A stretch of 41,669 bases of DNA from a virus: IMG/VR virus record IMGVR_UViG_3300028297_000008, positions 1 to 41,669 of that record. The stretch is one strand, 5' to 3'. Below the pieces are notes generated by a model. It did no database searches and was not told where the DNA came from. It worked only from the letters and a program-made list of their open reading frames with translations. Made by a program: the position numbers and the translations under genes. How positions within the stretch are numbered: position 1 is the stretch's first letter; every line of letters starts with the position of its first letter. Below are positions 1 through 41,669 of this stretch, piece by piece.

Positions 1-91
1 GAAAACCTCTTTCAAGTTCGTCAAATAGTCTATCAAAGCCAATTGTGGCTCTATGGAAGTTAGGTAGGTCTAGGGTTGTTAGTCTTGTCAT
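1..91 (-). CDS. Small heat-shock protein Hsp20/IbpA-like, N-terminal fragment
   Basis: Only the first 30 codons lie in the window; the gene runs off the left edge. The start is an ATG at 91, preceded by a strong ribosome binding site (AAAGGAG) about 7 nt upstream. The N-terminus contains an IGFDRLFDELE-type segment, which matches the conserved start of IbpA-type Hsp20 chaperones (AIGFDRLF.LLE). Hsp20 proteins hold unfolded proteins in the cytoplasm and are common in T4-like marine phages. The alpha-crystallin domain itself is not visible, so the call rests on the N-terminal signature alone. A GATAAATA late-type promoter octamer lies about 95 nt upstream. Confidence 0.75.
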   Translation of the reverse strand, partial: MTRLTTLDLPNFHRATIGFDRLFDELERGF

Positions 92-182
92 ATGTTTTCT
101 CCTTTAATAAGCAAGATTTTAATTTTAGCACCCTTTCGGCGTGCCACTGTATGTAAAAAAGAATCAGTCTTTTCTACACATT

Positions 183-190
183 TATTTATC
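183..190 (-). promoter_or_regulatory. Late-type promoter octamer GATAAATA (hsp20)
   Basis: GATAAATA on the minus strand matches the T4-like late promoter core (TATAAATA). It overlaps by two bases a perfect 14-bp palindrome at 189-202 (TCACTTTAAAGTGA), which could be an operator or the stem of a guaC 3' hairpin. The 92-229 gap holds nothing else recognisable. Confidence 0.5.
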
Positions 191-229
191 ACTTTAAAGT
201 GACAAATTTCATAAATTGGGCGTAAAAAA

Positions 230-1342
230 TTATCCAAATGCATTAAACACTTGATTAACTTGCTGTGTACAACGTACAAATGTAGTACATTTAGGCATAT
301 CTTTAATGCGTTTTGCACCAATATATGTGCAAGTGGATCTTAGTCCACCTAGTATTTCTGTTAGTGTGTCTTGTACTTCACCTTTGTAAGGAATAGACAC
401 AAGTTTGCCTTCAGCACCTCTGTATCCATCTTTACGTGTACCATGTGTTGCCATTGCCGCATCTGAACTCATACCGTAAAACTCAACAAAGTTTTGTTCT
501 TCAAATCGTGGAACATAAGTTCCGTTGTCTAACTTGTAAGCACCACCATTTGCAGTATGTTTTGTAATAACTTTTCCGCCACCTTCTTTGTGTCCTGCTA
601 ACATTCCGCCTAGCATTGTAAAGTGAGCTCCTGCTCCAAAGGCTTTACTTACATCTCCTGGATACACACAGCCGCCATCAGCAATAATGTGTCCACCAAT
701 ACCGTTGGCCGCATCAGCACATTCGATAATGCCTGATAGTTGCGGAACACCAACACCAGTCATCAGTCTTGTAGTACATACTGATCCTGGACCAATGCCA
801 CACTTAACAATGTCAGCACCTTTGATAATAAGTTCTTCTGTCATCTCTGCTGATATAACATTACCAGCTATAATAGTTTTGTTAGGATATTCATCTCTAA
901 CCTTTGATATAAAGTCTGCATAGTTTTCATGATATGCATTTGCAACATCAATAGTAATAAACTTAATGTCTGGATACATTGCCAAGACCGCTTTCATAGT
1001 AGCATAGTCTTGAGCATCTTTATCCCAAATAACTCCTGTACCTGTGCAAACACTTAGGTACTTCATCTTAACACCTTGACTTTGTTCTTTCCAGTCATCT
1101 ACTGAATAGTGCTTTCGCATAACAGTAATCATTTTGTGTTCTTGTAATACTTTAGCCATTTCAAATGTACCAACGCCGTCCATGTTACTTGACATGATAG
1201 GTACACCAGTCCATTCGTTTCCGCTATTATGAAACTTGAACGTACGAGTCAAGTCTACATCACGTCTACTTTCTAACTTGGACCTTTTAGGTTTGAATAG
1301 TACGTCTTTATAATCTAACTTAACATCTTGTTCGATTCTCAT
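230..1342 (-). CDS. guaC: GMP reductase
   Basis: A 370-residue IMPDH/GMPR-family TIM barrel. It converts GMP to IMP with NADPH and release of ammonia, in cytoplasmic purine salvage. The catalytic-cysteine loop GIGPGSVCTTR is present. So are the downstream phosphate-binding glycines (IADGGCVYPGDVSKAFGAGA), and no CBS domains interrupt the barrel, which favours GMP reductase over IMP dehydrogenase. Length is slightly above the usual ~346. The start ATG overlaps the stop of the upstream oxygenase gene (ATGA), so translation is coupled. In a phage it could feed guanine nucleotides from host RNA breakdown back into the adenine branch, together with NrdAB. That role is inference; the family call is strong. 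Confidence 0.9.
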   Translation of the reverse strand: MRIEQDVKLDYKDVLFKPKRSKLESRRDVDLTRTFKFHNSGNEWTGVPIMSSNMDGVGTFEMAKVLQEHKMITVMRKHYSVDDWKEQSQGVKMKYLSVCTGTGVIWDKDAQDYATMKAVLAMYPDIKFITIDVANAYHENYADFISKVRDEYPNKTIIAGNVISAEMTEELIIKGADIVKCGIGPGSVCTTRLMTGVGVPQLSGIIECADAANGIGGHIIADGGCVYPGDVSKAFGAGAHFTMLGGMLAGHKEGGGKVITKHTANGGAYKLDNGTYVPRFEEQNFVEFYGMSSDAAMATHGTRKDGYRGAEGKLVSIPYKGEVQDTLTEILGGLRSTCTYIGAKRIKDMPKCTTFVRCTQQVNQVFNAFG

Positions 1343-1923
1343 TGTTTAATTGCTCCGTAGTTAAATGATAGACTCACTCTATCGTTAGATGATTTATTAG
1401 TCTTGACTGCGTGAGGTTGCCAGCCGGGGAATACAAGAATATCTCTTTCTTGCGGTTGCATAGTAAGTCTTGTTCCTACTATGGGATTGTATTCTGCATC
1501 AGTAGGAACATAGTAGTCAGCGTCATCATCACGTACAAACTCAATGCCTCCACTGGTAGCATCAGGTACCTTAAGATATAAATTACCTACAAGCAAAGCA
1601 TTTCTATGCTTATGCAAATTGTTATATGCACCTGTTGGATTAATGTTTAACCAGTAGTTCAACAAACTACACATTGGTAGTCCCATTTCTTTAGCAACGT
1701 TGTTTACCATAGTATCAAGATACTCTTGTAATTGTATACCTTTAGGAACGGGAAAAGCGAAACTCATTTCTTCTTCAGTGTCAAATGTTTGAAATCCATT
1801 ACAGTCATTAAGTTTACCCATTGCATATTTTTCATACGCCATGTCTATAAGCCAAGACGTGTCTATGCTATCGGGCAACTTACTTTGCCATAATGGTGTT
1901 TCAAATAAATTACTTTTCTTCAT
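1339..1923 (-). CDS. 2OG-Fe(II) oxygenase-like protein (TIGR02466-type)
   Basis: 194 residues from the chosen ATG at 1923. A longer frame to 1980 exists but overlaps the upstream gene heavily and reads as non-coding. The double-stranded beta-helix signature is seen: an LHKHRNALLVGNLYL segment with candidate iron-binding histidines, then FPGWQPHAVKTN with the distal His, and an Arg in DRVSLSFNY for the 2-oxoglutarate carboxylate. The closest family I recognise is the TIGR02466 group of putative 2OG-Fe(II) oxygenases common in marine phages. The substrate is unknown. It is a paralogue of the gene immediately upstream (overlap 14 nt) and is coupled to guaC downstream. Confidence 0.75.
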   Translation of the reverse strand: MKKSNLFETPLWQSKLPDSIDTSWLIDMAYEKYAMGKLNDCNGFQTFDTEEEMSFAFPVPKGIQLQEYLDTMVNNVAKEMGLPMCSLLNYWLNINPTGAYNNLHKHRNALLVGNLYLKVPDATSGGIEFVRDDDADYYVPTDAEYNPIVGTRLTMQPQERDILVFPGWQPHAVKTNKSSNDRVSLSFNYGAIKQ

Positions 1924-2572
1924 CGCTAACTGGTTTTTGTCTTTCTGGTTGCCACATGTGTTGTGGTGATCCAACGCCATAGTTGAAACTTATACTATAA
2001 CGTTCACTCTTACTCATATTACTGTTTACACTATGCTTTAGCCAACTTGGAAATAACAATAGCAATCCGTCTCTGGGTGCATAGGAACCCTTTGTACTTG
2101 TAAAGTGATTGTATCTATCCAGTGGTGGAATAAAATGTATTGCACTATCTTCTCTATGGAATTCAATGTTACCCATCTTGTCTGGGTCAATTACATTTGT
2201 GTAAAGTACGCCACTGATCAAACTTCCTTGATGGTCATGTAGTAAGTTATGATCCTTATGTCCGTTGATGTTGAACCACATATTGTTCATGTGCAATGGC
2301 GGAAAGCCTGCTTGTGTAGTTGCAATGCCAACTGCTTCATCAAGTTGTTTTTGAAACTTCATCATTTCAGGTGGGCATGTTTTATCATTAAAGAAAGGCC
2401 ATTCAATGCTATTGCTTTGCCAACCTCCGGAGTTACTAATCCTTACACCTTCTGGGTTTGCATTACGCATTTGATCTGCATACTGTTTAAGCCAGGCAAT
2501 GTCTGCACCTAAGTCTAATGTTGCCCAAACGATACTTGGGAACCATAAGTCTGCTTTTAATTCAATAGCCAT
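1910..2572 (-). CDS. 2OG-Fe(II) oxygenase-like protein (TIGR02466-type)
   Basis: 220 residues. The first metal ligands are in NLLHDHQGSLISGVLY (HxH), the distal His in FPSWLKHSVNSN, and the 2-oxoglutarate Arg in SERYSISFNYGVG. The C-terminus and spacing closely match the neighbouring 1339-1923 gene, which suggests tandem duplication and divergence. The start ATG has an AAAGAGGA ribosome binding site and overlaps the end of the S21 gene. Expected to be a cytoplasmic hydroxylase of unknown substrate. Confidence 0.78.
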   Translation of the reverse strand: MAIELKADLWFPSIVWATLDLGADIAWLKQYADQMRNANPEGVRISNSGGWQSNSIEWPFFNDKTCPPEMMKFQKQLDEAVGIATTQAGFPPLHMNNMWFNINGHKDHNLLHDHQGSLISGVLYTNVIDPDKMGNIEFHREDSAIHFIPPLDRYNHFTSTKGSYAPRDGLLLLFPSWLKHSVNSNMSKSERYSISFNYGVGSPQHMWQPERQKPVSDEEK

Positions 2573-2801
2573 ATTCCTCTTTCCTTTTTGCGATCTTCTT
2601 AAGATGTCTTGCTCGACCTGCGGCCTTTGCCATCTTACGTTTCTCGCTTGGCTTTGTATAAGCCTGTTTATCCTTTAGTGTGAGTAGCACACCGTCCTCA
2701 TTGACCTTACGTTTGAATCTGCGTAGGGCACCATTAATGTCCCCATTTCTAACTTCAACGTGTAATCCTTTATATTTCTTCTCGCCTTTATCATACCTCA
2801 A
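2562..2801 (-). CDS. rpsU: Ribosomal protein bS21, phage-encoded
   Basis: 79 residues, strongly basic. Family features are a short N-terminal strand ending in LHVEVRNGDINGALRRFKRKV, then the conserved basic helices with KPSEKRKMAKAAGRARHLKK. bS21 sits on the 30S platform next to the anti-Shine-Dalgarno end of 16S rRNA and helps initiation. The start codon is TTG, with AAGGAGT 8 nt upstream; the only nearby ATG is out of frame. The reading frame overlaps the upstream gene by 11 nt and the downstream oxygenase by 11 nt. Phage S21 is known from some marine phages and would replace or supplement host S21. Confidence 0.9.
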   Translation of the reverse strand: MRYDKGEKKYKGLHVEVRNGDINGALRRFKRKVNEDGVLLTLKDKQAYTKPSEKRKMAKAAGRARHLKKIAKRKEEYGY

Positions 2802-3186
2802 AGTACTTTACTCCTTCTGCTACTTGGGTCATATCATACACCTTGTTAACATTAATAATATTATACGGTATATGGTCGGTGTTTGTCAAGTAAAAAGTTT
2901 TGTTAAACTTCAACAACCACCCTTTTAGCCACTCAATTTTTTTTGAGTTGTCTAAGTTCACGTAAATGTGATCTACTATATTAGCGGCATTAATTAGCCA
3001 CTGGTCGGTATCCTCTGGTACGTCTTCTTGATAAAGATATAAATTGATATCACTCTTAAAGTCTTTTGCAATATCATTAAATTGGTTTTTATCTACGTCA
3101 CTTGGGTTAACAAGAAGTATGCTTGGATTATCATTTTGCAATGTATCCGGAGCAGTGATCAGATTCATTTTTAATTCTTTTCCCAT
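2791..3186 (-). CDS. Hypothetical protein, leaderless-type start
   Basis: 131 residues, no family recognised. The sequence is mixed alpha/beta without membrane segments or Cys/His motifs. The ATG at 3186 has no ribosome binding site. It lies exactly 5 nt after AATAAGTA, a variant of the late promoter octamer, so the transcript probably begins at the ATG. An internal ATG at 3168 preceded by GGGAAAAG is the alternative start. It heads the unit that continues into S21, two oxygenases and guaC. Confidence 0.6.
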   Translation of the reverse strand: MGKELKMNLITAPDTLQNDNPSILLVNPSDVDKNQFNDIAKDFKSDINLYLYQEDVPEDTDQWLINAANIVDHIYVNLDNSKKIEWLKGWLLKFNKTFYLTNTDHIPYNIINVNKVYDMTQVAEGVKYFEV

Positions 3187-3191
3187 GCAAG

Positions 3192-3199
3192 TACTTATT
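3192..3199 (-). promoter_or_regulatory. Late-type octamer AATAAGTA, 5 nt before ATG
   Basis: On the minus strand AATAAGTA is followed by CTTGC and the ATG at 3186. With T4 late promoter geometry (octamer at -13 to -6) the +1 would be the A of the ATG. No Shine-Dalgarno sequence is present. Confidence 0.45.
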
Positions 3200-3265
3200 A
3201 GCGTCTTTTAAGGATGTCTTTGAAAAGTGATTTATCGCCTTGTTCTGCGTTTTGAGTGTAAGGCT

Positions 3266-4930
3266 CTATGACTTCGGTGTACTGGTCTTTCGGACCTGCT
3301 TGTTGCCTTCCTTTTTCATGTAATTGATTCCTTCCGGAGTTTTTTTTTGATCCTCTACTTCTGCACTGTAAAAGATTCTGTTCTTGGTGTCTGGAAGTTC
3401 TTTCTTTGGCTCTTCTGGATTCTTTTCTGCTTCTTCATTTGCTTTCTCTACCCACTCGTTCCATTTGTCTAAGTTAGAAAGTTCTTTAAGTGTTTCATCT
3501 TCAATTTGCTCTGCAACACTATCTTTAGGTAGAGTATTGTCTGCCTGTGCATACATATCGGCCCATTCTTCATTCTGTTCTTCGATAGCACGTTGTTCTT
3601 GTTCTTCTTTGAAGCCTTCCATTAAGAGTTCAGAAGTAGTCTTTTCTTTCTCTTTAGGTTCTTCAGGTTCAACAATTTCAGGTGGTTCGTTAGCATCGAT
3701 TACTTTTGCTCTATCAAACTCGTAATTTTCTCTATGTGCTTGGTCCCATTCTTCATCTGTGTAACCAGGAGTGGGACTGGTTGGTGAATTATCTGGATCG
3801 GACTTTGGGGGCAAACTACCTCCGCCCTTTTGTTCTCTTGCCCAGTTAAATGTGTATTGTGATGCAATTAGTAGTAATACTGCAAGTGGGTCAAATACAA
3901 ATATAATAACAATAATTACCCAACGTACTGCTTCTTCAAGTAAGTTGTTGTCTGCATTTTCGCCGTATATAAATTCTGCAATGTATTTGATTGGACCTAC
4001 TTCTGCTTCTAATTTACGATACTCTTTCTCGTAAACAAATTTTTCTTCACGTACTTCATCAATCTTAACTTGCTCTAATTCAATAAACTTTTCAAGTTCT
4101 TCTACACGACTGTCAATGTCTACTGTCTTAGTATTTGCTTGATTACGTAACGTTTGTATTCTATCGTTAATTGCTTTAATGCTGTCTACATACTTGGCAT
4201 CAATATCTGCAAGTACAGTTGTTAGATTCTCGTTGATCTTTCTAATTTCTCTTTGTGCTGAACTGGCAACACTTAATTCGTTTGCTTTTGCTTTTTCAAC
4301 TGCTTCATCGTATTTTGTACCACCACCTAAACTGCCTTCGAATCTATCCTTGGCCGCTTTAATGTCTGCTTCTTTACGTATTTTGGCTTGTTCTAATCTA
4401 TCGTTTTGTAGTTGTATTTGTTTGTCTGCATCTTCTCTGGCTGTATCTTTTTCGTCTTTGATCTGTGCATACAGTTCTTTGAGTGCAACTTGTTCTTTTT
4501 CAATTAGGCTGTCTACTCTAACATCTTCGCCCTTCATTAAGCGATCAAGTTCTGACTGCCATCTTGTAATTTTTGCTGATGCTCTGTTCTGTTTGTCGTC
4601 AAGTGTTTCTATAAGAGCAACTTGTTCTTGCGACATACTTGTTTGTTCAATATGTGCTTTAGATAAGAAACCAAAGATACCCATGCTTGTAATAAACATA
4701 AGAATGAATACTGCAATGGAGAGATAAGTCTTAAGCCACCAGGTAGCCTTGCTCCAATACCTGTGCAACCATACTGCCGTTACAAGTTTACCAACTTCAA
4801 GTGATACACCCATAACAATAATAGGGATAACGGCCGCGGCAAATATAGCCGCCAGTCCTGCTACGGAATAGTATATTGCTACTGCACTAATTGTTAATGC
4901 AGTTAAAAAGGTAATGAGTCCGAATATCAT
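3266..4930 (-). CDS. Membrane-anchored coiled-coil protein
   Basis: 554 residues. Three hydrophobic helices near the N-terminus (roughly 1-20, 24-45, 68-92) are followed by a long charged coiled coil (about 95-325, rich in E, K, Q, A and D), a fourth hydrophobic helix (about 335-358) and an acidic soluble tail rich in E and P. Start ATG has an AAGGAG site. The architecture suggests an inner-membrane protein with a long stalk and a cytoplasmic or periplasmic tail; no enzymatic motif is visible. It is reminiscent of large membrane proteins in marine T4-like phages, function unknown. A GATAAATA octamer lies 20 nt upstream of the start. Confidence 0.7.
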   Translation of the reverse strand: MIFGLITFLTALTISAVAIYYSVAGLAAIFAAAVIPIIVMGVSLEVGKLVTAVWLHRYWSKATWWLKTYLSIAVFILMFITSMGIFGFLSKAHIEQTSMSQEQVALIETLDDKQNRASAKITRWQSELDRLMKGEDVRVDSLIEKEQVALKELYAQIKDEKDTAREDADKQIQLQNDRLEQAKIRKEADIKAAKDRFEGSLGGGTKYDEAVEKAKANELSVASSAQREIRKINENLTTVLADIDAKYVDSIKAINDRIQTLRNQANTKTVDIDSRVEELEKFIELEQVKIDEVREEKFVYEKEYRKLEAEVGPIKYIAEFIYGENADNNLLEEAVRWVIIVIIFVFDPLAVLLLIASQYTFNWAREQKGGGSLPPKSDPDNSPTSPTPGYTDEEWDQAHRENYEFDRAKVIDANEPPEIVEPEEPKEKEKTTSELLMEGFKEEQEQRAIEEQNEEWADMYAQADNTLPKDSVAEQIEDETLKELSNLDKWNEWVEKANEEAEKNPEEPKKELPDTKNRIFYSAEVEDQKKTPEGINYMKKEGNKQVRKTSTPKS

Positions 4931-4949
4931 AGTTATCTCCTTAACGTAA

Positions 4950-4957
4950 TATTTATC
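4950..4957 (-). promoter_or_regulatory. Late-type promoter octamer GATAAATA
   Basis: Minus-strand GATAAATA 20 nt before the ATG of the membrane coiled-coil gene, leaving a short leader that carries the ribosome binding site. Confidence 0.55.
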
Positions 4958-4986
4958 GTAGTTATAACCACAACATTTATGCTACT

Positions 4987-5424
4987 TTATCTAACAAAGC
5001 GCCATTTCGAACTTCCGTTCTTACATGCGGTTTCCTTAAAACTACGAACCTTTTGTTTGTAGTTTATTTGTGAAAGTAAAACTCTACAAAACCCTCCACC
5101 CATCGGATAAGTCATAACTACACTGACCTTACCATGTGTTGAATTGCTTTCTCCAATCCACTCGGTGACATCACCTTCTTGTAAATTGTCTAATGCAAAG
5201 AATACTGCTTGTTCTTGTAGCATCTGATCGCCTTCAGGAAGTTTGTATGCCTTCCATTTGGCAAAGTTTGCTACCATGTTTATGTATGAAGTGTTAGGTG
5301 AGTAACTTGTGTTAGCACTACTGCCTACAGAGTCGCTTACGTAGGTACGTTTAGTTGTGCCACAGGCCGCTAAACTAATACATAAACTTAGGATTAATAA
5401 TCTCCCAACCACCATGTTCTCCAT
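4987..5424 (-). CDS. Putative lipoprotein
   Basis: 145 residues from ATG 5424; ATG 5415 is an equally possible start, and the longer frame to 5517 is an overlap artefact. A hydrophobic signal ends in SLAAC, a lipobox, followed by a Ser/Thr-rich linker and a domain of about 100 residues that is not recognised. It should be lipid-modified and anchored in a host membrane facing the periplasm. It is the last of four consecutive exported proteins and overlaps the end of the upstream lipoprotein gene by about 50 nt. Confidence 0.65.
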   Translation of the reverse strand: MENMVVGRLLILSLCISLAACGTTKRTYVSDSVGSSANTSYSPNTSYINMVANFAKWKAYKLPEGDQMLQEQAVFFALDNLQEGDVTEWIGESNSTHGKVSVVMTYPMGGGFCRVLLSQINYKQKVRSFKETACKNGSSKWRFVR

Positions 5425-5728
5425 TCTCATCAAGTTTACGACATACAAAGCCACGTCTTTGTTCTTGCTTACCTGCAATAGTAACATAGTAATAGTGTGG
5501 CCTGCAACTGTCTGCAATGCCTGTTTTCACAATCATGTTGTTCTTTAGATTGGGTCTATCAGTACATTCGACTTTGGTTGAACTGCTTGTTTCACCGTTT
5601 GTGGTCTCAATAGTTTCGTCAGTATAACAATACTGAGGAGCCTTGGCCAAGTTCTTGGGTGCCGAACTACAGGCCCCAAGCATGATGAAAAAACAGATTA
5701 CGAGTGCATATACAAAGATATTATACAT
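5375..5728 (-). CDS. Putative lipoprotein
   Basis: 117 residues. N-terminal hydrophobic signal ending in IMLGAC (lipobox), followed by a Ser/Ala linker and a small domain with four further cysteines that may pair as disulfides in the periplasm. No family recognised. It sits 3 nt downstream of the 5732-6226 lipoprotein gene in the same envelope-protein unit. Confidence 0.68.
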   Translation of the reverse strand: MYNIFVYALVICFFIMLGACSSAPKNLAKAPQYCYTDETIETTNGETSSSTKVECTDRPNLKNNMIVKTGIADSCRPHYYYVTIAGKQEQRRGFVCRKLDENGEHGGWEIINPKFMY

Positions 5729-5731
5729 AGT

Positions 5732-6226
5732 CTAACTCTTTGTCATTTTTGCTTGAGCGATTAAAGATTCAAATACATCTTTAGTCATCTTCACTCTCAT
5801 AAATGTGTGATATTGATCACCCATCTTAAAAGTAAACTTCTCGTCTTCGAGTTGACGACTGATTGCAGTTTTATCTACAATGTGCTCAACATAAGTTCGT
5901 GTAACCTTGCCATTGTCTTTGATATCTACTTTCGTAGATGCTTTTATATTACTGTGTATTCTTTCAGCAACGCCTTTGTATGCGAAAGATTTTGCTTGTG
6001 CTACAGCCGCCTGGTCATTCCAAGACACACCTTTACCACAAGAATATACATAGTCAGTACCAAACCAGAATAAGAAACCTCCTTCTGATCCAATCTGTTT
6101 ACACTTTGCATACCATTTAGGTTCTGCATAAGTGTCTCTTTCGGAAACAGTAGTCATTGTACTACAAGCACCCAACATGGATACGAGAGCAATGCCTAAT
6201 ACTGCATTTTTTAATACGCCTTTCAT
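5732..6226 (-). CDS. Putative lipoprotein, LPP20-like
   Basis: 164 residues. The signal ends in SMLGAC (lipobox). The mature part begins with a short Ser/Thr linker, then a WYAKCKQIG region and a helical segment AQAKSFAYKGVAERIHSNIKA with a following beta strand (VTRTYVEHIVD). This arrangement resembles the LPP20 lipoprotein family, but the similarity is by eye only. The ATG is preceded by AGGAAGG and lies directly next to the stop of 6227-6514. Confidence 0.65.
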   Translation of the reverse strand: MKGVLKNAVLGIALVSMLGACSTMTTVSERDTYAEPKWYAKCKQIGSEGGFLFWFGTDYVYSCGKGVSWNDQAAVAQAKSFAYKGVAERIHSNIKASTKVDIKDNGKVTRTYVEHIVDKTAISRQLEDEKFTFKMGDQYHTFMRVKMTKDVFESLIAQAKMTKS

Positions 6227-6514
6227 CTACTTGCCTTCCTTAACAAAATAGTGTGTGAAAGCACCTTTGATATTATCAAAGATACCAACGATTTGCTTTT
6301 TGTTATTTGCCGTTTGATCTTTAGCCTGTTGCCAACTATCTTTTTGGAACTCAACAGTTTTGTTATATTCGTTAATAACAAACTGTGATACCTTGTTGTT
6401 AACTGCAAAGTCTTTTGCGTTCTCAACATCTTTGATAATTGGATTATCATTTGCCTGTGTTGCGGCGGCAGAAACAATCAATGTTGCTACAGCCAATGTT
6501 GCCAATGTTTTCAT
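6227..6514 (-). CDS. Small secreted (periplasmic) protein
   Basis: 95 residues. The cleavable signal peptide (MKTLATLAVATLIVSAAATQA) lacks a lipobox cysteine; the mature part is a charged, probably helical protein of about 75 residues. AAGGAG precedes the ATG. It is the first gene of a four-gene exported-protein unit driven by a sigma70-type promoter at 6550-6578. No family recognised. Confidence 0.65.
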   Translation of the reverse strand: MKTLATLAVATLIVSAAATQANDNPIIKDVENAKDFAVNNKVSQFVINEYNKTVEFQKDSWQQAKDQTANNKKQIVGIFDNIKGAFTHYFVKEGK

Positions 6515-6549
6515 TTTAGTCTCCTTGTTAGCCTATTCATTATCTTAAC

Positions 6550-6578
6550 AGTATATACAACTCTATATAAAAAGTCAA
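6550..6578 (-). promoter_or_regulatory. Sigma70-type promoter (exported-protein unit)
   Basis: Minus strand TTGACT (6578-6573), 17-bp spacer, TATACT (6555-6550). It sits about 40 nt before the ATG at 6514. Confidence 0.75.
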
Positions 6579-6581
6579 CCA

Positions 6582-7265
6582 CTATTTTGCCAATTTGTTT
6601 TTAGCCAAAATGTTCTTGATTTTATTAACTTTCATTTTAACAAGTTTGGTATATTCTGGGTTTGTACTCCACTCGGACAACAAATCAATTTGTTTATCCA
6701 AGTCTATCTTACCTGAGTCTAATTGTTTTGCACGTTCAACTCGATATTCTTCGTATGCATGATACTCGTTTACATTACGAATCATATCTTTGACGCTATC
6801 GCATTTGGTTTTGTACTTCTTTACACCAAACTCTGCGTCAGGTAATTCTAATGGTTTCATTTGTGGTGCTTTTGGATCCCACGTCCTGTAACCAAATAAG
6901 TTATTGCCTTCTACTGCAAATCTACTTTTGCCATAGCCAGTTTCCAAAACTGCCATTGCTATAATAATCATCTTAGGAACACGTTGTTCATGTTCAATAG
7001 TCATGTTTAAAAAGTCCACACAACGTCCTACGCCACTAATGAATTCAATATCGTTTGTGTATTCAATGCTTGGTTGTACAAAACCAAATGCTTTCCATTC
7101 ATTTTGAAATGAAGCCTTGGCTTTTTGTATAATGTTATTCTCTACCCAAAAATTAGGAAAGAAAGTACCTGCTCCATAACTACCAAGTCCAATTCCTATC
7201 ATTAATATTATTACGAGTACAGGTTTCCGTACTCTATTCCAAAAGTGTTTTACAGTCTTTCCCAT
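6582..7265 (-). CDS. Bax-like glucosaminidase (peptidoglycan hydrolase), signal-anchored
   Basis: 227 residues. One N-terminal transmembrane helix (about 14-36) anchors a periplasmic domain. The core AMAVLETGYGKSRFAVEGNNLFG contains the catalytic Glu and the NNLFG motif of the Bax/FlgJ-type glucosaminidase family (GH73-like), which cleaves glycan strands of peptidoglycan. The anchor resembles signal-anchor-release endolysins, so this is the best lysin candidate in the window. The start is an ATG with a GGAA site just after the stop of the upstream gene. Confidence 0.8.
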   Translation of the reverse strand: MGKTVKHFWNRVRKPVLVIILMIGIGLGSYGAGTFFPNFWVENNIIQKAKASFQNEWKAFGFVQPSIEYTNDIEFISGVGRCVDFLNMTIEHEQRVPKMIIIAMAVLETGYGKSRFAVEGNNLFGYRTWDPKAPQMKPLELPDAEFGVKKYKTKCDSVKDMIRNVNEYHAYEEYRVERAKQLDSGKIDLDKQIDLLSEWSTNPEYTKLVKMKVNKIKNILAKNKLAK

Positions 7266-7724
7266 TTAGTTCCTTCGCATTTGTGCATATTCGGTTGCGG
7301 CCTTTTGTCCGTTCTTGTCATCATCGTCTGCAAACACAGGCACAAGGTTTGACTTGTGCATCATAGCAATACCTACAAGTTTACGTTCACCTGTATAGTG
7401 CATTGGTTCTTTCTTCTTTGCAGGACCAAAACTGTCCTTAGATGATAATGATGGAATGTGTTCAGTTTCGCGAACCTGTGGTCCAGAATAATGCCACGGT
7501 GTACTCATAACTGTTTCTGTCTTACGTTTGTAACGACCGTGGATATAATCTATATAGTCATCAAGTGTCATTTGCATATGATGGCAATGTACCCTACGCA
7601 TTTGTTTATTATGTTTCTTTAACTCCGAGGTCCACTTCTCTATTTGCTTTTTTGTAAATTTTGTTTTCTTCTTAGGCTTACGAGTATTAAGTGTTGTAAG
7701 TCCTCGTTCAAGATGCATCGTCAT
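7266..7724 (-). CDS. Hypothetical basic protein
   Basis: 152 residues. Lys/Arg-rich N-terminal half (KPKKKTKFTKKQIEKW), a central HCHHMQM cluster and a disordered Ser/Pro-rich middle. No catalytic motif recognised. It is immediately upstream of the glucosaminidase and is transcribed from a sigma70-type promoter at 7757-7785. The His/Cys cluster could bind metal, but that is a guess. Confidence 0.55.
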   Translation of the reverse strand: MTMHLERGLTTLNTRKPKKKTKFTKKQIEKWTSELKKHNKQMRRVHCHHMQMTLDDYIDYIHGRYKRKTETVMSTPWHYSGPQVRETEHIPSLSSKDSFGPAKKKEPMHYTGERKLVGIAMMHKSNLVPVFADDDDKNGQKAATEYAQMRRN

Positions 7725-7756
7725 AAGTAATACCTCAAAGTTAAAATTGTATTATA

Positions 7757-7785
7757 AATGTAACATATATTTTGGTGTTTGTCAA
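7757..7785 (-). promoter_or_regulatory. Sigma70-type promoter
   Basis: Minus strand TTGACA (7785-7780), 17-bp spacer, TACATT (7762-7757), upstream of the 7266-7724 gene. The -35 overlaps the 3' end of the 2OG oxygenase gene. Confidence 0.65.
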
Positions 7786-8339
7786 CGATTAATGAAGTAG
7801 AATTGGTTGATCGAAAAACGTCCTTTACCAATAACTGTGGATACTTCATGTTGCTCAAAACTTGGAAATAGAATAATAGTATTGTTATCCATGTGCGGAG
7901 TATATTCATACTCTGGGAACTTTAGTTCTCCGCCTGTAAATTCTTTGGGTACTTTCCAAAATGTAGTTACTGCACTAATTGTTGCATGATCGGCATGATG
8001 TGCATATGAACTACCATCTGGATAGTAATTTACCTGTGTTAAATCCTCATTAGCCATATCCAAATATTTCATAAAAGGATTTTCTTTTAGTTCATCTGTA
8101 ATACTATAAATTAATCTGTTTGCTTGAAGTGTATGACTTTTGGTTCTGTCATCTTTGTAATACCAATCCAAACTTAATCCAAGCATTCCATTGCTTCGTG
8201 GATCACCTGTTGCTCTCTTGTCTGCAAGAACAGGACTTAATTCATTAAGTTCTTTCCAAATTAAACTTTCATCACGTGGCGAATAGTAATCATATATAAT
8301 GGTATGATTAAAAGGCACGGTTAGATTTATTATTCTCAT
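7782..8339 (-). CDS. 2OG-Fe(II) oxygenase (prolyl-4-hydroxylase-like), leaderless start
   Basis: 185 residues. The iron ligands are in SYAHHADHATIS (HxD), followed by GGELKFPEY, the distal His in FPSFEQHEV and the 2-oxoglutarate Arg in GRFSINQFYF. This is the PKHD/P4H arrangement of Fe(II)/2-oxoglutarate hydroxylases. The substrate is unknown. The ATG lies exactly 6 nt after a perfect TATAAT with a TTGACT 17 bp further up, so the mRNA should start at the ATG with no leader. Confidence 0.82.
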   Translation of the reverse strand: MRIINLTVPFNHTIIYDYYSPRDESLIWKELNELSPVLADKRATGDPRSNGMLGLSLDWYYKDDRTKSHTLQANRLIYSITDELKENPFMKYLDMANEDLTQVNYYPDGSSYAHHADHATISAVTTFWKVPKEFTGGELKFPEYEYTPHMDNNTIILFPSFEQHEVSTVIGKGRFSINQFYFINR

Positions 8340-8345
8340 ATTATT

Positions 8346-8374
8346 ATTATACTTTCTTTAGTTAATAAAGTCAA
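8346..8374 (-). promoter_or_regulatory. Sigma70-type promoter, leaderless geometry
   Basis: Minus strand TTGACT (8374-8369), 17-bp spacer, TATAAT (8351-8346), then AATAAT and the ATG at 8339. The predicted +1 coincides with the start codon. The promoter lies between tRNA-Trp and the oxygenase gene. Confidence 0.8.
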
Positions 8375-8381
8375 CCGGAAT

Positions 8382-8455
8382 TGGCAGAGGACCAAGGAAT
8401 TGAACCCTGTCTTGCTGGGTTGGAGCCAGCCGTGCTACCGTAACACTTGTCCCCT
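8382..8455 (-). tRNA. tRNA-Trp (CCA anticodon)
   Basis: 74 nt, folds as a full cloverleaf. Acceptor AGGGGAC pairs with GTCCTCT (one G-U), discriminator G, encoded CCA end. The anticodon stem GCTGG/CCAGC closes the 7-nt loop CTCCAAC with anticodon CCA. The T arm CAGGG/CCTTG encloses TTCAATT. Acceptor start and discriminator agree with bacterial tRNA-Trp. It lies 6 nt beyond the stop of the glycine-zipper gene and is probably processed from the same transcript as the tmRNA. Confidence 0.93.
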
Positions 8456-8460
8456 ATATA

Positions 8461-8874
8461 TTACTTTGTAAAACGTAAACTGTAACTTCTACCGTTATGT
8501 GTAAAACGGACGGTTGAGTGTGAATACACTTCAGCCTGTGATTCGTTATAACGTGTTTCTACAGTACAGAACCTTGCAGTTCCTGATTTGGCTTTACTAT
8601 TGTTGTGTCCAATAATGCCTCCAAGTAGGGCTCCAACTGCTCCCCCATTCTCAACATTTTTGGTTACGTTATTACCAATGATGCCACCTACGATTGCACC
8701 AGTTAACATGTCTCCTGACTTGTCCCCTGATACTGGTCTGTCTGTGCATACTTGCACTTCATATGGTTGCTTGTTAATAACAGTTTTGTAATGGTCTTGC
8801 ACTACTGCAATCTCAGCCTGTGCTGATGATACGGTAGCCATAAGAAAGGCTCCTGCTAAAATACCTGTTCTCAT
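8461..8874 (-). CDS. Exported glycine-zipper protein (17-kDa surface antigen-like)
   Basis: 137 residues from ATG 8874 (GAAGGACA site upstream); the longer frame to 8949 would run into the tmRNA and is rejected. A signal peptide ends at AQA. The core carries GXXXG repeats (GDMLTGAIVGGIIGN, GGAVGALLGGIIGH) typical of the glycine-zipper/rickettsial 17-kDa antigen fold. The C-terminal domain has a pair of cysteines. It probably inserts in or spans the outer membrane or periplasm. Its place between tmRNA and tRNA-Trp means all three may be co-transcribed. Confidence 0.72.
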   Translation of the reverse strand: MRTGILAGAFLMATVSSAQAEIAVVQDHYKTVINKQPYEVQVCTDRPVSGDKSGDMLTGAIVGGIIGNNVTKNVENGGAVGALLGGIIGHNNSKAKSGTARFCTVETRYNESQAEVYSHSTVRFTHNGRSYSLRFTK

Positions 8875-8924
8875 TTGATTGTCCTTCTCTGCCGACGGCT
8901 TTGTTAAGTGCAACTTTTCTGTTG

Positions 8925-9175
8925 CCAGGTAAGTTGCCAACCCCGTCACATAGTTAGACTATGCGGCAAGAGCAAAGTTTTCGTTTGCGTCTATAGTTTT
9001 GCTTGATTTACGGTCATCGCCTACCGGTAACTCCACAATGCCTAATCCGCCTGTCGATCCTACATCACCCCCTCAAAGCACACCGTGATGTGTTTTAAGT
9101 GATTGGTGGAGGTGCCGGGAATTGCACCCGGGTCCAGTTCGTTGTCGCCACGCTTCAACGTTACAATACTATTTA
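8925..9175 (-). ncRNA. ssrA: Permuted (two-piece) tmRNA
   Basis: Read on the minus strand, the acceptor piece comes first (to 9104). It has a T arm CCGGG/CCCGG and a 3' strand CACCTCC-A-CCA. A 31-nt intervening hairpin (9103-9073) follows. The coding piece then starts at 9072 with GGGGGTG, which pairs with CACCTCC to give a 7-bp acceptor stem whose third pair is G-U, the alanine identity element. The tag frame at 8988-8959 encodes ANENFALAA followed by TAG, with the stop inside a CATAG/CTATG hairpin. This order is the circular permutation known from alphaproteobacterial tmRNA. The outer ends are approximate. Confidence 0.9.
8959..8988 (-). other. tmRNA proteolysis tag reading frame
   Basis: Resume codon GCA at 8988-8986, then Asn-Glu-Asn-Phe-Ala-Leu-Ala-Ala and stop TAG at 8961-8959. 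The LAA end is the ClpXP-type degron. With the charged alanine the tag would be AANENFALAA. Confidence 0.88.
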
Positions 9176-9182
9176 AACATCT

Positions 9183-9482
9183 TTAGGCTAAGATGTCAAC
9201 CTCTTTTTTAACTTTTATTGCTTTTTTAGGCTGTTTAATTGGTTCTAACCAACTATCTGCTATGTAGGCTTGGGGACTTGGCCCAAGTAATGTTGTGATG
9301 TCTTCTGCTTCTATCCACCAGTAATGGTCAGATATTAAGCATTGGCAAGGCATACCTCTGAATTGGAATTGCTCGCCTTTTTCAAACTTTCCTATATACT
9401 CTTTTACTTTTACTATCAAGCCAACATTTTGTGGTCGTATGGAAAAAGTGATGTGGGCTACATCGCCTTGAGTACACTTCAT
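9183..9482 (-). CDS. Hypothetical protein
   Basis: 99 residues, likely a small beta-rich domain (VGLIVKVKEYIGKF, FQFRG, HYWWIEAEDI) with two cysteines at MPCQC and a Lys-rich C-terminus. Conserved-looking GPSPQAYIADSWLEPI tail. No family named. It follows the cold-shock gene by 4 nt and ends just before the tmRNA. Confidence 0.6.
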   Translation of the reverse strand: MKCTQGDVAHITFSIRPQNVGLIVKVKEYIGKFEKGEQFQFRGMPCQCLISDHYWWIEAEDITTLLGPSPQAYIADSWLEPIKQPKKAIKVKKEVDILA

Positions 9483-9486
9483 AGGA

Positions 9487-9696
9487 TTAGACTTTTTTAA
9501 GATTGCCGGCGACAGTTTTGCCCCTGAACTCTACTTCGTCGTATGTTAATGCCATACCTTCAACGATAGAGTCCTCAACTATGCCTGCTTTTTTGAATTC
9601 TGAAATATGGACAAATATGTCCTTGGTTGCACCACTTGGCGTAATGAAACCAAATCCTTTTACAGGATTATACCATTTTAAATTTCCGTTGTTCAT
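9487..9696 (-). CDS. Cold-shock domain protein (CspA-like)
   Basis: 69 residues, the normal size for the CspA family. RNP1 (KGFGFI) and RNP2 (DIFVHIS) are intact, in the order expected for the five-stranded OB fold that binds single-stranded RNA or DNA. It likely acts as an RNA chaperone in infected cells. A GATAAATA octamer and a second CTAAATA-type element lie 30-60 nt upstream. Confidence 0.92.
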   Translation of the reverse strand: MNNGNLKWYNPVKGFGFITPSGATKDIFVHISEFKKAGIVEDSIVEGMALTYDEVEFRGKTVAGNLKKV

Positions 9697-9746
9697 TATA
9701 TTATTAAGTACCCTCTAATTTATACTTATATTTAGTTATAGGAATC

Positions 9747-9754
9747 TATTTATC
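9747..9754 (-). promoter_or_regulatory. Late-type promoter octamer GATAAATA (csp)
   Basis: Minus-strand GATAAATA about 50 nt upstream of the cold-shock gene. Further upstream an AGTACTGTTT/AAAAGTACTG repeat at about 9760-9782 forms a short imperfect hairpin. Confidence 0.5.
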
Positions 9755-9804
9755 AAGAAAACAGTACAAAAAAGTACTGTTTCCTTGTATTAAGTTTATA
9801 GAAA

Positions 9805-9984
9805 TTAAAGAGCGTTTTTCTTCTCTTGAATCTCAGCACGTCTTGACTTTGCAAGTTTACCCATGTTACCTAAGGCTTTTCTTGCTCTTGCCGCCGCCGC
9901 TTTGACATTCTTTGTATCGAATGACTCTGACTCTTTTAAATAGTTTTCATATTCAGCAATAATTTGCTCATGAATTGTTGACAT
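9805..9984 (-). CDS. Small basic helical protein (H1-like)
   Basis: 59 residues from ATG 9984, chosen for its AGGAGAAAG site; the longer frame to 10032 lies inside the upstream gene. The C-terminal half is Ala/Lys/Arg-rich (NVKAAAARARKALGNMGKLAK) as in histone-H1-like and other nucleic-acid-compacting proteins. DNA binding is inferred from composition only. Confidence 0.6.
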   Translation of the reverse strand: MSTIHEQIIAEYENYLKESESFDTKNVKAAAARARKALGNMGKLAKSRRAEIQEKKNAL

Positions 9985-10582
9985 ATCTTTCTCCTGTAAT
10001 GTGTTTATAAACGGTGCTCCAGAACTTTGCAAGTGGAATACCGTCTACGAATTCGTTCTTATTATATTCGTGTTCGATGATGATAGGGTTCAGTCCAAGT
10101 CGTTTACCGACCAATGCATTTTCTACCTTATCTTCTATCCACCAGGCCCCTGAACCTTCGTACTTTGCAAGTGCTTCATCTTTGTCAGCACCCGTAGGCA
10201 AAAAGGTAATGTCGGAAATAGTGCCTTTACCAAACACATCTTCGCAGTTCATTCTGCGTAGTGCTTGTGCAGGCCTGTCCGTGTGTAATGATGTGATAGC
10301 CTTAAATTCATAGCCTTTTTCTTTAAGTGCTTTCATAACCTCTACACTGTCTCTCAATGGTTCCAAGAAAGCGATCCAAGCACTTCTGTTGAAATACTCG
10401 ATTAAGAACTTGCCTTGTTCTACACTTATCTCTTTACCATGTCGTTCTTGCATCCATTCAGTAACTTTGTATTTTGTATTGTCTACTTCAACAATATTTT
10501 CCAAAGCCATGAATTGTAAGAAACTGTTCTTCCAGTCTAAGACTGTACCGTCAATATCGATTAAAATTAATTTGTTGCTCAT
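9968..10582 (-). CDS. HAD-superfamily phosphatase
   Basis: 204 residues. Motif I DIDGTV supplies the nucleophile and general acid aspartates, motif II is TSL (about residue 97), and motif IV WIEDK supplies the metal-binding acidic residues. The family covers 5'-nucleotidases and other phosphohydrolases; proximity to ribonucleotide reductase and glutaredoxin suggests nucleotide metabolism. The start ATG overlaps the stop of the upstream gene (ATGA). Confidence 0.78.
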   Translation of the reverse strand: MSNKLILIDIDGTVLDWKNSFLQFMALENIVEVDNTKYKVTEWMQERHGKEISVEQGKFLIEYFNRSAWIAFLEPLRDSVEVMKALKEKGYEFKAITSLHTDRPAQALRRMNCEDVFGKGTISDITFLPTGADKDEALAKYEGSGAWWIEDKVENALVGKRLGLNPIIIEHEYNKNEFVDGIPLAKFWSTVYKHITGERYVNNS

Positions 10583-10872
10583 GATAATGTTTTAATCCCT
10601 GTGGTTACTTCAATATACTTCTTCTGTGTCTCCTTCTCACACTCTGCAATAACCATTACACTTGTTCTTGGTAGTGTAATATCTGCAAGTGGATTAGCAG
10701 TCATCATAAAGGAACCTAACACAAGACCTTTTGGACCTTGCATCAGTGTTAACGGCTTATGCAATTTGTAAACATCATCTCCAATAGATTCAATACGAGC
10801 AACTATCTCTTCTCCTGATACGAGTTTAATAGATACAGTATCTCCTTTTTTGTATGGTGTTTCAATTAGCAT
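10579..10872 (-). CDS. Sm/LSm-like small protein
   Basis: 97 residues. The N-terminal half (VSIKLVSGEEIVARIESIGDD) follows the Sm1 pattern of bent beta strands seen in LSm/Hfq-like folds; the C-terminal strand (DITLPRTSVMVIAECE) would form Sm2. It could bind RNA, but no Hfq-specific residues are visible. It is coupled to glutaredoxin upstream by a one-base overlap at 10872 and to the HAD gene downstream. Confidence 0.5.
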   Translation of the reverse strand: MLIETPYKKGDTVSIKLVSGEEIVARIESIGDDVYKLHKPLTLMQGPKGLVLGSFMMTANPLADITLPRTSVMVIAECEKETQKKYIEVTTGIKTLS

Positions 10873-11144
10873 TATTGTTTAATTCCTTCCATTCCGGTTT
10901 CTTCAACATATGAAGCCAAAGCCTCATAGCCTCCTATATACTTACCGTTAAGGATAATTTGCGGTACCGATCTTGGCTGTGGCATACCATTTACTTCAAA
11001 TTCTTCAAGTAATTGCTCACGGGTTAAGTCTGTTCCGACTTCTTTTACTGTGTATTCAATATTCAAATTATCTAATAGTGCCTTTGCTTTAACACACGAA
11101 GGGCAAGATGGTTTTGAATAAACGACTGTTGGTTGTTTGCTCAT
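10872..11144 (-). CDS. grx: Glutaredoxin
   Basis: 90 residues. The active site is CPSC in KPSCPSCVKAKALL. Glutathione-binding features are the cis-Pro segment RSVPQIILNGKYIGGYEAL. It reduces ribonucleotide reductase disulfides, which fits its position next to nrdB. AAAGGAAG precedes the start. T4 has the analogous nrdC. Confidence 0.92.
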   Translation of the reverse strand: MSKQPTVVYSKPSCPSCVKAKALLDNLNIEYTVKEVGTDLTREQLLEEFEVNGMPQPRSVPQIILNGKYIGGYEALASYVEETGMEGIKQ

Positions 11145-11164
11145 TGTACTTCCTTTGCTTTTGG

Positions 11165-12271
11165 TTATAGAGTAAATCCTTTGAACGTATCTTTTTCTAC
11201 GTCTTGTTTAATTCCACCAATTAGATAACTCTCGACTTCTGTTTCTTGTGGTGCGACTTGTAATCCTGCACTTGACAACCAATGTTGTGTCCAAGGTAAA
11301 GGATTAGTGTTAAGTGGACGATCGTAAATTGTTTTAAGACCAAGTGCTTTCAATCTCTTGTTAGCAATAAACTCTACATAGGCATGTAGTAAGTTCTCGT
11401 TCAAACCAATAATTGATCCGTCTTTGAACAAATAGTCTGCCCAACGTTTTTCTTCGTCAACACAATCTCTCCACATCTGATAAACATCTTCTTCACATTC
11501 TTTTGCAATCTTAACAAAGTCCTTGTCGTCATCACCTTTCGCCCAATGCTTTAGAATGTGCGTTGAAAGGTTAAGGTGTGTTGCTTCATCTCTTGCAATT
11601 AATGAAATGATCTTTGCAGACCCTTCCATAAGTTTAAGTTCACCAAATGCAAACGTACATGCAAATGAAACATAAAAACGTAAACCTTCTAAGATGTTTA
11701 CAGTCATCATTGCTTTGTACAGTTGTTTCTTAACTTCGTATAAATCGCCTTTACCTCTTTCAAAGTAATCAGTAGCGATATTATAAAACTTATCGTATTC
11801 TTTTGTAACACTTTCAGCACGTTCGATAATTTTCTCATCATCTAAGATTGTATCAAACACTTCTGCTGGATCAGGATAGACGTTCTTAACAATATGTGTA
11901 TATGAACGACTATGGATAGTTTCAAAGAAGTCCCATGCTACAACACAACTTTCTAATTCAGGTACAGAAACATATGGCAAGAAAGCAAGACATGGTCCTC
12001 TTCCTTGTACACTATCAAGTAACGTTTGATATTTCAAGTTACTTGTAAAGATATGTTTTTGCTCTGGACGAAACTGTGCATAGTCCGCCCTATCCTTCTG
12101 AAGGGAAACCTCCTCAGGTCTCCAAAAATAACTTAACATTGTCTGATTAAGTTTATCAAATTCTGGGTATTTGAATACGTCATACCTCTGAGTATTCTGA
12201 TCCTCACCAAAGAACATGTGTTGCTTTGTGAAATCTACTTTGTTCTTATTGAACACTGTTTTCTTTGACAT
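11165..12271 (-). CDS. nrdB: Class Ia ribonucleotide reductase, beta subunit
   Basis: 368 residues, normal for NrdB. It holds the di-iron/tyrosyl radical site. The ligand regions are AWDFFETIHSRSY (Glu/His), the EGLRFYVSFACTF helix and ARDEATHLNLSTHIL (Glu/His). It provides the radical to NrdA for deoxyribonucleotide synthesis. A sigma70-type promoter at 12305-12333 lies between nrdA and nrdB, so nrdB can be expressed separately. Confidence 0.95.
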   Translation of the reverse strand: MSKKTVFNKNKVDFTKQHMFFGEDQNTQRYDVFKYPEFDKLNQTMLSYFWRPEEVSLQKDRADYAQFRPEQKHIFTSNLKYQTLLDSVQGRGPCLAFLPYVSVPELESCVVAWDFFETIHSRSYTHIVKNVYPDPAEVFDTILDDEKIIERAESVTKEYDKFYNIATDYFERGKGDLYEVKKQLYKAMMTVNILEGLRFYVSFACTFAFGELKLMEGSAKIISLIARDEATHLNLSTHILKHWAKGDDDKDFVKIAKECEEDVYQMWRDCVDEEKRWADYLFKDGSIIGLNENLLHAYVEFIANKRLKALGLKTIYDRPLNTNPLPWTQHWLSSAGLQVAPQETEVESYLIGGIKQDVEKDTFKGFTL

Positions 12272-12304
12272 TTGCTTTATGCACCTCTCTCTATGTACTT
12301 GTAT

Positions 12305-12333
12305 ATGTTACTATCTTTATTTAAGTTTGTCAA
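12305..12333 (-). promoter_or_regulatory. Sigma70-type promoter (nrdB)
   Basis: Minus strand TTGACA (12333-12328), 17-bp spacer, TAACAT (12310-12305), about 35 nt upstream of nrdB and directly after the nrdA stop. Confidence 0.65.
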
Positions 12334-12336
12334 GTA

Positions 12337-14667
12337 TTAAATTGCACAAGAGTCGCAATATTCTTCGTATTCTTCATCAGAACCGTTAAATTGGTCTCTT
12401 GGAACTTCTACATTGACAAGTGGAGTACTTATCTCTTCTTTCGGTTCTTCTACTTCATCAGCACCTTTAAAGTCATAAGTATTCTGATAATAACTTGTCT
12501 TCCAACCGTACTTGTATGTGTTCAATAAGTCCTTAAACATTATGCTCATAGGTACTTCATTGTTTTCGAAGTGTGTTGGATTATATGACCAGTTACCACT
12601 AATGGCTTGATCGAAAAACTTCTGCATTACTGCTACTATATTGATATAACCATCATTGCTTGGCATATCCCAAAGTAGTGTGTAGTAATTCTTTAATGTA
12701 GTATATTGTGGAACAATCTGCTTAAGAGGCCCTTTCTTACTTTTCTTAACGGACAAGTATCCTCGAGGTGGCTCAATACCGTTTGTGGCATTCGACACAA
12801 TGGAACTGCTTTCCGATGGCATCTGTGCGGACAAAGTTGAGTGCCGTAGGCCGGACTCAGCGATAAGTGATCTAAGATTTTCCCAATCATACTTTAGTTT
12901 AATGTTACATACTTCATCAAGTTCTTTTTTGTAATGGTCAATTGGTAAAAAGCCATCAGCATATTTTGTTCTATCAAAGTAATCACATTTACCTTTCTCT
13001 TGTGCAAGTTTGTTAGAAGCCTTTAACAAGTAGTATTGAAATGCTTCTGACAGTTCGTGTACTTTTGTTAATGCTTTCTTGTCGTTGTATTTAACTCCTT
13101 CGCGAGCCAAGTAGTGTGCAAGTCCAATATAACCTACGCCTAACGAACGTCTTGCTTTTGTAGATACTTCTGCCGCTTTCACAGGATATCTTTGGTAATC
13201 AATAATTTCATCTAATGCTCTAACGGCAAGTTCACATAGTTCTTCTAAGTCATCTAACTCTTTAAGTACACCTACGTTAATTGCAGAAAGGATACACAAT
13301 GCAATCTCACCTTGCTCATCATCAATGTGCTTCAATGGTTTAGTTGGCAATGTAATCTCTTGACACAAGTTACTCATGTACACTGTGTCTTTGAATGAAC
13401 TGTGTGTATTAGCATGGTCAACGTTCATAAGATAGATACGTCCTGTTTCAGCACGTTCTTTTAACATTGAACTAAACAGTTCCATTGCTGGAATAGTTTT
13501 CTTTTTAACCTTAGGATCCTTTTCTGCTAACTTATAAAGTCTTTCAAACTCTTGTTGGTCGCTATAGAATGCTTCGTATAGTCCTGGCACATCGTGTGGT
13601 GAGAAAAGACTTATTTCGCTACCAGCCAAAAACCTTTCATACATTAATTTATTAAGTTGAATTGAATAATCTAACTTACGTACTCTGTTGTCCTCTGTAC
13701 CTTTGTTATTTTTTAGTACAAGGATGTCTTCAATCTCTTTGTGCCACAATGGAAAATGGACAGTAGCACTACCGCCACGTACACCATTCTGTGTACAACA
13801 ACGTACAGTACTTTCAAACTTTTTAAGGAAAGGAATAACACCTGTGTGTGCTACTTCTCCTCCTCTGATCTTTGAGTTGATGGCTCTAATTCTTCCACTA
13901 TTAATTCCGATGCCTGCTCTTTGGGCCGTGTAACGTCCAATAGCCATGTCACTACTAAAAATGGAATCGAGGCTATCATCACTATCAACAAGAACACAAG
14001 AAGCAAACTGGCGAACAGGAGTTCGAACGCCTGCCATAACAGGGGTCGGTATGTTGATTTTAAAAAGCGAGGTCGCGTCATAGTATCTCCTTACGTAGTA
14101 CATTCTTTCCGCTTTAGGATAATTTGCAAACAAAGTTGCGGCAATCATCATATACATGTGCTGAGGAGTTTCAAACAGTTGTCCACTGCTTCTATCTTGA
14201 CACAGGTACTTGTCAACAATTTGTCTTAGTCCTGCATACGTAAAGTTCTCATCACGGTTACGTTTAATGTATTTGTCTAATGTTAATATTTCTTCTTCTG
14301 AGTAATATGCTAAGATGTCTGGATCGTAAACACCACGGTCGATGTTTGTCTTAATCATTTGCATAAGAGGAGCATTGTCGAATTCGCCGTAGACATCTTT
14401 GTATGTTGCGTACAATAATAAACGTGACGCCACATATTGATAGTTAGGATTTTCTAAACTAATCAAATCATTTGCAGACTTGATCATAATTTCTTGAATT
14501 TCGTCTGACGACATACCATCGTAAAACTGAATGTGTGAACTCATTTCTACTTGCGATGAACTAACGCCTGTTAATCCTTCACATGCAAATTCTACTACCT
14601 TGTGGATCTTGTTTACATCTAATGGCTCGCTGGAACCATCACGCTTTTTTATGTTAATATTTGACAT
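12337..14667 (-). CDS. nrdA: Class Ia ribonucleotide reductase, alpha subunit
   Basis: 776 residues. An N-terminal ATP-cone (KKRDGSSEPLDVNKIHKVVE) precedes the ten-stranded barrel. The radical-site segment NLCQEITLPT holds the catalytic Cys and Glu. The C-terminal tail ends in CDSCAI, the redox-active pair that glutaredoxin reduces. Full length with no inteins. The start has an AGAGGAAG site. A CTAAATA-type late element lies about 35 nt upstream. Confidence 0.96.
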   Translation of the reverse strand: MSNINIKKRDGSSEPLDVNKIHKVVEFACEGLTGVSSSQVEMSSHIQFYDGMSSDEIQEIMIKSANDLISLENPNYQYVASRLLLYATYKDVYGEFDNAPLMQMIKTNIDRGVYDPDILAYYSEEEILTLDKYIKRNRDENFTYAGLRQIVDKYLCQDRSSGQLFETPQHMYMMIAATLFANYPKAERMYYVRRYYDATSLFKINIPTPVMAGVRTPVRQFASCVLVDSDDSLDSIFSSDMAIGRYTAQRAGIGINSGRIRAINSKIRGGEVAHTGVIPFLKKFESTVRCCTQNGVRGGSATVHFPLWHKEIEDILVLKNNKGTEDNRVRKLDYSIQLNKLMYERFLAGSEISLFSPHDVPGLYEAFYSDQQEFERLYKLAEKDPKVKKKTIPAMELFSSMLKERAETGRIYLMNVDHANTHSSFKDTVYMSNLCQEITLPTKPLKHIDDEQGEIALCILSAINVGVLKELDDLEELCELAVRALDEIIDYQRYPVKAAEVSTKARRSLGVGYIGLAHYLAREGVKYNDKKALTKVHELSEAFQYYLLKASNKLAQEKGKCDYFDRTKYADGFLPIDHYKKELDEVCNIKLKYDWENLRSLIAESGLRHSTLSAQMPSESSSIVSNATNGIEPPRGYLSVKKSKKGPLKQIVPQYTTLKNYYTLLWDMPSNDGYINIVAVMQKFFDQAISGNWSYNPTHFENNEVPMSIMFKDLLNTYKYGWKTSYYQNTYDFKGADEVEEPKEEISTPLVNVEVPRDQFNGSDEEYEEYCDSCAI

Positions 14668-14706
14668 TCGACTTCCTCTTCTTTCTTACATTATGCAAAA
14701 AAATAT

Positions 14707-15135
14707 TTAGTGAAGAGCTGGCATTGGATATACCTTTTGTGGTACCCAACTTCCTGGCGCTTCGTTGTGTTGTATTATGCTTTTGCCCATAGGTTGTATA
14801 AAAGTTTGTCCTATAGATAAGAGCATAAAGGTTTCCTGTTTTTCAACTTCCGTAATAATATGTATCTCAAAACGGTTCTTGGAAAACCGTTCTGTTAATT
14901 GTAAAGTATAACATATTCCTAAAATAATGCAAGTCTCTGTGTAACCATTTTCCTGAATAAGTTCCCATGGACCACGCCAAGTTCGGTTATCCCATATGTT
15001 AATACTCTTGTTATGTACTACCGGAGCATGTGAGTAGGCTTCTACAACATCACGTAACGGATCTTTCGATGCTTCGAGTGTGTCTCGGAGTGCCTTCCAT
15101 TTGATTAATCTATCCTCATATACTTCTGAAAACAT
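14707..15135 (-). CDS. Hypothetical phage protein
   Basis: 142 residues. It has conserved-looking stretches (NIWDNRTWRGPWELIQENGY, CIILGICYTLQLT) and I recall similar proteins near structural genes of marine T4-like phages, but I cannot name a function. There is no clear ribosome binding site. The ATG lies 8 nt after TTAAATA, so it may also have a near-leaderless start. It is 11 nt downstream of the tail-fibre gene. Confidence 0.6.
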   Translation of the reverse strand: MFSEVYEDRLIKWKALRDTLEASKDPLRDVVEAYSHAPVVHNKSINIWDNRTWRGPWELIQENGYTETCIILGICYTLQLTERFSKNRFEIHIITEVEKQETFMLLSIGQTFIQPMGKSIIQHNEAPGSWVPQKVYPMPALH

Positions 15136-15146
15136 TATGTTACTAT

Positions 15147-16760
15147 TTAATTTTTAATTGATACTTTGTATGTAAAGTCGGCATTTTCACTAACCACGGT
15201 GTTCTTCATTCTAATTGCTAACGTGTCGTTAACAGTATCAGAATTGATATCAAATAGTTGTGCTTTTAACTCTAACTTGTCTGCAATTCCTGCATCTCCG
15301 TTATAGTCATATGTGTCACTGTATGTTACTGAGTCATTGCTTTTGTTAACAATAACTTCTAATATACCTTGACGCATAGCATCTACTTGGTTACTCTTAT
15401 ATTGGTATTCAATAATGTATGTACGAGTATAGTCACCTGGTAGTCTAAAGATAGTTTCAAATGAGTTCTGTTGAATTGTTTGTATCTTATTACTAAAACT
15501 ATATCCTGAATGGATTGGTCCTTGTACTTCTGAAATGTAAGGTGTAGTTTGGAAAGCAGTATCTAACATAAGATCGTTTGTTCTGCTAAACCAATCGCCA
15601 CAAGTCTTGTTGCCTTCCTGTACACTATTGATAATAGTGTAAGCCGCCGCAGTACTTGTACCGCCGTTGTTACCTACATTTAAAAATTTGTTATTTGAAC
15701 TTACATTGTATCTGCCTGTTTGGAAAATGATTGCGTTTCTATCAATGTTACTAAATGTAGAACTTTCAAACAAGTTTCTTTGTGGTCCTGTTGATTGTCC
15801 TTGAGCACCTACGATTGTGTTCTCTCCAAACCATACTCCGTATGATAAAAGATCAAACAAACAATTTGTAAATGTATTTTCGTATACATCGTCATCACTC
15901 TTAACACCGTGAGCAAAGCCATCAATCTTAACATCATCAAACAAGTTATTGAAACAACCAACAACTGTACTTAGGTTGTCCATGCTAACTCCAATACTTG
16001 CCGCAACAATACCTATGCCTGATGTCCACGGTCCTTTTATCTGTAAGTTCTTAAACACACTGTTCTTACAACTTACAAGTTCAATACCTGTGAAACTTCC
16101 TAAGTTGTGTTGTAGTGTCATGCCTTCTAATGTAATGTCTTGTGCTTGTGTAAGTGATGTACTTGTACTGTCATCAGCATAGTTGCCTGGGGTACTGTTA
16201 CTGTTCACTGTAGTAAAGATAGGATAGTTGCCTGTCTGTATAATAAATGTTTTGTTTCTACCTGCACCTTTGATAGTTGCGTGTGGAGGTATCTTAATTG
16301 AGTTTGAAATGTTATATGTACCTGCTTCTAAAACAAGTGTAACTCTACTTTGTGTTGTACCTTTTGAAGCAGTGTTAATAAACAACTGATCAATAGCACG
16401 TTGTAGTGTTGAAGTTTGATCTGAACCATCACCTATTCCACCGAAAGACTTAATGCTAACGATGTCATCTAATCTGCTTTGAAGTGTTCTTTTAATTGGT
16501 CCACTAACTGTTGCACCAGTTTGGATTGTGCCATCTTGATAAGTGTATTGATCTGCAAGTGTAAAAAGGTTATCGTTTTCAGTTAATACTTTTGTATTAC
16601 CTACTGCCGGTGATCCTTCACTAACACTGCCGTTACCAATGTATAGTTCTTGTGAGTCTACTGCCCAGCCAAGTTCACCACCTGCAAGTTGAGGTATTCC
16701 TGAACCACTGTTTTTGCGTCCTCTACGTATTTGAATTCTTGATATTTGAACTACAGCCAC
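15147..16760 (-). CDS. Tail fibre / parallel beta-helix protein
   Basis: 537 residues. Residues 1-60 form a phage fibre attachment module (IQIRRGRKNSGSG, LAGGELGWAVDSQELYIGNG). From about 95 on, a right-handed beta-helix of the pectate-lyase/tailspike type begins (IKSFGGIGDGSDQTSTLQRAID) and runs through many N- and G-rich coils to about 420. The C-terminal 110 residues look like a separate beta domain. It probably binds or cleaves host surface polysaccharide. The start codon is GTG with GGAGT upstream and a GATAAATA promoter octamer 26 nt before it. Confidence 0.85.
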   Translation of the reverse strand: MAVVQISRIQIRRGRKNSGSGIPQLAGGELGWAVDSQELYIGNGSVSEGSPAVGNTKVLTENDNLFTLADQYTYQDGTIQTGATVSGPIKRTLQSRLDDIVSIKSFGGIGDGSDQTSTLQRAIDQLFINTASKGTTQSRVTLVLEAGTYNISNSIKIPPHATIKGAGRNKTFIIQTGNYPIFTTVNSNSTPGNYADDSTSTSLTQAQDITLEGMTLQHNLGSFTGIELVSCKNSVFKNLQIKGPWTSGIGIVAASIGVSMDNLSTVVGCFNNLFDDVKIDGFAHGVKSDDDVYENTFTNCLFDLLSYGVWFGENTIVGAQGQSTGPQRNLFESSTFSNIDRNAIIFQTGRYNVSSNNKFLNVGNNGGTSTAAAYTIINSVQEGNKTCGDWFSRTNDLMLDTAFQTTPYISEVQGPIHSGYSFSNKIQTIQQNSFETIFRLPGDYTRTYIIEYQYKSNQVDAMRQGILEVIVNKSNDSVTYSDTYDYNGDAGIADKLELKAQLFDINSDTVNDTLAIRMKNTVVSENADFTYKVSIKN

Positions 16761-16785
16761 TTACTAACTCCTAAATTGTTATTAG

Positions 16786-16793
16786 TATTTATC
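16786..16793 (-). promoter_or_regulatory. Late-type promoter octamer GATAAATA (tail fibre)
   Basis: Minus-strand GATAAATA 26 nt before the GTG start; the leader carries GGAGT. Confidence 0.6.
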
Positions 16794-16797
16794 GACT

Positions 16798-17478
16798 TCA
16801 AGCGAACTTATCGTAGTACATATACACACGATCCCACCACTTTTGCTCCCACTCTGCAAAGTTTTCTGGTAATAAATCGAACTGTTGATACTGTAAGTCG
16901 CGACTGCACATGAATACGTGGCCTTCCTTAATATCTGTACCGTATATTTCGTTATGTGCTAAGGCATAGGCTACAAGTTGCAAATAGTAATCCTCTACCC
17001 ATTCTGCTTTCTTAGGTTTGTTAGTTTGTTTAAAGTCCATAATAGCAGGCTGTCCTTTGTATTGTCCTACAAGGTCTGTAGTTCCTGCATAGATCTTAGG
17101 ATGAAACAAGTTAATCTCTGATCCCCATACTTCATCTACATGCGTCATTGCTTCTTCTTTAATTACTGTTGCCATTTTATGTGCCTGTTGGGCATATGGA
17201 TTACTGCCTGGCTGTGGCCATTCTGCAAGTTCAATATAGTCTTCAAGGTACTTGTGCATACGTGTACCAACACCAGCCGCTTCAGTAACAATCTCTTTGG
17301 CCTTTTGTTCTCCTACACGTTTCTTCCATGCAATCAATCCTGACTTGTCTTTTGTTTTATCTAAGATTGTAGTAACACTTGCGACAGCATTACCATCTGG
17401 ACAAGCATACAAACGTTTACCGTCAACAGACTGTTTTTTGATTTCGCTATACTGATAGCGTTCTGTAATTAATGACAA
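16798..17478 (-). CDS. PD-(D/E)XK (RecB/Cas4-like) nuclease
   Basis: 226 residues. The order of motifs is GTRMHKYLEDY (His-containing motif near residue 72), YAGTTDLVGQYKG (Asp), then IMDFKQ (Asp-x-Lys), and a C-terminal QLVAYALAH helix. This matches RecB-family exonucleases and the MGME1/Cas4-like group in T4-like marine phages. It probably processes DNA ends during replication or recombination. The start is TTG with an AGAGGAAA site. Confidence 0.82.
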   Translation of the reverse strand: MSLITERYQYSEIKKQSVDGKRLYACPDGNAVASVTTILDKTKDKSGLIAWKKRVGEQKAKEIVTEAAGVGTRMHKYLEDYIELAEWPQPGSNPYAQQAHKMATVIKEEAMTHVDEVWGSEINLFHPKIYAGTTDLVGQYKGQPAIMDFKQTNKPKKAEWVEDYYLQLVAYALAHNEIYGTDIKEGHVFMCSRDLQYQQFDLLPENFAEWEQKWWDRVYMYYDKFA

Positions 17479-17480
17479 AA

Positions 17481-18038
17481 TTATTTCCTCTTATATTCGA
17501 TATCGTAAACGACAGTACGTCTAATACTGTCGGTAGGATACACACCGTGCCACACTTTACCTTCAAGGCATACTATGCCTCCTTGTACACTTGGAAAGTG
17601 TTGTGGGTGTTGGTATCCATTGGGTTCTGGCATTATTGAAAAAAGCATACCGTTAAACTTATTCTTTGTATTATGATATATTGGAACATCATCTAAGTGT
17701 ATAACGGCACTAAAAGTATTCTTATCCATATCTCCTTGATGTACATGAAGTCCTTGGTATCCACCTTTTTGATAGTAGATGATCCAAGATTCAATACATT
17801 TGAATTCGGTTATATTTTTAAATGCAAGTTGCTGTTCAAGCCATAGAAAGAATCTATCTTGTATTCTTTGGTAGTCTTGATTATCTTTTGGAATATAGAT
17901 CTGCTCGCCATCTACAGTTGTAGTGCCGGTGCTTTCGTCATCTGCAATAATTTTATCAAATAATACTTCAAACTCTCTATATTGAGGATAGAGAGAATGC
18001 CAAGTCCATTGATCTGCAACTTCTTTATAATTTTCCAT
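17481..18038 (-). CDS. 2OG-Fe(II) oxygenase-like protein
   Basis: 185 residues. Candidate iron ligands are in GLHVHQGDMDKN and the distal His in EGKVWHGVYP, followed by RRTVVYDIEY with the 2-oxoglutarate-binding Arg. The fold is the double-stranded beta helix; the substrate is unknown. Driven by a perfect sigma70-type promoter at 18063-18091. Two nt separate it from the downstream nuclease gene. Confidence 0.72.
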   Translation of the reverse strand: MENYKEVADQWTWHSLYPQYREFEVLFDKIIADDESTGTTTVDGEQIYIPKDNQDYQRIQDRFFLWLEQQLAFKNITEFKCIESWIIYYQKGGYQGLHVHQGDMDKNTFSAVIHLDDVPIYHNTKNKFNGMLFSIMPEPNGYQHPQHFPSVQGGIVCLEGKVWHGVYPTDSIRRTVVYDIEYKRK

Positions 18039-18062
18039 TACTTACCTTTAGTCGTAGCGTAC

Positions 18063-18091
18063 ATTATATAGTACTTACGTTATAAAGTCAA
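18063..18091 (-). promoter_or_regulatory. Sigma70-type promoter
   Basis: Minus strand TTGACT (18091-18086), 17-bp spacer, TATAAT (18068-18063), about 25 nt before the 2OG oxygenase ATG. Confidence 0.8.
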
Positions 18092-18110
18092 GTGTTTTTT
18101 TATAAGTGGA

Positions 18111-18410
18111 TTATTGCATTGCATTGGCAGTAGCACTTTGAGCCATTTGGTCAACTGTGTCATCGCCTTGTGCAGGTTGTTGTGGTTCTTCGCCACCTTT
18201 GAGTGTTATGCCTTCAGGATCAAAACTTGCAACAAGTTCTTGTACTATTGGATCCTGGTCGTAAACTGCTTTGAAAGTCTCTTGGTCATGTTGCTCACCG
18301 CCCATGTTATCCATGTAACCGTTAAGTTCGTCCCAAGAGACTTTTTCAGTTTTGTTTTTTACAAGTAAATTTAAGATTTTCGTTAGATTGGGTGAAGCAG
18401 ACTCAATTAC
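18111..18410 (-). CDS. -1 frameshift extension of the putative scaffold gene
   Basis: This open frame has 99 codons. It begins at the A-tract at the end of the upstream gene and has no ATG, GTG or TTG until an ATG at 18314 that lacks a ribosome binding site. Residues before that ATG look coding (VSWDELNGY runs directly into MDNMGG), so separate initiation at 18314 is unlikely. The product is acidic and Gln/Asp-rich at its C-terminus. It is best read as the C-terminal part of a fusion made by -1 slippage at 18416-18410, about 360 residues in total. A simple indel splitting one gene is the alternative. Confidence 0.6.
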   Translation of the reverse strand, partial: VIESASPNLTKILNLLVKNKTEKVSWDELNGYMDNMGGEQHDQETFKAVYDQDPIVQELVASFDPEGITLKGGEEPQQPAQGDDTVDQMAQSATANAMQ

Positions 18411-19192
18411 TTTTTTTTTGAGTCAGCACCTCCAAGTATAGTACCAAGTCTACGTGAACGCTCTATGCTTTCTCTTGCTGGTCTACCTGCGTCTTCTTCG
18501 CCACCTGTTGCTGGCTCTGCCGCGGCAAACTCATCACCACCTTCTTCTGCTGGTGCTTCTGCTTCTGCTTCTGCGTCTACTGTTGGTTCCATTTCTGGAT
18601 CTTCTTCTGCTGGTGCTTCGTCGCCCATTGTTTCTGGTGCACCCTCGCCTGTCAGTACGGCTACGCCGCCTGTTAATGCGTCACGTGTTGTTTCAAGTGT
18701 TGTGAATAATTGTTCTAATGCTGGCTTAACTGTTCCTATGAATGATTCAGATTGTTCACTGCCCATTTCATCTCTAATCTTGTCGCCTATTTCAAGCATT
18801 GATTCTGTTTGCATTTCTGCTGTGTCTTCCATCCAGCCTGTAACTCTGTCAACCATGTCCTTTGCGGCCATAACAAGTGTTGCTTCTTCTTCAGCGCCTT
18901 CTGTGATTGCTTTGTCTGCTTCTACATCGCCTTCTACAATATGTGCTCTTTCATCAATTGCCTGGTTAATAACTTTAAGGAACATACTTTTCTTTTGGTA
19001 ATCTTCGTTACCTACTGCATCAAATGATTCGTTAGTTTCGATATCATGTAATGCTGTACGCAATTTGTTTCTTGCGTCCATTAATTGATCAGTTGAAAAC
19101 TTATCTACGTCTACTGTTTGTCCGAATCTTTTATCAAGGCTTTCGTTCAAGCTCTTTGCTGTGATCGGTTTATTAAAATGGCTTATTCTCAT
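18407..19192 (-). CDS. Putative prohead scaffold/core protein (zero-frame product)
   Basis: 261 residues. An N-terminal half of predicted helices is followed by a low-complexity acidic region (about 195-245, rich in E, A, P, D, G) and a short basic end SKKK. Highly acidic, helical, Ala/Glu-rich proteins near small basic internal proteins are typical of T4-type prohead cores (gp22/gp67/gp68-like), but sequence similarity is not demonstrable by eye. The gene ends in nine A residues with a dnaX-like slippery site. Late-type GATAAATA at 19216-19223. Confidence 0.55.
   Translation of the reverse strand: MRISHFNKPITAKSLNESLDKRFGQTVDVDKFSTDQLMDARNKLRTALHDIETNESFDAVGNEDYQKKSMFLKVINQAIDERAHIVEGDVEADKAITEGAEEEATLVMAAKDMVDRVTGWMEDTAEMQTESMLEIGDKIRDEMGSEQSESFIGTVKPALEQLFTTLETTRDALTGGVAVLTGEGAPETMGDEAPAEEDPEMEPTVDAEAEAEAPAEEGGDEFAAAEPATGGEEDAGRPARESIERSRRLGTILGGADSKKK
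18410..18433 (-). promoter_or_regulatory. Predicted -1 programmed frameshift signal
   Basis: The slippery heptamer A-AAA-AAG lies in frame at 18416-18410, directly before the zero-frame TAA (18409-18407). A perfect Shine-Dalgarno-like GGAGGT (18433-18428) sits 11 nt upstream, the same arrangement that stimulates slippage in E. coli dnaX. GACTCAA and TTGAGTC flank the A-tract as an inverted repeat. A -1 shift opens the 99-codon extension. Confidence 0.65.
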
Positions 19193-19214
19193 TGCTTGTT
19201 CCTTTTAACTATAT

Positions 19215-19646
19215 TTATTTATCAAAAAGATAGTTCTCAATTTGATCCCTGATACGCATACATTCGTCCATTGCTATCTCAAACCGCATTTGCGCCGAAT
19301 CTGCACGTATTTCGTCCTTACTATGCTCTACAGTATACTTATAAAATATAGCATCGTTATAGTATTTACTCAATTTAGACTCTAAACGCTTAATATCAGA
19401 TACAGAATGGTGTAACCCATGTGCTGTGCAATGTGCGATTGCAAGTGCAGTAGTCTTAGACGGGGTAAAGATTACATGGGATTTGTCTACAAGATTGAAT
19501 ACATGATACCCTTTACCGTTTCTACGCATGACAACATTCTTTATGCGTATGCTATTACCCTTTTTATATGGTACGGGATACTCTGCCAGTTCGGCATCCA
19601 TTATCTCGTTTAAGAGTTTAGTTATATTAGGGTTTGTATGTTTCAT
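19215..19646 (-). CDS. Hypothetical phage protein
   Basis: 143 residues, mixed. The central VDKSHVIFTPSKTTALAIAHCTAHG segment is followed by a long helical C-terminus. No family named. Overlaps the next gene upstream by 20 nt. It lies in the block of putative virion/core genes. Confidence 0.55.
   Translation of the reverse strand: MKHTNPNITKLLNEIMDAELAEYPVPYKKGNSIRIKNVVMRRNGKGYHVFNLVDKSHVIFTPSKTTALAIAHCTAHGLHHSVSDIKRLESKLSKYYNDAIFYKYTVEHSKDEIRADSAQMRFEIAMDECMRIRDQIENYLFDK
19216..19223 (-). promoter_or_regulatory. Late-type promoter octamer GATAAATA
   Basis: Minus-strand GATAAATA followed by AATATAG, 23 nt before the ATG of the putative scaffold gene. It overlaps the stop region of 19215-19646. 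Confidence 0.6.
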
Positions 19647-19845
19647 TTGCCATAACCAGTATTCTACCGTTTTTAACTACTTTACTTACTAAAGCCTTTC
19701 TGATAAGAGATTCAATCACGAATTGCTCTCTTTCAGTGTAAGCATGAATAGGAGTAACATCTCCTTTAGACATTTGGTTCAATACTTCTGATTCCTCATT
19801 GCTTAATGCTATTGTAAAAGTCTGTAAAAGTTCGTTAATTTTCAT
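19627..19845 (-). CDS. Small hypothetical protein, winged-helix-like
   Basis: 72 residues. Begins MKINELLQTF, then a helix-turn region and TEREQFVIESLIRKALVSKV followed by a beta hairpin, a layout compatible with a small winged helix. No DNA-binding evidence beyond this. Overlaps the 3' neighbour. Confidence 0.5.
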   Translation of the reverse strand: MKINELLQTFTIALSNEESEVLNQMSKGDVTPIHAYTEREQFVIESLIRKALVSKVVKNGRILVMANETYKP

Positions 19846-19848
19846 TGG

Positions 19849-20382
19849 TTATCCAGTTGTCATTTGCTTGATAATTGGATCCAAATCTTTTTTAACATGA
19901 ACTGTTTTTATTGGTTCGCCTGGTTTGGCTTTTGGATTTTTCAGTGTTACTTCATTGCCCTTAACACTGTCTATTTCAAAGTCTTGTTGTTTTCCTTGTG
20001 CATCTGGCATCGGAAGAGTACTTCCGGGTTTTAATACTGCCTGTGCCATCTTGTTAGCAACCATACCTTGTGCTTTATTCACTGCCTTTGTTGCAAGTTT
20101 CTGTGCGGCGCCTTTAGCACCTTTCGCGGCCATCTGTCCCATCTTCTGCCCTACTCTGCCAATGCCTTTTGCACCTGCCTTCGCAACTGCTCCTGCACCT
20201 TTAGCCGCCATCTTACCTGCGGCCGCGGCACCTTTCATTGCTAACTTGCCTGCCGCTCCTGCGACTGCACCTAACATTGCTGGGACTGCCTCGTCAATCT
20301 GTTCTGGAGTGTAATGAGGATACTTGTTTGCAAGAATTTCTCTTGCACGTTCTTCAGTAAGTTGAATCTCGTTGTATCTCAT
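19849..20382 (-). CDS. Ala/Lys-rich putative internal capsid protein
   Basis: 177 residues. The N-terminus MRYNEIQLTEE contains an LxE site like the cleaved capsid-targeting sequence of T4 internal proteins. From about 36 to 120 it is an Ala/Gly/Lys-rich amphipathic helix array with repeated KGA/KMAAKG units. The C-terminal 50 residues form a small folded domain. Predicted to interact with DNA or membranes after packaging; this is inferred from composition and context. Confidence 0.5.
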   Translation of the reverse strand: MRYNEIQLTEERAREILANKYPHYTPEQIDEAVPAMLGAVAGAAGKLAMKGAAAAGKMAAKGAGAVAKAGAKGIGRVGQKMGQMAAKGAKGAAQKLATKAVNKAQGMVANKMAQAVLKPGSTLPMPDAQGKQQDFEIDSVKGNEVTLKNPKAKPGEPIKTVHVKKDLDPIIKQMTTG

Positions 20383-20711
20383 TATCTTGATCTCTTTCTA
20401 CTTCTTGTTTTAGGTCTAATGTTTTTCAGGTTACGTCTGCCTGACCTGTTAATCCTTGCCAAGCGTTGTGACTGACCTCCTGCTCTTTTTCTACGTGCCG
20501 TTGCAATCTTCATCGCACTACCACGTCTTGCCTTTGCTCTCTTTATGTTAATCGAACTTTGTACCCTTTTAGGTTTGTTACAAGTTTCTGGCTTTGCAAC
20601 AATACGTCCTTTACGTGAGCCTGTTGTACATCTGTATTTACGCACAATCTTACCACCACGTCGGCCTGCAATTTGTAACGCTCCTTCTGTAATTATCTCA
20701 CTAACAATCAT
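20382..20711 (-). CDS. Very basic putative internal protein (paralogue A)
   Basis: 109 residues, extremely Arg/Lys-rich. The N-terminus MIVSEIITE-G resembles the T4 internal-protein targeting peptide (cleavage after IxE). Next comes a KIVRKYRCTTGSRKGRIV motif shared with the adjacent upstream gene, then a histone-like tail. It probably binds packaged DNA. Overlaps neighbours by one base at each end (TAATG type). Confidence 0.55.
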   Translation of the reverse strand: MIVSEIITEGALQIAGRRGGKIVRKYRCTTGSRKGRIVAKPETCNKPKRVQSSINIKRAKARRGSAMKIATARRKRAGGQSQRLARINRSGRRNLKNIRPKTRSRKRSR

Positions 20712-21037
20712 TACTTTCTCTTCTTAATTGCTATACGTTTGTTAGGCACTTTAAACCCTGCTCCAGATCTGTTCATAGTTCTTACTCTGATACTTGCTGG
20801 ATTAGTACGTTTAGTTCTTCTTGCCTTACGTGCCATTCTTGCACCAAGTCTGGCTCTTGTTTTCTTCATGCGTATCTTTGCTTTGATATTCGGTGCGGCA
20901 AAGCACTGTCCTATCTTAGATACAATACGCCCTTTGCGATGTCCTGTGGTACAACGATACTTACGGACTACTTTCTTACCTGAACGAGCCCATATCTGTT
21001 TTTCTACAAGAGGTGCGATAATATCTTCTATTAACAT
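20711..21037 (-). CDS. Very basic putative internal protein (paralogue B)
   Basis: 108 residues, a paralogue of the downstream gene. The shared core is KVVRKYRCTTGHRKGRIV plus a second Cys, after an N-terminal MLIEDIIAPLVE-K with an LxE site. The tail is Arg/Lys-rich with RMKKTRARLGARMARKARR. A CTAAATA-type promoter element lies 8-14 nt upstream of the ATG. Predicted DNA-binding internal or core protein. Confidence 0.55.
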   Translation of the reverse strand: MLIEDIIAPLVEKQIWARSGKKVVRKYRCTTGHRKGRIVSKIGQCFAAPNIKAKIRMKKTRARLGARMARKARRTKRTNPASIRVRTMNRSGAGFKVPNKRIAIKKRK

Positions 21038-21063
21038 AACACTTGTATTTAGTGTCTTAAGGA

Positions 21064-21300
21064 TTAGTTGAAGTTGATAAGGATAACGATTATTGTAGAA
21101 AGGAGCCCTGCTACAATAGTTCCGGAAGCACCAACGATTACTTTGATCATAGACTTATTGCCGTTTTGTATGTCCGAATGGATATGTTCTACCTTTTCTT
21201 CGATCTTACCTAAACGACCTTCTAAGGATTTATATCTCTGTTCGCACAAGTCTACGTGTGCTTCTAAATTTTCTTTTTCTAAACTTGTGGCTCTTGCCAT
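21064..21300 (-). CDS. Coiled-coil plus C-terminal membrane helix (XhlA-like, possible holin accessory)
   Basis: 78 residues. Residues 5-45 form a heptad-type coiled coil (LEGRLGKIEEKVEHIHSDI). Residues 52-76 form one transmembrane helix (IVGASGTIVAGLLSTIIVILI). This is the layout of XhlA/haemolysin-type phage membrane proteins that help lysis. Function not proven. TATAAATA, the exact T4 late consensus, lies at 21384-21391, about 85 nt upstream. Confidence 0.55.
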   Translation of the reverse strand: MARATSLEKENLEAHVDLCEQRYKSLEGRLGKIEEKVEHIHSDIQNGNKSMIKVIVGASGTIVAGLLSTIIVILINFN

Positions 21301-21383
21301 CTGTTCTCTCCATTGCGTGTTTATCGTGCAAGGGGCCTATTATGTACCTAATTGAGATGTAATGTTTGCCTAAATTATAATAA

Positions 21384-21391
21384 TATTTATA
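21384..21391 (-). promoter_or_regulatory. Late-type promoter octamer TATAAATA
   Basis: Exact T4 late consensus on the minus strand between the 21398-21805 gene and the coiled-coil membrane gene. Confidence 0.6.
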
Positions 21392-21397
21392 CTGATT

Positions 21398-21805
21398 TTA
21401 CTCTGCATTCTCTGGTAAGATAAAGATGATATTACACTTCTTCTTACTCTTTGTTCTAAATGCTTTGTTATCAGTATTTATCGATTCTGTTAGGTTCGCT
21501 ACCACAGGTACTAAATCAAAATCATCTTTAAGTGTATTAAGATCTGTTCCTGCAACTGCTGTTTCAACATCAAACTCAAAATCCCAAACTTTATGTTTAC
21601 CCGTAAAGTCTGTACCAAAAACCCCAGTTACGTCTTGTTCAGAACATAATGGACTTACTTCGTAGTAAGGATTGAAACGCATACTCAAACAGTTAAAGAA
21701 ACTCATGAAGTTGGCTTGTTGATTGATTAACTGTTTATCAGCCTCGTTGTGTTTATACTTACGAGTCTCCGTAATATCTATTAGGGTTCTGATCGTGACT
21801 TTCAT
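21398..21805 (-). CDS. Hypothetical protein, leaderless-type start
   Basis: 135 residues from ATG 21805. The longer frame to 21823 begins inside a terminator and is not favoured. Beta-rich sequence with an AGTDLNTLKDDFDLVP segment, no family recognised; may be a virion protein. The ATG follows TATAAGTA by exactly 5 nt with no ribosome binding site, so transcription likely begins at the start codon. Confidence 0.5.
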   Translation of the reverse strand: MKVTIRTLIDITETRKYKHNEADKQLINQQANFMSFFNCLSMRFNPYYEVSPLCSEQDVTGVFGTDFTGKHKVWDFEFDVETAVAGTDLNTLKDDFDLVPVVANLTESINTDNKAFRTKSKKKCNIIFILPENAE

Positions 21806-21810
21806 AGTAT

Positions 21811-21818
21811 TACTTATA
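21811..21818 (-). promoter_or_regulatory. Late-type octamer TATAAGTA, 5 nt before ATG
   Basis: Minus-strand TATAAGTA followed by ATACT and the ATG at 21805; +1 is predicted at the ATG. It lies directly after the terminator of the upstream gene, which supports independent initiation. Confidence 0.5.
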
Positions 21819-21823
21819 GTCAT

Positions 21824-21858
21824 AAAAAAAGGGCCCAGTAAAAACTGAGCCCTTTTAA
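21824..21858 (-). terminator. Rho-independent terminator
   Basis: On the minus strand AAAAGGGCTCAG, loop TTTTTA, CTGGGCCC and a run of seven T. It ends the transcript of the 21882-22226 gene. Confidence 0.88.
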
Positions 21859-21881
21859 ACTTCGTATTAGTTAAAAACTAA

Positions 21882-22226
21882 TTACGCAGGGTTTTGGTCA
21901 AAGTCTGCAAGTAAACTTGAAGTTACTCCAGTTGAACCAGTTCCAAAGTCAGCCGCCGCAGTAAATGCGCCAGTTCCTTGAAGTGCAACTTGTACTGCAT
22001 CAGTAGTTCCACTTGTGAACACACCTGATTCAGTTAAAACAGATACACCAGCGATTGTGTGTGCATCGTTAGTTCCAGCAACATCACCTGCCGCAAGATA
22101 TGTTAACGCCGCATCTAATTCTGCTTGTGTCATGTTAGTTTTTGCAAGGTTGATGATTCTTGTTTTTCCACCTAAACCATTTCCTGCTTTAGCGATTCCG
22201 CCGTTTCCTTGTGCTATTCCAGCCAT
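21882..22226 (-). CDS. Small Gly/Ala/Thr-rich virion-type protein
   Basis: 114 residues, rich in small residues (A, G, T), beta-prone, no signal peptide. AGGAGAAA precedes the ATG; a CTAAATA late element lies about 80 nt upstream and a strong terminator follows. Isolated high-output transcription and composition suggest an abundant structural protein such as a decoration protein. No homologue is named. Confidence 0.6.
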   Translation of the reverse strand: MAGIAQGNGGIAKAGNGLGGKTRIINLAKTNMTQAELDAALTYLAAGDVAGTNDAHTIAGVSVLTESGVFTSGTTDAVQVALQGTGAFTAAADFGTGSTGVTSSLLADFDQNPA

Positions 22227-22305
22227 TTTTTTTCTCCTATGTTAAAATAAAGAAATACTTCTTCTCTTAAATGACATCTTCATTACTCTATGAAGTTGTT
22301 ACTAT

Positions 22306-22312
22306 TATTTAG
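22306..22312 (-). promoter_or_regulatory. Late-type promoter element CTAAATA
   Basis: Minus-strand CTAAATA about 80 nt upstream of the 22226 start, at the 3' end of the preceding gene. Confidence 0.45.
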
Positions 22313-23196
22313 TCTTTTTTGGAAGTTTGGCTCTGTAATGCACGTCTTTCCAGTGCTTTTAGCATGGAAATGAATGCAGGACCGCCTTTTACTATATTAT
22401 CTATAGTTTTAATGGCAGGCATGTATGCTCTAACCATTTGTGGAGGAATAGGTTTACCTTGAACGGCCATCTCAATAAATTTCTTGGCAAGCATTAAATT
22501 CTTTGTGCCAAGTAAGAATCTATAGAAGCCTAAGTCTTTTATGTCAACACTTACATCTGGTATTGATACAGTTGGCTCTGGATCTCTAACCTTAGCAGAT
22601 TCAAGATCTCTAACTGCCGCCAGTGCTTCTAAGTGTTCAATGATGTCACTGCTTCTTAGTTTTGCTCTACAAGCATACAACAAACGTGTAACAATTTTCT
22701 TTTTGTCGCCTGTTGATAATCTATTGAAGTTGAATAAACTTCTACGTATTGCTTTGTAGTCTGTGTTTACAATATTCAAAGCACTTTCAATACCTAAGAA
22801 TACTGTTTGGTCATTTAAAGAAGTTACCCTGCCTGTTGACATAGCCATCAAATATCTATTGAATGCCATTGCAGGCAATGTAGTTCTTCTACGAATAGCC
22901 ATTGCCGCTTTGGGATCTTTAAGTTTGTTTAATGCTTCTTCATCACCTTGTACAAAGTATGCAAAGTTATATAAATCTGTTGCATACATTCTAAAGTGTT
23001 TGTAACTATCTCTGTCTGTTGTTCTCTTAGCATAACCGTGAGCAACTGGAGCAAACTGAGGATACCTTCTTAATAACTCAAGGACGAGCATAGTAAGGTA
23101 TAGTCGCTCACAACAATCTGTGTAACTTAATACACGTTGATTGCCGCTATCGCGAGTCATTCTCGCTTCGTGCAGTTCTGTTAAGAAATCCATCAT
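22309..23196 (-). CDS. Hypothetical helical phage protein
   Basis: 295 residues from ATG 23196, one nt after the stop of the upstream gene; an in-frame extension to 23253 is judged an overlap artefact. Mostly alpha-helical and basic, with RRYPQFAPVAHGYAKRTTDRDSYKHFRMYATDLYNFAYF and RRTTLPAMAFNRYLM segments. No catalytic motif. Position suggests a virion or assembly protein. Confidence 0.55.
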   Translation of the reverse strand: MMDFLTELHEARMTRDSGNQRVLSYTDCCERLYLTMLVLELLRRYPQFAPVAHGYAKRTTDRDSYKHFRMYATDLYNFAYFVQGDEEALNKLKDPKAAMAIRRRTTLPAMAFNRYLMAMSTGRVTSLNDQTVFLGIESALNIVNTDYKAIRRSLFNFNRLSTGDKKKIVTRLLYACRAKLRSSDIIEHLEALAAVRDLESAKVRDPEPTVSIPDVSVDIKDLGFYRFLLGTKNLMLAKKFIEMAVQGKPIPPQMVRAYMPAIKTIDNIVKGGPAFISMLKALERRALQSQTSKKD

Positions 23197-23197
23197 C

Positions 23198-23635
23198 TTA
23201 TGTGTAGTTACTTCTCTCTGGTGCGTCCCCTTGACCTTTAACATACTTCTCAAGGAATGCTCTAATCATATCGTCTTTGCTACCTGCTTTTAAAAGCATA
23301 CCAAGTGTTTCACTATTCTGTACGTCTTTTGTAAACTCACGTTTGATTGCAGGTTTAACTTTATCAGTAGTTAACAACATTTTAATTGTTGCCGCTTGTT
23401 CTGGACTACATGGCATTTCTTTACCATCATCAGTCTTACAAGTTTTTACTGGGTTTGGATTACCTCTTGAGTCAAGTACTTTGCCTACTTGGATAATCAT
23501 TGGTGTGTTTTTGAATTCAGCATCCATGCCTGCATCATCATCGTCTGCTATATCAGGACCGCCAAGTCCTAAGTCTCTCATGTCGTCATCGATTTCGTGC
23601 ATTTTCACGTCATCTAACATTTCTTTTAGTTTCAT
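23198..23635 (-). CDS. Hypothetical acidic protein
   Basis: 145 residues. Acidic N-terminal 35 residues with a DIADDDDAG cluster, then a small domain around MIIQVGKVLDSRGNPNPVKTCKTDDGKEMPC with two Cys, then helices. No family recognised. AGGAG-type site upstream; it is 12 nt downstream of the ligase-like gene. Confidence 0.55.
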   Translation of the reverse strand: MKLKEMLDDVKMHEIDDDMRDLGLGGPDIADDDDAGMDAEFKNTPMIIQVGKVLDSRGNPNPVKTCKTDDGKEMPCSPEQAATIKMLLTTDKVKPAIKREFTKDVQNSETLGMLLKAGSKDDMIRAFLEKYVKGQGDAPERSNYT

Positions 23636-23647
23636 TGTTTGCTCCTA

Positions 23648-25348
23648 TTATCTTTGTACCGATCTATTGGCTTGAGTAAACCCGCCCTTGCCTCGGTTGA
23701 CAAGTTTCATATCACCCTTGGAACCAGTTACAACATAACCTTCACCACCCGGTTGTCCGTTAATGGTTGCTTTTACATCTGCATCTTGGTTGTTCAATTG
23801 ATCAATGATGTTATTTTTTACATTCATGATGCCGTTTACGGTATCCCATATAGCACTGAATGTACTTACGTTCTCACTAATGTACTCTTGTATCTTTCTT
23901 TGTTTGTTTGCACTAACCTTAGAAGATCCTATCCATTTAATAAAGTCACGGCCTAAGTTTTCTAAGCCGGAGTCTACTTTCTGGTTTACATAAGTGTACA
24001 ATATGTTCGGGAAGTCAGTAACTTGCATCTGTTTAAGTTTTGCTTTGTCAAGGAAACTGTCAATAGCACTACTGTTTCTTGAGATGATGTTCTCTAACTT
24101 CCCTATTGAACTTTCATCAACCTTTACGGTTTCTGAAACTGTTACTGGAGGAATCACAAGTAAATCTGTACCCTCCATAATGTCAAAGTCGTTGAATGGT
24201 TGTTCGTTACCATCTTCGTCAATGACTCGGTGAACTACTACCCCTATCTTACTTTTATTAATCTCTTTACCTAAATCACTATCTGTCTTAACTGTGTATT
24301 GTACAATGTTAGGTTTGAAGTGATACATGTTTTGTTCTTGTTGTGGCTCATGGAAGTATAGCATGTCTCCTTTAAAGTAACCTTTAAAGTTTTTAGGTGT
24401 AGCCTTTTCCATAATAGGCCAAGCCTTTGCCATGTTGGCTCCTAATGCTTTAAAACCTTTAGGATCATTCTTTGCTCCGGGTCTGGCCAAGAACATTTTG
24501 TTAACTGCTTCTGGACTCTTTGCTTTTCCATCATATCCTTTTGCGACAAAGCCTCCTTTGTCTGTGAGTATAAACTCTCCATTTTCATCGCGGCCAAAAA
24601 TGACTGCGGGAGATCCATCCCATTTGATTTGTACATTGTCTGTCTTCTCCGCCATTGCTCTAATTTTTTGTAATGCTCTCTTTGCACCTGCACTACCATT
24701 AAAGAAAATTAAATCTTCTATGTGTTGGATACGTGCATCTAAACTTTCTAACATTCTTGTACGGTTCTTGTCTTTGTTAAAAAAGTCTTTACCTTTAACT
24801 TGGTCTATTGGCTTAATGCTTCGGTCAGTAGTTTGTGGTCTCCATACTTTATCTGTTGCATCATATTGATATGAAAGTCTGTTCTCTGGGTGAATAAACT
24901 GTGCACCATTTGTATAATCATCTACGCCTCTAATAGGATCACTAACTAATTTAGGATCACGTTTCTTAGGCTGTGCTTTTTGTTGTTGTGGTTTTGCATC
25001 TCCACCGTCTTGTTTCTTTTGAAACTTTTGATCTGGTCTGTCTTTTTTAGTTTGTGCCAAGTCACCGTCTACTGGCTCTGCTCCTGGTTCAGAGTAAGCA
25101 CCTTTGGCGGCTCCTTTGATTTCACTACCTGCATCTTTAACTGCACCAATCAGGCCAAGCACACTTGCATCTTTCTTACCTGATCCAACTGCGGCCAAGT
25201 TTCTTCCTGTGTTAAAGTTTTTCTTAGCGGCACCGGCTACTTTCTTAATACCTTTTGTAATCCCCATATCATTAGGATCAAACTGTGCAGGCTTTTTGTA
25301 ACCGCCCTGTGTATCAGGTGCTTCTTTTTTTATTTCACTAAACTTCAT
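23648..25348 (-). CDS. Nucleic-acid-ligase-like (covalent nucleotidyltransferase fold) protein
   Basis: 566 residues. Residues 1-180 are a low-complexity Gln/Lys/Asp-rich region starting MKFSEIKKEA. The central domain carries KWDGSPAVIFG (motif I, K-x-DG, adenylated Lys candidate), FKGDMLYF (motif III-like) and, near the C-terminus, GEGYVV and MKLVNRG (motifs IV and V). This order matches ATP-dependent DNA/RNA ligases and capping enzymes. The wide gap between motifs III and IV (about 200 residues) is unusual. The start overlaps the stop of the pol-beta-like gene, so the two are translationally coupled. Ligase activity is inferred. Confidence 0.6.
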   Translation of the reverse strand: MKFSEIKKEAPDTQGGYKKPAQFDPNDMGITKGIKKVAGAAKKNFNTGRNLAAVGSGKKDASVLGLIGAVKDAGSEIKGAAKGAYSEPGAEPVDGDLAQTKKDRPDQKFQKKQDGGDAKPQQQKAQPKKRDPKLVSDPIRGVDDYTNGAQFIHPENRLSYQYDATDKVWRPQTTDRSIKPIDQVKGKDFFNKDKNRTRMLESLDARIQHIEDLIFFNGSAGAKRALQKIRAMAEKTDNVQIKWDGSPAVIFGRDENGEFILTDKGGFVAKGYDGKAKSPEAVNKMFLARPGAKNDPKGFKALGANMAKAWPIMEKATPKNFKGYFKGDMLYFHEPQQEQNMYHFKPNIVQYTVKTDSDLGKEINKSKIGVVVHRVIDEDGNEQPFNDFDIMEGTDLLVIPPVTVSETVKVDESSIGKLENIISRNSSAIDSFLDKAKLKQMQVTDFPNILYTYVNQKVDSGLENLGRDFIKWIGSSKVSANKQRKIQEYISENVSTFSAIWDTVNGIMNVKNNIIDQLNNQDADVKATINGQPGGEGYVVTGSKGDMKLVNRGKGGFTQANRSVQR

Positions 25349-26099
25349 TTAACTTATCCAATGTGTTTCTAAACCATTCACGTCCTTCATACTGAACTGC
25401 TTCTGGTAGTTTTAATCCGTCCTTCTCAAAATACTTAACAGCGTCTGCCGTCATTGCATCATAGTTAGGATCACTTTTAATTTTGTTAACAATAGAGTCA
25501 ACACTATCTAAGTCTGCACCTTTGGCATTGTCGCCTAAAAGATACTGTGCAATCTCGTCTGGGTCTTTTGAAACTGTTTTATTATTAATTCTATCAACAA
25601 GTCCTGTTTGACTGTTAAACTTGTAACCATGAAACTTTGCAATGCTTGAAATTAATATTGCTCTGTGTACACCTTTGTACTTTGTATCGTCACCGTAACC
25701 TTTTAGTGCGAACTTCATAAAGTCTGGCTCACCAAACATTAAATCTAACTGTACAAATCCGTTGCCTTCTTTACCATTGATGGGTGCTTTGAAGTGTACG
25801 TTGATACCTGACTTGGCTACCCACTGTCTTGGTTCATCGTCTGGGTGATTCTTTTGTACCCACTGCATAAGTTTTGTTTCAACTTCTGACTTATCGTACT
25901 TGTCTTTGTCTACTGCAACATCTAAGTCACCACTTGAACTTTTAATTCCTGTTGAACCTAACTTCATGTTAACATGGTCCATACCAGTGATTGACTCAAT
26001 CCACTTTAATGTTGGGTCTACGTCTGCTTGTTGAATGCGTTGAGTAGTAGGCTTACCATCTTGGTCTTTGAATACGTTACCACCTTCATTAAGAATCAT
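25338..26099 (-). CDS. Pol-beta-fold nucleotidyltransferase
   Basis: 253 residues from ATG 26099 (AGGAAAG site); a frame to 26132 is less likely. The signature LGSTGIKSSSGDLDVAVD is the GS...DxD motif of pol-beta nucleotidyltransferases, and VQLDLMF gives the third carboxylate. Such enzymes add nucleotides to RNA, DNA, proteins or small molecules. It is coupled to a ligase-like gene, so a two-step nucleic-acid repair or end-tailing role is possible. The specific substrate is unknown. Confidence 0.72.
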   Translation of the reverse strand: MILNEGGNVFKDQDGKPTTQRIQQADVDPTLKWIESITGMDHVNMKLGSTGIKSSSGDLDVAVDKDKYDKSEVETKLMQWVQKNHPDDEPRQWVAKSGINVHFKAPINGKEGNGFVQLDLMFGEPDFMKFALKGYGDDTKYKGVHRAILISSIAKFHGYKFNSQTGLVDRINNKTVSKDPDEIAQYLLGDNAKGADLDSVDSIVNKIKSDPNYDAMTADAVKYFEKDGLKLPEAVQYEGREWFRNTLDKLNEV

Positions 26100-26349
26100 T
26101 TTTTCTACTTTCCTGTACTTTTTGGATACCACGTCTAAATTTCTTAGTATCGCCAGTTCTAATTGAGTTTAGGAATCTACGTTCAATGTCTAATGCTTCT
26201 TCTTCTGAGTACTGTTCGTTAATACGTGAAAGCAAGTTTACTGCACTTTCTATAATATTAGTACCTGTAGTAGCGATTAGCGAATCATTATCACGATCTC
26301 TATGTAGATTGTTTAATTCTTCTAAGATTGATCTTGTGCGTTTTTTCAT
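26089..26349 (-). CDS. Small helical hypothetical protein
   Basis: 86 residues, all helical, charged (SILEELNNLHRDRDND, ALDIERRFLNSIRTGD). I recall similar small proteins in cyanophage-type genomes, function unknown. It overlaps the nucleotidyltransferase gene by 11 nt and heads this minus-strand unit; CATAAATA lies 22 nt upstream. Confidence 0.6.
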   Translation of the reverse strand: MKKRTRSILEELNNLHRDRDNDSLIATTGTNIIESAVNLLSRINEQYSEEEALDIERRFLNSIRTGDTKKFRRGIQKVQESRKNDS

Positions 26350-26370
26350 AGTGTTCAGTTTCCTTACTAC

Positions 26371-26378
26371 TATTTATG
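26371..26378 (-). promoter_or_regulatory. Late-type promoter octamer CATAAATA
   Basis: Minus-strand octamer 22 nt before the 26349 start. It is back-to-back with a plus-strand AATAAATA at 26388-26395, giving a divergent late promoter pair. Confidence 0.55.
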
Positions 26379-26387
26379 GCAATTACA

Positions 26388-26395
26388 AATAAATA
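26388..26395 (+). promoter_or_regulatory. Late-type promoter octamer AATAAATA
   Basis: Plus-strand octamer 39 nt before the DUF1353 gene, paired divergently with 26371-26378. Confidence 0.5.
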
Positions 26396-26434
26396 TTACT
26401 GCAAAAAGGTTTATAAACTAAGAGGGAGTATAAT

Positions 26435-26905
26435 ATGGGAACTTTTAATAACAAAATCATGGCAGAGTTCAACCCGCCACGTAAATGGGTACTGGGTCGT
26501 GATTTGTCATATGATTGTCCAGAGTTAACAGAATTAGAACTTAAAGCATTAAAAGGCGTGGGTGTTAAACTCAAAGGTTCAAAAATAACTGTTCCTACTG
26601 GATTTGTTACTGATTTAGCATCAGTACCAAGAGCAATGTGGTGGCTAATAGCACCGTTTGATGTAGCACGTAGCGCCATCATACATGATTTACTGTACAA
26701 AACAATTAGACAATACAGACACAAGATGCAAGACAAACAAGACGAAGCACTTGTTAAGTCAGCAAAGAAAGCCTCTGATATGGTTTTCTGGTATGGCATG
26801 GTAGATGCTGAACCTTCAGTACCTAAGTGGAAAATGTATTCTGCTTGGAAGGCTGTTGATTTATTTGGTAATGGATCAATAGTACCTACAGAAGATAATA
26901 TCTAA
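26435..26905 (+). CDS. DUF1353 family protein
   Basis: 156 residues. The hallmark VPTGFVTDLASVPRAMWWLIAP, then AIIHDLLYK, defines DUF1353, small phage and prophage proteins often found near lysis or tail genes. The GFxTDxASxP and HDxLY motifs suggest a metal or catalytic site, but no activity is established. AGAGGGAG precedes the ATG. The gene converges on the phosphate transporter and shares its terminator. Confidence 0.82.
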   Translation: MGTFNNKIMAEFNPPRKWVLGRDLSYDCPELTELELKALKGVGVKLKGSKITVPTGFVTDLASVPRAMWWLIAPFDVARSAIIHDLLYKTIRQYRHKMQDKQDEALVKSAKKASDMVFWYGMVDAEPSVPKWKMYSAWKAVDLFGNGSIVPTEDNI

Positions 26906-26914
26906 AGATCAATA

Positions 26915-26946
26915 AAATAGGGTGCTTGTTGAAGGCACCCTATTTT
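26915..26946. terminator. Bidirectional rho-independent terminator
   Basis: AAAATAGGGTGC, loop TTGTTGAAG, GCACCCTATTTT. The 12-bp stem is flanked by A's and T's on both sides, so it ends transcripts from both convergent genes. Confidence 0.9.
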
Positions 26947-26952
26947 TATGAA

Positions 26953-27918
26953 TTACAGTCCTATACCGTTAGGAACAATAACATAGTGTATCGTTAACAC
27001 TACTCCCACAGAAGCACCCAAGCCAATCATCATCTTAATGAAGTCTTTAGTTACAAGTGGAAATACTGTCTTGAACTTTTCCTTGCCTGTCATAGTTGCC
27101 ATAGCAAGTTCACGTCCACATAGTAGTCCAACAAACACCCATGTTGTTGACATAGGTATATCGTTTATTTCTTTGAAGAACAATAGTATTAAAAAGTATA
27201 CTGCATCAATTATTGTAGCACTACGAACATATCTTGTGTTGTGCTTTTCAATAACAATATTTTGTATCTTACCTCCGCCTTCACGGAACATGTATCCTAA
27301 TCCAAATACAAATATAAGACTTACTAATACCATAAGGTCCCAAGGTATCTGTCTTGGTAGGAACACGGCAATGTTTGCCATGTCATGACTGAGCCAAGTA
27401 AACCACAGGAAGCCTGTTGTTACCCATTGTGCTACACGCCATGCTTTCTTATGTTCTTCTTTGACAGGCTTTGCTTCATCAAGTAGTTTAGTAACTCCTA
27501 TCCAAATAATATATGCCGCGACTGCCGCCACTGCATAACCCATCATACTCTTTACGAGCATCTTCTCTAATACAAATGTACTTGCAAAGGCACTTAAAAC
27601 TAAAAATGACGTACTCACCGGTACGCCAATTCTTGTTAGTATTAAAAGTAATGCTGGTGCCATTGCGTGATACCATTGTATTTCTTGGAATGGTATTTTG
27701 TTTAGTCGTCCATAACTAATGTCTCCACCATTCACTGTCCAACCGTACCACAATGTATAAAGGAGAACTGCACTTGCACACCCCCACATAATTTTCCAAT
27801 TGAATCTCTCATTATTCGAAGCAATCCATGTACCGAGAGTCTGTACGGAATCATTTGCTATTACGGAATAAGCGGCAAAGGCGAAACCTATTGCCATCCA
27901 TAGGGTGAGTGCGTCCAT
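26953..27918 (-). CDS. PiT-type inorganic phosphate transporter
   Basis: 321 residues, about eight to ten membrane helices. The duplicated PiT signature is seen: ANDSVQTLGTW near residue 22 with GVPVSTSFLV near 98, and SHDMANIAVFLP near 178 with IPMSTTWVFVGLLCGRE near 254. Each half has the Asp/Asn and P-x-S-T elements of the phosphate and cation site. Shorter than PitA but complete in both repeats. It would import phosphate (or arsenate) across the host inner membrane. Transcribed from a sigma70-type promoter through a leader containing a terminator hairpin. Confidence 0.82.
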   Translation of the reverse strand: MDALTLWMAIGFAFAAYSVIANDSVQTLGTWIASNNERFNWKIMWGCASAVLLYTLWYGWTVNGGDISYGRLNKIPFQEIQWYHAMAPALLLILTRIGVPVSTSFLVLSAFASTFVLEKMLVKSMMGYAVAAVAAYIIWIGVTKLLDEAKPVKEEHKKAWRVAQWVTTGFLWFTWLSHDMANIAVFLPRQIPWDLMVLVSLIFVFGLGYMFREGGGKIQNIVIEKHNTRYVRSATIIDAVYFLILLFFKEINDIPMSTTWVFVGLLCGRELAMATMTGKEKFKTVFPLVTKDFIKMMIGLGASVGVVLTIHYVIVPNGIGL

Positions 27919-27963
27919 TCTTATTTCTCCTATCTGCTTGATGCTTTTACCACATCGCTCACA

Positions 27964-27993
27964 AGTTAAAAAAGATCGGGCTCGACGATGCCC
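27964..27993 (-). terminator. Terminator-like hairpin in the phosphate-transporter leader (attenuator candidate)
   Basis: Minus strand TCGGGC, loop ATCGTCGA, GCCCGA, then TCTTTTTT. It lies between the promoter at 28041-28069 and the transporter ATG at 27918, so readthrough is required for expression, or a short RNA of about 70 nt is released. Confidence 0.7.
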
Positions 27994-28040
27994 GACGATT
28001 ATTCATTTATAAAATACGAATTACTTTATAAACAGTTTTA

Positions 28041-28069
28041 TTTATAGCACAGGTTTTAATAAAAGTCAA
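28041..28069 (-). promoter_or_regulatory. Sigma70-type promoter overlapping a late octamer (phosphate transporter)
   Basis: Minus strand TTGACT (28069-28064), 17-bp spacer, TATAAA (28046-28041). The -10 is also the start of a perfect TATAAATA late octamer (28046-28039), so the promoter may work early and late. Confidence 0.72.
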
Positions 28070-28104
28070 GAGTGAAGATTAAACTTTTGTTACAATTGGA
28101 AAGA

Positions 28105-28131
28105 AAGGGTGCAACTTGTGATTGCACCCCC
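28105..28131 (-). terminator. Terminator after the AlkB-like gene
   Basis: GGGTGCAA and TTGCACCC form an 8-bp stem around a 7-nt loop, followed on the minus strand by TTTCTTTCC. It lies 10-35 nt after the stop of the AlkB-like gene. Confidence 0.7.
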
Positions 28132-28139
28132 AGCGAGGA

Positions 28140-29204
28140 TTAAGATAAAGAGTTCGCTATTTCTCTTTCTGCTTCGGTTGCAAAGTTTTTGTCCCAGTTG
28201 TCTAAATGCTTTTTCATAAAGCGATTAAACACAGGAGGTATCAATGCTAACGCAAAGAGTGTAAAGTAACCTACACCTGTGTTAGGTGCGCCTACTTCGT
28301 CAAGTTCCCAGAAGTGTGTTTCACCTCTGTCATGATGATCAGCCTGGCGACCAATCTCAATGAAGAACCAACTTGTGAATAATGTAGAATTATCCCATGA
28401 GTGTCTATAATCTATTGGCTCGCTTTTAACACGACATAGACCATAGTGTTCAAGATAGTTAAGTGCTTCTAACTCGAAGTTTGATATTACCCAAACTGCG
28501 GCAAGACATGCAACACCTAACCAACCACCTGCAAAGAAAAACAATGCAAGGCTTGGTACACTCATCATGTATCCTCTTATCCATCTGTTGCCAAATGATA
28601 TAAAAGGTTTACCCAAACGTTTTAGTCTACCCTTCTCCATTTCAAACAGGAACTTAGATTGTCCTAAGTGTGATTTGATATAGTGTGAATAGATATCACG
28701 TCCACGAGGTGCAGTTGCAGGATCGTCTTCACTTGCTAATTCCAAGTGATGATTGTACACATGAGCATAACAGAAATGTGCTGAACCTGATAGTCCCATC
28801 ATCCAACGGCTTATTATAAAAGCAACGCCTTTGGTGTGCGATAGTTCATGCCCATAGATTATACCTATGCCTGCAAATATACCTGTTGATAACACAGCAC
28901 CTAATAGTTCTGCACCTGCCATACCGTGAAAGATTTGGTAAGCAAGAACTACCTGTAGTGCTACGAACACTGGCAACATCATATACATAACCATATTCTG
29001 TAGCCATGGGATGCCTAAGGTCTCACCGTTCTCATCAACTGCTCCACGTGTCTGGACGTTGATAAGGGTGTCAAGTATAATGCCTACTCCCAATAAGCCT
29101 ACACCTGTCCATACCCATGCTCCACCTGCCATCACTCCTGCGAGTGTAGCCAATATCAGCAATGGTGCTATGAAGTACCTTATGTTTACGAAAAGTTTTT
29201 TCAT
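28140..29204 (-). CDS. AlkB-like membrane di-iron monooxygenase
   Basis: 354 residues, about six membrane helices. The histidine boxes of the integral-membrane alkane hydroxylase/desaturase family are visible: GHELSHT (about 118), HVYNHHLE (about 148), NYLEHYGL (about 254) and GRQADHHDRG (about 288). The family binds two irons and uses O2 with electrons from rubredoxin to hydroxylate alkyl chains; no rubredoxin is encoded here. The last box reads RQADHH where typical AlkB has LQRHSDHH, so one His is replaced. Substrate could be alkanes, fatty acids or other lipids. Two promoters lie upstream. Confidence 0.82.
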   Translation of the reverse strand: MKKLFVNIRYFIAPLLILATLAGVMAGGAWVWTGVGLLGVGIILDTLINVQTRGAVDENGETLGIPWLQNMVMYMMLPVFVALQVVLAYQIFHGMAGAELLGAVLSTGIFAGIGIIYGHELSHTKGVAFIISRWMMGLSGSAHFCYAHVYNHHLELASEDDPATAPRGRDIYSHYIKSHLGQSKFLFEMEKGRLKRLGKPFISFGNRWIRGYMMSVPSLALFFFAGGWLGVACLAAVWVISNFELEALNYLEHYGLCRVKSEPIDYRHSWDNSTLFTSWFFIEIGRQADHHDRGETHFWELDEVGAPNTGVGYFTLFALALIPPVFNRFMKKHLDNWDKNFATEAEREIANSLS

Positions 29205-29250
29205 TGCGTTCTCCCGGGTTGCCCCTGATAGTTAATCACAATGTTTTACT

Positions 29251-29278
29251 ATATTAGCACAACGACTAAAAAAGTCAA
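29251..29278 (-). promoter_or_regulatory. Sigma70-type promoter P2 (AlkB-like gene)
   Basis: Minus strand TTGACT (29278-29273), 16-bp spacer, TAATAT (29256-29251), about 47 nt before the ATG. Confidence 0.65.
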
Positions 29279-29316
29279 GTGCATATTAATACTTATACTA
29301 CCAAAAGGAAAAATAG

Positions 29317-29330
29317 GTTCTTATAAGAAC
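29317..29330. promoter_or_regulatory. 14-bp perfect palindrome (operator candidate)
   Basis: GTTCTTATAAGAAC. It covers the -10 (TTATAA) of the upstream minus-strand promoter, a position where a dimeric repressor would block it. Confidence 0.5.
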
Positions 29331-29349
29331 ATGCTAATATTAGTGTCAA
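29321..29349 (-). promoter_or_regulatory. Sigma70-type promoter P1 (AlkB-like gene)
   Basis: Minus strand TTGACA (29349-29344), 17-bp spacer, TTATAA (29326-29321). Its -35 is one arm of an inverted repeat (GTGTCAA/TTGACAC, 29343-29363); the other arm is the -35 of the divergent promoter. Confidence 0.6.
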
Positions 29350-29356
29350 CTTATAC

Positions 29357-29385
29357 TTGACACACTGTTGCGAAAATAGCATAAC
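29357..29385 (+). promoter_or_regulatory. Sigma70-type promoter (structured RNA unit)
   Basis: Plus strand TTGACA (29357-29362), 17-bp spacer, CATAAC (29380-29385). Divergent from P1, sharing an inverted repeat at the -35 boxes. Confidence 0.55.
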
Positions 29386-29446
29386 AGCCTTTACAAAAAA
29401 AACACTGAAATCACGTCAAGATAGGGCAGGAATTCTGTACTACTTT

Positions 29447-29454
29447 TATAAATA
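29447..29454 (+). promoter_or_regulatory. Late-type promoter octamer TATAAATA
   Basis: Exact T4 late consensus; transcripts from here would begin at about 29460 and carry the three-hairpin RNA. Confidence 0.6.
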
Positions 29455-29458
29455 CAGG

Positions 29459-29628
29459 TGAAGTAGAAAAGATGCAATGTTTTTTCTAAATCACACACAG
29501 ACACTGGGAAGAGACCAGGGCAAGTTCACTTTGCCTTACCAAGCGAATGACGGTGGAAAAGACCACTGACACCCTGAAAAGACAGGGGGTATTGCTTTCC
29601 TTAAGCATCCATACATTAGGAGAAAAAA
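29459..29628 (+). ncRNA. Orphan structured RNA / leader with three similar hairpins
   Basis: No ORF. Hairpin A (29504-29518): CTGG, loop GAAGAGA, CCAG. A GCAAG/CTTTGC hairpin follows (29520-29534). Hairpin B (29551-29568): CGGTGG, loop AAAAGA, CCACTG. Hairpin C (29572-29587): CCCTG, loop AAAAGA, CAGGG. B and C share an identical hexaloop and A is very similar. A ribosome binding site TTAGGAGA follows before the ATG at 29629. It is a long leader or an independent small RNA; no known riboswitch class is recognised. Confidence 0.55.
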
Positions 29629-29844
29629 ATGACACACTTTAATATAAGTGGTCTGATGTCTTGGATGAAACGCGGTATGACAGATAGTCACCGCAATCAA
29701 CTTTTGACTTGGGCCAAAACAGAATACGGCAACGATTGGGAATATGCTTACCAATTTATGCTGAAGAACGAAGGACAAGCACCAACCCACGCACAACTCC
29801 ACGGACCAAGAATACGTTTCTCAGGTTCAAAGGAGGTGGCTTAA
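29629..29844 (+). CDS. Small hypothetical protein
   Basis: 71 residues with a helical, amphipathic N-terminus (LMSWMKRGMTDSHRNQLLTWAK) and polar tail. Strong AGGAGA site. First gene after the structured leader and followed directly by a DUF3563-like gene. Function unknown. Confidence 0.6.
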   Translation: MTHFNISGLMSWMKRGMTDSHRNQLLTWAKTEYGNDWEYAYQFMLKNEGQAPTHAQLHGPRIRFSGSKEVA

Positions 29845-30021
29845 ATGCTATCATCGATACTTAAATCACTTAAAAAATTATTTTGGAATAAACGAGATTG
29901 GCAAGAAGATTATCTCGGTAAGTCTACTGATCACGCTGACTTGGAACGCAGGATCAGGCAATTGGATAGGGGCGAGGTCCAGGTCGGACCATTTGGACCT
30001 GTTCGCAAATATTATAACTGA
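29845..30021 (+). CDS. DUF3563-like small protein
   Basis: 58 residues. Basic N-terminal helix (LKSLKKLFWNKRDW), then DYLGKSTDHADLERRIRQLDRG, which matches the conserved YL..A.D..DLERR.R.L.R core of DUF3563. The family is normally chromosomal in proteobacteria, function unknown. An AAGGAGG site precedes the ATG by 12 nt. Confidence 0.65.
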   Translation: MLSSILKSLKKLFWNKRDWQEDYLGKSTDHADLERRIRQLDRGEVQVGPFGPVRKYYN

Positions 30022-30053
30022 TACTAACACATACACACTAAGGAGAATATAAA

Positions 30054-30308
30054 ATGTTATTATGGGAAAGAACAAAGAACTTGTTTGCACAGGCAGGCTT
30101 AGCCAGAGCGGCGGCTGAACTGTCAAGACAAGGTTATCATGATTCAGCAAAGACACTGATGATTGAAAGATCAAAACTATCTGCTCACAGACTTGAAGCA
30201 ATTAAAAGACTTGAGAAAAAGAAAAAACGTATGTCAAACTACGAGCCAGGCGATCATTACATGCGTGGTAAGACTGTAGCGACTTGGAAGGGTAAGGCAC
30301 ATGCTTAA
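30054..30308 (+). CDS. DUF1127-like small basic protein
   Basis: 84 residues. The segment ARAAAELSRQGYHDSAKTLMIERSK recalls DUF1127 (which regulates RNA turnover and phosphate metabolism in some alphaproteobacteria), but the match is partial. Lys-rich C-terminal half. AAGGAGAA precedes the ATG. Overlaps the next small gene by 8 nt. Confidence 0.55.
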   Translation: MLLWERTKNLFAQAGLARAAAELSRQGYHDSAKTLMIERSKLSAHRLEAIKRLEKKKKRMSNYEPGDHYMRGKTVATWKGKAHA

Positions 30309-30405
30309 AAACTTTGTTGAAGTAGCAGTACCTTTAACAGTTATATTCGGAGTACTTGTAGGGTACTTCGCAATAGTAGCGGCGTTCTGGGGAGGAATGA
30401 TATAA
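30301..30405 (+). CDS. 34-residue single-span membrane peptide
   Basis: Short frame beginning MLKNFVEVAVPLTVIFGVLV and continuing hydrophobic to WGGMI, one transmembrane helix. It overlaps the upstream gene by 8 nt and the next tiny ORF by one base, the tight packing typical of translated phage genes. Its AAGG site lies in the upstream gene. Confidence 0.55.
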   Translation: MLKNFVEVAVPLTVIFGVLVGYFAIVAAFWGGMI

Positions 30406-30452
30406 TGTGGCCTTACACCGAAGACGAACAAGACTGGGTATCAGGAAGATAA
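30405..30452 (+). CDS. 15-residue micro-ORF
   Basis: MWPYTEDEQDWVSGR. Starts at the TAATG overlap with the previous membrane peptide; GGAGG lies 9 nt upstream. Too short to name and could be spurious, but the ribosome binding site and overlap favour translation. Confidence 0.35.
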   Translation: MWPYTEDEQDWVSGR

Positions 30453-30461
30453 TTTAAAAAC

Positions 30462-30495
30462 GTAGAGGAGACACCTACCAAGACGACTCCTCTAC
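30462..30495. terminator. 9-bp hairpin between convergent genes
   Basis: GTAGAGGAG and CTCCTCTAC pair perfectly around a 16-nt loop. A-rich before, no clean T run after, so termination would be weak. It separates the plus-strand small genes from 30524-30757 on the minus strand. Confidence 0.5.
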
Positions 30496-30523
30496 AACTT
30501 CTCATTGTTGAGTATTCTTTATA

Positions 30524-30757
30524 TTACTTTCTATTGTAAATTGAATATAAAACCCACACCGCAACTAAACCAACTAATCCTTGTGCAGAAAAGCCTGCAA
30601 CAATGTTTTGGATATTGCTGATTATGTTGATGTTTGGCCAGAACGGAATGTTCTGTCCGTTGAACAAGACTTCTAACACGATGCCTAACGAAAGCAAACT
30701 TATTCCTGCTTCTGTTAATGCTCCGGCCCAAGCCTTTACTTTATTTAAGATTTCCAT
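30524..30757 (-). CDS. Small two-span membrane protein
   Basis: 77 residues with two hydrophobic helices (about 14-32 and 52-73) separated by an Asn/Pro/Gly loop (NGQNIPFWPNINI). GGAGAT precedes the ATG. Holin-like size, but no specific holin family is recognised; similar small membrane proteins occur in marine bacteria. A CTAAATAA element lies about 50 nt upstream. Confidence 0.6.
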   Translation of the reverse strand: MEILNKVKAWAGALTEAGISLLSLGIVLEVLFNGQNIPFWPNINIISNIQNIVAGFSAQGLVGLVAVWVLYSIYNRK

Positions 30758-30983
30758 TTTGGATCTCCTTTTCAGTTAAACTAACCAATCACGTTTGTCG
30801 GTCAGCAATTTATTTAGAGTCGTACAAACAAAAGAAAAACACTCTTAATTGCGATATGATCCGTAATTAACGATTCTTAATTAACTTTTTTAGTTAACTT
30901 GTTACATAAAAGCCAGATTATTACAATTTTATATAACGTACAATAAATACTATACACACAAACACACAGGAGAATAATCAATT
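30758..30983. other. AT-rich intergenic region between divergent genes
   Basis: 226 nt without a gene. Holds the leader and CTAAATAA element of the minus-strand membrane gene, a TTAATTAAC-containing AT-rich stretch with repeated TTAATTA and GTTAACT units, and the AATAAATA promoter of the next plus-strand gene. An origin or regulator site is possible but unproven. Confidence 0.5.
30942..30949 (+). promoter_or_regulatory. Late-type promoter octamer AATAAATA
   Basis: Plus strand, 34 nt before the 30984 ATG; the leader carries CAGGAGAA. Confidence 0.55.
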
Positions 30984-31295
30984 ATGAGTACAGTAGAAAC
31001 CAAATACGGCGAAACGATTTTGAAACAGACGCAAGAGATTGCTGACATGTTCAAACAAGCAATGCCAAAAGTCAACACAAATAAAAACGGTTACGAGATT
31101 CGCACAGAAGTTTTGAAACTCGCAAGTGTATCAGTCTGGAAAGACTATTACGCAAAGTGGGATCAATACAGTACTTCAATCACAAGAGAAGGTGATGAAG
31201 TTGTTACGAAAGTAACATTGCCAGACGTGCCTGGCACCAAAGAAGTCCTGGAGGCGGCTGATAAATTTTATGCCTTCATTAATAACACAAAGTAA
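30984..31295 (+). CDS. Hypothetical small protein
   Basis: 103 residues, alpha/beta, soluble, no motif recognised (ETKYGETILKQTQEIADMFK start, helical C-terminus). Expressed as a single-gene unit with its own late promoter and a strong terminator, which suggests high or specifically timed expression. Confidence 0.6.
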   Translation: MSTVETKYGETILKQTQEIADMFKQAMPKVNTNKNGYEIRTEVLKLASVSVWKDYYAKWDQYSTSITREGDEVVTKVTLPDVPGTKEVLEAADKFYAFINNTK

Positions 31296-31348
31296 ATAAT
31301 GATACAAAACGATATGCAAAACAGGACATAGTCCATACAAATAACATT

Positions 31349-31387
31349 AAAAGCCTTACATTGCCATAAACAGTGTAAGGCTTTTTT
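31349..31387 (+). terminator. Rho-independent terminator
   Basis: AAAAGCCTTACA, 13-nt loop, TGTAAGGCTTTT and a T run. It ends the 30984-31295 transcript just before the CATAAGTA promoter of the next gene. Confidence 0.92.
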
Positions 31388-31393
31388 ATTGGC

Positions 31394-31401
31394 CATAAGT
31401 A
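31394..31401 (+). promoter_or_regulatory. Late-type octamer CATAAGTA, 5 nt before ATG
   Basis: CATAAGTA, TATGC, ATG at 31407. Immediately downstream of a strong terminator and with no ribosome binding site, so the mRNA likely starts at the ATG. Confidence 0.55.
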
Positions 31402-31406
31402 TATGC

Positions 31407-31976
31407 ATGTTCGAAGTTATAGATAATTTTCTACCACAGAAGTATCAAGACGAGATTGAAGCAGTTATGTTACGCAACGATTTCCCTTGGTTCTATCAAC
31501 CAAATATCACAACAGGTAAACCTAAGATTCAGGACGAACGTTTCCAATACAGTCATGGGTTTACTCATCAGTTCTATCATCAGGAGTATGGACCACAAAG
31601 CAATTACTTTGGTATGGTGCAGAACTTTATACAGTTTGTAAATGTAAACTATGACACACAAGGTTACTATAGACTCAAAGCAAACCTAACAGTTCCTGTT
31701 AATGGTTGGACAAAGGATACTGTACAAGAACCGCATATTGATATGCCCATACCACACTTGGTATGCTTGTATTATGTAAACGACAGTGATGGAGATACAT
31801 TCTTCTTTGACCAAACATTTGACGAGAAAGCAGAGCCAGATGAGTTTACAGTTTACAAACGTGTTGCTCCTAAGAAAGGCACTGCGGTTGTGTTTGATGG
31901 ATTACGCTATCATGGAAGTAACAATCCTATAGAAAATCAATCACGCATAATTCTAAATGCAGGAATGATCATATGA
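31407..31976 (+). CDS. 2OG-Fe(II) oxygenase (prolyl-hydroxylase-like), leaderless start
   Basis: 189 residues from ATG 31407; an upstream in-frame TTG lies in the terminator. Metal ligands PHIDMP (HxD) and the distal His in DGLRYHGSNN, with the 2-oxoglutarate Arg in SRIILNAG. YYVNDSDGDTFFFD lies between. It is a paralogue of the next gene, which starts identically (M-x-EVIDNF) and overlaps it by 4 nt. Substrate unknown. Confidence 0.82.
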   Translation: MFEVIDNFLPQKYQDEIEAVMLRNDFPWFYQPNITTGKPKIQDERFQYSHGFTHQFYHQEYGPQSNYFGMVQNFIQFVNVNYDTQGYYRLKANLTVPVNGWTKDTVQEPHIDMPIPHLVCLYYVNDSDGDTFFFDQTFDEKAEPDEFTVYKRVAPKKGTAVVFDGLRYHGSNNPIENQSRIILNAGMII

Positions 31977-32551
31977 TAGAAGTAATAGATAATTTTATTC
32001 CACAACACTATCAAGATAACATTGAAGAAGTGTTGAGTGCTGTAAACTTTCCGTGGCACTATAGACCGAGCATCAACAACGGTAAGCCTAAGATACATGA
32101 TGAACGTTTTAAATACGCACATGGATTTGTACACAACTTTTTCAATGACGAAGAAGGACCAACAAGCACATTTTATTCTACAGTCAGTACACTAAGATAC
32201 TTTGCTGAGAAGCATGGCTTTGATAACAACGGCTACCACAGACTGAAAGCAAACTTAAATGTACAAATACCTGGTTGGCAAGATGGACAGTGCCAAGAAC
32301 CTCATACTGATATGCCCAGTGATCATATGGTACTCATCTATTATGTTAATGATACTGACGGCGACACTTTTATATTCGATCGTAAGTTTGATCCTATGGA
32401 TCCCAATCCTGGTCAGTTCGATCTTAAACAAAGAGTAGCACCTAAGAAAGGCAGAGCCTTGCTATTCGATGGCAACTACTATCACGCAGGAAGTTATCCT
32501 ATCCAAAATAGACATAGGATAATGCTCAACGCAAACCTTATTACTGCGTAG
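31973..32551 (+). CDS. 2OG-Fe(II) oxygenase (prolyl-hydroxylase-like), paralogue
   Basis: 192 residues. PHTDMP supplies HxD, DGNYYHAGSYP the distal His and HRIMLNA the Arg. YYVNDTDGDTFIFD is near-identical to the upstream copy. ATGA overlap ensures coupling. Tandem duplication followed by divergence is clear. It is followed by the ALA synthase gene after 28 nt. Confidence 0.82.
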   Translation: MIEVIDNFIPQHYQDNIEEVLSAVNFPWHYRPSINNGKPKIHDERFKYAHGFVHNFFNDEEGPTSTFYSTVSTLRYFAEKHGFDNNGYHRLKANLNVQIPGWQDGQCQEPHTDMPSDHMVLIYYVNDTDGDTFIFDRKFDPMDPNPGQFDLKQRVAPKKGRALLFDGNYYHAGSYPIQNRHRIMLNANLITA

Positions 32552-32565
32552 CCATTATCTACGCA

Positions 32566-32573
32566 CATAAATA
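32566..32573 (+). promoter_or_regulatory. Late-type octamer CATAAATA, 6 nt before ATG
   Basis: CATAAATA, CTGCAC, ATG at 32580. Leader of about 1 nt is predicted; no ribosome binding site. Confidence 0.55.
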
Positions 32574-32579
32574 CTGCAC

Positions 32580-33779
32580 ATGATAGACCTCGAACCATTT
32601 AAAAAACTGATTAACGATCTTGAAGCCTCAGGCAAGTATAGAGTGTTTAACGACATACTGCGTGAGCGTGGTGAATTTCCTAATGCCATTTGGTATGGGA
32701 AGTATGCTATTAAAAATATTGTTAACTGGTGTTCAAATGATTATCTTGGAATGGGACAGAACAAAGTTGTTATTGATGCCATGCATACCGCTCTTGATCA
32801 AACCGGAGCAGGTTCGGGTGGGACTCGTAACATCGCTGGGACCTCTCACTATCATGTAGCACTTGAACATGAGTTGGCCAAATTGCATAGCAAAGAGTCA
32901 GCGTTAATGTTCACGTCAGCCTATGTAGCAAATGAATGGACTCTTGTTTCACTTAAACGTATCATTCCCGACATTGTGTTTCTATCTGATAGTAAGAATC
33001 ATGCAAGCCTTATACAAGGGATTCGACACAGTGGTGCAGAAAAACACATTTTTCCGCACAATGATCTTGAAGCATTAGAACAACTACTGCGAGACGTCAA
33101 AGGCACACCTTGCATTGTCTTCGAGTCTGTGTATAGCATGGATGGATACGTCAGTAAACTTCCAGAAATTTGTGCGTTGGCTGAGAAATATAATGCTGTT
33201 ACCTATCTTGACGAAGTTCATGCTGTAGGCCTGTACGGTGAAACCGGAGCCGGCTACGCAGATCAGGTTGGTTGTCTAAACAAGATAGATATACTTAACG
33301 GCACACTCGGTAAAGCCTTTGGCGTTCAAGGCGGATACATTACAGGGAATAGTACTGTCATAGACGCTATCCGTTCTATCGCCTCAGGCTTTATCTTTAC
33401 AACTTCAACAAGTCCTATTGTTTGTGCAGGAGCATTAGCAAGTGTCAAATATGTACAGGACCATAATGAATTAAGAATTCAACATCAGGGTCAAGCAAAC
33501 AAATTGAAACAGATGTTAAAGGATGTAGATATTCCTATTTTAGAAAATGAAACACACATTGTACCAGTGATGGTAGGAGAAGCAAAACTCTGTAAGAAGA
33601 TGAGCGACATGTTGTTAGATGACTATAACATTTACTGTCAGCCTATCAACTATCCAACAGTTGAAGTAGGAACAGAACGTTTACGTTTTGCACCTACACC
33701 TTTACACACCGATGCAATGTTACATGATTTAGTAGAAGCACTTAGAAAGGTCTTTAAACGATGCCTGGTACAGACGTAA
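32580..33779 (+). CDS. hemA: 5-aminolevulinate synthase (ALAS)
   Basis: 399 residues, full length. A PLP-dependent alpha-oxoamine synthase that condenses glycine and succinyl-CoA to 5-aminolevulinate, the first heme precursor in the Shemin pathway. Seen: N-terminal GKYRVFNDILRERGEFP typical of ALAS, NDYLGM, GAGSGGTRNIAGT, DEVHAVGLYG, the PLP lysine in TLGKAFGVQGGYI, and SGFIFTTS. These distinguish it from KBL and BioF. The start follows a late octamer by 6 nt without a ribosome binding site. Overlaps the next gene by 19 nt. Confidence 0.93.
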   Translation: MIDLEPFKKLINDLEASGKYRVFNDILRERGEFPNAIWYGKYAIKNIVNWCSNDYLGMGQNKVVIDAMHTALDQTGAGSGGTRNIAGTSHYHVALEHELAKLHSKESALMFTSAYVANEWTLVSLKRIIPDIVFLSDSKNHASLIQGIRHSGAEKHIFPHNDLEALEQLLRDVKGTPCIVFESVYSMDGYVSKLPEICALAEKYNAVTYLDEVHAVGLYGETGAGYADQVGCLNKIDILNGTLGKAFGVQGGYITGNSTVIDAIRSIASGFIFTTSTSPIVCAGALASVKYVQDHNELRIQHQGQANKLKQMLKDVDIPILENETHIVPVMVGEAKLCKKMSDMLLDDYNIYCQPINYPTVEVGTERLRFAPTPLHTDAMLHDLVEALRKVFKRCLVQT

Positions 33780-34126
33780 TACTTGCTGACAAGTTCCCTA
33801 TTGTAGCATACCAAGAGCCTTACAAACTCGTTGAGGAAAAAGTAGTTTTTACAAACAGAGAAGATGTGCAACAACAACTTCCAGATATTTGCAGTCGTGC
33901 TTTAGCCAGAGCATGGATTGACACAGAATTCTATGAGCAGTTAGAACAAGACGTTTTAGGTACTTTTAGATCTCAGGGAGTAATACTTCCTGACAACATG
34001 ACTATACAGTTTGATCACTCAGGGAAGAACAGACCAAAACTTATAGTCTATGAACAATCAGAACATAATAGTAAGTTCAAGGTTAGAGTGTGTGCGTTGA
34101 CTCTTACTATGATGGCACAAAGGTAG
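33761..34126 (+). CDS. Hypothetical protein downstream of ALAS
   Basis: 121 residues, soluble, no family recognised. The first 20 codons overlap the ALAS gene. C-terminal half has strands around NMTIQFDHSGKNRPKLIVYEQSE. Context suggests co-translation with ALAS; function unknown. Confidence 0.55.
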   Translation: MPGTDVILADKFPIVAYQEPYKLVEEKVVFTNREDVQQQLPDICSRALARAWIDTEFYEQLEQDVLGTFRSQGVILPDNMTIQFDHSGKNRPKLIVYEQSEHNSKFKVRVCALTLTMMAQR

Positions 34127-34132
34127 TATAAT

Positions 34133-34561
34133 ATGTTTAAGAACTTTAATATTAAGAAAGCGTTTTGGTTCACGCTCGGTTGTATCTTATTAGGGGTAGC
34201 GTTTGTAGGAGTCTACTTACCTGGCTTACCTTGGAGTACACCAGCAGTTGGTGCGGCTTATTGTTTCGCGAAGTCAAGCGATAGAATGCACAACTGGATT
34301 ATGAATCACAAATTGTTTGGCCCGTTTCTACGTGGCTGGAGCGAGAAAAGAGTATTCCCAACAAAGGGAAAGTATTTGATGATTGTTACAATGGCATCAA
34401 GTTTAATTATTATGTGGTTTACTACAGGTAATATAAAAGCAATAGCATGGACAGGTGGCTTTATGGTACTTGTTGCTATTTGGGCATGGAGATATCCAGG
34501 TTCACATGAAGAACATCAAGCAAGAAAAGATGCAGGCAAAAGAATTGCTTGGTTAAAATAG
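34133..34561 (+). CDS. DUF454 (YbaN-type) inner-membrane protein
   Basis: 142 residues. An N-terminal helix (about 9-31) leads to YLPGLPWSTPAVGAAYCFAKSSDR and HKLFGPFLRGWSEKR, the DUF454 signature, followed by two more helices (about 82-120). It is an inner-membrane protein of unknown function, widespread in bacteria but rare in phages. AAAGG precedes the ATG by 8-10 nt. Confidence 0.82.
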   Translation: MFKNFNIKKAFWFTLGCILLGVAFVGVYLPGLPWSTPAVGAAYCFAKSSDRMHNWIMNHKLFGPFLRGWSEKRVFPTKGKYLMIVTMASSLIIMWFTTGNIKAIAWTGGFMVLVAIWAWRYPGSHEEHQARKDAGKRIAWLK

Positions 34562-34570
34562 AAAGGTGTT

Positions 34571-34819
34571 ATGACAAAGATGAGAACGTTCACGTTTTAT
34601 GACGGGGACAAAGTGGAAACTAAAGAAGCAATAAGTTTTAAAAAAGCAGTTAAGTCTTACCAAGGAGGTACAGAAAGCAAGAGTGTGAAAGTAGAATGGG
34701 AAGCCAAGAAGGGTGGAATATACGAAGTCATACAAGCATTACCGATTGGTAGAAAGATAAGACAAGCGGCAATAACAGAAGCAAAAAGAAAAGCCGCCAA
34801 AGCAAAGATGAGTAGATAA
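34571..34819 (+). CDS. Small basic hypothetical protein
   Basis: 82 residues. N-terminal beta strands (RTFTFYDGDKVETKEAISF) and a Lys/Ala-rich helical tail (IRQAAITEAKRKAAKAKMSR). The tail suggests nucleic-acid contact. TAATG overlap with the next gene. Confidence 0.55.
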   Translation: MTKMRTFTFYDGDKVETKEAISFKKAVKSYQGGTESKSVKVEWEAKKGGIYEVIQALPIGRKIRQAAITEAKRKAAKAKMSR

Positions 34820-35007
34820 TGGAACGAGGAGAGTTTGAAGGAATGGACGGACTACAGGTGCTATGGCATCTGTTAACAACTGAGCCTTTCTTCTGGTTTA
34901 TATTATCAATAGGATTTGTTGCAATAGGAGTCAGCATATGGATAGACAGATGGGAAGATCAAGAGAACATTGTACACTATGACGATTCACACCACAGCAA
35001 TCGATAA
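34819..35007 (+). CDS. Small single-span membrane protein
   Basis: 62 residues with one transmembrane helix (about 23-42, FFWFILSIGFVAIGVSIWI) and a charged C-terminal tail. Start overlaps the previous stop; AACGAGGAG follows the ATG, and translation is likely coupled. No family recognised. Confidence 0.55.
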   Translation: MERGEFEGMDGLQVLWHLLTTEPFFWFILSIGFVAIGVSIWIDRWEDQENIVHYDDSHHSNR

Positions 35008-35542
35008 CATAATCGTATTTGATAATTTCTTTGACACGGAAGTGTTTGAAGATATACTATCAAAGAGTGAATATGTTCCTTGGAAGTATTGTGAAGTTGT
35101 AAGCGAAAGCGAGGGAAACCCTGTTGAAAGGTTTATGACTTGGAATATTTACGAAGAGGGACATGTTCATTTCGATCCTATGCAACTCATGGACATAGTC
35201 GATGAGCAATGCAGAAAACAAATACAAAAGAAAAAGCCTGAAGCAGTTATACATGACATGAAACGTCTACGCTTCAATGGCACAATGCAAGGCAAAGGCT
35301 ACACCATGTGGCCACATGCCGACATACACGATCAACAAGAAACTGTATGGACTATTGTTGTTTACCTTAAAGGAGATGGAGGTACAACATTCTACAAAGA
35401 AAAGAACGGTGACTTATTAACAACCGTTGACTTCAAACCTAACAGAGCAGTAATGTTTCCAAGCATGTATTGGCACAGAGCCGAATCGCCCCGTAAGAAC
35501 TATTTTCGTACCAGTTTGGGAATAGTATATATGATAGACTAA
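34979..35542 (+). CDS. 2OG-Fe(II) oxygenase-like protein
   Basis: 187 residues from ATG 34979 (the frame extends to 34970). HxD is in MWPHADIHDQQ, the distal His in YWHRAESP, the Arg in YFRTSLGIVY. Begins TAIDNIIVFDNFFD like the 31407 family, so likely a more distant paralogue. Overlaps the membrane gene by 29 nt. Its stop lies in a 15-bp palindrome shared with the convergent gene. Confidence 0.78.
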   Translation: MTIHTTAIDNIIVFDNFFDTEVFEDILSKSEYVPWKYCEVVSESEGNPVERFMTWNIYEEGHVHFDPMQLMDIVDEQCRKQIQKKKPEAVIHDMKRLRFNGTMQGKGYTMWPHADIHDQQETVWTIVVYLKGDGGTTFYKEKNGDLLTTVDFKPNRAVMFPSMYWHRAESPRKNYFRTSLGIVYMID

Positions 35543-35550
35543 TAGTCTAT
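35534..35550. repeat. Palindrome containing both convergent stop codons
   Basis: TAGACTA-A-TAGTCTA at 35535-35549. The plus-strand TAA (35540-35542) and the minus-strand TAG (35541-35539) both lie in it, and both proteins end through ATA-GAC. Confidence 0.7.
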
Positions 35551-36060
35551 TAGAACACGTTTAGTTACGCCTGGCATTTCGCCTTCACGTGGCATAATCT
35601 GTTTGTCTTTTGTTTGCTTCTCTTGTGGATCAACCCAAGGACCAAAGTTACTTCCGCTTAGGAAGAAACAAATGTTCTCTGCTTCACCAAAAGATACAAT
35701 GTAACTCCACGTACCTGTTGTAACGTTAACTGTGATTGTACCTTTGCCTGACAACACTTGACCTTGTGGAGTTCTAAACATAACGTCCATAGAAGCAAAT
35801 GGTGTTTCGGCATACTTGGCTACAATGTCTGGCATCAACAATTCTGCTGGGCCACAGTCAACCATGATAGGAAGTCTACTAATCATTTGTTCAGGAATCA
35901 TAGGACCTTCTAAACCTTTAGGTGGTGTCACCTCAGGTTCAATGGTACTGCTGTCATCTCTCTCAATAGCAAACGATAATGAACTAAACATAGTTGCACT
36001 TGCTGTCATTCCTAAGAACAACAACAATGTCATAAGGATTTGTTTTGACTTGTTTAACAT
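35539..36060 (-). CDS. Exported hypothetical protein
   Basis: 173 residues with a signal peptide ending at SLSFA. The mature protein has a DCGPAELL region and a beta-rich C-terminal half (GKGTITVNVTTGTWSYIVSFG), probably periplasmic. No family recognised. No ribosome binding site: ATG follows GGTAAATA by exactly 5 nt, so the start is probably leaderless. Confidence 0.6.
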   Translation of the reverse strand: MLNKSKQILMTLLLFLGMTASATMFSSLSFAIERDDSSTIEPEVTPPKGLEGPMIPEQMISRLPIMVDCGPAELLMPDIVAKYAETPFASMDVMFRTPQGQVLSGKGTITVNVTTGTWSYIVSFGEAENICFFLSGSNFGPWVDPQEKQTKDKQIMPREGEMPGVTKRVLIDY

Positions 36061-36065
36061 ACTAA

Positions 36066-36073
36066 TATTTACC
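36066..36073 (-). promoter_or_regulatory. Late-type octamer GGTAAATA, 5 nt before ATG
   Basis: Minus-strand GGTAAATA, TTAGT, ATG at 36060; predicted leaderless start. Confidence 0.4.
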
Positions 36074-36077
36074 TTAA

Positions 36078-36632
36078 TTACAGGTAACTTTCAACCTGTT
36101 CCGAACTAACTTTCTTAATACAGTCCATCCAACCCGCTTTTCCTTCCTTAGTAAAGAACATATGAGGATCGGGTGTGCTAATTTGCAACCAACTGCCGTA
36201 GTGTATTTCCATTGCAAGTTGTCTTGGGTGCCATGTACTTACACCAGACATCATTTTATAATCCTTTGGACAGTTACCCATTAGCAACTTCTCTATCATT
36301 AGTTTGTCGCTACTAACTGCAAGGTTGTGTGCTACTTGATGTGTGTTTGTGCTTTGCCACTCATTAGAGTGTAACAACACAAGGCTTTCTTGTCCTACTG
36401 GACCACCTGTGTATAGTTTTTGTTGATTGTCTATTAATGAATGTTCGTGTTGAAACTTTGTTAAACGACATGCATCTGCTATAGTTAACTTAGACGGCTT
36501 GTTAAGAACAAGTCCAAATATGGTTTCGTCCTTTTCCTCGTATATGAATACAACACTTTGTCTGAACATTTTATCACTGTCGAGTGCCGGTGTTGCTACG
36601 AGAATCTTACCGCGGTATAGTTGATGTGTCAT
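36078..36632 (-). CDS. YqgE/AlgH (DUF179) family protein
   Basis: 184 residues, the usual size. Hallmarks are GKILVATPALDSDKMFRQSVVFIYE, GLVLNKPS, LYTGGPVGQESLVLLHS and a C-terminal GYSGW-like segment replaced by SGVSTWHPRQLAMEIHYGSW. The family is a widespread bacterial cytoplasmic protein of unclear function, once linked to transcription. Its presence in a phage is unusual. Starts 3 nt after the upstream stop. Confidence 0.88.
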   Translation of the reverse strand: MTHQLYRGKILVATPALDSDKMFRQSVVFIYEEKDETIFGLVLNKPSKLTIADACRLTKFQHEHSLIDNQQKLYTGGPVGQESLVLLHSNEWQSTNTHQVAHNLAVSSDKLMIEKLLMGNCPKDYKMMSGVSTWHPRQLAMEIHYGSWLQISTPDPHMFFTKEGKAGWMDCIKKVSSEQVESYL

Positions 36633-36635
36633 ATG

Positions 36636-36875
36636 TTAGGACCAATCAGGAAGTGGCCCACCATACTTCTTTCCCTTGATCTTCTTGCCGCCCACAGTCT
36701 TACGTGTGTCGCCAACCTTGTGACTTTTCTTACCCTCACGTCTTCTGTAACCTTGGCTCTTGCAAGAAGATAAAGCAGACGCACCAAGTGATGAATTAGA
36801 GCGTGAACTCTTACATAACTTGGCACTTGCTTTTGCTTCTTCTAAAGCATCAATGGAAATATCTTTTAATAACAT
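36636..36875 (-). CDS. Small basic protein with T4-internal-protein-like N-terminus
   Basis: 79 residues from ATG 36875; the frame extends to 36929. MLLKDISIDALEE-AKA has an LxE site after a short helix, followed by a Ser-rich linker and a basic tail (RRREGKKSHKVGDTRKTVGG, GGPLPDWS). Possible capsid-targeted internal protein. The GATAAATA octamer lies 8 nt before the ATG, so the leader is 2-3 nt. Confidence 0.55.
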   Translation of the reverse strand: MLLKDISIDALEEAKASAKLCKSSRSNSSLGASALSSCKSQGYRRREGKKSHKVGDTRKTVGGKKIKGKKYGGPLPDWS

Positions 36876-36876
36876 A

Positions 36877-37098
36877 CTATCTATATTTATCCGCCGTTGA
36901 CTCATACTCGTCTTCATTCGATGACTCAAGTATTCTAAATGTTAACGCCTTTCGTGGTCCTCTTGTTGTGTTAATAGATACATCTCCGCTTTTGGGAAAG
37001 TATTCTATCTTGGTAATCTTTGCGATGTCGTCATGTTTGCCGACTGCAATCTCTTGTCCTACTGCTAAATTTAATTGTAATTGTCTGAGGTTTGCCAT
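36877..37098 (-). CDS. Small beta-rich hypothetical protein
   Basis: 73 residues from ATG 37098 (AAGGAGAT site 5 nt upstream). LAVGQEIAVGKHDDIAKITKIEYF suggests a small SH3/KOW-like barrel that could bind nucleic acid. C-terminal acidic tail. CATAAATA octamer lies about 50 nt upstream. Confidence 0.6.
   Translation of the reverse strand: MANLRQLQLNLAVGQEIAVGKHDDIAKITKIEYFPKSGDVSINTTRGPRKALTFRILESSNEDEYESTADKYR
36884..36891 (-). promoter_or_regulatory. Late-type octamer GATAAATA, 8 nt before ATG
   Basis: Minus-strand GATAAATA, TAGATAGT, ATG at 36875; a leader of 2-3 nt is predicted. Confidence 0.5.
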
Positions 37099-37146
37099 TG
37101 GATATCTCCTTTGTGACACATTCTGTGATGCTGAGTAGCATACAAA

Positions 37147-37154
37147 TATTTATG
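37147..37154 (-). promoter_or_regulatory. Late-type promoter octamer CATAAATA
   Basis: Minus strand, about 50 nt before the 37098 start, next to one copy of the 14-bp direct repeat. Confidence 0.55.
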
Positions 37155-37155
37155 T

Positions 37156-37169
37156 AAGGCCCCGCTGTA
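37156..37169 (+). repeat. 14-bp direct repeat, left copy
   Basis: AAGGCCCCGCTGTA, identical to 37877-37890. The two copies bracket the restriction-endonuclease-like gene. GC-rich in an AT-rich surrounding. Confidence 0.75.
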
Positions 37170-37188
37170 CAATGTACAAACTTATCGA

Positions 37189-37800
37189 TTATGCAGGATT
37201 AGGAATAAACTCTGGGTTGTGAATATAGCATACCGTCTTTTTAGGCACGTATGTTACGAGTAACACCTTATCTTTGTCCGGGTGATTGTGTACATGACCT
37301 TTAAAAGCACTCTCATGTGGCTTGACCTGTATAGGATACTTGCCTGCCCACCCGTCAATGCCCTGTGATTCTTCCTTGGCTGTACTAAATCTATATGGTA
37401 GGTTGTAGTAGTCTGCAACAACTCTTACTGCTACTTCTTCTCCACCCATACCCATGTGAGTCTTATTGTACACCACTTCCTTTACATAGTCTATACACAT
37501 GTCTTTGGTAATACCACCTACTTGCATTTTGCATACCATGTCATAGATCTTCACTCCGGCCGTCACTAACCCTTCACTGCCATGCTCACTATTATAATAG
37601 TCTGTCCACTCCGTCAGTGTTCCCTTAATACCTTCACTACGCATTTTTAACCATGTGTCTTTACAATGTCCTACGAATTGTGATCTGAAGGCCTGTGAAT
37701 TTTGACCTGCAATGTTTAGAATTTGTGTAGAGTATTTTGGCCACTCTCGTCTTGTTGGAGTGATGATGTTCTTGTAATGTCGTCCAGTCAACTTAATCAT
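37189..37800 (-). CDS. MjaI-like type II restriction endonuclease
   Basis: 203 residues from ATG 37800, chosen for its AGGAG site 8 nt upstream (the frame extends to 37899). Segments matching the MjaI restriction endonuclease family as I recall it are YSTQILNIAGQNSQAFRSQFVGH near the N-terminus and NKTHMGMGGEEVAVRVVA followed by EESQGIDGWAGKYPIQVKP, an E...D-x9-QxK pattern of a PD-(D/E)XK site. MjaI cuts at CTAG. No methyltransferase is visible nearby. Possible roles are host DNA degradation, exclusion of competing phages or a mobile endonuclease. Confidence 0.68.
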   Translation of the reverse strand: MIKLTGRHYKNIITPTRREWPKYSTQILNIAGQNSQAFRSQFVGHCKDTWLKMRSEGIKGTLTEWTDYYNSEHGSEGLVTAGVKIYDMVCKMQVGGITKDMCIDYVKEVVYNKTHMGMGGEEVAVRVVADYYNLPYRFSTAKEESQGIDGWAGKYPIQVKPHESAFKGHVHNHPDKDKVLLVTYVPKKTVCYIHNPEFIPNPA

Positions 37801-37834
37801 GACTGTGGCTCCTGTCATTGTTTCCATTGTTCTT

Positions 37835-37863
37835 ATAATAACACAGGAAACCAAAAAAGTCAA
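37835..37863 (-). promoter_or_regulatory. Sigma70-type promoter (endonuclease gene)
   Basis: Minus strand TTGACT (37863-37858), 17-bp spacer, TATTAT (37840-37835). The +1 falls near 37828, which rules out the longer ORF start at 37899. Confidence 0.72.
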
Positions 37864-37876
37864 CCATCTTTTTACA

Positions 37877-37890
37877 AAGGCCCCGCTGTA
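37877..37890 (+). repeat. 14-bp direct repeat, right copy
   Basis: AAGGCCCCGCTGTA, identical to 37156-37169. Confidence 0.75.
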
Positions 37891-37896
37891 GCATAT

Positions 37897-37904
37897 CATA
37901 AATA
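37897..37904 (+). promoter_or_regulatory. Late-type octamer CATAAATA, 5 nt before ATG
   Basis: CATAAATA, TTTAC, ATG at 37910. Predicted +1 is the A of the ATG. Confidence 0.55.
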
Positions 37905-37909
37905 TTTAC

Positions 37910-38074
37910 ATGAGATATCAACTATGCAAAGACGATATTGGCAACTTCCTAATTGTAGATTCCTACACAGATTTAATCATCTCCAAGGTCAAGAATGAAC
38001 GAACGGCTATTTTGGTGACGCAAAAAATCAATAAAAACGATAACAAAGAAAGAAATTCTGCCAATTTCCATTGA
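37910..38074 (+). CDS. 54-residue hypothetical protein, leaderless start
   Basis: Begins MRYQLCKDDIGNFLIVDSYT, ends in a Lys/Asn-rich tail. No ribosome binding site; ATG exactly 5 nt after CATAAATA. Soluble, no family recognised. The -35 of the next promoter overlaps its stop. Confidence 0.5.
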   Translation: MRYQLCKDDIGNFLIVDSYTDLIISKVKNERTAILVTQKINKNDNKERNSANFH

Positions 38075-38099
38075 CAAATACATTTAATGATACTATATT
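38071..38099 (+). promoter_or_regulatory. Sigma70-type promoter, leaderless geometry
   Basis: TTGACA (38071-38076), 17-bp spacer, TATATT (38094-38099), then AGTATT and ATG at 38106. Same spacing as at 8339 and 40888. Confidence 0.78.
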
Positions 38100-38105
38100 A
38101 GTATT

Positions 38106-38288
38106 ATGAATGGCAAGGAAAGACCAAACATATTCGTGGCAAGTCTCTTAGAGAGCGGAGTCAGAGGGTGTGCATATTATGGACTATTTAGATATAGTGA
38201 TGATATGATGATACAGGTCATTGTTATTCTATTAGGCATTGCAGAAATAATAAAATTATATAAGGACTCACTATGTTCAAATCACTAA
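38106..38288 (+). CDS. Small membrane protein, leaderless start
   Basis: 60 residues with a hydrophobic helix (about 35-50, MIQVIVILLGIAEIIKL). No ribosome binding site; the ATG is 6 nt after the -10. Overlaps the downstream lipoprotein gene by 16 nt. Function unknown. Confidence 0.55.
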   Translation: MNGKERPNIFVASLLESGVRGCAYYGLFRYSDDMMIQVIVILLGIAEIIKLYKDSLCSNH

Positions 38289-38533
38289 GGCATCTTTCAC
38301 TATGGCTTTCACTAATAGTTCTCACTACAGGTTGCTCTGTCACTAAGAACAATGAATGGCTGATGGGGTCAATACAGGCAGATTCACTACAGGAACCATG
38401 CATCAAATGTAATGAGGATTGGATCTTTATTCAGAATGAACCTTTCGGGGCTCAATATCATTTCAAGCGAGAAGGTTATGTTCCTGGAACAGCCGGCACA
38501 GACTCGAGTTGGTCTAATACCGTCCGCTATTAA
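38273..38533 (+). CDS. Small lipoprotein
   Basis: 86 residues. Signal peptide ending in VLTTGC (lipobox). The mature part has a CIKC pair and an aromatic-rich C-terminus. AAGGA site 6-10 nt upstream. A fourth lipoprotein in the window, possibly for envelope modification or superinfection exclusion; that role is inference. Confidence 0.65.
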   Translation: MFKSLRHLSLWLSLIVLTTGCSVTKNNEWLMGSIQADSLQEPCIKCNEDWIFIQNEPFGAQYHFKREGYVPGTAGTDSSWSNTVRY

Positions 38534-38571
38534 TCTTTCAAAAAATTTTACCAAAATAATCATATTAGGGG

Positions 38572-38600
38572 TTGACTTTTGATTAGTCTGGCCATATACT
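38572..38600 (+). promoter_or_regulatory. Sigma70-type early promoter (copy 1 of promoter-leader module)
   Basis: TTGACT, 17-bp spacer ending GGCCA, TATACT (38595-38600). The leader has GATAATAAGGCA and GAGGCAAAAAA before the ATG, nearly the same as the module at 39910. Confidence 0.85.
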
Positions 38601-38636
38601 ATATAGATAATAAGGCAAACAGAGAGGCAAAAAAAT

Positions 38637-39035
38637 ATGACGGGCTATGTAATATATCGAACAGATACAACTGAGATCGTAAGTGAGAAAGATTATTCTT
38701 ACACAGGTCAAATCCATAAAACAGAAGGTCATGCTAAGGCATCCTTAACACGAATCAAAAAGAAATTCGCAGAAGGTTTGAAAAGCAAAAGACCTTATGG
38801 CACATTCAAGTTTGAAGGCTTAGGCATTCATGAGAATGGTAAGACAGGTAGACAAGCCGAAGGTGAGTTGACTGGCGAAATGGTTGAGATGAAAATTATC
38901 AACACCGATACCTACTTTAATAATATAGAGGCTCAAGAAGAAGTCACTAACATGATGACAGGTAAGAAGTTCAAACAGAGTGTGAACACTCCAGGCTTCA
39001 TGTCACCAAGTTCAGAAACATATTGGAGTATGTAA
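38637..39035 (+). CDS. Hypothetical early protein
   Basis: 132 residues, soluble. Mixed beta strands (TGYVIYRTDTTEIVS) and Lys-rich middle (SLTRIKKKFAEGLKSKRP). Ribosome binding site GAGG 8-10 nt upstream. No family recognised. First gene of the right early unit. Confidence 0.6.
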   Translation: MTGYVIYRTDTTEIVSEKDYSYTGQIHKTEGHAKASLTRIKKKFAEGLKSKRPYGTFKFEGLGIHENGKTGRQAEGELTGEMVEMKIINTDTYFNNIEAQEEVTNMMTGKKFKQSVNTPGFMSPSSETYWSM

Positions 39036-39100
39036 TGGTAGAGATTTTTATTACATTGGCTGTGGCCAACATTATATTATCGGCGTTAGGACCTCTGTAA
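39035..39100 (+). CDS. 21-residue membrane peptide
   Basis: MVEIFITLAVANIILSALGPL, almost entirely hydrophobic. Starts at the TAATG overlap with the upstream gene and ends with the same overlap into the next. GGAG lies about 10 nt upstream. Likely a real micro-gene. Confidence 0.45.
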   Translation: MVEIFITLAVANIILSALGPL

Positions 39101-39327
39101 TGGCAAAGTTCAAACAATCATATCTCAAACCAACATTGTTCAAACCTAAAGGACATCCATGGGAAGGTATTACATGGCCTGTCAAAGGTAGCAAGGGTAA
39201 TGAATATGATGTGGACTTGACAGAAAAAGGATTCACTTGCACCTGCCCTGGATTCAGTTTCAGAGGCAGATGTAAGCATTCAGAACAAATCTTAAAACAA
39301 GTGGAAGGAGTAATGGCATGGGATTAG
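39100..39327 (+). CDS. SWIM zinc-finger-like small protein
   Basis: 75 residues. The zinc-binding pattern CxC-x8-CxH (CTCPGFSFRGRCKH) is the SWIM signature, with the preceding strand YDVDLTEKGFTCTC typical of the fold. SWIM domains bind DNA or proteins. TAATG overlap upstream, 10-nt overlap downstream. Confidence 0.75.
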   Translation: MAKFKQSYLKPTLFKPKGHPWEGITWPVKGSKGNEYDVDLTEKGFTCTCPGFSFRGRCKHSEQILKQVEGVMAWD

Positions 39328-39566
39328 AAACACATTCAAAGGTAGAAATACACGAAAGATATCATAAGGAAGGTTTGACACCTCCTGCAATTTCGTGGAC
39401 GAACGGAACGATGTATATCGACACCAACGATCAAAAAGACTTGGACATTATTAAAGATGTAATGTTGAACGAAGTTCTTTCACCTGGATATAAATTAGAC
39501 TTCAATTGTTTGAAGGCAACAGAAACAGAGCCATGGGACCAATGGGCCATGGACATTTATAAGTAG
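39318..39566 (+). CDS. Hypothetical early protein
   Basis: 82 residues, soluble, alpha/beta, acidic; ends WDQWAMDIYK. GGAAGGAG site 5-12 nt upstream lies in the SWIM gene. No family recognised. Confidence 0.55.
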   Translation: MGLETHSKVEIHERYHKEGLTPPAISWTNGTMYIDTNDQKDLDIIKDVMLNEVLSPGYKLDFNCLKATETEPWDQWAMDIYK

Positions 39567-39574
39567 GAGGCTAT

Positions 39575-39703
39575 ATGAAAAAGAAAAGAAATAAACTTGA
39601 AAGGAAACTTGACGAGTATAATCACACAATGGAATTGATTAGAACTATTGTACCGATTGCCGTTTTGGTTTTACAAGTCATAATCTTAATGAAGTTGATA
39701 TAA
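39575..39703 (+). CDS. 42-residue membrane protein
   Basis: Basic N-terminus (MKKKRNKLERKLDEY) and one transmembrane helix (about 23-41, IVPIAVLVLQVIILMKL). Strong TAGGAGG site. Function unknown. Confidence 0.55.
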   Translation: MKKKRNKLERKLDEYNHTMELIRTIVPIAVLVLQVIILMKLI

Positions 39704-39704
39704 T

Positions 39705-39890
39705 ATGGAAAATTATTTTATATTCATCTCTTATGTAATTGGAACAGCCTTTGGTTATTATTGGGGTAAAGGCAGTGGTAGGCTACAGGGCATCGCAGAT
39801 TGCATTGAGAATCTTATTGACCAAGGATATTTGAAGTTTCGTGGAACCAAAAGAAATGCTGATATTATTAAGCATGATGAAGAATATTAG
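39705..39890 (+). CDS. Small membrane protein
   Basis: 61 residues. N-terminal hydrophobic helix (FIFISYVIGTAFGYYWG) and a charged soluble part (RLQGIADCIENLIDQGYLKF). Starts 1 nt after the previous stop. No family recognised. Confidence 0.55.
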   Translation: MENYFIFISYVIGTAFGYYWGKGSGRLQGIADCIENLIDQGYLKFRGTKRNADIIKHDEEY

Positions 39891-39909
39891 GATTTTGGTA
39901 AATTAATGG

Positions 39910-39938
39910 TTGACTTTTATATCAACAGGCCATATACT
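39910..39938 (+). promoter_or_regulatory. Sigma70-type early promoter (copy 2 of promoter-leader module)
   Basis: TTGACT, 17-bp spacer ending GGCCA, TATACT (39933-39938). Leader has GACAATAAGGCA and GAGGCAAAAAA as in copy 1. Confidence 0.85.
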
Positions 39939-39984
39939 GTAAAGACAATAAGGCATATTAACAATTAAAAGTGAGGCAAAAAAT

Positions 39985-40278
39985 ATGAATAACAATTTGG
40001 TAACAAAGGCAAGCGAACTTATCTATCAAATGGATAACGATCAACTCAATCAAGTTATTGAGGCAATCAAACTTAAAAGAAATCACATTGCGACACAGGC
40101 TGTCAGATCATTTATGGTTGGCGACATTGTCGGATTCACGGGCAAGTTTGGTAAACAGGTTTCAGGTAAAATTAAAAAGATCAATAAGAAGTATATTATT
40201 ATTGATTGTGGAACAGACGGACAATGGAGAGTTCCAGGTAATCACCTTACCAAATTGGGTATTGGAGAAGAGGCTTAA
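39985..40278 (+). CDS. Small early protein with SH3/KOW-like core
   Basis: 97 residues. N-terminal helix (about 3-37), then FMVGDIVGFTGKFGKQVSGKIKKINKKYIIIDCG, a pattern of small beta-barrel RNA- or protein-binding domains. Expressed from the second promoter-leader module. Function unknown. Confidence 0.58.
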   Translation: MNNNLVTKASELIYQMDNDQLNQVIEAIKLKRNHIATQAVRSFMVGDIVGFTGKFGKQVSGKIKKINKKYIIIDCGTDGQWRVPGNHLTKLGIGEEA

Positions 40279-40478
40279 TGGGTCCTTACTCTGAAGAAAA
40301 GCAATTTCAACGAGCAGAGTCTATCAAGGCTCTGCTTGATAACAATCCTCAATTGGATCCACTCTACAAGGCTATGTGGGAAAAGAAATTGAAGAACTTG
40401 GCATTGAACGAAAGCCATTACAATTTCAGAGTCAAAAAGATTTATCAAAAACTAAAGAAGGGACTATGGGTAAGGTAA
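40278..40478 (+). CDS. Small hypothetical protein
   Basis: 66 residues, helical, Lys/Glu-rich (FQRAESIKALLDNN, KAMWEKKLKNLAL). One-base overlap (TAATG) with the upstream gene and 13-nt overlap with the next. No family recognised. Confidence 0.55.
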   Translation: MGPYSEEKQFQRAESIKALLDNNPQLDPLYKAMWEKKLKNLALNESHYNFRVKKIYQKLKKGLWVR

Positions 40479-40696
40479 AGAACAAGTCCGGCTGGGACTT
40501 CAAAGACCCTAACCGAAAGTCGAATAGAATGAAAAGTATTGAGATGCCAATGCAAAAGGTTATCGAGGCTCGTCATAAGAAGTATGACGAAGTCATAGCA
40601 AGAGGCGGAAGCCAAATGCAAGGATTGATTGCGGCATGGGAGATCGTTCCCACTATCAATAAACGTCAACCAACAAAAAGAAGGAGTAAGAAATGA
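40466..40696 (+). CDS. Small basic hypothetical protein
   Basis: 76 residues from ATG 40466 (AGAAGGGA site); an in-frame extension to 40376 overlaps the upstream gene fully. Lys/Arg-rich with C-terminal KRQPTKRRSKK. Likely nucleic-acid-binding by composition. Confidence 0.55.
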   Translation: MGKVKNKSGWDFKDPNRKSNRMKSIEMPMQKVIEARHKKYDEVIARGGSQMQGLIAAWEIVPTINKRQPTKRRSKK

Positions 40697-40836
40697 GATT
40701 GCTATTAGGAATAGGTATTGGTGTTATCGCCACTTATCTTTATTTCAATCCAGGATCGCAGGACGAAGTGATTGGAACTATTAAAGATGGTATCAATTCA
40801 GGTGCGTCGATTGTGAAAGATCTCACTGACAAATAA
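40693..40836 (+). CDS. 47-residue membrane-anchored protein
   Basis: N-terminal hydrophobic helix (MRLLLGIGIGVIATYLYF), then an acidic polar tail. AAGGAG site, ATGA overlap with the previous stop. Function unknown. Confidence 0.5.
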   Translation: MRLLLGIGIGVIATYLYFNPGSQDEVIGTIKDGINSGASIVKDLTDK

Positions 40837-40852
40837 TTGGTTAACATTTAGG

Positions 40853-40881
40853 TTGACTTTTTATCTGTCTGACATTATAAA
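40853..40881 (+). promoter_or_regulatory. Sigma70-type promoter, leaderless geometry
   Basis: TTGACT, 17-bp spacer, TATAAA (40876-40881), then CAAACT and ATG at 40888. Confidence 0.78.
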
Positions 40882-40887
40882 CAAACT

Positions 40888-41070
40888 ATGACAAATAATT
40901 TTTTATATGACGGCACAGACGATAAGACAAGAAGGGAAGAATTCCTTGCAAAGAAGATGAAGGAGTTTTTGAAAAACGGAGGTAAGATAGAAGTTCTTCC
41001 ACCGTGTATGACTTCAGAAGAATACAATAACATGAAGAAGCCTAAAAGGAAAAAGGCTAAATCAAAATAG
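40888..41070 (+). CDS. Small hypothetical protein, leaderless start
   Basis: 60 residues, charged, with a Lys-rich C-terminus (MKKPKRKKAKSK). ATG 6 nt after the -10, no ribosome binding site. No family recognised. Confidence 0.55.
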   Translation: MTNNFLYDGTDDKTRREEFLAKKMKEFLKNGGKIEVLPPCMTSEEYNNMKKPKRKKAKSK

Positions 41071-41083
41071 AGGGAGAAGTTAA

Positions 41084-41350
41084 ATGCAATTCGCAGACCT
41101 AAAATTCGAGCCATTGTATGATGGCGTTCAGGCTATGGTTCCAATCGCAGATCATCAGTTGAGCATTGTAAAGCACAAGATGTCCTATGGTGGCAAGATG
41201 GGGCTTTATGAAATCGCTGTCTTTGGTCCTGATGGGGAACAAAAAGAATTGGATGGGATCACCCAACCAGGAGATACTGTGAAAGGCTTTCTGACACAGG
41301 ACGACTTAATGACTACAATCGACACAATGAAAGGACTATTAAATGCCTAA
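41084..41350 (+). CDS. Hypothetical early protein
   Basis: 88 residues, beta-rich (DGVQAMVPIADHQLSIVKHK, YEIAVFGPDG) with a helical C-terminus. Strong AGGGAGAAG site. Overlaps the next gene by 8 nt. No family recognised. Confidence 0.58.
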   Translation: MQFADLKFEPLYDGVQAMVPIADHQLSIVKHKMSYGGKMGLYEIAVFGPDGEQKELDGITQPGDTVKGFLTQDDLMTTIDTMKGLLNA

Positions 41351-41519
41351 ATTATTTCACTTTGAGTTAGACTCTAACGAAATCTATGAAGTCGTTGCTA
41401 TGAGCTTCAAAGACGCTTGTATCACCCTGGAAGAAGAATGTCCGGAAGTCAAGCCAAAGAATATCAAAAGCATTACGGAACACGAAAATCCTACTCCGGG
41501 TGTAGATACAATCCATTAA
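41343..41519 (+). CDS. Hypothetical small acidic protein
   Basis: 58 residues: MPKLFHFELDSNEIYEVVAM start, acidic (LEEECPEVKP). Alpha/beta layout like small phage host-takeover proteins, but no family is recognised. Confidence 0.52.
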   Translation: MPKLFHFELDSNEIYEVVAMSFKDACITLEEECPEVKPKNIKSITEHENPTPGVDTIH

Positions 41520-41533
41520 AAATAAATCAAAAA

Positions 41534-41578
41534 AAAGTCAACTTTCTGGTTGACTTTCTTTTCGTTTGAGTCTATAAT
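41534..41578 (+). promoter_or_regulatory. Sigma70-type promoter with -35 in an inverted repeat
   Basis: TTGACT (41550-41555), 17-bp spacer, TATAAT (41573-41578). AAAGTCAA (41534-41541) and TTGACTTT (41550-41557) form a perfect 8-bp inverted repeat, so the -35 can fold with upstream sequence; it may also terminate the upstream transcript. Confidence 0.78.
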
Positions 41579-41618
41579 AATAACATAATTAGAAATTAAC
41601 TTAATGCTGGAGGGCAAC

Positions 41619-41669
41619 ATGGAAAACATTCAAACAACCGCAGAGTTCTTAGAAGAGAACAATACAGCC
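41619..41669 (+). CDS. Partial CDS at right edge
   Basis: First 17 codons (MENIQTTAEFLEENNTA) of a gene that runs off the window. Ribosome binding site GGAGGG 6-11 nt upstream. Too short to name. Confidence 0.55.
   Translation, partial: MENIQTTAEFLEENNTA

Follow-up and report, generated by a model that had tools for sequence, protein, structure and literature searches.

A circularly permuted tmRNA gene of the alphaproteobacterial type in a marine T4-like phage, probably inherited within a viral lineage

The stretch of DNA analysed here (the window) comprises the 41,669 bases of the IMG/VR virus record IMGVR_UViG_3300028297_000008, which is classified as linear. Its minus strand carries a complete permuted (two-piece) tmRNA gene at positions 9164-8907, in which the acceptor half with its CCA end (9104) is encoded upstream of the coding half (5' end 9072). 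The gene, its promoter and its neighbours are laid out as follows.

9183-9482, minus strand: phrog_2529 gene of unknown function, the conserved upstream neighbour, whose end carries the promoter (PHROGs; relatives)
9171-9199, minus strand: sigma-70-like promoter, TTGACA (9199-9194), 17 nt, TTAAAT (9176-9171), inside the 3' end of the upstream gene (sequence)
9104-9164, minus strand: acceptor piece, with the P2 5' strand GTAAC..., GGAC, T arm, acceptor 3' strand and ACCA (Rfam RF04321/RF01849; compensatory changes in relatives)
within the acceptor piece, minus strand: T arm, CCGGG-TGCAATT-CCCGG
9114-9108, minus strand: acceptor 3' strand, CACCTCC (sequence)
9107-9104, minus strand: ACCA (sequence)
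9073-9103, minus strand: linker of 31 nt, a hairpin (Rfam; predicted fold)
8907-9072, minus strand: coding piece, with the acceptor 5' strand, D region, P2 3' strand, PK1, tag ORF and 3' pseudoknot (RF01849 to position 355 of 355)
9072-9066, minus strand: acceptor 5' strand, GGGGGTG, giving the G3-U pair in the acceptor stem
within the coding piece, minus strand: D region, GGATCGAC, fitting the GG-TCGAC feature
within the coding piece, minus strand: P2 3' strand, ...GTTAC, and PK1 stem, CGGT/ACCG
8988-8959, minus strand: tag ORF, GCAAACGAAAACTTTGCTCTTGCCGCATAG, encoding ANENFALAA-stop (TAG), a tag with a hydrophobic end (sequence)
8988-8986, minus strand: resume codon, GCA (Ala) (sequence)
8910-8937, minus strand: 3' pseudoknot, stem GCAACTT (8937-8931)/AAGTTGC (8916-8910) enclosing the conserved CCTGGCAACAGAA (fold)
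8461-8874, minus strand: cargo gene between tmRNA and tRNA-Trp, glycine-zipper 2TM (PF05433), secreted/lipoprotein-like (Pfam)
8382-8455, minus strand: tRNA-Trp (CCA), the downstream partner in most close relatives (ARAGORN)

Two Rfam covariance models matched the gene far above their gathering cut-offs. The tmRNA_permuted model (RF04321; cut-off 47 bits) aligned to 9164-8959 on the minus strand over its full length (model positions 1-213) with 118.5 bits and an E-value of 1.1e-22. The alpha_tmRNA model (RF01849; cut-off 50 bits) aligned to 9203-8907 on the same strand with 114 bits and an E-value of 1.6e-30, covering model positions 1-355 of 355, and this match across the full model places the copy in the alpha_tmRNA subtype. 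Every feature of the permuted tmRNA family that can be tested in a sequence is present. The matches bear out the first-pass annotation, which had proposed a phage-encoded permuted tmRNA; the alphaproteobacterial type is supported by RF01849. Its positions for the CCA end, the 31-nt hairpin linker and the coding 5' end were all right, and the acceptor stem GGGGGTG/CACCTCC with the alanine G-U pair and the tag ANENFALAA-stop are present as claimed. The element extends at its 3' end beyond the 8925-9175 that it gave, with the pseudoknot stem running to about 8910; the promoter occupies 9199-9171. ARAGORN reported only the tRNA-Trp in the window and missed the tmRNA. With the same settings the program identified permuted genes that encode this very tag in L045, L048, L052, L053 and L085, all close relatives, and the miss is therefore a matter of program sensitivity, which we discounted as counter-evidence.

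TTGACA-N17-TATAAA/TTAAAT occurs at the same place in most relatives. A consensus promoter scan, which requires an A at position 2 of the second hexamer, did not list the window promoter. The predicted transcription start is at about 9164, the G of GTAAC that opens P2 and the first base of the acceptor piece, and 5' trimming of this piece may thus be unnecessary. We dropped the reading of the -10 element TATAAATA in relatives as a purely T4-late promoter, since TTGACA is found 17 nt upstream there too (L029, L030, L044) and a sigma-70 promoter accounts for the element. An inverted repeat, CATCTT...AAGATG in the window and also in L054, occupies the spacer that separates the -35 and -10 hexamers (9171-9199, and the corresponding place in relatives) and is possibly an operator. 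In the predicted fold, the linker forms an ACAC/GTGT hairpin stacked on the acceptor stem, and it is presumably excised by tRNA-type processing.

The structure has been maintained among viral versions of the gene. Acceptor-stem and T-stem pairs are formed in 98% of cases among 57 distinct versions, compared with means of 85% (acceptor) and 70% (T stem) and maxima of 90% and 75% in a shuffled control in which the 3' strands were dealt out at random; for most loci the CCA and acceptor pairs 1-4 were set by the search pattern, so that the independent evidence comes from acceptor positions 5-7 and the T stem. Both vary freely and with compensation (GTG/CAC, GCG/CGC, TGG/CCA, CTG/CAG, TCG/CGA, ATG/CAT and others). 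The acceptor pairing, whose failure in related phages the first-pass annotation had named as the observation that would speak against it, is intact at seven of seven pairs in 56 of the 57 versions, the exception being an extraction failure. The outer P2 stem likewise occurs in compensated variants (GTAAC/GTTAC, GTAAT/ATTAC, ACAAT/GTTGT, TGATTC/GAATCA), and the 3' pseudoknot stem is replaced by GGTCC/GGACC in L044 and by CACT/AGTG in L046. The middle of P2 is poorly paired in the window's own subtype, and the outer P2 stem is absent from the predicted minimum-energy fold of the window copy. All 11 members of the tree clade that were checked encode ANENFALAA, in six synonymous codings that differ solely at third codon positions and in the stop codon, which indicates that the peptide is under selection. 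Taken together, the compensatory changes that keep the acceptor, T and outer P2 stems paired and the synonymous-only variation of the tag make it very probable that the window gene is functional.

The surrounding genome is that of a phage. Among the window proteins, PHROGs and Pfam identified ribonucleotide reductase subunits, glutaredoxin, 2OG-Fe(II) oxygenases, an exonuclease, an endolysin-like protein and a virion protein. The DUF6267 protein (23648-25348) has distant relatives in T4-like cyanophages, Methylophilales phages and Pelagibacter phages, at below 30% identity among the matches listed, and so points to no single host. We found no isolate relative for the phage structural protein at 18407-19192, and BLASTN of the tmRNA region against isolate phages returned short conserved pieces only. 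Four proteins that match 2OG-Fe(II) oxygenase families (1339-2572, 7782-8339, 17481-18038 and 28140-29204) and a fatty acid desaturase are encoded in the window and are likely auxiliary metabolic genes. A pectate-lyase-like protein at 15147-16760, which has an N-terminal match to Mtd_N (major tropism determinant) and no PHROGs match, is probably a tail fibre or depolymerase. End repeats were not found on the contig, so the phage genome is probably incomplete.

Among 22 virus records with a related DUF6267 protein, 13 carry a tmRNA above the cut-off; the rest are mostly short fragments. At protein identities down to about 65-80%, close relatives share the order nrdB-glutaredoxin-HAD-CSP-phrog_2529-tmRNA-(variable cargo)-tRNA-Trp-2OG oxygenase-phrog_27048-endolysin, in which the tmRNA occupies the slot between the cold-shock/phrog_2529 gene pair and tRNA-Trp; more distant relatives retain parts of this order. 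The cargo slot holds a different gene in relatives or none. The tRNA-Trp stays 3' of the tmRNA in L029-L032, L045, L048, L052-L056 and L095 while the intervening gene changes. A Trp tRNA of phage Melnitz, which also has a two-piece tmRNA, has been analysed previously (PMC9004378).

We examined the origin of the gene in a tree of 258 tmRNAs built from the acceptor piece, the first 88 bases of the coding piece and the 3' pseudoknot. The host set combined a pattern-selected sample (mostly SAR11) with the top-scoring hits of BLAST in 385 alphaproteobacterial genomes and of the model in 190; some host sequences were not extractable for the tree. The window copy belongs to a clade of ten sequences, all of them viral (support 1.0), and the 148 alphaproteobacterial tmRNAs lie elsewhere, with weak deeper nodes. 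An earlier tree with SAR11-biased hosts gave the same result as this one, which had a wider alphaproteobacterial sample. The all-viral clade and the genome position kept across divergent phages point to an old phage gene. The GGGGGTG stem and the nine-residue tag of the window resemble SAR11, and in a SAR11-dominated sample SAR11-like bacteria carry the similar nine-residue tags ANESYALAA, ANDKFALAA and ANQKFALAA, which share the AN start and LAA end. An ancient SAR11-like alphaproteobacterial source is therefore plausible.

The first-pass annotation had concluded that the gene was captured from a host lineage with the permuted gene (alphaproteobacteria, cyanobacteria and a few others), which is too simple: given the all-viral clade and the conserved position, a recent capture is not supported. 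Recent acquisition from the phage's current alphaproteobacterial host would account for the Rfam type, the GGGGGTG acceptor stem and the SAR11-like nine-residue tag, but no sampled host sequence is as close as the viral relatives, and the best full-gene host match by BLAST in 385 Alphaproteobacteria genomes (a sample centred on a SAR116 genome) covers 89 nt at 76% identity; we consider this origin improbable. Still less credible is that the locus is a non-functional or decaying remnant of host ssrA, for instance a piece of an attachment site or a hitch-hiking host sequence. Integration commonly takes place at tmRNA genes and ssrA fragments occur in prophages (PMC9004378), a tmRNA pseudogene/attP feature is among the isolate-phage BLASTN matches, and ARAGORN passes over the window copy. 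Against this, the gene lacks none of its parts, from the promoter through both pieces to the tag and pseudoknot; compensatory and synonymous changes have preserved its structure and tag in divergent phages, and it occupies a fixed site between phage genes. In addition, a PHROGs scan of 30 window proteins, most of them from the larger ORFs, found no integrase, and the window copy is not near any sampled host tmRNA. The remnant reading is thus largely refuted already.

How such a gene would work can be outlined from the tmRNA family. In two-piece tmRNAs, cleavage of the precursor at the CCA and ahead of GGGG yields two pieces that remain paired; the G-U pair directs the addition of alanine, and the molecule enters stalled ribosomes together with SmpB. 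For the window copy, the host-type promoter, recognised as a sequence match, would yield a precursor with the acceptor piece at its 5' end, from which host tRNA-processing enzymes might excise the 31-nt linker, so that a coding RNA and an acceptor RNA with a CCA end remain. The two RNAs would stay joined by the acceptor stem and P2, as the covariation of these pairings suggests. The G3-U acceptor pair would make the molecule a substrate of the host alanyl-tRNA synthetase, and with host SmpB and EF-Tu it would enter ribosomes stalled on broken messages during infection, add (A)ANENFALAA and free the ribosome, while the LAA end would route the tagged fragments to ClpXP-type proteases. The likely benefit is that ribosomes are kept available and truncated proteins cleared while the phage degrades host DNA and messages. 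An overview of the two-piece mechanism is given in PMC11915505. SmpB was not found in nine related phage records, a search in which control genomes matched, and host SmpB is presumably used; in view of the probably incomplete genome, SmpB could also be encoded elsewhere. The use in ribosome rescue during infection that the first-pass annotation had proposed is a sound inference. The phage tmRNA might instead act mainly against the host, as a competitor that redirects tagging so that host proteins are degraded or the host tmRNA is outcompeted for SmpB. Selective tagging of host proteins has been proposed for the related two-piece tmRNA of Melnitz (PMC9004378), phage tags are diverse (9 to 29 residues here), and a tagless form in phage DS6A inhibits endogenous tmRNA (PMC11915505). 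We regard this role as unlikely, given that the window tag has an ordinary SAR11-like length and LAA end, no sequence feature suggests selectivity, and all structural parts for normal trans-translation are conserved. The reading that we prefer, with a probability of roughly 90%, is that a marine T4-like phage encodes a functional, circularly permuted tmRNA of the alphaproteobacterial type, which acts in ribosome rescue as outlined and is inherited within the phage lineage rather than newly captured.

The permuted gene order alone makes the tRNA-like part one contiguous cassette, GGAC...TCGAC, which comprises the T arm, acceptor 3' strand, CCA, linker, acceptor 5' strand and D region. The cassette of L044 is 95% identical to that of the window and identical to that of L046 over 86 of 86 bases, linker included, while its other parts are at background level: 59% (window) and 55% (L046) in the P2 5' half, 53% and 49% in tag and pseudoknot, and 51% and 47% in the upstream DNA. 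The P2 halves of L044 match the L029/L037 type. L054 presents the opposite case, with a tag and pseudoknot identical to those of the window and a cassette that is just 77% identical. Cassette and linker at least 90% identical, combined with unrelated P2 and tag, occur in 29 pairs among 104 distinct viral sequences, by our estimate from about five independent groups, and in none among 135 host sequences. A near-identical cassette and linker with unrelated other parts is seen in the tmRNA regions of L044, L046, L037, L111, L118 and L067. The simplest reading that the sequences suggest for the discordant pairs is exchange between phages; alternatively, a phage-wide constraint on the linker might cause the likeness, or the combinations might be assembly chimaeras. 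We tentatively put forward, at slightly less than even odds, that marine phages exchange the tRNA-like cassette of about 80 bases as a unit, while P2, the pseudoknots and the tag stay with the recipient. If so, phage tmRNAs would be assembled from interchangeable parts. We found no description of such exchange in the literature, of which our search covered a part.

Phage two-piece tmRNA genes are known already. A previous survey found 53 of them among 133 unique phage tmRNAs, 50 of the 53 from marine or aquatic phages, and described those of Melnitz and related phages (PMC9004378); the 2025 tmRNA database holds 79 phage sequences (PMC11915505). The single gene described here agrees with published reports and overturns nothing. 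The inheritance within a phage lineage, the tag diversity and the cassette pattern are modest additions, of which the last is possibly new. Together they offer a clear comparative case of marine phages that retain a long-lived viral gene for a ribosome-rescue RNA of their own, which would operate with host SmpB and protease. At least 120 virus contigs in one collection carry an alphaproteobacterial-type tmRNA, and the family is a usable data set for asking why phages have tags of their own, of 9 to 29 residues, and whether the permuted order eases swapping of the tRNA-like part. Long tags that end in LAA are encoded in L037-L040 and L143 (ANDNALSNVTFVDFSAPVTAVNEDFALAA, 29 residues) and in L044 (ANENFAPEAFTSLDMSMDRELLAA, 24 residues).

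Among known systems, the closest are the marine T4-like phages Melnitz (Methylophilales) and Mosig and HTVC008M (Pelagibacter), which, like the window, have a complete permuted tmRNA of the alphaproteobacterial type (PMC9004378; MT647606, KC465899). Their tags are also short and end in LAA, but GEDNFALAA in Mosig and ANFNEYALAA in HTVC008M differ from ANENFALAA. Mosig lies on a separate branch of the tree, and its tmRNA neighbours a nuclease and a late-transcription factor instead of the cold-shock gene, phrog_2529 and tRNA-Trp. A glutamine riboswitch has been reported in Melnitz, whereas no Rfam riboswitch family reaches its cut-off in the window. The two-piece tmRNA of Alphaproteobacteria such as Caulobacter and SAR11 (RF01849, RF04321) shares with the window copy the acceptor-linker-coding order, the alanine G-U pair, P2, the CCTGGCAACAGAA pseudoknot and a tag with AN start and LAA end. 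Unlike these, the window copy is phage-encoded and lies outside every sampled host branch, and its tag differs from those of hosts, among them ANESYALAA and ANDKFALAA in the sample dominated by SAR11. Streptomyces phage MeganTheeKilla encodes a tmRNA with the similar short tag ANSNFALAA, and actinobacteriophage tmRNAs of this kind presumably have the standard one-piece gene order, unlike the permuted gene of the window.
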